Positions 1 to 34,360 of a stretch of 34,360 bases of DNA are shown in pieces. The DNA comes from Hahella sp. HN01 (GTDB lineage Bacteria > Pseudomonadota > Gammaproteobacteria > Pseudomonadales > Oleiphilaceae): NCBI RefSeq assembly GCF_018986435.1, contig NZ_JAHMIN010000036.1:1-34360 (forward strand), in the 5' to 3' direction. Below the pieces are notes generated by a model, which was given only the letters and a program-made list of their open reading frames with translations, ran no database searches and was not told where the DNA came from. Made by a program: the position numbers and the translations under genes. Numbering within the stretch: the stretch's first letter is position 1; each line of letters starts with the position of its first letter.

Positions 1-2
1 GT

Positions 3-18
3 TGGCATGTGGGCTGCA
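3..18 (+). promoter_or_regulatory. sigma-54 (-24/-12) promoter upstream of rsr and the Y RNA array
   Basis: TGGCATG, four bases, then CTGCA: GG at 4-5 and GC at 16-17 are exactly 12 bases apart, as in the RpoN consensus TGGCACG-N4-TTGCW (two mismatches, neither in the invariant GG or GC). In Salmonella the rsr-Y RNA-rtcBA operon is sigma-54 dependent and activated by RtcR, so the context supports the call. Transcription would start near 28-30, about 105 bases before the rsr ATG. The activator gene would lie outside this window. Confidence 0.75.
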
Positions 19-134
19 ATACATCTGGCAAGTAAACAAACAATGTCTTGGAACACTGCGACAGAGTCTGATTACCAGATTAGATAGCAGTGAAATTCAG
101 TAAAGCCGAATGTATTGTCGGCGGGAGTAAAGAA

Positions 135-1697
135 ATGGCGAGTAAAACACTATTCAACACCCAGCGCGGAAATATGGCGCCTGCAGCGGACACCCTTAAT
201 CAGGCCGGCGGCCTGGCTTATAAATACTCCGCAGAGCATGCGCTGGCGCAGTACGCGGTGACCGGATGTTTCACCAGCACATTCTATGCTTCCGCTGAAG
301 ATCAGTTGGAAAAAGTCATGGAGTTCGCCGCTCAAGTAGAGCCTGAGTTTATCGCAAAATTGGCGGTGTTCGCTCGGGAGCGCGGCTTCATGAAAGATAT
401 GCCAGCGCTGTTGACTGCGATACTGACTGTGCGGGCGCCGGAACTGGTTCCTGCTGTGTTCAAGCGGGTCATTGATAACGGCCGTATGGTGAGAAACTTT
501 GTGCAGATCATGCGTTCCGGCGTTGTTGGACGGAAATCCCTGGGAACCATGCCCAAGCGGCTGGTGAAAGAGTGGATCAACGCTCGTGGCGAGTCTTCTT
601 TGTTCATGGATTCTGTCGGTGCGTCGCCTTCGATGAAGGATGTCATCAAGATGGTGCGGCCAAAGCCGGAAAACCTGATGCGGCAGGCTCTGTACGGTTA
701 TCTGATCGATAGAGAATACGATGCGGAGAAGCTGCCGCAGGTTGTGCGGGATTATGAGGCCTTTAAGGCGGATCAGTCTCAGCCGCTGCCGAAAGTGGAG
801 TTTCGGTTGCTGACAGCGCTGAACCTGACGCAAGCGCATTGGGCTGGCATCGCCCGCAATGCGGGATGGCAGATGACGCGGATGAACTTGAATACCTTTG
901 CGCGGCAGGGCGTGTTCAATGAAAAAGGAATGGACCGTGTGATCGCTGACCGTCTGCGTGATGAGAACGCCATTCGCAAGGCTAAGGCGTTTCCGTACCA
1001 ATTGATGGCTGCTTACACCATGGCGGGCGAAGGTGTGCCTAAAATGGTGACGGAGGCCTTGCAGGACGCGATGGAGATCGCGCTGCAGAATGTGCCGGCG
1101 CTGGAAGGTCGGGTTGTCGTGCTGCCGGATACCAGCGGGTCTATGACTCAGTCGGTATCAGGTTATCGTCCCGGCGCTTCCAGTAAGGTGCGGTGTATTG
1201 ATGTCGCCGCTCTGGTGGCTGCGGCTATCCTGGCGAAAAACAAGGATGCGGAGATTCTCCCGTTCGCGACCTCAGTGCATCAGGTGCGTTTGAATCCCCG
1301 GGATTCGGTGATGACCAACGCGACCAAACTGGCGCAACTGGGCGGCGGCGGAACGAACTGCTCTGCGCCTCTGGTGGAGCTGAACCGACGCAAAGCGGAG
1401 GTGGATACGGTGGTCTTCGTTAGCGATAACGAGTCATGGATTGATACGAACAGCCGTTATGCGGGGTACAACTCAGGGACGGCGGTGATGCAGGAGTGGC
1501 TGAAGCTGAAGCAGCGTAACCCCAAAGCAAAAATGGTGTGTATCGATGTTGTGCCCAATGCGTACACCCAGGCGATGGAGCGTGATGACATCCTGAACGT
1601 GGGAGGATTCTCCGATCAGGTGTTCACCGTGATGAAGTCCTTTTTGAGTGATAACCCACAGACCTGGGTGCGCACCATCAGGGAAATCGAACTGTAG
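135..1697 (+). CDS. rsr: TROVE domain protein, bacterial Ro60 orthologue
   Basis: About 520 residues, the usual Ro60/Rsr size. The N-terminal two thirds is the TROVE HEAT-repeat ring that binds the 3' ends of misfolded RNAs in its hole and Y RNA on its outside. The C-terminal third is a von Willebrand A domain with an intact MIDAS: D332-T-S-G-S followed by GGGGTNCS and FVSDNESW. Rsr acts in RNA quality control and, with Y RNA, tethers PNPase. I chose the ATG at 135 because GGGAG lies 8 bases before it; an in-frame GTG at 90 has no ribosome binding site and adds residues not typical of the family. The sigma-54 promoter at 3-18 and the Y RNA array directly downstream make a complete Ro RNP locus. 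No rtcB or rtcA gene follows within the window. Confidence 0.95.
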   Translation: MASKTLFNTQRGNMAPAADTLNQAGGLAYKYSAEHALAQYAVTGCFTSTFYASAEDQLEKVMEFAAQVEPEFIAKLAVFARERGFMKDMPALLTAILTVRAPELVPAVFKRVIDNGRMVRNFVQIMRSGVVGRKSLGTMPKRLVKEWINARGESSLFMDSVGASPSMKDVIKMVRPKPENLMRQALYGYLIDREYDAEKLPQVVRDYEAFKADQSQPLPKVEFRLLTALNLTQAHWAGIARNAGWQMTRMNLNTFARQGVFNEKGMDRVIADRLRDENAIRKAKAFPYQLMAAYTMAGEGVPKMVTEALQDAMEIALQNVPALEGRVVVLPDTSGSMTQSVSGYRPGASSKVRCIDVAALVAAAILAKNKDAEILPFATSVHQVRLNPRDSVMTNATKLAQLGGGGTNCSAPLVELNRRKAEVDTVVFVSDNESWIDTNSRYAGYNSGTAVMQEWLKLKQRNPKAKMVCIDVVPNAYTQAMERDDILNVGGFSDQVFTVMKSFLSDNPQTWVRTIREIEL

Positions 1698-1719
1698 CCA
1701 GGGATCTTGGTGGAGAAAA

Positions 1720-1739
1720 AGGCCGTCTGCGGGCGGCCT
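1720..1739 (+). terminator. GC-rich hairpin between rsr and the Y RNA array
   Basis: AGGCCGTC pairs with GGCGGCCT around a TGCG loop, 23 bases after the rsr stop. The nearest T-run (TTAATTTTT) starts 12 bases later, so this is not a textbook intrinsic terminator. It may be a partial terminator, an mRNA 3'-end stabiliser or a processing signal that separates rsr mRNA from the first Y RNA. Confidence 0.4.
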
Positions 1740-1765
1740 GATTCGAAGGCTTAATTTTTGATATT

Positions 1766-1884
1766 GGCGAATGCTTGTATGACTACATTAACCATTTGGT
1801 CCCGGGTTCGAGTCCCGGCGGTTGGCTGACAACCGTAGCGCAGTGGTAGCGCGAGCGTAGATGTCATACGACCTTTTTGTCGCT
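1766..1884 (+). ncRNA. Y RNA 1 (YrlA-type, with tRNA-like module)
   Basis: Ends pair: GGCGA (1766-1770) with TCGCT (1880-1884), then an internal loop, then GTATGAC (1777-1783) with GTCATAC (1863-1869). The 5' strand carries GGCGAATG, matching the bacterial Ro-binding motif GNCGAANG. Inside lies a permuted tRNA mimic: T-arm 1802-1818 (5-bp stem, loop TTCGAGT), a 6-bp acceptor-like stem CGGTTG/CAACCG closed by a 5-base loop (1819-1835), then a D-arm GCGC-AGTGGTA-GCGC (1838-1852). There is no anticodon arm. A TTTTT run follows at 1889-1893. Order and parts match Rsr-associated YrlA RNAs. Exact ends are not visible from sequence. Confidence 0.88.
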
Positions 1885-1894
1885 GGTCTTTTTA

Positions 1895-1956
1895 GGCCAA
1901 ATGCTGGTCAGGATTACATTTTTCCCAAATAACTTCCTGGCTGTTTTTTGTTGGCC
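1895..1956 (+). ncRNA. Short Y-like hairpin RNA s1, no tRNA module
   Basis: GGCCAA (1895-1900) pairs with TTGGCC (1951-1956). After an internal loop that is T-rich on the 3' side (TTTTTT), 1905-1913 pairs with 1935-1943. The 5' strand GCCAAATG is one base off the Ro-binding motif GNCGAANG, and the loop opens with TTACAT where the full Y RNAs have CTACAT. The 21-base loop has no T-arm or D-arm. It looks like the Ro-binding half of a Y RNA alone; whether it is a separate RNA or part of a longer precursor is unknown. Confidence 0.55.
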
Positions 1957-1972
1957 GCCTTATTTGAGTTTT

Positions 1973-2096
1973 GGCGAATGCCTGTGTGACTACACCACTT
2001 TTAATGGCCAGGTCGCGGGTTCGAGTCCCGCCCACGCTTAAAATGGCGTGGTAGCTCAGTCGGGAGAGCAGGATTGTCACACACACTCTCGTCACC
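1973..2096 (+). ncRNA. Y RNA 2 (YrlA-type, with tRNA-like module)
   Basis: GTGTGAC (1984-1990) pairs with GTCACAC (2076-2082); relative to Y RNA 1 an A-U pair has become G-C, a compensatory change. The outer stem GGCGA (1973-1977) pairs with TCACC (2092-2096) with one C-A mismatch. The tRNA-like part has a T-arm 2015-2031 (loop TTCGAGT), acceptor-like stem CCACGC/GCGTGG (2032-2051) and D-arm GCTC-AGTCGGGA-GAGC (2054-2069), which is indistinguishable from a real tRNA D-arm. The mismatch in the Ro-binding stem is the only weakening compared with the other copies. Confidence 0.85.
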
Positions 2097-2180
2097 GAAG
2101 GGAAAGGCTTGCAAGAGCGTTTCCCCATAATGAGTAAATTATGGGAAAGCGCTTTTGCATTTGATGCAAGGGTTCTTTGG
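2097..2180 (+). ncRNA. Long hairpin hp1 between Y RNAs 2 and 3
   Basis: Bases 2111-2131 pair with 2138-2158: a 21-bp stem with a single C-A mismatch (2123/2146) and a 6-base loop. An alternative outer pairing GCTTGC/GCAAGG also exists. The segment starts with GAAGGGAA directly after Y RNA 2, as does the second copy (hp2) after s3. Parts of the two copies are nearly identical (CAAGAGCGTTTC then CCATAA) and the stem is kept by compensatory change, so it is a conserved structured element. Function unknown: possible processing site, terminator-like spacer or separate small RNA. Confidence 0.5.
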
Positions 2181-2183
2181 TAA

Positions 2184-2312
2184 GTCGGCGAATGCCCGTA
2201 TGACTACATCGGGGCTGCGAATTTCCGGGTTCGAATCCCGGCGACTGTTTACAGTTGTGGCCCATTGGTAAAGGCGCGCGGTATATGCGTCATACAAACT
2301 TTTGTCGCCGAC
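2184..2312 (+). ncRNA. Y RNA 3 (YrlA-type, with tRNA-like module)
   Basis: The best outer stem of the set: GTCGGCGA (2184-2191) pairs perfectly with TCGCCGAC (2305-2312). The inner stem is GTATGAC (2198-2204) with GTCATAC (2289-2295). Motif GGCGAATG is present. T-arm 2225-2241 has loop TTCGAAT; the acceptor-like stem CGACTG/CAGTTG has a 4-base loop (2242-2257); the D-arm GCC...GGC (2260-2275) carries the invariant GG of the D-loop. A TTTTT run (2313-2317) follows at once, so an independent 3' end is plausible here. Confidence 0.88.
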
Positions 2313-2318
2313 TTTTTA

Positions 2319-2373
2319 GGCCAAATACTTTGCAGGGCTACATATTCCGGGCCTTGCGCTACGCTTGTTGGCC
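2319..2373 (+). ncRNA. Short Y-like hairpin RNA s2, no tRNA module
   Basis: GGCCAA (2319-2324) pairs with TTGGCC (2368-2373), identical outer stems to s1. GCAGGGC (2332-2338) pairs with GCCTTGC (2351-2357), a different sequence from s1 but the same position and shape. The loop starts with TACAT, as in all members. Both s1 and s2 follow a TTTTTAGGCCAAAT junction after a full Y RNA, so they are duplicates of one element. Confidence 0.5.
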
Positions 2374-2388
2374 GCTTTTGCTCTTTTT

Positions 2389-2448
2389 AGCGAATGCGTA
2401 TTAGACTACATACTGAAACCATGCTGCGTCTTATGCATTTTTGTCGCT
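2389..2448 (+). ncRNA. Short Y-like hairpin RNA s3: Y stem without tRNA module
   Basis: AGCGA (2389-2393) pairs with TCGCT (2444-2448); 2398-2406 pairs with GTCTTATGC (2428-2436) with one mismatch. The 5' strand has GCGAATGC and GACTACAT, and the 3' strand TTTTTGTCGCT, as in Y RNA 1, yet the interior is only about 21 bases with no T-arm or D-arm. Its place in the array (after s2, before hp2) is that of Y RNA 2 in the first block. It therefore looks like a Y RNA that lost its tRNA mimic, or the ancestral form without it. Confidence 0.6.
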
Positions 2449-2546
2449 GAAGGGAAGCGCCCACAAGAGCGTTTCTCCATAACGCCAGAGCTGAGGAATA
2501 TCCTGAGTCTCAGCTTGGGGCGAATATGGAAAAGCGTTTTGGTTTG
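2449..2546 (+). ncRNA. Long hairpin hp2, second copy of hp1
   Basis: Starts with GAAGGGAA after s3. 2466-2481 pairs with 2525-2540; relative to hp1 one C-G pair (2124/2145) has become U-A (2476/2530), and the single C-A mismatch sits in the same place (2475/2531). The apical part differs and forms its own hairpin (GCTGAG...CTCAGC, 2490-2514). Divergent sequence with preserved pairing supports a selected RNA structure. Function unknown. Confidence 0.45.
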
Positions 2547-2547
2547 C

Positions 2548-2672
2548 GCTGACGAATGCCAGTATGACTACATTGATTCGCGAGGTCCCGGGTTCGAGCC
2601 CCGGCAGTCTGTAGTGACTGTAGCTCAGTAGGTAGAGCTCGCGAGATTGTCATGCAAATCTTTGTCGTCGGC
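2548..2672 (+). ncRNA. Y RNA 4 (YrlA-type, with tRNA-like module)
   Basis: GCTGACGA (2548-2555) pairs with TCGTCGGC (2665-2672). The motif is GACGAATG; its A2552-U2668 pair replaces the G-C of the other copies, good covariation for the Ro-binding stem. Inner stem GTATGAC (2562-2568) with GTCATGC (2649-2655). T-arm 2588-2604 (loop TTCGAGC), acceptor-like stem CAGTC/GACTG (2605-2620), D-arm GCTC-AGTAGGTA-GAGC (2623-2638). This is the last copy; TTTCTTCT follows. A tRNA finder might report its T- or D-arm, but there is no anticodon arm. Confidence 0.88.
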
Positions 2673-2726
2673 TTTCTTCTATAACTTCGTTCTATCCTGC
2701 TTCGATTCAATTTCTCTAGGGTGGCT

Positions 2727-3209
2727 ATGAATAAGCAACGAATTATGGCCTGTCTTCAGGACGAAGATGGAAGCACTAGGGATATCAACTTTACTCCTGC
2801 TCTCTTCGAAGATGTTGTCAGATTCGTGTCTGCGCTGTTTTCTGAGTACGGAATGGGTAGTCTTACTGATCAGGATGGGGCAGATATTGCGCTAGACGCA
2901 GAATCACTGGCCGCACTATTTGATCTTGAAACAAGCTACGCATTGGGTTTTTTTGAGTGCGAAAAAGCCATAGTGAAAAAAATACAGGTATTTTTGGATT
3001 GTCCAGAAGACGAAAAGTGTGCTGTTGAGCTGTCTTTCTTTCCTCGCGATCTTGCGGATAGCTTCGAGCCAGAAATACTTCTATCTAAAGTTCACGCATG
3101 GTGGGATATCCTTCGTTCGAAAGAATTATTTATCCGATACGAAGACCTTAGCTGGAAGCATTACGACGCCGAAGACCTAAGTGTTTTTTATCATAGGGTT
3201 AGGGCTTAA
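2727..3209 (+). CDS. Hypothetical acidic protein
   Basis: About 160 residues, acidic, soluble, with no signal peptide or membrane segment. I do not recognise the family. It has a mixed helical look with aromatic residues near the end (HAWWDILR, RYEDLSWKHYD). Its A+T content is higher than in the neighbouring genes, which hints at acquisition, and its small acidic character would suit an immunity or antitoxin-like protein, though nothing proves that. The ATG at 2727 is preceded by GGGTGG at short spacing; an in-frame GTG at 2721 is a less likely start. It lies 54 bases after the last Y RNA and could be read through from the array. Confidence 0.65.
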   Translation: MNKQRIMACLQDEDGSTRDINFTPALFEDVVRFVSALFSEYGMGSLTDQDGADIALDAESLAALFDLETSYALGFFECEKAIVKKIQVFLDCPEDEKCAVELSFFPRDLADSFEPEILLSKVHAWWDILRSKELFIRYEDLSWKHYDAEDLSVFYHRVRA

Positions 3210-3220
3210 TTAGGCCAATC

Positions 3221-3304
3221 ATGCAACCTGACCTTTATGGTTGGAGGCCACCATGGTTTACTCCATACGAGGATTTCAAGGGGGCGTGTGCGCGGTTTGA
3301 ATAG
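3221..3304 (+). pseudogene. Short ORF (27 codons), possible gene remnant
   Basis: ATG at 3221 opens MQPDLYGWRPPWFTPYEDF..., ending at TAG 3302-3304. After the stop the same frame reads GEAPVFNLLWE and stops again at 3338. The aromatic/proline-rich peptide looks like the start of a real protein that has decayed, but no ribosome binding site is evident and I cannot name a parent family. It could also be chance. Confidence 0.25.
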
Positions 3305-3365
3305 GGGGAGGCTCCAGTATTCAATTTATTATGGGAATGAATACGCGGTCCAGGTAGCCATGAAA

Positions 3366-3608
3366 TTACGGGCGGTTAATCTCGACGATATGCCAGGTGA
3401 CGTCGGTATAAGTGACTTTAGTGTCCGCTAGCGCTGCAACAGGGGCATTGATGCTGTCTTTTAGGTAGTCAGCGATGATGAGCTGGGTGTTGGCCAGCGT
3501 TTCCTCCAGCGTGCCTCCCACGCCGCAAACCAGAAGTCCGGGTATCGACGAGAAGTAGTCCGCTTTCTCACTTTGCTTGACTGCGACCCGGAAAACTAAC
3601 TTGGTCAT
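3366..3608 (-). CDS. HicB-like small protein (orphan)
   Basis: Eighty residues. The segment DYFSSIPGLLVCGVGG-TLEETLANTQLIIADYL resembles the partially degraded RNase-H-like fold of HicB antitoxins and the DUF1902 group (strand, 'P G ... G x T x E E A/T', helix). HicB normally neutralises the mRNA interferase HicA, whose 60-80 residue gene with a conserved histidine should sit next to it; none is visible on either side, and there is no C-terminal DNA-binding domain. It may be a solitary HicB-like protein or the remainder of a broken pair. A weak GAGAG precedes the ATG. Confidence 0.55.
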   Translation of the reverse strand: MTKLVFRVAVKQSEKADYFSSIPGLLVCGVGGTLEETLANTQLIIADYLKDSINAPVAALADTKVTYTDVTWHIVEINRP

Positions 3609-3776
3609 AGCACTCTCAGTTCTTGTAATAATGTAGAGCCATGGTATCCGATGGCGGCGGGTTTCTCCGATAATTATTTCGCGGTTATTTGTGAAACTTT
3701 GTTAAATAAATGCCCGATAAATGGACTTTTTCTGCACGTTGATCGCTATATCGACAACTTTTCTGGTATCGCCATG

Positions 3777-3800
3777 AAACGCCCCATGAACGGGGCGTTT
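3777..3800 (-). terminator. Rho-independent-type hairpin after the VOC gene
   Basis: AAACGCCCC (3777-3785) pairs with GGGGCGTTT (3792-3800), a perfect 9-bp stem with a 6-base loop. Read on the minus strand it lies 34 bases past the stop of the VOC gene and ends in TTT. The T-run is short, so efficiency is uncertain. Confidence 0.6.
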
Positions 3801-3833
3801 AACGCTTAATAGATGTGGCGTTGCCTGGGCGCT

Positions 3834-4241
3834 CTAATAACGGTTCTTCTCCGCAGGGTTTTCGCTCAGATATTGCACAAATTCCCACTCGATGCCGTTA
3901 GGGTCGAAATAATAGGCCCTACGGCGAAACGGATGCGCCTCTGTTTCATAACCATCGTAACCGCGCTGCTGCAAACGTCCTGTCACCCCATCAAGATCCT
4001 CCACCACCATGCCAATATGGTTAATGCCGTCGTTGATATAGCGGGTGCTGACATCGCTCAGGTGGTTATCGCACTGCTGTAGCGCGAAGTAGAAGCGGTC
4101 ATTGCCCACATGGGCCCATCTGCCGTTTTGACTCATCAGATCGCCTTCGCCCCGTAATGCAAAGTCGGGGAAAGCGGCTTGCAAAAACTCCATGGACTTT
4201 TCGATGGATTCAACGGTGATATTAGCGTGTTCCAGATACAT
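3834..4241 (-). CDS. VOC family (glyoxalase/bleomycin-resistance fold) protein
   Basis: 135 residues, one pair of beta-alpha-beta-beta-beta modules. It starts YLEHANITV with H5 as a likely metal ligand, has NHIGMVVEDLD with H75 at the start of the second module, and ends DPNGIEWEFVQY with E120 in the usual C-terminal ligand position. The substrate cannot be told from sequence; such proteins include lyases, dioxygenases and resistance proteins. It is divergent from the Cys-rich regulator at 4419, and two matching inverted repeats lie in the shared promoter region, so it is probably that regulator's target. Confidence 0.85.
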   Translation of the reverse strand: MYLEHANITVESIEKSMEFLQAAFPDFALRGEGDLMSQNGRWAHVGNDRFYFALQQCDNHLSDVSTRYINDGINHIGMVVEDLDGVTGRLQQRGYDGYETEAHPFRRRAYYFDPNGIEWEFVQYLSENPAEKNRY

Positions 4242-4289
4242 GATTCGTTCTCCATTGTCGCCCTGGGGGCGTATTTGTTGTTAGGTTTA

Positions 4290-4314
4290 TTTAGTAAAGC
4301 GTTTGCTTTACAAA
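4290..4314. promoter_or_regulatory. Operator-like inverted repeat A
   Basis: TTTAGTAAAGC, four bases, then GCTTTACAAA: the same half-sites as repeat B, with one base missing in the right arm. It lies nearer the VOC gene start and probably overlaps that gene's promoter. Centre-to-centre distance to repeat B is 46 bases, a little over four helical turns. Confidence 0.65.
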
Positions 4315-4335
4315 TAGATTATGCCTGTTCCTTTC

Positions 4336-4361
4336 TTTAGTAAAGCTATCGCTTTACTAAA
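4336..4361. promoter_or_regulatory. Operator-like inverted repeat B (perfect)
   Basis: TTTAGTAAAGC (4336-4346), TATC, GCTTTACTAAA (4351-4361): a perfect 11-bp dyad. A TATACT hexamer at 4377-4382, with 17 bases to a weak -35 at 4354-4359 inside the dyad, suggests that a bound protein would block the promoter of the regulator gene at 4419. Autoregulation by that winged-helix protein is the simplest reading. Confidence 0.7.
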
Positions 4362-4418
4362 TTTTTCCTATCAACGTATACTGAAGCGCTATCCATTCAT
4401 TGTAGGAGCGAGACTTCT

Positions 4419-5057
4419 TTGACGACGCAGGAAGACAGCGGCGAGCGCATTCTGTACTTGATTAAATCCCGAGGGCCGGCCAGCGCTCCCGAATTAGGCG
4501 GGATGTTGGGCATGACCACCATGGGCGCCAGGCAGCACATTGCAAAGCTGGAGCAAGAGGGCCTTTTGTATAGCGTAGAGGAAAGGAAGGCGCGTGGACG
4601 CCCTGTCGCGGTCTGGCGTCTGACGGAAAAGGCGCAGGGTCGATTTCCGGATAGTCACGCCAATCTGACCGTCGACTTGATCGCATCCACCCGTGAGGTG
4701 TTTGGAGAAGAAGGGTTGGATAAGCTCATTGAGGCGCGCAACGCCAAACAATTGCAGAGCTATTTAACGGCGCTATCTGTGTATCCTGATGTGTCGGACC
4801 GAATCGCCAAACTGGCGGAGCTGCGCAGTGCGGAAGGATATATGGCGGCCGCGTTTTTTGAGCAGGACGAAGGCGTCTGGTATCTGGTGGAAAACCATTG
4901 TCCTGTTTGCGTGGCGGCGCAGCATTGTCAGGGATTATGTCGAGCGGAGCTGCAAAATTTCCAGCGCTGTTTTGAAGAGCTTGCAGCGGTGGAGCGTACG
5001 GAACATGTGTTGAAAGGCGCGCGTCGCTGCTGTTATCGGTTTACTTTGAAAGCTTAA
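4419..5057 (+). CDS. Winged-helix regulator with C-terminal cysteine cluster (COG2345/SufR-like)
   Basis: 212 residues. Residues 8-70 form a winged helix (APELGGMLGMTTMGARQHI recognition helices, wing RKARGRPVAVW). The C-terminal half has C161, C164, C170, C174 and C184 plus C204-C205, the kind of cluster that in SufR-type DeoR/ArsR-like repressors holds an Fe-S centre. It probably senses iron-sulphur, redox or a metal state. Translation appears to start at TTG 4419: AGGAG (4404-4408) is 10 bases upstream and no ATG/GTG fits before the helix. The divergent VOC gene and two operator repeats make a self-contained regulatory unit. Confidence 0.8.
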   Translation: MTTQEDSGERILYLIKSRGPASAPELGGMLGMTTMGARQHIAKLEQEGLLYSVEERKARGRPVAVWRLTEKAQGRFPDSHANLTVDLIASTREVFGEEGLDKLIEARNAKQLQSYLTALSVYPDVSDRIAKLAELRSAEGYMAAAFFEQDEGVWYLVENHCPVCVAAQHCQGLCRAELQNFQRCFEELAAVERTEHVLKGARRCCYRFTLKA

Positions 5058-5088
5058 CCATGAGCGGGCGCGCCTGTGACGTGTGGGA

Positions 5089-5778
5089 TTACAGTGATCC
5101 GGTTGCGTCTTTCTCAATGGCTTCCGCCAATTCGCTCAAGAACGCGCTGCGTACTTTCAGTTTGGTGTTCTTGTGCGCTTTCAAATTCAACGCCGTCATT
5201 TTCTTGGCTTCCTCCATCGCCCTCGCCATCAGTTCTGACTCTTCTACCACGATATCCAGGAAGCCGGCTTCTCTGGCCTGTTGAGGCGCAAACATTTCCG
5301 CATTGATGACGCATCGGTTGAGGTATACCGGCGCCAGACGCGCGCGGGCGATAGAGATGCCGGCGTGATGCATGGTCATGCCGATCGCCACTTCATTCAG
5401 GCCTATTTTATAGGGGCCTTCGACGCCAATGCGCAGGTCTGCGGACAGCAACAGGAAGGCGCCTTTGGCGACAGCGTGACCTGGGCAGGCGACGATAATT
5501 GGCATGGGAAAAGAAAGCAGGCGGTGAGACAGGGTGGACCCTTGTTTAACCAGCGCCATCGCTGACTCCATGCTTTGCGTCATGACTTTCAAGTCATAAC
5601 CGCCGGAGAGCATGCCCGGTGTTCCTGTGATGACCACCACGGCCTTACTCTGTTCCGCAGCGTCTAATGCTGCGTTGAACTCTTCGATCAATTGCGGGGA
5701 AATGGCGTTGACTTTGCCGTTATTTAGCGTGATGACGGCAATATTGTCCTTGAGTTCATAACTCAATAACTCGCTCAT
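5089..5778 (-). CDS. Crotonase/enoyl-CoA hydratase family protein
   Basis: 229 residues, a short crotonase-fold protein. The N-terminal strand pair IAVITLNN-GKVNAIS and the oxyanion-hole segments LSGGYDLK and CPGHAVAKGAFLLLSAD are present. One catalytic-type Glu (E129 in GLNEVAIGM) is kept, in the position of Glu164 of rat hydratase. The Glu144 position appears to be non-acidic (Ala/Phe in KGAFLLL), as in isomerases rather than hydratases. It probably acts on an acyl-CoA in fatty-acid metabolism; the reaction is unassigned. It stands alone, convergent with the regulator at 4419. GGAGTCC precedes the ATG. Confidence 0.88.
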   Translation of the reverse strand: MSELLSYELKDNIAVITLNNGKVNAISPQLIEEFNAALDAAEQSKAVVVITGTPGMLSGGYDLKVMTQSMESAMALVKQGSTLSHRLLSFPMPIIVACPGHAVAKGAFLLLSADLRIGVEGPYKIGLNEVAIGMTMHHAGISIARARLAPVYLNRCVINAEMFAPQQAREAGFLDIVVEESELMARAMEEAKKMTALNLKAHKNTKLKVRSAFLSELAEAIEKDATGSL

Positions 5779-6168
5779 CGTGGACTCCTTAACTGTGTGT
5801 GTTTGCTGTGTTGTTATATGACTTATCAGGCGGCGTATTATGGCACATAAAGCCTTGCAGGGAGCCGATTGAGAAGGCCGAGAATGCGATTTATGCGCGC
5901 TAACCCATTGTCCAATCGAGACTATTGGGATAGTCCACTAAGGGTTGACATTATAAAGTGTGAGCCTCTTCACATTAATTAAACGTGAGGGATAACGGCC
6001 TTCGGTAATTACCTACCTAAAGCCCGGACTAACCCCTTCCGCATAGACTCAATCTGACTACTATAGACTGATCGCGCCTAAGAGGAGTTGTATAGGGCGA
6101 AAATGATAGCCGGCCAAAAGCAGGCCTATCAGATAAAAATAAATCTCCTATATGGACTGGAGGAATAA
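5779..6168. other. Intergenic region, 390 bases, divergent promoters
   Basis: Separates the crotonase gene from the M28 peptidase gene. It holds a GACTAT-TGGG-ATAGTC dyad (5920-5935), a TTGACA hexamer (5945-5950) and a perfect CRP core (5959-5974). GGAGG sits directly before the peptidase start. No ORF here looks real and I see no RNA gene. Confidence 0.6.
5959..5974. promoter_or_regulatory. CRP/Vfr-type binding site
   Basis: TGTGA-GCCTCT-TCACA is an exact match to the CRP core TGTGA-N6-TCACA, with flanking A/T on both sides. It lies 195 bases before the peptidase ATG. It would place the secreted aminopeptidase under cAMP control, as for several Vfr-regulated exoenzymes of Pseudomonas; that link is inference. 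Confidence 0.65.
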
Positions 6169-7809
6169 ATGCTAACGAAGAAGACAAGCCTATCCATGGC
6201 TTTGAGCTCCCTTACTCTTGCTCTCGCCACCGCCGCTCATTCGGCGCCCCCTTCACGCAGTGATCTCTTGAACGAATTCTGGAGCCCAGACCGCCTGCAC
6301 CCACTGGAATGCCGCTTTGGCGTTTTAAATAACTCCCCATGGGGACTGCCTCGTTGTATGCAGGCTAAAAACGTCATGGCGCACCTGCAAATGCTGAACG
6401 ATATCGCCGGCGCTAACGACGGCACTCGCGCCGCTGGCTTGCCGGGTTACGAGGCTTCCGTCGACTACATCAAATCCACGCTGGAAAGCGCTGGTTACAA
6501 CGTAACGCTGGCTCCATTCCCGTTCAATGCGTTCTATCCGCAAGGTCCAGGAACTCTGGAATCCACCGCTCCAGACACCACTTCCTATGAGTGGGAAGTT
6601 GACTTCTCTTATCTGTCGCAAACCGACGCAGGCGATGTAACGGGTCCTGTGGCGGCGGTTGATCTGGCGTTGGGTCCAGATAACGGCTCTACCAGCGGAT
6701 GTGAAGCGGAAGACTTCGCCGGCTTCCCGGCAGGCTCCATCGCATTGGTTCAGCGCGGCTCCTGTACTTTCCAGATCAAAGCGGAAAATGCAGCGGCGGC
6801 TGGCGCAATCGGCGTTATCATCTTCAACCAGGGCAACACTGAAGATCGCAAAGGTCTGATGAACGCCACTTTGGGCGATGATTACACAGGCGGCATTCCT
6901 GTCGTGTTCGCGACCTACGACAACGGTGTTGCATGGTCCGGAACTGAAGGCTTGCAGATGCACGTCGTGACTGACGTCGTGAGAAAGCAAACCGAGACAG
7001 TTAACGTGATCGCCGAGTCCAGAAGAGGCAATCCGGACAACGTCGTCATGGTCGGTTCGCACCTTGACTCCGTCTATGAAGGCGCTGGCATCAACGATAA
7101 CGGCTCCGGTAGCGCTGCGTTGCTGGAAATGGCGCTGCAAATGCGTCGCGCGCATCCACGCAACAAAATCCGCTTCGCATGGTGGGGCGCTGAGGAATCA
7201 GGTCTGGTTGGCTCTACACACTACGTGCAGAACCTGCCGGAAGACGAGCTTAAGAAAATCAAGGTCTACCTGAACTTCGATATGATCGCTTCTCCGAACT
7301 TCGCTTATATGATTTATGACGGCGACGGTTCTGACTTCGGTCTGGAAGGCCCTCCTGGGTCCAAGGCCACTGAAAAACTGTTCGAAGACTACTACAAGCT
7401 GCGTGCGCTGCCTTATGAAGGCACCGAGATCAGCTTCCGTTCCGACTATGCGCAGTTCTTCACTGACGGCGTAGCCTTCGGCGGTCTGTTCACTGGCGCG
7501 GAAGTCGCGAAGACTGAAGAGCAGGCGGAGAAATACGGCGGCGACGCTGGCGTTGCTCTGGACCATTGCTACCACCAGGCTTGCGACGATATCAATAACA
7601 TCGCGCAGGACGCACTGGAAATCAACATCGACGCAGTGGCGTTCGTAACCAGCTGGTTGTCTCTGTCCACCAAAGTTATCGATGATGAAATCGAAGCTGC
7701 GGCGAAGAAAGACGAAGGTGTTGCAGCTATGCGCGCATTCAGCGCGAGCTCCAGCTCCAGCGCTTCTTCCTACGACATTACTCACTGGGGTAAACACTGG
7801 ATCAAATAA
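6169..7809 (+). CDS. Secreted M28 family aminopeptidase with PA domain
   Basis: 546 residues. Signal peptide 1-26 (KK, hydrophobic core, AHSA cleavage). A protease-associated (PA) domain is inserted at about 130-270. The M28 catalytic domain has the full two-zinc set: H298 (GSHLDS), D310 (INDNGSG), E342/E343 (GAEESG; catalytic base and ligand), D371 (NFDMI) and H469 (CYHQAC, flanked by a likely Cys467-Cys472 disulphide). The layout matches the PaAP aminopeptidase of Pseudomonas aeruginosa, which is secreted by the type II system. The C-terminus is a serine-rich run followed by an aromatic/basic tail, perhaps a propeptide removed on activation. Strong GGAGG before the ATG; terminator directly downstream, so monocistronic. 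Confidence 0.93.
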   Translation: MLTKKTSLSMALSSLTLALATAAHSAPPSRSDLLNEFWSPDRLHPLECRFGVLNNSPWGLPRCMQAKNVMAHLQMLNDIAGANDGTRAAGLPGYEASVDYIKSTLESAGYNVTLAPFPFNAFYPQGPGTLESTAPDTTSYEWEVDFSYLSQTDAGDVTGPVAAVDLALGPDNGSTSGCEAEDFAGFPAGSIALVQRGSCTFQIKAENAAAAGAIGVIIFNQGNTEDRKGLMNATLGDDYTGGIPVVFATYDNGVAWSGTEGLQMHVVTDVVRKQTETVNVIAESRRGNPDNVVMVGSHLDSVYEGAGINDNGSGSAALLEMALQMRRAHPRNKIRFAWWGAEESGLVGSTHYVQNLPEDELKKIKVYLNFDMIASPNFAYMIYDGDGSDFGLEGPPGSKATEKLFEDYYKLRALPYEGTEISFRSDYAQFFTDGVAFGGLFTGAEVAKTEEQAEKYGGDAGVALDHCYHQACDDINNIAQDALEINIDAVAFVTSWLSLSTKVIDDEIEAAAKKDEGVAAMRAFSASSSSSASSYDITHWGKHWIK

Positions 7810-7844
7810 TCCACTGATCCTTGGTTGGTAAACCCATAGCGCTT

Positions 7845-7880
7845 AGCCCGGCGCCGCCTTGTGCGGTTCCGGGCTTTTTT
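7845..7880 (+). terminator. Rho-independent terminator of the M28 gene
   Basis: AGCCCGG (7845-7851) pairs with CCGGGCT (7869-7875), with inner pairing CCGC/GCGG, followed by TTTTTT to 7880. Classical form. Confidence 0.92.
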
Positions 7881-8075
7881 GCGGCTGTAATCTGGCTCTT
7901 TGAACGGCGGATATGGACAGGAATACGAATCTGGTTTATTTATTCATCCGGCGGGCCCGCTGTCTCCTTCTATTTGTCTGAATGGATAGGCTGTTGCGTG
8001 TCAGCGCCTGTCTGCCGCGGCGTATCGCCGTTTTAATCATGTTCTTCGTTTTCTGCGCCGTTGTGCTTTAGGACC

Positions 8076-8558
8076 ATGCGAAAAGAGAAAATTCACCAAC
8101 AGATTATCGCCAAACTGCAGGACGACCTGGCTGTCGCCCAGCAGGCGGCCAATACCGCTCATGAAACCGCCACCCATACAGAAAGCGTCGCGGAAAACAA
8201 ATACGACACTTTCGGTCTGGAGGCGTCTTATCTGGCGGAAGGGCAATCCCGGCGCGTGAGGGAACTGGAACTGGCGCTCGCCTCTTATCAAAATACCCCG
8301 CCCAAGCGTTTTACTGATCAAGATGAGGTCGGCGTTTTTGCGTTAGTCACGTTGGAAGCGGAAGACGGCTCTGAGCGTCGTTTGTTCGTGGGGCCTGAAG
8401 CGGCTGGGTATAAGTTTCTGCTGGATGAACAAGAGGTGTTGGTTATTACGCGGCATTCTCCCATCGGTATGAAATTGATGGGGAAAACGGTGGGCGACGT
8501 GGTTGTGCTTGTCGCAGCGGGGCAGGAGAAAGAATTTGAGATCGTCGAGTTAGAGTGA
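8076..8558 (+). CDS. GreA/GreB-family-like protein
   Basis: 160 residues. The N-terminal 75 residues are charged and helical, likely the coiled coil that enters the RNA polymerase secondary channel in Gre factors. The C-terminal part (SPIGMKLMGKTVGDVVV...EFEIVELE) matches the FKBP-like GreA/GreB C-domain that docks on RNA polymerase. The N-terminal loop lacks an obvious pair of acidic tip residues (tip region HETATHTESVAENKYDTFG), so it may be a Gre-related regulator and not a cleavage factor. ATG 8076 follows TTTAGGA closely; TTG 8061 is a less likely start. Confidence 0.8.
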   Translation: MRKEKIHQQIIAKLQDDLAVAQQAANTAHETATHTESVAENKYDTFGLEASYLAEGQSRRVRELELALASYQNTPPKRFTDQDEVGVFALVTLEAEDGSERRLFVGPEAAGYKFLLDEQEVLVITRHSPIGMKLMGKTVGDVVVLVAAGQEKEFEIVELE

Positions 8559-8567
8559 TCCAAGCCG

Positions 8568-8593
8568 ATGGGAAGCCTGGTAAGACTTCCCAT
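8568..8593. terminator. Hairpin between convergent genes
   Basis: ATGGGAAG (8568-8575) pairs with CTTCCCAT (8586-8593). It sits in the 49-base gap between the Gre-like gene and the membrane-protein gene and could serve both strands. No clear T-run on either. Confidence 0.45.
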
Positions 8594-8607
8594 TACGCTC
8601 TCACTGG

Positions 8608-9846
8608 TCAGGCGACCATGTCTTCCATGCTGACCTGATTCAGCTGCATCCATGCCTGAATGTTTTCATTGGCGCTGACCAAATCGGTAAAGTCGTGCGC
8701 GATTGCTTCCTTTAGATCCGCCACAATAGCTTTGCGCACAGGCGGAGCAGAGGCTTGGTTGCTGCGAAAGTCTTCATCCAGGTTAATGCGGCAGATAGCG
8801 CGATTGAACTCATAGTATCTCCAGCCTTCTTCCTTATTGCCGCCGCGGATATCAATGGCGCAGGACAGTTCTGTTAGCGCATTCTCCCATTCCGGCGTCA
8901 CCTTATCCTTCAACGCGAAGCCCAGTTGCCCATGGTTCATATGGTAGCGACCGTCTGGGTCTGACTTGACCAGTGCGCGGAATATGGGAATGGTTTTCTC
9001 CATGAGTTGTTTATTGTTACGCCAGTTTTCTCCACGCACTTTCCAGGTCTGATAAAAGATTTTCGCCTTGGCCTCCGGCGAGGCGGCGGCGATGGCTTCA
9101 TCCAGCTCCGGTTGTGGGGCGGGAGGGAGTTCAAAACTCGGGTTAAGCTGGCGGTCCACCAGGTTTTGCGCTTCGGCATCCAGTTTGGTTTGTTTCTTGA
9201 TTTCTTCAATGTCGCGGTTCGCCTGCTCCATGCGCGCGGATAATGTGCCCAGCGCGGTTTGATCCGCCTGACGAAAAGCGCCGGCGAGAAACAGGCGGGT
9301 CCAGAGATAACCGAATAGAAATCCAATGATGGAAAAATACAGCAGCACCGATAAGGCGAAGATAGAGGCGTCCCGCCCGCCGCCGATGCCTTCCGCAATA
9401 TAGCTGGTCACCTCGCGCAGGTGAGAGGGCATGGCGGTCAGTTGAGTCAGGCCGACGCCAACCAGCATCTTGGTCAGCCAGTCGGATATTTGTTCAAGAT
9501 TGGTGTTGGCAAGGTAGCCTGCACCTAGGCTGTCGCTGGCGCCGACTTTGATTGCTCCGCCTGACTCTTGTTGCAAGGTGCGGGGAATGCCGAATATAAA
9601 GCCGAGTACGCCGCCCATAAGCAGGAAGGCGCCCGCCACCATCAGCCCAACGCTGGCCACTGCCGTTTTTTGCGAGATCGCCGAAAATTGCAGTGCGTAG
9701 AGGGCGATTGCCGCCGCTCCAGCCAGCATCGCGGTGCGTAATGTGCGCAAGGCCTTATTGCTGTCCGAAGTCTGCTCCCTTTCAGTACGTTCCATGGTTC
9801 TGATCCTGCCTAAAAGCTTCCTGTTGTAGTCTTTGTTTCCGAACAT
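8608..9846 (-). CDS. Hypothetical membrane protein
   Basis: 412 residues from the ATG at 9846, chosen because AAGGGAG lies 8 bases upstream; the longer open frame to 9954 is not needed. Three membrane segments lie in the first half: near 35-55 (AMLAGAAAIALYALQFSAI), 65-90 (VGLMVAGAFLLMGGVLGFIFGIP) and 165-190 (LSVLLYFSIIGFLFGYLWTRLFL). A coiled-coil-like linker rich in E/Q follows, and the C-terminal 180 residues look like a soluble helical repeat domain (TPR-like, with KIFYQTWKVRGENW and GRYHMNHGQLGFALKD). I do not recognise a named family. It is possibly a membrane-anchored scaffold. Confidence 0.8.
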   Translation of the reverse strand: MFGNKDYNRKLLGRIRTMERTEREQTSDSNKALRTLRTAMLAGAAAIALYALQFSAISQKTAVASVGLMVAGAFLLMGGVLGFIFGIPRTLQQESGGAIKVGASDSLGAGYLANTNLEQISDWLTKMLVGVGLTQLTAMPSHLREVTSYIAEGIGGGRDASIFALSVLLYFSIIGFLFGYLWTRLFLAGAFRQADQTALGTLSARMEQANRDIEEIKKQTKLDAEAQNLVDRQLNPSFELPPAPQPELDEAIAAASPEAKAKIFYQTWKVRGENWRNNKQLMEKTIPIFRALVKSDPDGRYHMNHGQLGFALKDKVTPEWENALTELSCAIDIRGGNKEEGWRYYEFNRAICRINLDEDFRSNQASAPPVRKAIVADLKEAIAHDFTDLVSANENIQAWMQLNQVSMEDMVA

Positions 9847-10078
9847 TTTTGCGCTCCCTTTATACCTCAGCGGCGGGACAATTGCAGTGATGAAATTGGC
9901 TGTGCGCTGAGTGCAAAACAATGATGGAACTGCTTTTATCAATGGCTGTGTCAATCCTGGCCAATAATACAGAACACAACGACCTGTACTGTCTTTTGCA
10001 GAAGGAGGGAGGCTTGCATCTGTTTGATAACTATGGCGTTATGAGGTCATCAACAAAACCGCAAGGAGAAAAACTGAT

Positions 10079-10831
10079 ATGCGCAGCCACGAGGTGGACT
10101 ACAAGATCATCGGCCACGATATGCAAATGGTGGAAGTGGAGCTGGACCCAGGCGAAACCGTCATCGCGGAAGCCGGGGCCATGAACTACATGACCGGCGG
10201 CATAGAATTCGAAACCAAGATGGGCGATGGCTCGGACCCTGAGCAGGGCTTCTTTTCCAAGTTGTTCAGCGCCGGCAAACGCATGATGACCGGGGAGTCT
10301 CTGTTCATGACTCACTTCACCAACAGCGGCCATGGCAAGCAGCAGGTTTCATTTGCGGCGCCGTATCCAGGCAGCATCGTACCCGTGGATCTGGCCAATC
10401 AGGGCGGAACTATTATCTGTCAGAAAGACTCCTTTCTGGCGGCGGCTATGGGGACTCGCATTAGCGTGGAGTTCAATCGTCGACTGGGCAGCGGCTTCTT
10501 CGGCGGCGAAGGTTTTGTGCTGCAAAAGCTGGAAGGGGACGGCATGGCCTTTATCCACGCTTGCGGAACTGTGGTGGAAAAGCGCCTTGATAACGAAACG
10601 CTGCGTTTGGATACCGGCTGTCTGGTGGCGTTTACGCCGTCCATCAGTTACGAAATTGAGATGGTGAAAGGCATACGCAGTATGTTTTTCGGCGGAGAAG
10701 GCATGTTTCTGGCGACTCTACGTGGAACCGGGACTGTCTGGATTCAAAGTTTGCCGTTCTCTCGGCTGGCGGATCGAATTTTGGCTCATGCCCCCAAACA
10801 AAATGGCGGGGTAGAAGTAGGAGAGGACTGA
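10079..10831 (+). CDS. AIM24/TIGR00266 family protein (stand-alone copy)
   Basis: 250 residues. Family marks: [62 protein letters not shown] and the closing GTVWIQSLP. These proteins form pseudo-symmetric beta barrels (tryptophan-RNA-binding attenuator-like fold); bacterial function is unclear, and the yeast mitochondrial member Aim24 supports inner-membrane organisation. Preceded by AAGGAG. It is one of four paralogues in this window; the other three sit in the operon at 14337-16757. Confidence 0.88.
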
Positions 10832-11137
10832 AACTGACGTTTTATCATGATAGAGTGTGACGTCGTAGGCGTTTAACGTCATCGCGCGGGTGATCGTTTA
10901 TCAAATTAATGACGGTTGTCCGCTTGATGCGACGCTTGCTCATTTGGCGGCCCATGAAGCCTGGAATGCTTTGTTTGAGCCGCCACACGCCCAGAACCCA
11001 GCAGTGTTCGCGGCGTATGAGAGGGATGTCATGCGGTCGACTCTGTATTGCCTTGCAAGGCCTTGCCTCTCTTAATGTGAAACTCTCTCACATCTCCTGA
11101 TACTAAAAACGAAAGCAACATTACAGGCGGCTATGGT
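10832..11137. other. Intergenic region, 306 bases
   Basis: Contains a small 12-base palindrome GCCTTGCAAGGC (11050-11061) and an imperfect TGTGA-N7-TCACA dyad (11076-11092). An open frame from 10890 (61 codons, GTG start) has a plausible amino-acid mix but no ribosome binding site and no recognisable similarity; I do not call it. Confidence 0.4.
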
Positions 11138-11749
11138 ATGGATATTTTGGCAACCAGAGTTTATGGGAAGAATGGAAGTCACACGGCCGAAGAGAGCGCT
11201 AGCCGAAGTGGTGCGCGCAATGGTCAATCTGAAACAACATCGCCACTTCAACTGTCAGCGGAAATCTATGGCATCTTGACCGTCGCGCTGGCGCGACACT
11301 TGGGGCCGGTTTCAACTCACCTTATTCGCAATGCCGCCTCGCATTCCCGCTCACTGCCGGAAATGATTGATACGCTGTCATTGCATATTCCCAACGGCGC
11401 CGAGCGAGATACTTTTCTTGATCGCGCCCACAGAAATGACGTTATGACACACCCCGGACGCAGCCTGGATTCCACTGCGCGCCAGAAAGCAGCCGCGCCT
11501 GCGGCGAACACGAACAGGCCAAAGCCCAAATATAAAAGCAGCGTTGGAACCGCCTTGAGCGAAGAAAAGCTGCAGCGTCTGACGCAGCTTCTCAGCCGGT
11601 ATGTCGGGCCGTTGGCGGGCTGTATCGTGCGCAAATGCCGCGAAGAGTCGCCGACGGAAATCAAGCTTTATCAGGCGATGGCGGAGTGTATTCCAGACGA
11701 ACATGAGCGGACTCAGTTTTTAAACAAAGTCCGGCTGAGAAGTTACTGA
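11138..11749 (+). CDS. Small protein with a duplicated ~60-residue helical domain
   Basis: 203 residues. Two copies of one domain: residues about 39-98 (ILTVALARHLGPVSTHLIRNA...LPNGAERDTFLDRA pattern) and about 142-203 (LTQLLSRYVGPLAGCIVRKC...IPDEHERTQFLNKV). They are joined by a basic, Ala/Pro-rich linker. The pattern 'L.R.+GP....++R...' then 'IP...ER..FL' is one I associate with C-terminal tails of bacterial Ser/Thr kinases and other signalling proteins (DUF8082-like); here it stands alone. Role unknown, perhaps protein-protein interaction. No membrane segment or signal peptide. GGCGG precedes the ATG. Confidence 0.75.
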   Translation: MDILATRVYGKNGSHTAEESASRSGARNGQSETTSPLQLSAEIYGILTVALARHLGPVSTHLIRNAASHSRSLPEMIDTLSLHIPNGAERDTFLDRAHRNDVMTHPGRSLDSTARQKAAAPAANTNRPKPKYKSSVGTALSEEKLQRLTQLLSRYVGPLAGCIVRKCREESPTEIKLYQAMAECIPDEHERTQFLNKVRLRSY

Positions 11750-11814
11750 GAAGCCTCGTTTTACATTTGGAAGAGCCAGAACGCGCCGCACGCCTATTGA
11801 GTCGCGGCGGGTGG

Positions 11815-12777
11815 TTATGTGCGACGGTGGAGAAGGAAGCGCTCCAGCGTCGCGATAAACGGTTCCGGCTCTTCCAGATGCGGATAATGTCCTGACTTGG
11901 AAAACATTCTGGCGCTATAGGCGTTGTCCGCTGGCGCAGTGTAAGTGTCTCCCGCCATGACGAAATCGCCCACGCCCATAATGTGTAAAGAGTCTTGTTT
12001 CAAGCTGGCGAAGTCATATTCCTCGTCCGGCCCTGACTGACTGTGAATTGAGCTGGTAATCTGCTTAAACACCTCATCGCTTTCCTGTAACTCCGTCTGC
12101 GCTTTGATGGCGGCGTATTCATCCATGGCCTGAAAGTTCGACCAATAAAATAAGGATCGCAGATCACGGTGTTTCAGCTTTTCCCGGAATGCTTGTTTGG
12201 CGCTCCATAAGCTGGCGGGATTCTGAATATCATACTCAACTTCCTGCATCAGCGTGGCGTAGTCATCCCGTTGGAAAACTTTCATCAGGATTTGATCTAT
12301 CAGGAAGTTTCTCTTAGCGGGAATATCCGGTCGTAGAGACCTCCCCAGAAAAACGGCTTTAGTCTCAATGGCGTCATCTTGTTTAAGTGCGTCATAAAGC
12401 AATCTGGCGCCGTAACTGTGTCCGACCACGGCGCAGAAGCCAGGATGGCGGATGCTTAGGCGATGAATGGCGGCGACAAGGTCATCGACGTTATCTTGAT
12501 GACTGAGCGCGGGCGTCTGCGCTGATAGTCCGCAACCGCGCTGGTCATAAGAGATCCAGCCAAAATGTTCGCTGTAAATAGGATAACGTTGCAACCACTC
12601 TTTGAAATAATGCGAGTGGCTTCCGGGGCCCCCGTGTACGAATAGAATGATCGCGTTGTTTTGCTTTGGATTATGGGTCCAGCAGTGCAGGTTTTCGCTC
12701 ATGTCATAACATCCTGTATTGAGCTGATTTACGGGCGTGTTGTCAGCAATTTGCAAGAGAGGCCCATTATTCTCCAT
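11815..12777 (-). CDS. Alpha/beta hydrolase, proline iminopeptidase-like (S33)
   Basis: 320 residues. HGGPGSH is the oxyanion-hole motif of the prolyl-iminopeptidase group; DQRGCGLS follows as expected. The nucleophile elbow is GHSYGA, the acid is probably D in GVGDFVM and the base is H in SGHYPHLEEP. A helical cap with many charged residues (about 165-235) lies between core strands. No signal peptide, so cytoplasmic. Substrate may be a peptide, ester or acylated small molecule. Confidence 0.88.
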   Translation of the reverse strand: MENNGPLLQIADNTPVNQLNTGCYDMSENLHCWTHNPKQNNAIILFVHGGPGSHSHYFKEWLQRYPIYSEHFGWISYDQRGCGLSAQTPALSHQDNVDDLVAAIHRLSIRHPGFCAVVGHSYGARLLYDALKQDDAIETKAVFLGRSLRPDIPAKRNFLIDQILMKVFQRDDYATLMQEVEYDIQNPASLWSAKQAFREKLKHRDLRSLFYWSNFQAMDEYAAIKAQTELQESDEVFKQITSSIHSQSGPDEEYDFASLKQDSLHIMGVGDFVMAGDTYTAPADNAYSARMFSKSGHYPHLEEPEPFIATLERFLLHRRT

Positions 12778-12795
12778 TCGAATTTATGAATACAG

Positions 12796-12815
12796 AGCTA
12801 GCATTAATACTAGCT
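12796..12815. promoter_or_regulatory. Inverted repeat upstream of the hydrolase gene
   Basis: AGCTAG, eight A/T-rich bases, CTAGCT, just before the hydrolase start (12777). Could be an operator. The protein is unknown and the arms are short. Confidence 0.3.
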
Positions 12816-12983
12816 GTTGAATCAATGGGGTATTTGATAACGTTGGTGACAAATTAACTCGAAAGGCGTTCTGTCTTTGCGTAGATAATAAAGAATGAGT
12901 CGGCGGCGAAAATCGCGGCTGTAATTGTGCAATGGCCTGCGCAATAGAATTACAACGAGCCTAATATTCAGAGGTAACTGAAC

Positions 12984-13472
12984 TTGAAAACAATAGAACC
13001 CAGCAGTGAGCAAACTCAACGTTTTGTAGAATTGGCCCGGGAATATTGTCAATGGAGCGAAGCGACGCCGGGCTCCCAAGATGAAGAAATGGCGACAGCT
13101 ACCAGGCTGCTGGCTAAGCTTTACGCGACGATACTGGATTTGCCTTTTGAGCCGGCGGGGACGGATCTGGAATTTGAAACCATGACCCACGACGCTTGGC
13201 AGAAAGTCTACCAGCGATTCAGCTCGATGCCATTCACACAGTATCGCGATATCGACGACCCGTTTGATATGCAATCCGCTTCCGTCAATGCGGGCGACAT
13301 CGCCGATGATCTGGCGGATATTTATCGCGACATGAAAGACGGCCTGTCCTTATGGGATCATCATCACGTCAAAGAAGCCGTGTGCTACTGGGAAGAAAGC
13401 TTCCGCATTCATTGGGGGCAGCACGCCATCGATGCATTAAAAGCCCTGCACTGGCGTCGTCATAATCGCTAA
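12984..13472 (+). CDS. DUF5063-type protein
   Basis: 162 residues, acidic, cytoplasmic. The pattern FVELAREYCQWSE at the start, the long helix with LLAKLYATILDLP, the middle WQKVYQRFSSMPFTQYRDIDDPFD, and the end DIADDLADIYRDMKDGL then WGQHAIDALKALHW fit the DUF5063 group, which has no known function. It appears to use TTG (12984) as start, with GAGG nine bases before it. No partner gene is evident. Confidence 0.72.
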   Translation: MKTIEPSSEQTQRFVELAREYCQWSEATPGSQDEEMATATRLLAKLYATILDLPFEPAGTDLEFETMTHDAWQKVYQRFSSMPFTQYRDIDDPFDMQSASVNAGDIADDLADIYRDMKDGLSLWDHHHVKEAVCYWEESFRIHWGQHAIDALKALHWRRHNR

Positions 13473-13690
13473 AAAAATTCCGAGTCCGCGACAGTATTTG
13501 TCGCTGCAAAAAGTAATATTACTCCTGCGACGGGATGGAGAGGGACGCTCTCATCAAGGACTCACAAATGGACTCACAAAAGGATTAGCCCGCAGACCCG
13601 GCTGGGTCGAAACGGACTTATAAACGGAATTGACGCAGAAGCGCTGTTAAACCCAGGCATGGAAGCCGCCCGTCGCCCTTCTATCTGACA

Positions 13691-13710
13691 GAAAACCTTG
13701 AATGGTTTTC
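13691..13710 (-). terminator. Hairpin after elaA
   Basis: GAAAACC (13691-13697) pairs with GGTTTTC (13704-13710), 15 bases past the elaA stop on the minus strand. No long T-run. Confidence 0.45.
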
Positions 13711-13724
13711 CATGCATAAGAAAT

Positions 13725-14183
13725 TTACTTTGCCAGCAACATATCAATATGAGGAATGCCGTCCTCGTCATACTGCTCGGAAATAGTGATGAAGCCGAAG
13801 CTTTGATAAAACTTTTCCAAGTAAGCCTGCGCTTGAATTTTAATGTCGTGTTGAGGAAAGCGCTCACGCGCCCAACTCAAGCCCTCAGCCATTAGCTTTT
13901 TACCTGAACCGCCGCCTCGCGCAGATGGTGCGGTGACAATTCTGCCCAGGGAGGTCTCTGTGTACTTTATTCCTGGCGGCGCAAGACGCAGGTAGGCTGT
14001 CAGCGTTTGTACGCCTTCTATGTCCGACCAGCCCAGTAAATGCAGGCAGTCTTTATCCGCGCCGTCCGCATCCAAGTAGGGACAGTTCTGTTCCACAACA
14101 AAAACCTCTGACCGTAGGCGCAATAATGCGTACAGTTCATCAAGCGTTAACTCATTAAAGGCTCTACGGGTCCAGTTGATCAC
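13725..14183 (-). CDS. elaA: ElaA family GNAT N-acetyltransferase
   Basis: 152 residues from the GTG at 14183. That start is chosen because AGGAG lies 8 bases before it and the protein then opens MINWTRRAFNELT, like E. coli ElaA (MIEW...). Strong family signatures: LRSEVFVVEQNCPYLD, HLLGW, the acetyl-CoA loop GRIVTAPSARGGGSGKKLM (R/Q-x-x-G-x-G/A type) and FYQSFGFI...YDEDGIPHI. Acceptor substrate unknown. Confidence 0.93.
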   Translation of the reverse strand: MINWTRRAFNELTLDELYALLRLRSEVFVVEQNCPYLDADGADKDCLHLLGWSDIEGVQTLTAYLRLAPPGIKYTETSLGRIVTAPSARGGGSGKKLMAEGLSWARERFPQHDIKIQAQAYLEKFYQSFGFITISEQYDEDGIPHIDMLLAK

Positions 14184-14336
14184 AGCTAATACTCCTGATG
14201 CGTTGTAATGATATTGCTTGGCTAGCCTAGCACGGCCATAGGTTTTCCCCATATTGGCCTTTGCGCTGATAGTCGCAGGTGATTGATTGGTAGAGAGAAG
14301 CCTCCGATATTCATCGAAGGCTTGTTTAGATAAGAT

Positions 14337-15389
14337 CTATCCCTTGTTCTGCACTGGTCTGAATGGGTAAACCCAGCTGGTGAAGGCTTGTACGCTGCGG
14401 GTTTGTATCCATACTTTGCCTTTGCCGCTGAAACGGCAGACAAAACCTTCGCCGGAGAAGAAGAGGGACTTGTATCCGCCGACTTTGGTGATGCTGTAAT
14501 CCAGCCCTTCCGTAAACGCGACGATATTCCCGGTGTCCACGACATAGTCGCCATCCACGTCCAGCATGATCATGCCGCCGTAAGTGTTGAACCAGAGGTC
14601 GCCATCGCCGCTACAGCGAATCAGGAAGAGGCTTTCGCCTGAGAAGAAACCTTTGGTCAGCCCCTGCCATTTGGTTTCCACCGTCACGCCCATGTCGGAG
14701 GCGACAAATGCGGAGTTCTGCAGAAAGACTGTTTCTCCCTGTAGAAATACGTGCGCCAGATCCCCAGGAGACGCCGGCGCGATGCCAATTTCGCCGGGAC
14801 CGTTTTGAGCGGTGAATTCATTGATGAAAATGGACTCGGAGGTTAAGAAGCGGCCCAGGCCGCCTTTCGCCTTGGTCTTCATGACCATGTTGGTGTCCAT
14901 GGTCGCCATTGCGGAGGCTTCCACCCTGAGTGTCTTTCCGCCGGGCACTTGCACCGTCAGGAATGCGAAGTCTGGTCTCCCTTCAATTTTGAATTTAAAG
15001 CCCGGTTGATCCTGCTCCTGATCGATGCTCGCTTCAGGCTCAGCCATGGCGGGGGGGGCAGGCTGCGGTACAGGCTCAGGAGGAGGCGGAACTGGCCTGG
15101 TAATCTCATTGTTTGGCTGCGGCTCTTCCGCTGCAACGACGGCAGGAGCGGGCGCTTCGCTCATTCCTACCTGGCTTTGCACGCCGATTTTAGTCAACGC
15201 CAGTTGAATTTTATCCGCCGTGGTTTCATCAATGCCCTTTTTCACGACCATCGGGGCGCGGGAAAATATCTGCTCGGCGGTCTCAGGCGCGACCTTGAAC
15301 AATTTGGCGAAAGCCTCCACCGCGCTTTCCCGGGTAACGCCAGGATTCAACTCACCTGTCACAGTGACTTGGTATGCTGCTGTGCTCAT
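14337..15389 (-). CDS. AIM24/TIGR00266 family protein with extra N-terminal domain
   Basis: 350 residues. Residues 1-70 (YQVTVTGELNPGVTRESAVEAFAKLFKVAPETAEQIF...APMVVKKGI) form a domain found at the N-terminus of many gammaproteobacterial membrane and signalling proteins. Then comes an acidic Pro/Ala/Glu linker (about 75-130), then a full AIM24 domain (SESIFINEFTAQNGPGEIGIA, FFSGESLFLIRCSGDGDLW, VDTGNIVAFTEGLDY, GKGKVWIQTRS). ATG 15389 has AAGGAG at 7 bases; ATG 15392 is too close. Last gene of the M48-AIM24 operon, 11 bases after its neighbour. Confidence 0.88.
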   Translation of the reverse strand: MSTAAYQVTVTGELNPGVTRESAVEAFAKLFKVAPETAEQIFSRAPMVVKKGIDETTADKIQLALTKIGVQSQVGMSEAPAPAVVAAEEPQPNNEITRPVPPPPEPVPQPAPPAMAEPEASIDQEQDQPGFKFKIEGRPDFAFLTVQVPGGKTLRVEASAMATMDTNMVMKTKAKGGLGRFLTSESIFINEFTAQNGPGEIGIAPASPGDLAHVFLQGETVFLQNSAFVASDMGVTVETKWQGLTKGFFSGESLFLIRCSGDGDLWFNTYGGMIMLDVDGDYVVDTGNIVAFTEGLDYSITKVGGYKSLFFSGEGFVCRFSGKGKVWIQTRSVQAFTSWVYPFRPVQNKG

Positions 15390-15400
15390 CATCACTCTCC

Positions 15401-16084
15401 TTAAGCTTTGCGCGGCTTCAAGCCTGAGGACATCGCCCATCCGAAGCTGGATGGATTATGCGACTGACACCAGACGGTGCCCTTGCCGTGGAATTTACAA
15501 ACCAGCCCTTCGCCGCCGAGGAACGAATGCATCCAGCTTTTGCCGGCTTTGGTGATGGTGAAATCCAGCGTCTCGTTGAAGGCGACGATATGGCCGGTAT
15601 CGACGATATATTCCCCGTCCACCTCCACCGGATAAATGGCGCCAAAAGAGTTGAGCAGCACTTTGCCTTTTCCTTTCATATGCAGCCAGAACATGCTCTC
15701 TCCCGAGAGGATAGACTTGAACCCTTGCCAGCCTAAATCGATTTCCACGCTGTGTTCGCAGGCCATGAAGGAGCCGCCCTGTACGATCAGGCTCTCATTG
15801 TCCAGTTCATAGGCCATCATGTCGCCAGCGAGCGTCGCGCCGAACCAGACTTCACCGTCGCCGGATTTGGGTTCGAAGTGGTTAAGAAACAAAGATTCGC
15901 CTGCGACCATGCGTTTGATCGCTTTCATCAGGCCGCCGCCTTGCTTCTTATGCGTTGTCGTCGTGACGTCCATATTGCCGCTCATGGCGATCATGGCGCC
16001 AGATTCCGCCGTACAGATCTCGCCCTGGGCCAGTTTGACTTTCGCCGCGGTGTTGCCAGGGCGATGGATAAGTTCGATGTCCAT
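15401..16084 (-). CDS. AIM24/TIGR00266 family protein
   Basis: 227 residues, a single AIM24 domain: GEICTAESGAMIAM, VAGESLFLNHFEPKSGDGEVWFG, LSGESMFWLHMKGKGKVLLNSFGAI, VDTGHIVAFNETLDFTITKAG, FLGGEGLVCKFHGKGTVWCQS. Soluble, no signal peptide. Starts 10 bases after the previous AIM24 gene ends and is clearly cotranscribed. The close similarity of the three operon copies in order of motifs points to tandem duplication, but their sequences have diverged well beyond recent copies. Confidence 0.9.
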   Translation of the reverse strand: MDIELIHRPGNTAAKVKLAQGEICTAESGAMIAMSGNMDVTTTTHKKQGGGLMKAIKRMVAGESLFLNHFEPKSGDGEVWFGATLAGDMMAYELDNESLIVQGGSFMACEHSVEIDLGWQGFKSILSGESMFWLHMKGKGKVLLNSFGAIYPVEVDGEYIVDTGHIVAFNETLDFTITKAGKSWMHSFLGGEGLVCKFHGKGTVWCQSHNPSSFGWAMSSGLKPRKA

Positions 16085-16094
16085 AGTGCGCCCC

Positions 16095-16757
16095 TTAGAA
16101 AAGTTTTGGGTTGATCCAGTCGGTCAGACCGGAAATGCTGCGGGTTTGAATGATGACTTTGCCTTTGCCTTCGACCCGGGTTACCAGACCTTCGCCGCCG
16201 AAGAAGCTGGAGAACAGGCCGCCAGCTAGCTGGATATGCAGGCTCAGGCCTGGGTCATAGGCCACCAGATGACTGGTGTCGACGATATACTCGCCATCAA
16301 TCTCTTTTTCGAGCAGGGCGCCGTAGGCTCCGTACCAGACTTTGCCTGTGCCGGAGACAACCAGCTTGAACAGACCTTCCTTGGCGATGAAGGATTTGAA
16401 TCCCGCCCAGCGCACACCCAGCGTGACGCCTTCCGTCGCGGCCAGAAAGGCGCCCGGCTGGAAACACAAGGTTTCATTATTCAATTCAGCGCAGCGCACC
16501 TCCCCTGGAGTAGGCTGCACCAAGGTCAGCTTTCGCACGCCGCTGGTGTTATTGCTGAAGCGGTTAATGAAGAAGGTTTCGCCTCCCAGAAATTTTCTTA
16601 GGATGGCGATAAAAAACGATCCATTGGTGCGCGTTTCCATATCCAGGTCCGCCGACATGCTGGACATGGCGTCGGACTCCGCCGTGATCTGCTCGCCGGG
16701 CTCCAGTTCGACGTCCACGTAACCGAACGCGGCGCCTCCTTTTATCTCTGCCTTCAT
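16095..16757 (-). CDS. AIM24/TIGR00266 family protein
   Basis: 220 residues, single AIM24 domain: GEQITAESDAMSSM, GGETFFINRFSNNTSGVRKLTL, IAKEGLFKLVVSGTGKVWYGAYGAL, VDTSHLVAYDPGLSLHIQLAGG, FFGGEGLVTRVEGKGKVIIQTRS. A GGAG lies before the ATG. Lies 54 bases after the M48 protease gene on the same strand, so the protease and the three AIM24 proteins probably act together at the membrane. Confidence 0.9.
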   Translation of the reverse strand: MKAEIKGGAAFGYVDVELEPGEQITAESDAMSSMSADLDMETRTNGSFFIAILRKFLGGETFFINRFSNNTSGVRKLTLVQPTPGEVRCAELNNETLCFQPGAFLAATEGVTLGVRWAGFKSFIAKEGLFKLVVSGTGKVWYGAYGALLEKEIDGEYIVDTSHLVAYDPGLSLHIQLAGGLFSSFFGGEGLVTRVEGKGKVIIQTRSISGLTDWINPKLF

Positions 16758-16811
16758 GCGCTATCTCCGTTGTCGATAACTTTATTTCTTCGAATTTCGA
16801 TGGAGCGGACT

Positions 16812-17969
16812 CTATTTTTCCGCCACAAACTCTTTGACCAGTTGCTTCAGTCTCTGGAATTCCGGCTCCAGATTGCGGTAGTCGCCTTCCTGATCACTGA
16901 TCCGCTCTTGAAGATCGGCGATGCGATCCTCGGTGGCTGGATGCGAGCTCAGGAATCCCATGGTGTCTTTCATCAGATCCCTGGCGTCTTCGTCTTCAAT
17001 TTTCTCAAGGCGCTTTTTCTCTTCTTCGATGATTTTATCGAAGAAGGAAATCAAGCCTTTAGGGTCGATATTGGCGCGTTTTAGCAATTCCAGTCCCTTG
17101 GCGTCGGCGTCCGACTCAAACCCTCTGGAATAGCTCTGGTTCAGCAATAGCGGCGCTGCATTGGCCACGGTCGCCAGCAGACCGCTGACGTCGCCGAACA
17201 GCGCCTGAGCCAACGCGTAAGTGCCGGCGGCTCCCATAATATTGCGCACGCCATGCTGCTCCGTGACATGTGATATTTCATGCGCCATGACGCCAAGAAC
17301 CTCACTGGCGTTATCTGCGGCCAGGATCAGTCCAGAGTTAATAACGATGTATCCCCCAGGCAATGCGAAAGCGTTGATGTCGGATGAGTTGGATACGTAA
17401 ACCTTGTAGGTGTAACGCTCATCTTTCACGGCATTAATCAGTGGATCAGTAAGCGCGGCGACCGCTTGTTTGCCATCTTCGGATTCAAGTAGCTCATTCT
17501 CTACCTGATACTGGCCGAATACCGTCTTGCCCAGTTTCTCTTCCCACTCAGCGGGAACCTGCTTTGCGGCGACGGCGGTGATGCTATCCATAAAAACGAC
17601 AATAGAAAGCGGCGTGCCGATGATCAACGCCACGACAATGACCAGCACTGACCAGTTAATACGACGTACATTACGCGCCTTGCGTAGCTGGCCCTGCAGA
17701 TGATTATCCTGATGCAGAGCAGGGTGATGTAGGATGCTGCGATCGCTGGTGTAGAGGCTCCACTCGGGAAAGTCGGGATGAGTGATAAAAACCAGCCTAT
17801 CGCTAGCCCCGCCCATTTTGACCTGGGCGCCGGTGACAGGAAAGCGAACGCTACTCTCGCCATTGGAGAACTCGACGAACCCGCTGGACACCGTCAGGGA
17901 GCCAGAAGCTCTGCCGTTATTGAATTGCTCGTGAAACGCATGGGCCTGATAGGTTTGCGTTGGTTCCAT
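16812..17969 (-). CDS. Membrane-anchored M48 family metalloprotease
   Basis: 385 residues. The N-terminal 95 residues form a soluble beta-rich domain seen in other M48 proteins (DUF7092-like). One membrane segment (about 105-127, VLVIVVALIIGTPLSIVVFM) follows. The periplasmic-type protease domain has the zinc motif H230-E231-x-x-H234 (MAHEISHVTEQHG), the third ligand E285 in RGFESDADAKGLELL, and the usual NAFALPGGYIVINSGL strand. It resembles HtpX/BepA/LoiP-type quality-control proteases. Ends with a charged helical tail. First gene of the operon with three AIM24 genes; AGGAAGGG precedes the ATG. Confidence 0.92.
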   Translation of the reverse strand: MEPTQTYQAHAFHEQFNNGRASGSLTVSSGFVEFSNGESSVRFPVTGAQVKMGGASDRLVFITHPDFPEWSLYTSDRSILHHPALHQDNHLQGQLRKARNVRRINWSVLVIVVALIIGTPLSIVVFMDSITAVAAKQVPAEWEEKLGKTVFGQYQVENELLESEDGKQAVAALTDPLINAVKDERYTYKVYVSNSSDINAFALPGGYIVINSGLILAADNASEVLGVMAHEISHVTEQHGVRNIMGAAGTYALAQALFGDVSGLLATVANAAPLLLNQSYSRGFESDADAKGLELLKRANIDPKGLISFFDKIIEEEKKRLEKIEDEDARDLMKDTMGFLSSHPATEDRIADLQERISDQEGDYRNLEPEFQRLKQLVKEFVAEK

Positions 17970-18202
17970 TCATCCCTTCCTGTATGAAATTCTGAAGTGC
18001 TGAAGAGTAATAAAAAGGACAAGTTGTCAGGGACGGAATTAAATCCTCTTTCTTAATCGCCGTAAAGCAGAAACGGGGAAAAAGGCTTTGATTTAAAATA
18101 GTTGCAAACTTTAGCTGGCGCAAACGCCGTGACCCCTATGTTAAGGCGATCACTTTACTGTGATGAACTATCTTGTTTTCACTGTCTACTGAATACACTG
18201 CA

Positions 18203-18211
18203 TGCTAGAAT
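18203..18211 (+). promoter_or_regulatory. Extended -10 promoter element (candidate)
   Basis: TGCTAGAAT gives an extended -10 (TGn before TAGAAT), 48 bases before the start of the lipoprotein gene. No good -35 at 17 bases, which extended -10 promoters can lack. Confidence 0.4.
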
Positions 18212-18258
18212 CGCGCGCTTTTTATTCAAATGTAGTCTGTGGAAGTTAGAGTAAAGTT

Positions 18259-20526
18259 ATGATGCTGCCCCGTTATTTGTCTGTTTTGTTGCTCTTGGGA
18301 GCGTTTATTTGTTTGCCTGGTTGCGGTGGTGGAGGCGGAAATTCTGCTGCCGATAACAGCAATAGCGGAAGCGTGGAAACTGGCGGGGAGCAGGGAGATA
18401 ATTCTGGCGATACGAGCAATCCATCTAATCCCTGTGACGCCCCTGTCGGAACACAAGCTGATCTATCTGAAGATTGCCGAACTAAAGATTGGGAGCCGGC
18501 AAGCTCTCCCGATAGGTTTAAGGCGGGGCCTTCCGGTCTTTTGTATGTCCTGAGTAGTGAGGATGCAAGCAAGATATATAGATGGAACCTGACTACCCAG
18601 CGCTATATCAATCCTATTACGCTGTTAAATCCAATATCCGATTTTGAATATTCCGCATCGCATGAACGCCTGCTTTTAGGGCATCAGAACGGCGAAATTA
18701 CGGCGATTGATATTACTAAAGATAAAACAGAACGCCCTTTCGCTAAGCCTGGCCTTAATATCATTAAACTTGTCGCGGCCGGCGACGATTTGTGGGTTGT
18801 GGTCCCTGGTGACCGTGATCCTTACTACAGCCCCGATGTTCTCTATTTATTGGACGCAGTCGGGCAAGTTAAGAGCAGTACTTCTATTAATGATCAGCTA
18901 TACACTCTGCAATGGAATTCTGAGACTGGCCGTCTTTATTTCTTTGGTTACCAGACATTTCCGGGCACGGAATACTATTTCTGCGGATCAGGTGATTATG
19001 TGACTAAAGGCGGTCTCTATTGGAGACGCTACAACAAGGATGCCGCGACAATTGAGCACTCCTCCGAGTTGGCGAGGTGCCTGGAAGACGGAGATTTTTC
19101 GTTGAGTCCTGACGGGGGAGCGCTGGTTGATCTGCGGGCCCAAATTCATGACTTAGACGGAGACTCCGCCCTAACTAAGCTTAGAAGTCCTTTTACTGAT
19201 CCTGATGCCTTCGGGTTTGGGGAGTACAAATACAAGCAGACTCTCTGGCTTGAAGGACATATTCTGGCGAGCTACATTCATGAGGGAAAAACCTATCTCA
19301 TTAGGTGGGACGATACTCGCCAGGTAGTGGATTACCGGATATACCCGGGAGTTGCAAAGGCGTTGGTTGACGCCGGAAATCAAGTGGCGCTTGTGGTTGA
19401 AGATGGCGGTGAAACATTTATTTATAGCTACGATATCCGTCTGGACGATGATGGCGACGGCGTACCAAATCGTGACGATGCTTTTCCAGCGGACATCTCC
19501 GCCTCTAAAGACTCTGATAACGACGGTTATCCCGATGAATGGAACCCCGGCTTCACCGATGCTGATACGACGACAGGATTGTCCCTGGACGACTATCCCA
19601 ATGATTCGTCATGCGCTCTGATTGAGCATGGCTCGCCCATGGACGTCAGTCTGTGTGATATCGCGAGAATGCATTCTGAGGTTGTTGCGACGATCGTTCA
19701 GGGTAATCGGCAAGGGGATGTGTTTGCTCTGAATGGCGATCGCAACGCCATCTATCGTTGGTCCGCTGTCGACCATGGATATAAAAATCCATGGCGTTTA
19801 AGTCAGCCTGTCGTCGATATGAGTTATTCCGATAGCGTTAAGCGGCTTTATGTTCTGTACAAGAATGGTGAAGTCAGATACTTCGATGAGGAAAATGAGA
19901 ATCGCTTTTTTGCATACATGGTCGGCAATCCCACCTCTATAATAGCCGGAGGAAATGCGGTTATCGTCATGGCGTCTCCAATGTCAGAAGGCGCCTGGTT
20001 GTACGACAACACTGGCCGCATTCTGTCTGAGGCCAGTGTACCGCCGGCATTGAATGGTTGGTATGCTTCGGGCAAAGACGACGCCTTATACTTTTTCTCG
20101 CATGACTTCCCTGAACTCATGATTTCATTTTCCAGCCCTAGGTATTTGGATTACATCGCACAAGTCGATGCTCCGGTATCAGCCGGCTTTTTAGCGTACA
20201 ACCCATTCAAAGATCTGTTGCTTATCGATAGGGCTGTATACAGCTTTGAGGAGGAGGGGAGTCAGCTGACCAATGCCGTTAGCTTGCCTCTGAGTTCGTT
20301 AAAAGGCGCTACCTGGACGAAAAGCAGCGGCCTTCTGGCTGTTTCGGAGATAGAAGATGGCGGGACACTCTTGACGGAATTGAATCCCGCTTTCGAGAAG
20401 GTTGCAGAACAGGAATATGAAGGCGCTCCAGTCGCGGTGTTTGGTGGCGAAGGCGATTATATGGTTGTGACAAAGTCAGACGAACGCATTGAAATAAATG
20501 TCTACGTTCCTGTTGTGACTGATTAA
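18259..20526 (+). CDS. Large lipoprotein: duplicated propeller-like halves around a TSP3-type Ca-binding segment
   Basis: 755 residues. Signal peptide with lipobox L-P-G-C22, then a Gly/Ser/Asn-rich spacer. Residues about 396-430 hold a thrombospondin type 3/EF-hand-like calcium run (DDDGDGVPNRDD...DSDNDGYPDEW). On both sides lie related sections: IYRWNLTTQRYINPITLLNPISD / HERLLLGHQNGEITAID before it, and IYRWSAVDHGYKNPWRLSQPVVD / VKRLYVLYKNGEVRYFD after it. The repeating strands suggest two beta-propeller-like units. Residues after Cys22 are Gly (+2), compatible with outer-membrane sorting. Function unknown; binding of a surface ligand is likely. Monocistronic, with a terminator after it. 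Confidence 0.85.
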   Translation: MMLPRYLSVLLLLGAFICLPGCGGGGGNSAADNSNSGSVETGGEQGDNSGDTSNPSNPCDAPVGTQADLSEDCRTKDWEPASSPDRFKAGPSGLLYVLSSEDASKIYRWNLTTQRYINPITLLNPISDFEYSASHERLLLGHQNGEITAIDITKDKTERPFAKPGLNIIKLVAAGDDLWVVVPGDRDPYYSPDVLYLLDAVGQVKSSTSINDQLYTLQWNSETGRLYFFGYQTFPGTEYYFCGSGDYVTKGGLYWRRYNKDAATIEHSSELARCLEDGDFSLSPDGGALVDLRAQIHDLDGDSALTKLRSPFTDPDAFGFGEYKYKQTLWLEGHILASYIHEGKTYLIRWDDTRQVVDYRIYPGVAKALVDAGNQVALVVEDGGETFIYSYDIRLDDDGDGVPNRDDAFPADISASKDSDNDGYPDEWNPGFTDADTTTGLSLDDYPNDSSCALIEHGSPMDVSLCDIARMHSEVVATIVQGNRQGDVFALNGDRNAIYRWSAVDHGYKNPWRLSQPVVDMSYSDSVKRLYVLYKNGEVRYFDEENENRFFAYMVGNPTSIIAGGNAVIVMASPMSEGAWLYDNTGRILSEASVPPALNGWYASGKDDALYFFSHDFPELMISFSSPRYLDYIAQVDAPVSAGFLAYNPFKDLLLIDRAVYSFEEEGSQLTNAVSLPLSSLKGATWTKSSGLLAVSEIEDGGTLLTELNPAFEKVAEQEYEGAPVAVFGGEGDYMVVTKSDERIEINVYVPVVTD

Positions 20527-20542
20527 CGTTAAATTTTTCTTC

Positions 20543-20570
20543 GGGCGGGAAGTTCTTTTCCGCCCCTTTC
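20543..20570 (+). terminator. Terminator after the lipoprotein gene
   Basis: GGGCGG (20543-20548) pairs with CCGCCC (20560-20565), extended by an A/T part inside, followed by a pyrimidine-rich CTTTC tract. Confidence 0.65.
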
Positions 20571-20737
20571 TACTTCTTTCTCTTCCCCCAATTCCGCAGT
20601 ATTAGGCAAGTCTCCCGCAGGAATGATGTAGTTGCTCTTGTCTGACAAGGACTACACTTTACTGAGCTGTGTATGCCTATCAACCACATCCCGGGTCAGG
20701 GATATAAAGAATCAACGAATACTCTGTGGGGGCGATT

Positions 20738-21196
20738 ATGGGAATCGAACTGACTATTAATGGAGAAAAGCGCTCGCTGGATGTGCCTGAGGATACGCCT
20801 TTGTTGTGGGCGATCCGGGATCATCTGCATTTGACTGGAACCAAGTTCGGATGCGGCATGGCGCAATGTGGCGCGTGTACGGTGCATATGAATGGCTCTG
20901 CGATTCGTTCCTGCGTGACGCCGGTTGGCTCAGTTCAGGGGCAGTCTATCACCACGATAGAGGGGCTGGAGTCGAAGGTCGCCAAGGCGGTGCAGGAAAG
21001 TTGGGAAGAAGAAGCGGTCGTACAGTGTGGATACTGTCAGTCTGGGCAGATCATGTCAGCGGTGGCGCTTTTGCAAAGCAACCCCAAGCCCAGCGACAGT
21101 GACATCGACAGCTTTATGTCAGGCAATATCTGTCGTTGCTCCACCTATGTCCGCATTCGCGCTGCGATCAAGTCCGCAGCAGAAAAGATAGCGTAA
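20738..21196 (+). CDS. 2Fe-2S subunit of a molybdenum hydroxylase (IorA/CoxS-like)
   Basis: 152 residues from ATG 20738, which has GGGG 8 bases upstream (the GTG at 20726 is unlikely). Plant-type cluster ligands C39, C44, C47, C59; second cluster C97, C100, C132, C134 (CGYC...CRC). This is the complete eight-cysteine set of xanthine dehydrogenase family small subunits. It passes electrons from the Mo cofactor. Followed after 9 bases by the Mo subunit. There is no FAD (CoxM-type) subunit gene, so electrons likely go to a cytochrome or other membrane carrier, as in isoquinoline 1-oxidoreductase (IorAB). Confidence 0.93.
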
Positions 21197-21205
21197 GGAG
21201 GCTCT

Positions 21206-23392
21206 ATGAAAACCATGAATCCCAGCCTGAGCCGTCGTTCCTTTATCAGCAAATCCACCTTGGGCGGAGCGGGACTGACGTTGGCGCTATCACTGCCTTC
21301 TCTGGCAGGCGCAGCGGAGTCCGGTCCGGGGAAAACCTCGGGCGAGGCGGCTAACCAGGACTTCGCTCCCAACGCATTCGTGCGCATCAGCCCAGACAAC
21401 AAAGTGTACGTTATCAGCAAGCACATCGAGATGGGGCAGGGAACCTACACGGGGCTTGCAACCTTGCTGGCGGAAGAATTGGATGCGGACTGGTCCCAGG
21501 TCGTCGTGGAAGGGGCGGAAGCGGACGCCAAGCGTTATAACAACCTGTTTTGGGGACCATTCCAGGGCACCGGCGGCAGCACCGCCATGGCGAATTCCTA
21601 CCAGCAGATGCGGGAAGCGGGCGCCAAAGCTAAAGCAATGCTAGTCGCTGCTGCGGCGACCTTGTGGAAGGTTCCAGCTGCGGAAATCAAGGTCGAATCC
21701 GGCAAAGTGAGCCACAGCGGAACCTCCAGACAAGCCAGCTTCGGAGATCTGGCGGAACTGGCGGCTATGCAGCCAGTGCCGGAAACGGCGACCTTGAAAG
21801 ATCCCAAAGACTTTCGCCTGATTGGTAAGAAGCTGGTGCGTAAAGATCCGGGTAAAACCAACGGAACGGCGATTTTTACCCAGGATGTGCAACTCCCAGG
21901 CATGCTGACGGCGTTGATCGCCCATGCTCCCAAAGCAGGGGGTAAGGTCAAAACAGTGGACGACTCCGCGGCGCGGAAAGTGCCTGGTGTCGTGTCGGTC
22001 ATGCAGATACCCGCTGGCGTGGCGGTATTGGCGCAGGACTTCTGGTCCGCGAAAAAAGGCCGGGACGCCCTCAAAGTGGAATGGGACGACAGCACTGCGT
22101 TTCGTAAAAGCTCAGCGACTATTCTCAAGGAGTACCGCGAAGAGCTGAATAAGCCGGGGACGCCCGTCTTGCGCAATGGCGACTTCGATGCGGCATACGC
22201 TGCGGCGGAAAAGCAGTTTGACGCCATCTATGAGTTCCCCTTTCTGGCCCACGCGGCGATGGAGCCGATGAACTGCGTGATTCAGAAGAAAGAGAATGGC
22301 GCTGAACTTTGGTATGGCTGCCAGTTTCAGACGGGGGACCAGATGCAGGTCTCACAGATCCTGGGCGTACCGATGGAAAACGTGAAGATCAATATGCTGT
22401 TGGCGGGAGGCAGTTTTGGCCGTCGAGCCAACTCGCACTCTGATTACATCGTTGAAGCTACGCAGGTCGCCAAAGCCTATTCGGAGTCCGTCCCGATCAA
22501 GTTGGTGTGGACCCGTGAAGATGATATGCGTGGCTGGTACTACCGTCCCATCTATATACACCAGATCTCTGCGACCTTGGGTGCGGACGGTTACCCCTCC
22601 GCCTGGCGTCATCGCATTGTGGGCCAGTCGATTATTTCCGGTACTGGCTTTGAAGGCATGATGAAAGACGGTATTGATCCGACCTCTGTAGAAGGAGCCT
22701 CCAACCTGCCTTACCACGTCGCCAACATGCAGGTGGATTTGCACACGATCAAGGAGGGCGTGCCCATTCTATGGTGGCGCTCCGTTGGATCGACCCACAC
22801 AGCTTATTCCACAGAGACTTTTATCGACGAACTGGCCAAATCCGCCGGTAAGGACCCGGTCGCCTACCGCATGAAACTGCTGGAAGGCCATCCGCGTCAT
22901 CAGGGCGTATTGAAGCTGGCGGCGGAAAAAGCCGGCTGGGATAAACCGTTGCCGAAAGGGCGTTTTCGCGGCGTGGCGGTGCATGAATCTTTCAATTCAT
23001 ACGTGGCCCAGGTCGCGGAGATTGAGGCAGTGGACGACAACCGCTTCCGTATCGTGAAAATCACCTGTGCGGTGGACTGTGGGCTCGCCATCAACCCCGA
23101 CATTATCAAAGCGCAAATGCAGGGGGGGATTGGCTATGGCTTATCGCCAGCGCTGGTCAGTGAGATCACCTTGGAGGATGGCGCGGTCAAGCAATCCAAC
23201 TTCCATGACTACCAAGTGCTGCGCATGAATCAAATGCCGGATGTGGAAGTGCATATCGTGCCTTCGGCGGAGCCGCCCACCGGCGTTGGCGAGCCGGGTA
23301 CGCCGGTTGCAGCGCCTGCGGTGGCCAATGCGTTGTTCGCCGCGACAGGAGAAATCCCTCGCAGCCTTCCATTCAAGAACCTGTTCGCCTGA
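21206..23392 (+). CDS. Tat-exported molybdopterin-binding subunit (IorB-like, xanthine dehydrogenase family)
   Basis: 728 residues. Twin-arginine signal SRRSFISKS followed by a hydrophobic stretch and LAGA, so the enzyme is exported folded with its partner to the periplasm. Mo-cofactor domains: EMGQGTYTGLATLLAEELD, GGSFGRRA, WWRSVGSTHTAYSTETFIDELA, and the catalytic Glu (E696) in GVGEPGTP near the end. Likely an oxidoreductase for an aldehyde or N-heterocycle; substrate not determinable. AGGAGG is ideally placed before the ATG. It shares an operon with the Fe-S subunit and the XdhC-type gene. Confidence 0.93.
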   Translation: MKTMNPSLSRRSFISKSTLGGAGLTLALSLPSLAGAAESGPGKTSGEAANQDFAPNAFVRISPDNKVYVISKHIEMGQGTYTGLATLLAEELDADWSQVVVEGAEADAKRYNNLFWGPFQGTGGSTAMANSYQQMREAGAKAKAMLVAAAATLWKVPAAEIKVESGKVSHSGTSRQASFGDLAELAAMQPVPETATLKDPKDFRLIGKKLVRKDPGKTNGTAIFTQDVQLPGMLTALIAHAPKAGGKVKTVDDSAARKVPGVVSVMQIPAGVAVLAQDFWSAKKGRDALKVEWDDSTAFRKSSATILKEYREELNKPGTPVLRNGDFDAAYAAAEKQFDAIYEFPFLAHAAMEPMNCVIQKKENGAELWYGCQFQTGDQMQVSQILGVPMENVKINMLLAGGSFGRRANSHSDYIVEATQVAKAYSESVPIKLVWTREDDMRGWYYRPIYIHQISATLGADGYPSAWRHRIVGQSIISGTGFEGMMKDGIDPTSVEGASNLPYHVANMQVDLHTIKEGVPILWWRSVGSTHTAYSTETFIDELAKSAGKDPVAYRMKLLEGHPRHQGVLKLAAEKAGWDKPLPKGRFRGVAVHESFNSYVAQVAEIEAVDDNRFRIVKITCAVDCGLAINPDIIKAQMQGGIGYGLSPALVSEITLEDGAVKQSNFHDYQVLRMNQMPDVEVHIVPSAEPPTGVGEPGTPVAAPAVANALFAATGEIPRSLPFKNLFA

Positions 23393-23393
23393 T

Positions 23394-24341
23394 ATGAGCG
23401 CGCCGATGTTTGTGGAAAACGTGATACCTGCGGCCTGCGCCTGGCTGGCTCAGGGCGCCAGGGTGGCGTTGATTACTCTGGTAGGCGTCGACGGTTCCTC
23501 GCCGCGCCCGCTGGGGAGTCAAATGGCGGTGCGTGAGGACGGCGTGGCGGTAGGTTTGATTTCGGGAGGCTGCGTTGAGGCGGCGTTAACCCATGAAGCG
23601 GTCGCCGCTCTGGCGGACGGACGCAATCGCAAGCTGCGTTACGGTAAGGACTCTCCTTTCTTTGATATTCGGCTGCCTTGCGGCTCTGGGATAGATGTGC
23701 TGATTGACGTTAATGTCGGCGCTGATGTTTTGTTCGCAGTGCGAGATCGGCAACTGCAGCGTCAGCCAGCGTTGTTGTGCATGGACCTGGAGCGCGCAGC
23801 CAGCGGTGATGGCGCGTATCTGCAACTGGAAGCCTGTTCAGGAACGCAGGCTTCCGACTCCTATGCGAACGGCGATCGCTTTGTCAGAGTTTATAACCCC
23901 GCCACCCGCCTGTTGGCGTTTGGGCGGGGAGAGATATTTCGACAGTTGTTGATGCTGACGCCTGCGATGGGATATGAAGTGTTGGCGGTCTCTCCCGGGG
24001 ATGCATCTGGATATGCCCCGCCCGGCGTGACCAGATTGCATACGCCGGACCATTTCGAGGAGGGCTGGAGCGACGCCTGGACGGCGGCGGCGTTGTTATT
24101 CCACGACCATGAATGGGAACTTCCTATTTTGCGCAACCTGTTGCGCACGGACTGCTTCTATATCGGCGCTTTGGGGAGTCTGAGGACGCAGGCTCTACGG
24201 CGAGAGCAGTTGGCGGCGGAAGGCGTCAGTGCGACGGAGGTTGATCGCGTCAAAGGGCCCATTGGACTGAATATCGGTGGTAAAACGCCGCCGGAGATTG
24301 CGATTTCGATTCTCGCTGAAATTATTTCCCGCCGCGCATAA
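23394..24341 (+). CDS. XdhC/CoxI family Mo-cofactor maturation protein
   Basis: 315 residues. The start ATG is one base after the stop of the Mo subunit gene; an in-frame ATG at 23406 is possible. N-terminal XdhC/CoxI domain GSSPRPLGSQMAV...GLISGGCVEAAL; C-terminal Rossmann-like part with ALLFHDHEWELPILRNLL and FYIGALGSLRTQALRREQL, then GPIGLNIGGKTPPEIAISILAEI. XdhC binds the Mo cofactor and helps sulphurate and insert it into xanthine-dehydrogenase-type enzymes, here surely the enzyme encoded just before. No MobA-like gene follows. Confidence 0.92.
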   Translation: MSAPMFVENVIPAACAWLAQGARVALITLVGVDGSSPRPLGSQMAVREDGVAVGLISGGCVEAALTHEAVAALADGRNRKLRYGKDSPFFDIRLPCGSGIDVLIDVNVGADVLFAVRDRQLQRQPALLCMDLERAASGDGAYLQLEACSGTQASDSYANGDRFVRVYNPATRLLAFGRGEIFRQLLMLTPAMGYEVLAVSPGDASGYAPPGVTRLHTPDHFEEGWSDAWTAAALLFHDHEWELPILRNLLRTDCFYIGALGSLRTQALRREQLAAEGVSATEVDRVKGPIGLNIGGKTPPEIAISILAEIISRRA

Positions 24342-24343
24342 AA

Positions 24344-24364
24344 AACGGCGCATTACGCGCCGTT
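24344..24364. terminator. Bidirectional terminator, overlapping the argO stop codon
   Basis: AACGGCGC (24344-24351) pairs with GCGCCGTT (24357-24364). On the minus strand it is followed by TTTTTT; on the plus strand the xdhC stop is just before it. The argO stop codon (24353-24355) lies in the loop. Confidence 0.85.
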
Positions 24365-24958
24365 CTGAAACAACCCCCAGGCGATGCGCCACATCAGCAC
24401 TGCGATCAGCCCATCCACCAGTCGCCAGAATGAAGGACGCGACAGCCAGGGCGACAGCGCGGCGGCGGCGATGGCCAAACCGAAGAACCAGATGATCGAG
24501 GCCGAGGCGGCGCCGGCTGCGTAAGCGGCGGGGGCGGACTGTTGAGCGCCCACTGAACCGATCAGGAAAAGCGTGTCCAGATAGACATGTGGATTGAGGA
24601 GCGTCACCGCCAGGGTGGTCGCTACGACAATGCCAAGGTTACGTTTGACGGCCCCTTCCGCTTCCAGCCCTGGACCCGGATAGAACGCCCGCTTGACGGA
24701 AAAGGCGCCGTAAGCAGAGAGAAAAATCATTCCTCCCCAGCGCGCCCACTCTGCAATCTGCGGGAACTCCCTCAGTAACGCCGCCATGCCGAAAACGCCG
24801 GCGGCGATCAGCACCAGGTCCGCCAGTGCGCAAATTGCGGCGACGGGAAAGTGATGCTCCCGCTTCAGGCTTTGCGCCAATACGAATGCGTTCTGTGCGC
24901 CTATCGCGACGATAATCCCCAGAGAGAGGCTAAACCCGTTAAAATAGCTCTGCCACAT
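24353..24958 (-). CDS. argO: LysE/ArgO family amino acid exporter
   Basis: 201 residues, five to six membrane segments. Family signatures: FNGFSLSLGIIVAIGAQNAFVLAQSLKR at the N-terminus and the conserved TLAVTLLNPHVYLDTLFLIGS. ArgO exports arginine (and canavanine); LysE homologues export lysine. The neighbouring, divergent argP-like regulator supports the specific call. Its stop lies inside the terminator loop. Confidence 0.9.
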   Translation of the reverse strand: MWQSYFNGFSLSLGIIVAIGAQNAFVLAQSLKREHHFPVAAICALADLVLIAAGVFGMAALLREFPQIAEWARWGGMIFLSAYGAFSVKRAFYPGPGLEAEGAVKRNLGIVVATTLAVTLLNPHVYLDTLFLIGSVGAQQSAPAAYAAGAASASIIWFFGLAIAAAALSPWLSRPSFWRLVDGLIAVLMWRIAWGLFQNGA

Positions 24959-25146
24959 GCAGTTAACACCTTTTTGTAATGTACATTGCCGCTATAGACG
25001 TTGTGTCGTTATGGACGTTTATAGTCATGTACGTTGTTGTGATTCAGCTTGTCGCAGGCGCCTTGCGTTTGTCTGTGTTGAAGGTTAGGGTGTTTCTGTA
25101 TATTAATAAAACAAATAATCCTAACATCTCATTAGAAAAACTGATC
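24959..25146. promoter_or_regulatory. argO-argP divergent promoter region
   Basis: 188 bases between the two starts. It holds repeated ATGTAC(A/G)TTG and ATAGACGTTG/ATGGACGTTT sequences (24979-25040), which may be ArgP contact sites upstream of argO. The open frame of argP runs upstream through this region but with no ribosome binding site for an earlier start. Confidence 0.4.
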
Positions 25147-26040
25147 ATGCTGGATTACAAGTTACTACAGGCGCTGGCGGCGATAGTGGAAGGCCAGGGC
25201 TTTGAGAAAGGCGCCGCCTTGCTGGGTATTTCCCAGTCCGCAATTTCACAGCGCATCAAACTGCTGGAAGCGAGGTTAGGGCAACCTGTACTGGTCCGCT
25301 CCCCGGGACTCGCGCCTACCGATCTGGGAAAACGCCTTCTCAATCATGTGCAGCAGGTGCGTCTACTGGAGCATGATCTGTTACTGGACGTGCCGACGCT
25401 GGGCGCGGAGGCGCTGCGCCTGCGCATCGCTATTAATGCGGACAGTCTCGCCACCTGGTGGTTTCCCGTGATGGGCGATTACTGCCAGCGCGAAGGCGTG
25501 CTGCTGGACCTGTTGATTGAAGATCAGGATATCGGGCTCAAACGCATGCGCGATGGCGATGTGGCGGGATGTGTATGCAGTGCGGAGCAGGCAGTGCAGG
25601 GCTCTCGTTGCGTTTATCTGGGAACACTGGTGTATCGCGCCTACGCCAGCCCGGGGTTTATGTCCCGTTATTTTCCGCTGGGGCTGAATGCTGATGCGCT
25701 GGCGGTTGCGCCGGTGATTAATTTCGGCCCTGACGATCAATTGCAGCATCGCCTGTTGCAGAGCCTGGGTTATCAGGGCGCATTTCCGTTTCATTTATGT
25801 CCCTCTTCAGAAGGGTTTATTCGCATGTCGGAAGCCGGGCTAGGGTACGGCATGATGCCGGAGATTCAGGCGCAGGAATCGGTGGCGGCGGGACGGCTGG
25901 TGGAAGTAAAGCCAGGCTATGCGCAAAAAGTGCCGTTGTACTGGCATTATTGGCGACAGGGTGGAGAGACGCTGGAAGGTCTGACGCGACATTTATGCAC
26001 GGCAATCCCTTTAAATCAGGGAGAAATAACGGTTAAATAG
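25147..26040 (+). CDS. argP: ArgP-type LysR family regulator
   Basis: 297 residues from ATG 25147 (MLDYKLLQALAAIVEGQGFEKGAALL), which aligns with the E. coli ArgP start ([21 protein letters not shown]). LysR winged helix at 2-60 (GISQSAISQRIKLLEARLGQPVLVR), effector domain 90-290. ArgP activates argO when arginine (not lysine) is bound. The ORF is open for 56 codons upstream, but the longer N-terminus is hydrophobic and unrelated to the family. The ribosome binding site is weak. Confidence 0.88.
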   Translation: MLDYKLLQALAAIVEGQGFEKGAALLGISQSAISQRIKLLEARLGQPVLVRSPGLAPTDLGKRLLNHVQQVRLLEHDLLLDVPTLGAEALRLRIAINADSLATWWFPVMGDYCQREGVLLDLLIEDQDIGLKRMRDGDVAGCVCSAEQAVQGSRCVYLGTLVYRAYASPGFMSRYFPLGLNADALAVAPVINFGPDDQLQHRLLQSLGYQGAFPFHLCPSSEGFIRMSEAGLGYGMMPEIQAQESVAAGRLVEVKPGYAQKVPLYWHYWRQGGETLEGLTRHLCTAIPLNQGEITVK

Positions 26041-26198
26041 CGTTCTCCCTGCAAAGTTGACCTACTCTCATAATGGATGTGATCCCGTAATCAAACACAG
26101 ATACTGAATCTTTAATGTCGTGCGCGGCGACTGACGCACTGTGTCTGCCATATCGTCGCTCGATTGACCGTTTTCAATTAATAAAAAGCAGTTATTTC

Positions 26199-28001
26199 AT
26201 GGCTAGTGAACTTCATCAAACCCAGGTTGACCTCGATGGACTGTTGGAGGTGCTGGGGCGCAATTTATATTCCACTCCCGCCGTCGCAATCCGGGAGCTT
26301 ATTCAGAACGCGCATGACGCCTGCGTGCGTTCCCGCCTGGAGACAGGCCGCGACGGCGATTTCGCCATCCGCATTCAGGCGGACAGCCACCGCAACCAGA
26401 TTGTCATCACCGATAACGGCTCCGGCCTCACCTACGAGGAAGTGCTGAAATACCTCGCCACTATCGGATCAGGCTATACCCGCGTGTTGCGGGACAGCTC
26501 CCATAATGAGGACATGGTGGGGTATTTCGGGCTAGGTTTTTTATCCGCCTATGTCGTAGCGGAGAAAGTGGAAGTCTGGACGACGTCCTACCAGACGCCG
26601 GAGCAGACCTGGTATTTCTCCACCGCCGGCGGCAAGAAATTCGCCATTTCCGCTACTGCGCCAGCGCAGGTGGGAACTACAGTTAAGCTTCACCTGCGGG
26701 AGGAGTTTTATCACCTGGCGGAAAGCGATTTATTACAGGGGCTGATTGAACGCTACTGTTGTCTGCTGCGCGTCCCCATTTTTCTGAATAACGACGATGA
26801 GCAGGTCAACAGTCTGGTAGCGCCTTGGCGACTGGACGCCGCCACATCCGAATTACAACGCAAGAAACGACGCCTGGAATTCGCCACTATTTTCGAAGGC
26901 GCCTTTGAACCCTTGTGCGCCATTCCCATTCCTGAAAATAACCCCTGGAGTCTGAAAGGCTTACTTTGGGTGCAGGATCGCGGTGGTTACGCCACCTCGG
27001 ACTACCGCAATATTTCGGTATTCGTGCGCAGTATGTTCATCACCGGAGAATGTCGTGAATTGTTGCCGCTGTGGGCGGGATTCGCAGGCGGCGTAGTGGA
27101 GTCGGTGGCGCTGTCGCCGACGGCGAGCCGTGAAGATATTCAAAAAGACGAGCGCTTTTATGAAATTCGCGACTTTCTGGCCGAAACGCTGATTGAGGGC
27201 CTGCGAACCGTCGCCGCCAACGAGAGCAGCGTGTGGCGACGTATTCTCAGCCGCCACAACCAGACGTTGTTAGGGGCGGCGTTGAGCGATGACCGTTTGT
27301 TTGAGGTCATGCAGAACGACCTGAAAATACCGACCACGATTGGCGATGTGACGCTTCCCGCGTATCTCAAGCAGAGCGGCGGCGTGATTTATATCCGTAA
27401 TGAAGACAAGAACAGCCAAGAAGAGCTGCTGTTCCGGGCGCAAATGAAGCCATTGGTCTCTGGCTATCTTTATGCCGCCTCTGGCTTTTGTCAGAAGTAT
27501 GCGCACTGGAATCAGCTGAAAGCCCACATTCTGGGTAGCGGTGATACAGAAACCAAGCTGTTCGCCGAAGAGACGGTGGATAAAGCGACTCACGACAAGC
27601 TGGCGGCGCTCTTGTTGCGCAAAAATGAGGCCTTGTCCTGCGCGCGGTTTGAGCCGGCTCATGTGCCGCTGCTGGTCATCCACGATCAGGACGTGGCGCT
27701 CAAGAAGCGAATTGAGCGGGATGAGGCGGATAAGCGCATCGGATCAGCGGCGTTGAGTCTGGCGCGGCTGCATACGCAAGCCATTTCGGCGGAAATTGAG
27801 CGACGTCTGTACGTCAACCTGAATTCGCCTCTGGTTGCGGCCATGATGGACGCGTCTCAGGAGTCGGCAAGGCATTTGGCGGTGGCGGTTCGGGCCTATA
27901 TGGAGTCGTTAACCCATCAGGTCGACGATAGCGACTCTAATTTTTCCGATGAACTCAAGCGCTTCAGCGAGGCGTTGCTGGCGATCACGCGAGGGGTGTA
28001 A
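26199..28001 (+). CDS. HSP90-family (HtpG-like) ATPase
   Basis: 600 residues. Bergerat (GHKL) fold in family order: IRELIQNAHDAC (E33 catalytic, N37 Mg-binding), ITDNGSGLT (D72, adenine contact), and the lid/G2 motif MVGYFGLGFLSAYVVAEKVEV; LYSTPAVAIREL mirrors HtpG's LYSNKEIFLREL. The middle domain has RSMFITGECRELLPLWAGFAGGVVES and SPTASREDIQKDE, close to HSP90's IFITDDxxLLPxyLxFvkGVVDSxDLPLNvSRE. The C-terminal 150 residues differ from HtpG and may be a different dimer or client region. ATG 26199 is taken by homology; an in-frame ATG at 26115 would add 28 residues. No strong ribosome binding site. Two-gene operon with the TPR-like gene. Confidence 0.88.
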   Translation: MASELHQTQVDLDGLLEVLGRNLYSTPAVAIRELIQNAHDACVRSRLETGRDGDFAIRIQADSHRNQIVITDNGSGLTYEEVLKYLATIGSGYTRVLRDSSHNEDMVGYFGLGFLSAYVVAEKVEVWTTSYQTPEQTWYFSTAGGKKFAISATAPAQVGTTVKLHLREEFYHLAESDLLQGLIERYCCLLRVPIFLNNDDEQVNSLVAPWRLDAATSELQRKKRRLEFATIFEGAFEPLCAIPIPENNPWSLKGLLWVQDRGGYATSDYRNISVFVRSMFITGECRELLPLWAGFAGGVVESVALSPTASREDIQKDERFYEIRDFLAETLIEGLRTVAANESSVWRRILSRHNQTLLGAALSDDRLFEVMQNDLKIPTTIGDVTLPAYLKQSGGVIYIRNEDKNSQEELLFRAQMKPLVSGYLYAASGFCQKYAHWNQLKAHILGSGDTETKLFAEETVDKATHDKLAALLLRKNEALSCARFEPAHVPLLVIHDQDVALKKRIERDEADKRIGSAALSLARLHTQAISAEIERRLYVNLNSPLVAAMMDASQESARHLAVAVRAYMESLTHQVDDSDSNFSDELKRFSEALLAITRGV

Positions 28002-28003
28002 CG

Positions 28004-30304
28004 ATGGATATCTGGAATTGGGTTCACGAACGCGTCTCGGCGTTGAGAGAAAGTGGCGAGCATCGTCTGGCGGATTTTGTCTACGATATTTCCCATTATT
28101 CGGTGAATGATGAGCACCACAAAGTGGATGCGCTGTACCCGGAAGCGTTGAGTCTGGCGCGCAAGAACGGCGATAAATGGCTGGAGATCTATTTTCGTCA
28201 CTGGCATCTGCAAAGTCAGGTGCTGACCCGGCGTAAAGGCCAGGCCATGTTGGGCGAGGCGGTGGATTTATTGGAGTTCGCTCACCGCGAAGAAACCCGT
28301 GACTGCCCGCAAAGCATCTGTGTCGTACAGGATCTGGCTTGTTGTTATGCGATTACCGATGGCCCTGGCTATGTGGAGGAAAGACTGGCGGTGGCGCAGG
28401 AAACCTTGAGCAGGATCGATGCGTCCTGGCCCTGTTTCACCTGTATTGGCGGCGAATACAACAGCGCGTTGATTGACGCGGGTCGATTCGAGGATGCGCT
28501 GGCTTCTATCCGCGATCAGAAAAAGGCGTTGACCGCCAGTCATCGTTCGCCTGATGACACCAATATGCTGTTTTGCCAGTTGGACGCCCTGATTGGACTG
28601 CATCGATACGAAGAAGCGGAAAAGCTGGCGCGTAAAGCCAGAAATGACGGCGGCGGAGAACATTTCGAGCGCCGCAGAAAGAACTATCTGGCGTGGTGTC
28701 TGGCGTTGCTGGAGCGTGCGGAAGAGGCGGAGGAAGCATTGCTAAGCTACGACGAGACCATGCTGTCTCCCGCGTTTTTTGAGCCCTGGATCAAGACGAA
28801 GGAAGTGTTGGCCTCCAAGCAAGCCAGCGCCAACTCGGAAGAGCTGGATTTGCAGATTAACGCTATGTTGACGGAGCTATTCAATAGCAAAGCCTGGCGA
28901 GATACCGTCAATCTTGGATTGGTGCAGGCTCAGCTGGCGTTGGCCCGTGGCGCCGTCTCTATCGCCCGCTTATGCGCCCAGCGCGTGGCGGAAGCGGTAC
29001 AGCAACTGCACCGGGATTGCGGCGCCACAGAAGAACTGGCTGCTCTAAATGAAGCAGTCACTAAGGCCGAAGTGCAAAGAACGCCATGGGAATTCTCCGA
29101 AATTGAACAGTTCCTTGAACAACAGGCGGAAACCCGTGAAGCGGCGTTGGAGATGACTACAGACGCCTTGCGGAAGTGGCCGGACGACGAGCGAGTATTG
29201 CTCGAATACACCCAACTCTTGGACGCCAGCGGCTGGAGTGATGCGGCGCTTGCGGTATTGCGGGAGAAATCCGGTTTTCAGACTCCACGGTTGTTGATGA
29301 CCTACGGCAGTATTCTCATCGAACAGGATCATACGGATGAGTTCTTGCGGGAATTCGGTGCGGAAATTGACCCTGCACTGGACGATGATCTGTTTTGTCG
29401 TTTGTGCTGGCTGAAAATGCGCTTCTACTCCAATAGCTATCCGCAACAGGCCTATGAGCATGTCTGTAAATTGATCGATCGCTCACCAGAAGCAGGTTTC
29501 GCTATTGCCGCCGCTGCGCGGCTGGCGATGAAACTCGGTAGCTATCAGGAGTCCGTTAACTGGTGGACGCGTCTGATTGCGTTGGACCCGGAGGAAATCA
29601 GTCTGCATTGGGACCGTATGGTTCCTGCGACTATCGCTGGCGACTGGGTTTGCGTCAGGGAATCCATGCAAGTCTTGGGGATGGATGTTCCTGAAGGCGA
29701 AGGACCTATCGATGAAGACAGCATTTATGTGAGAGTTCGCTTTACGGATGCGGATGGGGAGACGCGGGATTATCTGGCGGTGCGCAATGGTCCGGTCACG
29801 GCTCGCGTCATCGGTTTGGCCAGACTCGGCGAACCCCAACGTTTCGGGTGTGAAGTGGTGTTTGACGCTGCGCCGTTGAACAAACTGGATCAGGAGGACG
29901 AAGAAGGAGTTATGCGTGATAGCGAAGGGTATTACACTTTGCTGTTTTCCGTCGTGCATATCCTTAAAGCTCCTGAATATGACTACTTCGCCATTGATGG
30001 AGCGCATCCCGGCGATGAAAATCTGGCGCGTTTGCAGGATGGCCTCGCGGAGCTGCAGGTGCATTTTGATCGTCGCAGCAATGAAGACTATGTCCTGTAT
30101 CTGGAGGACGATGCAGAGTTGCCTGGAGTCTATATCTACATCGCGGTTCCCGTCAGCTCAGACTTGGATGCCGTCAATGTGCTACTGAGCGGTTTTTCCG
30201 CTGAGCTGGAGCATCCTCTGATTTGGCCGGACTTACTGGAAAAACTGGGAGATGAAGCGGCTTTGGAAGCGCAGATGGAAATTCAGGAAAAGTACGGTTT
30301 GTAG
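28004..30304 (+). CDS. TPR-like helical repeat protein, partner of the HSP90-like ATPase
   Basis: 766 residues. Starts two bases after the previous stop. Residues 1-540 are alpha-helical repeats of TPR type (AGRFEDALASIRDQKKAL, LHRYEEAEKLARKARN, ASGWSDAALAVLREKS, LGSYQESVNWWTRLIALDP). Residues about 545-766 look different: beta-rich and acidic (SIYVRVRFTDADGETRDYLAV..., YFAIDGAHPGDENL), of no family I know. In eukaryotes TPR proteins are the main HSP90 co-chaperones and bind its C-terminal EEVD; the HSP90 here ends differently, so any contact must be of another kind. Terminated by a strong hairpin. Confidence 0.85.
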   Translation: MDIWNWVHERVSALRESGEHRLADFVYDISHYSVNDEHHKVDALYPEALSLARKNGDKWLEIYFRHWHLQSQVLTRRKGQAMLGEAVDLLEFAHREETRDCPQSICVVQDLACCYAITDGPGYVEERLAVAQETLSRIDASWPCFTCIGGEYNSALIDAGRFEDALASIRDQKKALTASHRSPDDTNMLFCQLDALIGLHRYEEAEKLARKARNDGGGEHFERRRKNYLAWCLALLERAEEAEEALLSYDETMLSPAFFEPWIKTKEVLASKQASANSEELDLQINAMLTELFNSKAWRDTVNLGLVQAQLALARGAVSIARLCAQRVAEAVQQLHRDCGATEELAALNEAVTKAEVQRTPWEFSEIEQFLEQQAETREAALEMTTDALRKWPDDERVLLEYTQLLDASGWSDAALAVLREKSGFQTPRLLMTYGSILIEQDHTDEFLREFGAEIDPALDDDLFCRLCWLKMRFYSNSYPQQAYEHVCKLIDRSPEAGFAIAAAARLAMKLGSYQESVNWWTRLIALDPEEISLHWDRMVPATIAGDWVCVRESMQVLGMDVPEGEGPIDEDSIYVRVRFTDADGETRDYLAVRNGPVTARVIGLARLGEPQRFGCEVVFDAAPLNKLDQEDEEGVMRDSEGYYTLLFSVVHILKAPEYDYFAIDGAHPGDENLARLQDGLAELQVHFDRRSNEDYVLYLEDDAELPGVYIYIAVPVSSDLDAVNVLLSGFSAELEHPLIWPDLLEKLGDEAALEAQMEIQEKYGL

Positions 30305-30307
30305 TCG

Positions 30308-30337
30308 ACAAGAAGGGCGGTGAGTCGCCCTTCTTGT
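30308..30337. terminator. Terminator hairpin between convergent genes
   Basis: ACAAGAAGGGCG (30308-30319) pairs perfectly with CGCCCTTCTTGT (30326-30337), 6-base loop. It sits between the TPR gene and the SYLF gene and may act on both strands. Confidence 0.75.
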
Positions 30338-30357
30338 ATTCGTTTCAAAGGAAGAGA

Positions 30358-30900
30358 CTATTTCACGATAGGCGTGACTTTTGAGCCTTCCAGAGATACG
30401 CCCGCCATCAGGCCTTTGTTGGAGACGACAAAGGCGATGATTGGCTCTTGTATGGTGTTGGTGTCGATTGACTTGCCTGCGCCGAATTCGGCAATGGCGA
30501 CGCTGCCGTCGACGCCGACTTCCCAGCCTTCGCTTCGGGTGAACTTGTTAAGCGCGTCGGACGTCATGAACAGCATGACGACAGTTTTCTCCTGTACCCC
30601 CGCCTGAAAGCCGATGGATGCGGAAGCTATATTGTAATAGCTCTGAATGACGTCGCCTTTCACCAGTGCGCCTTCGCCGTATTCGCCGCCGACAATGAAG
30701 CCGGCTTTCAGTATTTCAGGAAATACCAATACGCCCTGCGCTTTGGAAGCGAGCTCTTGCCCAGAAGGAACTTTGTTGTAGAAGACTTTCAGGGCGGCGT
30801 TCACTTTGGCGTCAATTTCCACTTTGGACGCAGCGGAAGCGTTGAAAGCGACGCCAAGAATCAATAGCAGGGAATAAATGAGTTTTTTGGTTTTTATCAT
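30358..30900 (-). CDS. Exported SYLF-domain (YSC84-related) protein
   Basis: 180 residues from ATG 30900 (MIKTKKLIYSLLLILGVAFNASA: signal peptide). GGAAG lies 10 bases before it; an ATG at 30909 is possible. Family marks: AKGVLVFPEI-type AQGVLVFPEILKAGFIVGGEYGEGAL, SIGFQAGVQEKTVVMLFMTSDALNKF, FVVSNKGLMAGVSLEGSKVTPI. SYLF proteins bind lipids/phosphoinositides in eukaryotes; bacterial members are periplasmic or outer-membrane linked, role unclear. Confidence 0.88.
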   Translation of the reverse strand: MIKTKKLIYSLLLILGVAFNASAASKVEIDAKVNAALKVFYNKVPSGQELASKAQGVLVFPEILKAGFIVGGEYGEGALVKGDVIQSYYNIASASIGFQAGVQEKTVVMLFMTSDALNKFTRSEGWEVGVDGSVAIAEFGAGKSIDTNTIQEPIIAFVVSNKGLMAGVSLEGSKVTPIVK

Positions 30901-30954
30901 CAGATGCATACTTCCAGTCATTGAATGAGTTCGCACTATTATAAGCCTAACAAG

Positions 30955-30981
30955 CCCCGGTAAAACTGTGGTTTTCCGGGG
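30955..30981 (-). terminator. Terminator-like hairpin after the hydroxylase gene
   Basis: CCCCGG and AAAAC (30955-30966, one bulged T) pair with GTTTT and CCGGGG (30971-30981) around a TGTG loop, 17 bases past the hydroxylase stop on the minus strand. Confidence 0.6.
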
Positions 30982-30998
30982 CGTATCAATAGTTTGAG

Positions 30999-32129
30999 TT
31001 ATTCGTCGTATCCGAAAGGGAACATATGCTGGCGCACGATGCCTTTGGGTACGGTTTTGTTGTTCAGCAGTCCGTAACTTTTTGGCCATTCTTTACCAGG
31101 CAGTTTGAAGGTGCCGAACAGCATATCAATAATCGGTAAGTGAATCGCATAGTTCTTATAGGCGTAAGCAGGGTCATCCGCATGGTGCCAGTGGTGATAC
31201 TGCGGCGTTACCAGAATGTACTTGAGGAAGCCAAAGTTGAAGTTCAGGTTGGCATGCGCCAATACCGCTTGTACTCCCACCAGAATAACGTATGCGTTCA
31301 ATGCTTCGGCGGAGAAGCCCAGCAGGAACAGAGGAACCATAACCACGCTGCGAGTAATCAGTATTTCAACCAAATGTACGCGGGAACCGGCCAACCAATC
31401 CATGTGTTTGCTGGAGTGGTGCACTGCATGGAACTTCCACAGAAATGGAACCGTGTGGTACAGGCGGTGGAACCAGTACTGGGAGAAGTCCGCCATGAAT
31501 ACAGCCAGCAGAAACTGCGCCCAGACAGGCATGGATTGAATAGCGTCACGCAGGGAGTCAGAAGCTACCCAGCCAACCAGATACGTGGATGAGGATGTGG
31601 TGAAAATCAGAATGAACTGCACCAGCATGTGGCTCATAAAAAAGTAAGCCAGATCGGTGCGCCACTCAGGACGCAGTGTATGCGTTTCCCGCTTCTGCGC
31701 GAATGTGCGCTCCATGGGAATAAAGACGAGGGCGGAGAAAAACAGCGCCAGAATGAACCAGTCCAGACCCAACGAATAAGGGGTTTCGCCAATGCTGTTG
31801 AGCTGAATGTCCGCGCCGCCTGCGACCACTGCAGCGGTGGAAAACAGCACGCCGGTCATGCTGAGGCGCTTCTGCTGGTTCAGCAGGAAACTGAGCAGTC
31901 CAAGTATAAAAGAGGCGCTAAGCGCCACCAGCAGAAGAGTGCGAGCGAACTGTTCAGTATAAACCTGACGCAATTCCTGCGTGGTCAGATATTCAGGGAA
32001 ATGGAAACACAAAACTGCAAGGAAACTGAGAATGCCAAGTGTGGCGGAAATGTATCCGGAAATACGGCCCTGGCCAAACTTGAAAGGCGCATGACCATGA
32101 CGGCTGAGATAATCGTTGATCAGTTTCAT
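30999..32129 (-). CDS. Membrane fatty acid hydroxylase/sterol desaturase family protein
   Basis: 376 residues, about seven membrane segments. The three histidine boxes of the di-iron family are complete: HRLYH, HAVHHSSKHMD and HHWHHADD, spaced as expected. An N-terminal pair of segments (ISGYISATLGILSFLAVLCF, LLLVALSASFILGLLSFLL) precedes the core domain. It probably hydroxylates or desaturates a lipid; bacterial members act on sterol-like, carotenoid or fatty-acyl groups. The specific substrate is unknown. It lies behind the palindrome at 32250-32274. Confidence 0.9.
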   Translation of the reverse strand: MKLINDYLSRHGHAPFKFGQGRISGYISATLGILSFLAVLCFHFPEYLTTQELRQVYTEQFARTLLLVALSASFILGLLSFLLNQQKRLSMTGVLFSTAAVVAGGADIQLNSIGETPYSLGLDWFILALFFSALVFIPMERTFAQKRETHTLRPEWRTDLAYFFMSHMLVQFILIFTTSSSTYLVGWVASDSLRDAIQSMPVWAQFLLAVFMADFSQYWFHRLYHTVPFLWKFHAVHHSSKHMDWLAGSRVHLVEILITRSVVMVPLFLLGFSAEALNAYVILVGVQAVLAHANLNFNFGFLKYILVTPQYHHWHHADDPAYAYKNYAIHLPIIDMLFGTFKLPGKEWPKSYGLLNNKTVPKGIVRQHMFPFGYDE

Positions 32130-32249
32130 AATGTCTTCCCGAGGGTAAGCGTTAAATATCGCATAAGCGAGATGTTGTCGTGGAAGCCATCATGGAATAT
32201 TTCCAGGCGTCCGGCTATCAACGCTTTTGGGGTGTTGGGATATTCGCAG

Positions 32250-32274
32250 TTTGGTATCGAATATCGATACCAAA
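32250..32274. promoter_or_regulatory. Perfect palindrome (operator candidate)
   Basis: TTTGGTATCGA (32250-32260), ATA, TCGATACCAAA (32264-32274): an 11-bp perfect dyad, 120 bases before the hydroxylase start and 37 bases after the DUF2145 stop. A homodimeric regulator (for example of TetR type) could bind here. It lacks a T-run and is not obviously a terminator. Confidence 0.55.
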
Positions 32275-32310
32275 TACTGGGAAGACTTTAAGACGGATCA
32301 GTATTTTGAA

Positions 32311-33138
32311 TCAGGGATATACCACTAATACCTCTTCGGCCAAAGACTGGCTCTTCAGGAAATCGGCGATGGCGCCAAATGTGGTGGTTCTGATGTCGCC
32401 AGAATGGTCGGAGGTGCGAAACTCCTTCGCGATCAACGGCGCAAGCAGTCCTTTCAGCGGCCCGAGTTTGATCTCTTGCGGTTGGAACCATGCATGCTCA
32501 TTGACCTTGATCTGTTTAATGCTGTCGGTTTGATAGATCGAGGCGAAAAGAATATCCAGCACATATTCTGTGCAGTTCTGATATTTGGTGTTGAACGGGT
32601 TGGACACCATTGAATAGTTATTGTTGTGAACGCTCTCCAAAATGCCTGACTCCAGGCTTTGCAGTATCCGCTGTTGCAAGGCCGGGGCAGGTATGATGAC
32701 GCCAGCCTTCAAGACTTTGGCGCCGGAGAAAAAGTCGATGGGATAATCCATCGCCAAATGACTGCGACGGGGATTGTCATCGTCTTGATATAAATTGTGG
32801 ATGGCGTATCCCTTCAGCGTCTCTCCCTGTTCTGTGGTGATGGTGGAGTAGACGGCGAGTCCGGTATGGGTGAATTCCACGCCTTCCGGGAGGTCCTTGC
32901 TGGGAACGCCCTGTCTGGCCAGCAAGAACACGTAGGCGCCTCGCGCTGCGGCGGTTTTCTCGACTTTTTTCGCAAAGGTCGCGATTTCTTCCGCTGTGAA
33001 AGGAGAGGGGCCTTCTTGTTGGCGACTCCCCGCGTAAGCGCTGGACTGAAATAAAAAGAGGCTTACGGTCAGCGCCACAAGCCGGACTAACGCAGCGAAT
33101 GCGATGCGTGCTCCCGATATGGAGCCTGATGCGGACAT
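32311..33138 (-). CDS. DUF2145-type exported protein
   Basis: 275 residues. Signal peptide (hydrophobic 12-34, ending SAYAG). Features of the DUF2145 group: AYVFLLARQGVP, GVEFTHTGLAVYS, GYAIHNLYQ, MDYPIDFFSGA, and the NPFNTKYQNCTEYVLDILFASIY segment with a lone cysteine, H107-type and H-N pairs that suggest a cysteine hydrolase-like active site (Cys/His), though this is inference. Follows a small exported protein gene after 22 bases. Confidence 0.72.
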   Translation of the reverse strand: MSASGSISGARIAFAALVRLVALTVSLFLFQSSAYAGSRQQEGPSPFTAEEIATFAKKVEKTAAARGAYVFLLARQGVPSKDLPEGVEFTHTGLAVYSTITTEQGETLKGYAIHNLYQDDDNPRRSHLAMDYPIDFFSGAKVLKAGVIIPAPALQQRILQSLESGILESVHNNNYSMVSNPFNTKYQNCTEYVLDILFASIYQTDSIKQIKVNEHAWFQPQEIKLGPLKGLLAPLIAKEFRTSDHSGDIRTTTFGAIADFLKSQSLAEEVLVVYP

Positions 33139-33160
33139 AGTAAGCCTCTTGTGCGTTGAC

Positions 33161-33481
33161 TTAGCGGGCTGCGACGGCGAGTGCGGGAGCCGGGCCTGCC
33201 GTCACGCTTTCGTCAGATACTTCCAGTTTTTTGCCGGTAGCGCTGTTCCACAGCGGCTCAGCGATCTTGGCGCTGGCTTCGCCGACTACTGCGATGGCTT
33301 TAAACGGAACCGCTGCAGCGCCTGACGCCAGTTTGACGCCGCCGGAGACGGTGTTGGTCGTCGCCTGCGCGGAATGCGTCGCAGCTTGAGAGAAATGTTG
33401 CATGCTATCCGCCGCGAAGCTGGTGGATGCAAACAGCAAACAGGCGCTTGCTGTTAACGTAGAGATCATTTTTATCGCCAT
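33161..33481 (-). CDS. Small exported protein, partner of the DUF2145 gene
   Basis: 106 residues from ATG 33481, with GAGG 8 bases upstream. Signal peptide MAIKMISTLTASACLLFASTSFA. The mature part is Ala/Ser/Thr-rich, with SGGVKLASGAAAVPFKAIAVVGEASAKIAEPLWN, an amphipathic stretch that may associate with membranes. No family recognised. The operon with the DUF2145 gene suggests a joint periplasmic role. Confidence 0.75.
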   Translation of the reverse strand: MAIKMISTLTASACLLFASTSFAADSMQHFSQAATHSAQATTNTVSGGVKLASGAAAVPFKAIAVVGEASAKIAEPLWNSATGKKLEVSDESVTAGPAPALAVAAR

Positions 33482-33740
33482 AGCGTATACCTCACTTTCT
33501 TGTATTGCTGAAAAAGGTCGAGGACGCAAACGTCGCCAACCTCAAGGCCGAACCAGCATGAACCTGGGCTGAACAAAAGCGATAGTAAGTCAGGTAAAGT
33601 CGCAGGTTGTGGGCTCAAAAGTATCGTCATCCACGACTTTGACTATGGTCAAAAGGGGATAGCGTTGAGCTTTTCACATGGCGGAGAGGTTTTTATTCTA
33701 TAGTGAACACAGGGCGAAATATCTTTTCAGAGGACGATCT

Positions 33741-34016
33741 ATGACAACCAAAAATAAAGGTTTGACCAATCACGAAGTCACTGTTTGCTTAACGGGCGGA
33801 GCGGTGCTGGGCCCTTTCAAGGCGACCTGGAGCACGGAGGTGGTCAGTGATGTGAGAGAGTTGCTGAAAGACTACGACGCTTTCTTGCAAACCGGTAAAC
33901 AAACGCGTTTTAAGTACCATTTGCATGACGCAGAGAAGCGTCTGTCCCACACACTGGTGTTGCATTTCACCAATGTCGCCGGCATCTATGACTGCGTGGA
34001 ATTAAGCGAAGGCTGA
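33741..34016 (+). CDS. Hypothetical protein, about 91 residues
   Basis: ATG 33741 with AGAGGA 6 bases upstream; an upstream in-frame ATG (33678) is less likely. Small soluble protein, beta-rich (EVTVCLTGGAVLGPFKATWS, TRFKYHLHDAEKRLSHTLVLHF). No recognisable family. The stop codon lies within the hairpin shared with the convergent gene. Upstream at 33638-33653 a TTTGAC-N4-GTCAAA dyad could be a regulatory site. Confidence 0.65.
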   Translation: MTTKNKGLTNHEVTVCLTGGAVLGPFKATWSTEVVSDVRELLKDYDAFLQTGKQTRFKYHLHDAEKRLSHTLVLHFTNVAGIYDCVELSEG

Positions 34017-34033
34017 GCGCAGAGAGCGCTCAG
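34013..34033. terminator. Hairpin holding the stop codons of two convergent genes
   Basis: CTGAGCGC (34013-34020) pairs with GCGCTCAG (34026-34033). The plus-strand TGA (34014-34016) and the minus-strand TGA (34030-34032) are both inside the stem. No T-run. Confidence 0.55.
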
Positions 34034-34360
34034 GATTGGCGTACGTAAACCCAGTTGGTGGCGCCGTTATCGCAAACGATAATAGCGTCCGACAGACCGT
34101 TGCACTGATTGATATCCGATGGCAATTCTTTCGAATAGCGCGGCTGGATCGCCATGGCGGATTTATCCCGCTTCAGGAAGCCGTACATGGTTTCAAAACG
34201 ATCTGAAAAACTCAGGTTTTGCTTTTGGATATCTTTGAAGGAGTAATAGAACTTGGTGAAGCTCATGGTGGCGTCGCCCAGGCCTATCTCCAACATTTTT
34301 GGGATGTAGACGCGATAGGCTTGAGACAGATAATCCTTCACCGCTGTTTCATTGGCGGGG
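34030..34360 (-). CDS. 3' part of an unrecognised gene, truncated by the window end
   Basis: The frame stays open to the last base (codons PANETA precede a GTG at 34341), so the start is beyond the window. The visible ~110 residues include DYLSQAYRVYIPKMLEIGLGD, a helical section and a C-terminal CNGLSDAIIVCDNGATNWVYVRQ with two cysteines. I cannot name a family. Confidence 0.6.
   Translation of the reverse strand, partial: PANETAVKDYLSQAYRVYIPKMLEIGLGDATMSFTKFYYSFKDIQKQNLSFSDRFETMYGFLKRDKSAMAIQPRYSKELPSDINQCNGLSDAIIVCDNGATNWVYVRQS

Follow-up and report, generated by a model that had tools for sequence, protein, structure and literature searches.

The rsr-yrlBA-rtcBA operon of Salmonella Typhimurium and the Deinococcus RYPER complex, which comprises Rsr, Y RNA and PNPase, are the closest described systems to the locus analysed here. 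The excerpts available of PMC9879122 and PMC7790460 describe the Salmonella operon and its RtcR-mediated induction by tRNA fragments after DNA damage. According to the available parts of PMC6181284, PMC4726728 and PMC8394870, the Rsr ring is tethered to PNPase by a Y RNA, whose T-arm-like hairpin region contacts PNPase (PMC6181284); PNPase tethering is also mentioned in the excerpt of PMC7790460. Structurally, YrlA RNAs (Rfam RF02553) consist of a Ro-type stem and a circularly permuted tRNA-like domain, with the Ro stem in the place of the anticodon arm.

The window, i.e. the whole stretch of DNA analysed, covers positions 1 to 34,360 of a contig with 68,286 bases from Hahella sp. HN01, the genome of which has a size of 7.1 Mb. 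An rsr gene is followed by 0.9 kb lacking an open reading frame of 100 amino acids. The sequence shows rsr and, behind it, seven small RNA units separated in places by long hairpins, namely four of YrlA type, two that are YrlB-like and a bare Y RNA (S), in the order A1-B1-A2-hairpin-A3-B2-S-hairpin-A4. The following features were assigned:

3 to 18, plus strand: sigma54-type promoter-like site TGGCATGTGGGCTGCA, 116 nt upstream of the rsr start, 10 of 12 consensus positions
135 to 1694, plus strand: rsr, Ro60 orthologue of 520 aa (Pfam vWA_Ro60 and TROVE; PDB 2nvo)
1720 to 1739, plus strand: short hairpin between rsr and the array, T run absent on the plus strand, near-same sequence by eye in the sister genomes G001, G002 and G005
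1764 to 1885, plus strand: YrlA unit 1, in the alignment apparently a chimera with its left part from sister unit A-I and its right part from A-III; Rfam YrlA 61.4 bits, E 2.9e-13
1798 to 1822, plus strand: 25-nt T-arm stretch common to A-I and A-III of G005, where the alignment places the crossover
1895 to 1956, plus strand: YrlB-like unit B1; Rfam YrlB 33 bits, E 1.4e-4, gathering score 97
1971 to 2096, plus strand: YrlA unit 2 (A-IV); Rfam YrlA 66.1 bits, E 1.2e-14
2111 to 2158, plus strand: long spacer hairpin 1, a possible processing site by its fold, kept in relatives
2185 to 2309, plus strand: YrlA unit 3 (A-V); Rfam YrlA 47.9 bits, E 2.2e-9
2319 to 2373, plus strand: YrlB-like unit B2, by its fold, its presence in three relatives and its membership, with B1, of repeat family D6
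2389 to 2448, plus strand: S unit, Ro stem and inner helix without a tRNA-like module; model R1 37.3 bits, E 8.9e-8
2464 to 2542, plus strand: long spacer hairpin 2, by its fold, conserved
2549 to 2669, plus strand: YrlA unit 4 (A-VI), the last of the array; Rfam YrlA 63.2 bits, E 8.8e-14

The first-pass annotation had described four tRNA-mimicking Y RNAs behind a Ro60 gene. The identity of that gene was borne out by Pfam, with scores above the curated cut-offs for both vWA_Ro60 (61.1 bits, cut-off 27.7) and TROVE (29.5 bits, cut-off 23). Among solved structures, matches were to Rsr and Ro60 chains, and the best was Deinococcus Rsr (2nvo, E 1.5e-24). The protein contains the sequence DTSGSM, which we take to be a MIDAS-like motif. 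Including its stop codon the gene ends at 1697 and YrlA unit 1 starts at 1764, so that the units adjoin rsr.

The four long units lie where they had been placed, in a stretch running from 1764 to 2669, and have the architecture that had been claimed. Each starts with a Ro-type 5' strand (GGCGAATG in three units, GACGAATG in one), followed by a T-arm with the loops TTCGAGT, TTCGAGT, TTCGAAT and TTCGAGC in units 1 to 4, an acceptor-like hairpin that is closed, and a D-like arm whose loop contains GG. An anticodon arm is absent, and ARAGORN found no tRNA in the window. In a permissive covariance-model scan with Rfam, all four units matched YrlA with E-values from 1e-14 to 2e-9, which confirms them as YrlA-type; however, their scores of 47.9–66.1 bits are all under the gathering score of 69, and for this reason a default Rfam scan of the window reported zero units. 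Five units in G001, G002, G005 and G015 score above it (70.2–75.4 bits). While the four units are real, the array as first described was incomplete: two YrlB-like units, the S unit and two long spacer hairpins had been missed, as had the recombination history and the sigma54-type promoter. B1 matches the stem of YrlB (RF02565) and its GGATTACAT stretch and adjoins a YrlA unit, although its score is far from the YrlB gathering score. B2 was matched neither by Rfam nor by our own models R1 and R2, and its assignment is based on repeat, fold and relatives. B1 was likewise not reported in the window by R1 or R2, and elsewhere in the 34-kb window both models report nothing beyond the array. We concluded that the array is a real and well-supported, expanded case of an already known type of gene cluster.

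With the Salmonella operon the locus shares the Ro stem, the permuted tRNA-like domain, the position behind rsr and a sigma54-type promoter. In contrast to the yrlB and yrlA named in Salmonella, four to seven YrlA copies occur in this genus, no adjoining rtcR or rtcBA was seen, as judged in part from G002, and the window units remain under the Rfam cut-off. With the Deinococcus system it shares an Rsr accompanied by Y RNAs with a T-arm-like region of the kind that contacts PNPase there (excerpt of PMC6181284); a role in RNA degradation has been shown for RYPER, whereas we only infer one for this array. Two other rsr loci, G676 and G597, carry tandem arrays of unlike Y RNAs with seven units each; there, however, most units lack a complete domain according to our automatic rule (2 and 3 complete).

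To analyse base pairing, 16 distinct YrlA units, which come from five genomes and are related to one another, were aligned and their structure was set by hand. Pairs form in 99.0% of 413 cells, compared to 87.4% in shuffles and at most 50.4% in slid structures, a control that favours the structure because it was derived from these same sequences. Two-sided changes occur at 11 of 26 pairs (7.0 in shuffles; 11 reached by 0 of 500), in agreement with the earlier statement that pairs covary between copies, the quoted letters of which were right (G1767-C1883 and A2552-U2668; A1779-U1867 and G1986-C2080). The covariation score was 0.405 compared to 0.173, a value reached by none of 500 shuffles, and the number of further pair types, 24, was not above shuffles (reached by 119 of 500). 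Two-sided changes were observed in all five helices, including all five counted (outer) pairs of the acceptor-like stem. In the Ro stem 98.8% of cells are paired and one pair has changed on both sides; in the inner helix the values are 99.1% and three pairs.

Bases 15 and 48, which we take to be the tRNA elbow pair in the usual numbering, were compared among 95 units whose T-stem is fully paired, each entered once (22 from the genus arrays and 73 from elsewhere), 67 of which have a D-arm that was recognised by pattern. The two bases covary between loci, with window unit 3 as an exception. C48-G15 occurs in 46 and T48-A15 in 15 of these 67; the others are two rule-breakers (T-G and C-A, the latter in the E. 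coli-type YrlA of L098), three T-T combinations, all in unit V of the genus and including window unit 3, and one A-T. Among the 47 units outside the genus arrays, 32 are C-G, 12 T-A and one each T-G, C-A and A-T (Fisher p 4e-9, with units treated as independent though related). From these combinations, the elbow geometry of YrlA units looks to be under selection.

The rsr genes of the three sister genomes G001, G002 and G005 are 98% identical to that of the window. Partitioned by script, the YrlA units that possess all of T-arm, acceptor hairpin and D-arm number four in the window, five in G002, six in G001 and seven in G005. By eye, the long form of the array reads A0-hairpin, A-I-B-A-II-hairpin, A-III-B-A-IV-hairpin, A-V-B2-S-hairpin, A-VI. 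G001 lacks A0; G002 lacks A0 and the A-III-B block, and its A-IV has the upstream flank of A-III; the window array is still shorter. Window unit 1 has the A-I junction before the T-arm (TTAACCATTTGG), and after the T-arm it equals A-III of G005 at every base. Two sister units seem to have been fused within the T-arm to give this chimeric unit. Left of the junction three bases (1765, 1775 and 1776) differ from A-I of G001 and G002, and two of them match A0 of G005, so that more than one exchange may have happened. The differences in copy number between the sister genomes fit recombination between units, and unequal recombination, once through the tRNA-like domain, would be the best explanation of the array's history. 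Just one YrlB-like unit, one YrlA and one hairpin are present in G015, which belongs to another genus of the same family; this arrangement is plausibly the starting state. By eye, a similar hairpin lies 3' of the G015 YrlA. No rsr was found in three further genomes of the genus (drafts), and the search of 23 other genomes of the family was negative in 22. Downstream of the array, similarity between the window and the sister genomes breaks off at about 2719 (150 bases compared), and a reading frame of 160 aa without a Pfam match occupies 2727 to 3206, directly 3' of the array.

Seven array pieces were compared across the four arrays. The S unit was the most conserved of the seven, with 1 of 66 columns variable and a mean pairwise difference of 0.008. 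The difference was 0.016–0.055 for the three YrlA units orthologous in all four arrays, 0.060 and 0.074 for the spacer hairpins and 0.103 for B2; at third codon positions of rsr, 45–81 of 521 sites differ per pair. The sole change in S, at window position 2402, puts T opposite T in the inner helix (by eye), and S may therefore be starting to fail in the window. S occupies the spot where the repeating pattern would have a YrlA. The two long spacer hairpins share their arms and are placed after particular units in the sister arrays. Within its own genome, spacer hairpin 1 matches only the second spacer (E 0.012), apart from chance-level matches of 14–15 bases. Both hairpins are possible RNase III sites.

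A sigma54-type site was defined as at least 10 matches to a 12-position consensus, which we presume to be that of sigma54, within 200 bases upstream of rsr. On sequence match, the window, G001 and G005 score 10 of 12 and G002 scores 9. Such a site occurs in 15 of the 38 other loci for which upstream sequence was available (the 38 include L060 and what looks like one duplicate pair), compared to 1.2% of 8800 random 200-base stretches from the same loci; at that score it is absent in 23 of the 38, including all five viral-collection loci. The sites beside RtcR genes mostly score 11, compared to 10 for the rsr site (9 in G002). Inside the array no sigma70-like site was found. As the window begins 134 bases upstream of rsr, the upstream neighbours were judged from G002. 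An RtcR gene adjoining rsr had been expected in this genus, and this was ruled out in G002, where the neighbour is a di-haem oxidoreductase and the nearest RtcR match lies about 150 kb away. Three RtcR and two RtcB matches are present in the genome of the window, on other contigs than rsr. On Methylosinus and Rhizobium plasmids, rtcR is followed by rsr and, after some 0.7 kb in which Y RNA units lie, by rtcB.

To survey such arrays, model R2, which was built from 86 matches, was run on 46 rsr-bearing sources, 42 of them outside the four genus arrays. At E 0.05 R2 found nothing in five (L037, L040, L059, L099 and L114; the sequences of L037 and L040 end 66 and 51 bases 3' of the rsr match). L102 was left out because its three matches equal those of L098 in lengths and scores, leaving 36 loci; also outside the tabulation were two L038 rows that overlap tRNA genes, two partial L056 rows, and L060, the match values of which equal those of L057. 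One unit was counted in one locus, two in seven, three in seven, four in thirteen, five in five, six in one and seven in two, these numbers being lower bounds where sequence stretches stop early. The notion that one or two Y RNAs per locus are usual did not hold: with short units included, at least three were found in 28 and at least four in 21 of the 36 other rsr loci. It is nearer the truth for complete mimics alone, since 27 of the 36 hold none or one complete tRNA-like domain according to the automatic rule. By the same rule, the genus arrays hold 3, 4, 5 and 6 complete mimics and the other loci 0–4, the remaining units having T-arm and acceptor only, or neither; the rule undercounts, as window unit 4 was called incomplete although the script partition shows its D-arm. 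Several Y RNA units per rsr locus are the rule in this sample, and the genus stands out by its complete tRNA mimics, not by having an array. The counts are descriptive, because R2 was built from many of the surveyed loci and the sample is whatever the searches returned. Similar arrays near rsr occur in distant phyla, and Y RNA units lie before rsr or some kilobases off in L038, L045, L056, L057 and L058. In L038, a Pyrinomonadaceae MAG, rsr and YrlA units interleaved among ten predicted tRNA genes occupy 750–3447. L039, L057 and L058, two viral-collection contigs being among such loci, carry mostly short Y-stem units, and under the automatic rule a tRNA-like domain is absent from both units of L057 and both units of L058. 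Model R1, which was built from the units described here, found a YrlA in records labelled Salmonella phage and Escherichia phage (60.3 bits, E 2e-14), both of which carry a piece of rsr.

Taken together, we read the locus as a Ro60/Y RNA operon, induced by stress and extended by amplification of its Y RNAs, in which Rsr would feed PNPase, and give this reading a probability of about two in three. In its favour are the identity of Rsr, the YrlA and YrlB matches, the two-sided changes, the elbow pair, the R1 matches in the phage-labelled records, the sigma54-type sites, the rtcR-rsr-rtcB order on the plasmids and the lack of a sigma70-like site in the array. Against it speak the Rfam scores below the cut-off, the distance of RtcR from rsr in G002, the lower score of the rsr site relative to most sites beside RtcR genes, the 23 loci without such a site, and the exceptions at the elbow pair (the E. 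coli-type YrlA and window unit 3). RNA or DNA damage would lead to co-transcription of rsr and the array from the sigma54-type promoter through an RtcR-type activator encoded elsewhere, and the spacer hairpins may aid cutting of the long transcript. Each RNA would dock on the Rsr ring by its Ro stem. The tRNA-like domain of the YrlA units would then tether PNPase, so that Rsr supplies it with structured or damaged RNA, while the short units (YrlB and S) might hold or gate Rsr without recruiting PNPase. By analogy, a single Rsr would receive several tethers, the YrlA units, and several gates, YrlB and S, from the array, and more copies would raise and balance the supply of these RNAs.

How the copies themselves are to be understood is less certain. 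Among dose, specialisation and decoy function we place dose first, because copy numbers differ so much between sisters. If the units were interchangeable and amplified only for more Y RNA per Rsr, copies could range over 4, 5, 6 and 7 in close relatives while the remaining units stay, and T-loops and Ro stems would be alike, as observed. However, the units have not been homogenised but stay distinct, and among the compared pieces S is the best conserved; we consider pure dose the leading candidate of the three, though less likely than not. Acceptor-like stems are unlike between units, and the three orthologous units have kept their own stems across the four species, a pattern that fits specialised scaffolds, the idea of the first-pass annotation, and equally an increase in dose. 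A unit-specific acceptor-like stem and D-arm might recruit a different partner or substrate, with T-arm recombination mixing them. By eye and without statistics, D-arms resemble different tRNA types, e.g. TAGCGCAGT..GGTAGCGC is as in tRNA-Pro of this genome, and unit 2 has the T-arm of its tRNA-Asp; halves of this kind are exchanged in the apparent chimera. However, the four species are closely related, and the kept stems may reflect only their short divergence; in many other arrays, units lack a complete domain, so that the diversity may be a sign of decay. We regard such diversification as unlikely. Somewhat more doubtful still is a function of the YrlA units as decoys that soak up enzymes or nucleases attacking the tRNA elbow and so spare tRNAs during stress. 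It would agree with the apparently selected elbow geometry, with the RtcR-linked tRNA clusters also present in the genome, and with the suggestion, in the available part of PMC7790460, that uncut YrlA could competitively inhibit an anticodon nuclease; yet without an anticodon arm there is nothing to attract such a nuclease, and the Ro stem would be needless. It is a little less probable again that the array is an evolving set of scaffolds, in which crossovers in the near-identical T-arm combine the 5' half of one YrlA with the acceptor and D-arm part of another, giving new tRNA-like adaptors that would bring different partners or substrates to one Ro60 ring, with the near-invariant S as gate. 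Finally, a decaying tRNA cluster or mobile repeat that came to lie behind rsr by chance, as the tRNA-like T and D arms and the repeated units might suggest, was rejected as the origin of the array, above all for the four long units, on the ARAGORN result, the compensatory changes in the helices and the undispersed spacer hairpin 1, and similar arrays near rsr in distant phyla likewise make it highly improbable.

RtcR paralogues away from rtcB lie head to head with 3–10 tRNA genes in 8 of the 11 loci fetched (L070 and L071 of G000, L161, L163, L164, L165, L167 and L168), and no tRNA cluster was found beside RtcR in L162, L166 and L169. A sigma54-type site precedes the tRNAs in 7 of these 8 loci. 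Among the tRNAs of the G000 clusters are divergent second copies of isoacceptors that are also encoded elsewhere, e.g. those for Asp, Trp, Cys and Glu. These clusters look like damage-induced back-up tRNAs. The nearest published case, in the available part of PMC10272220, is a stress-induced trn operon of Anabaena; TrcR represses both this operon and rtcB there, and the organism is said to be free of RtcR. A published description of an RtcR-tRNA cluster was not found in the titles and opening lines of abstracts among the matches listed. The RtcR-linked tRNA clusters are possibly more novel than the Y RNA array.

Arrays of this kind may be undercounted, because a default Rfam scan reports no unit of the window. 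One Ro60 gene can accompany up to seven different complete tRNA mimics, and with their 4, 5, 6 and 7 copies the four close relatives are a natural series that allows dose to be told apart from specialisation.
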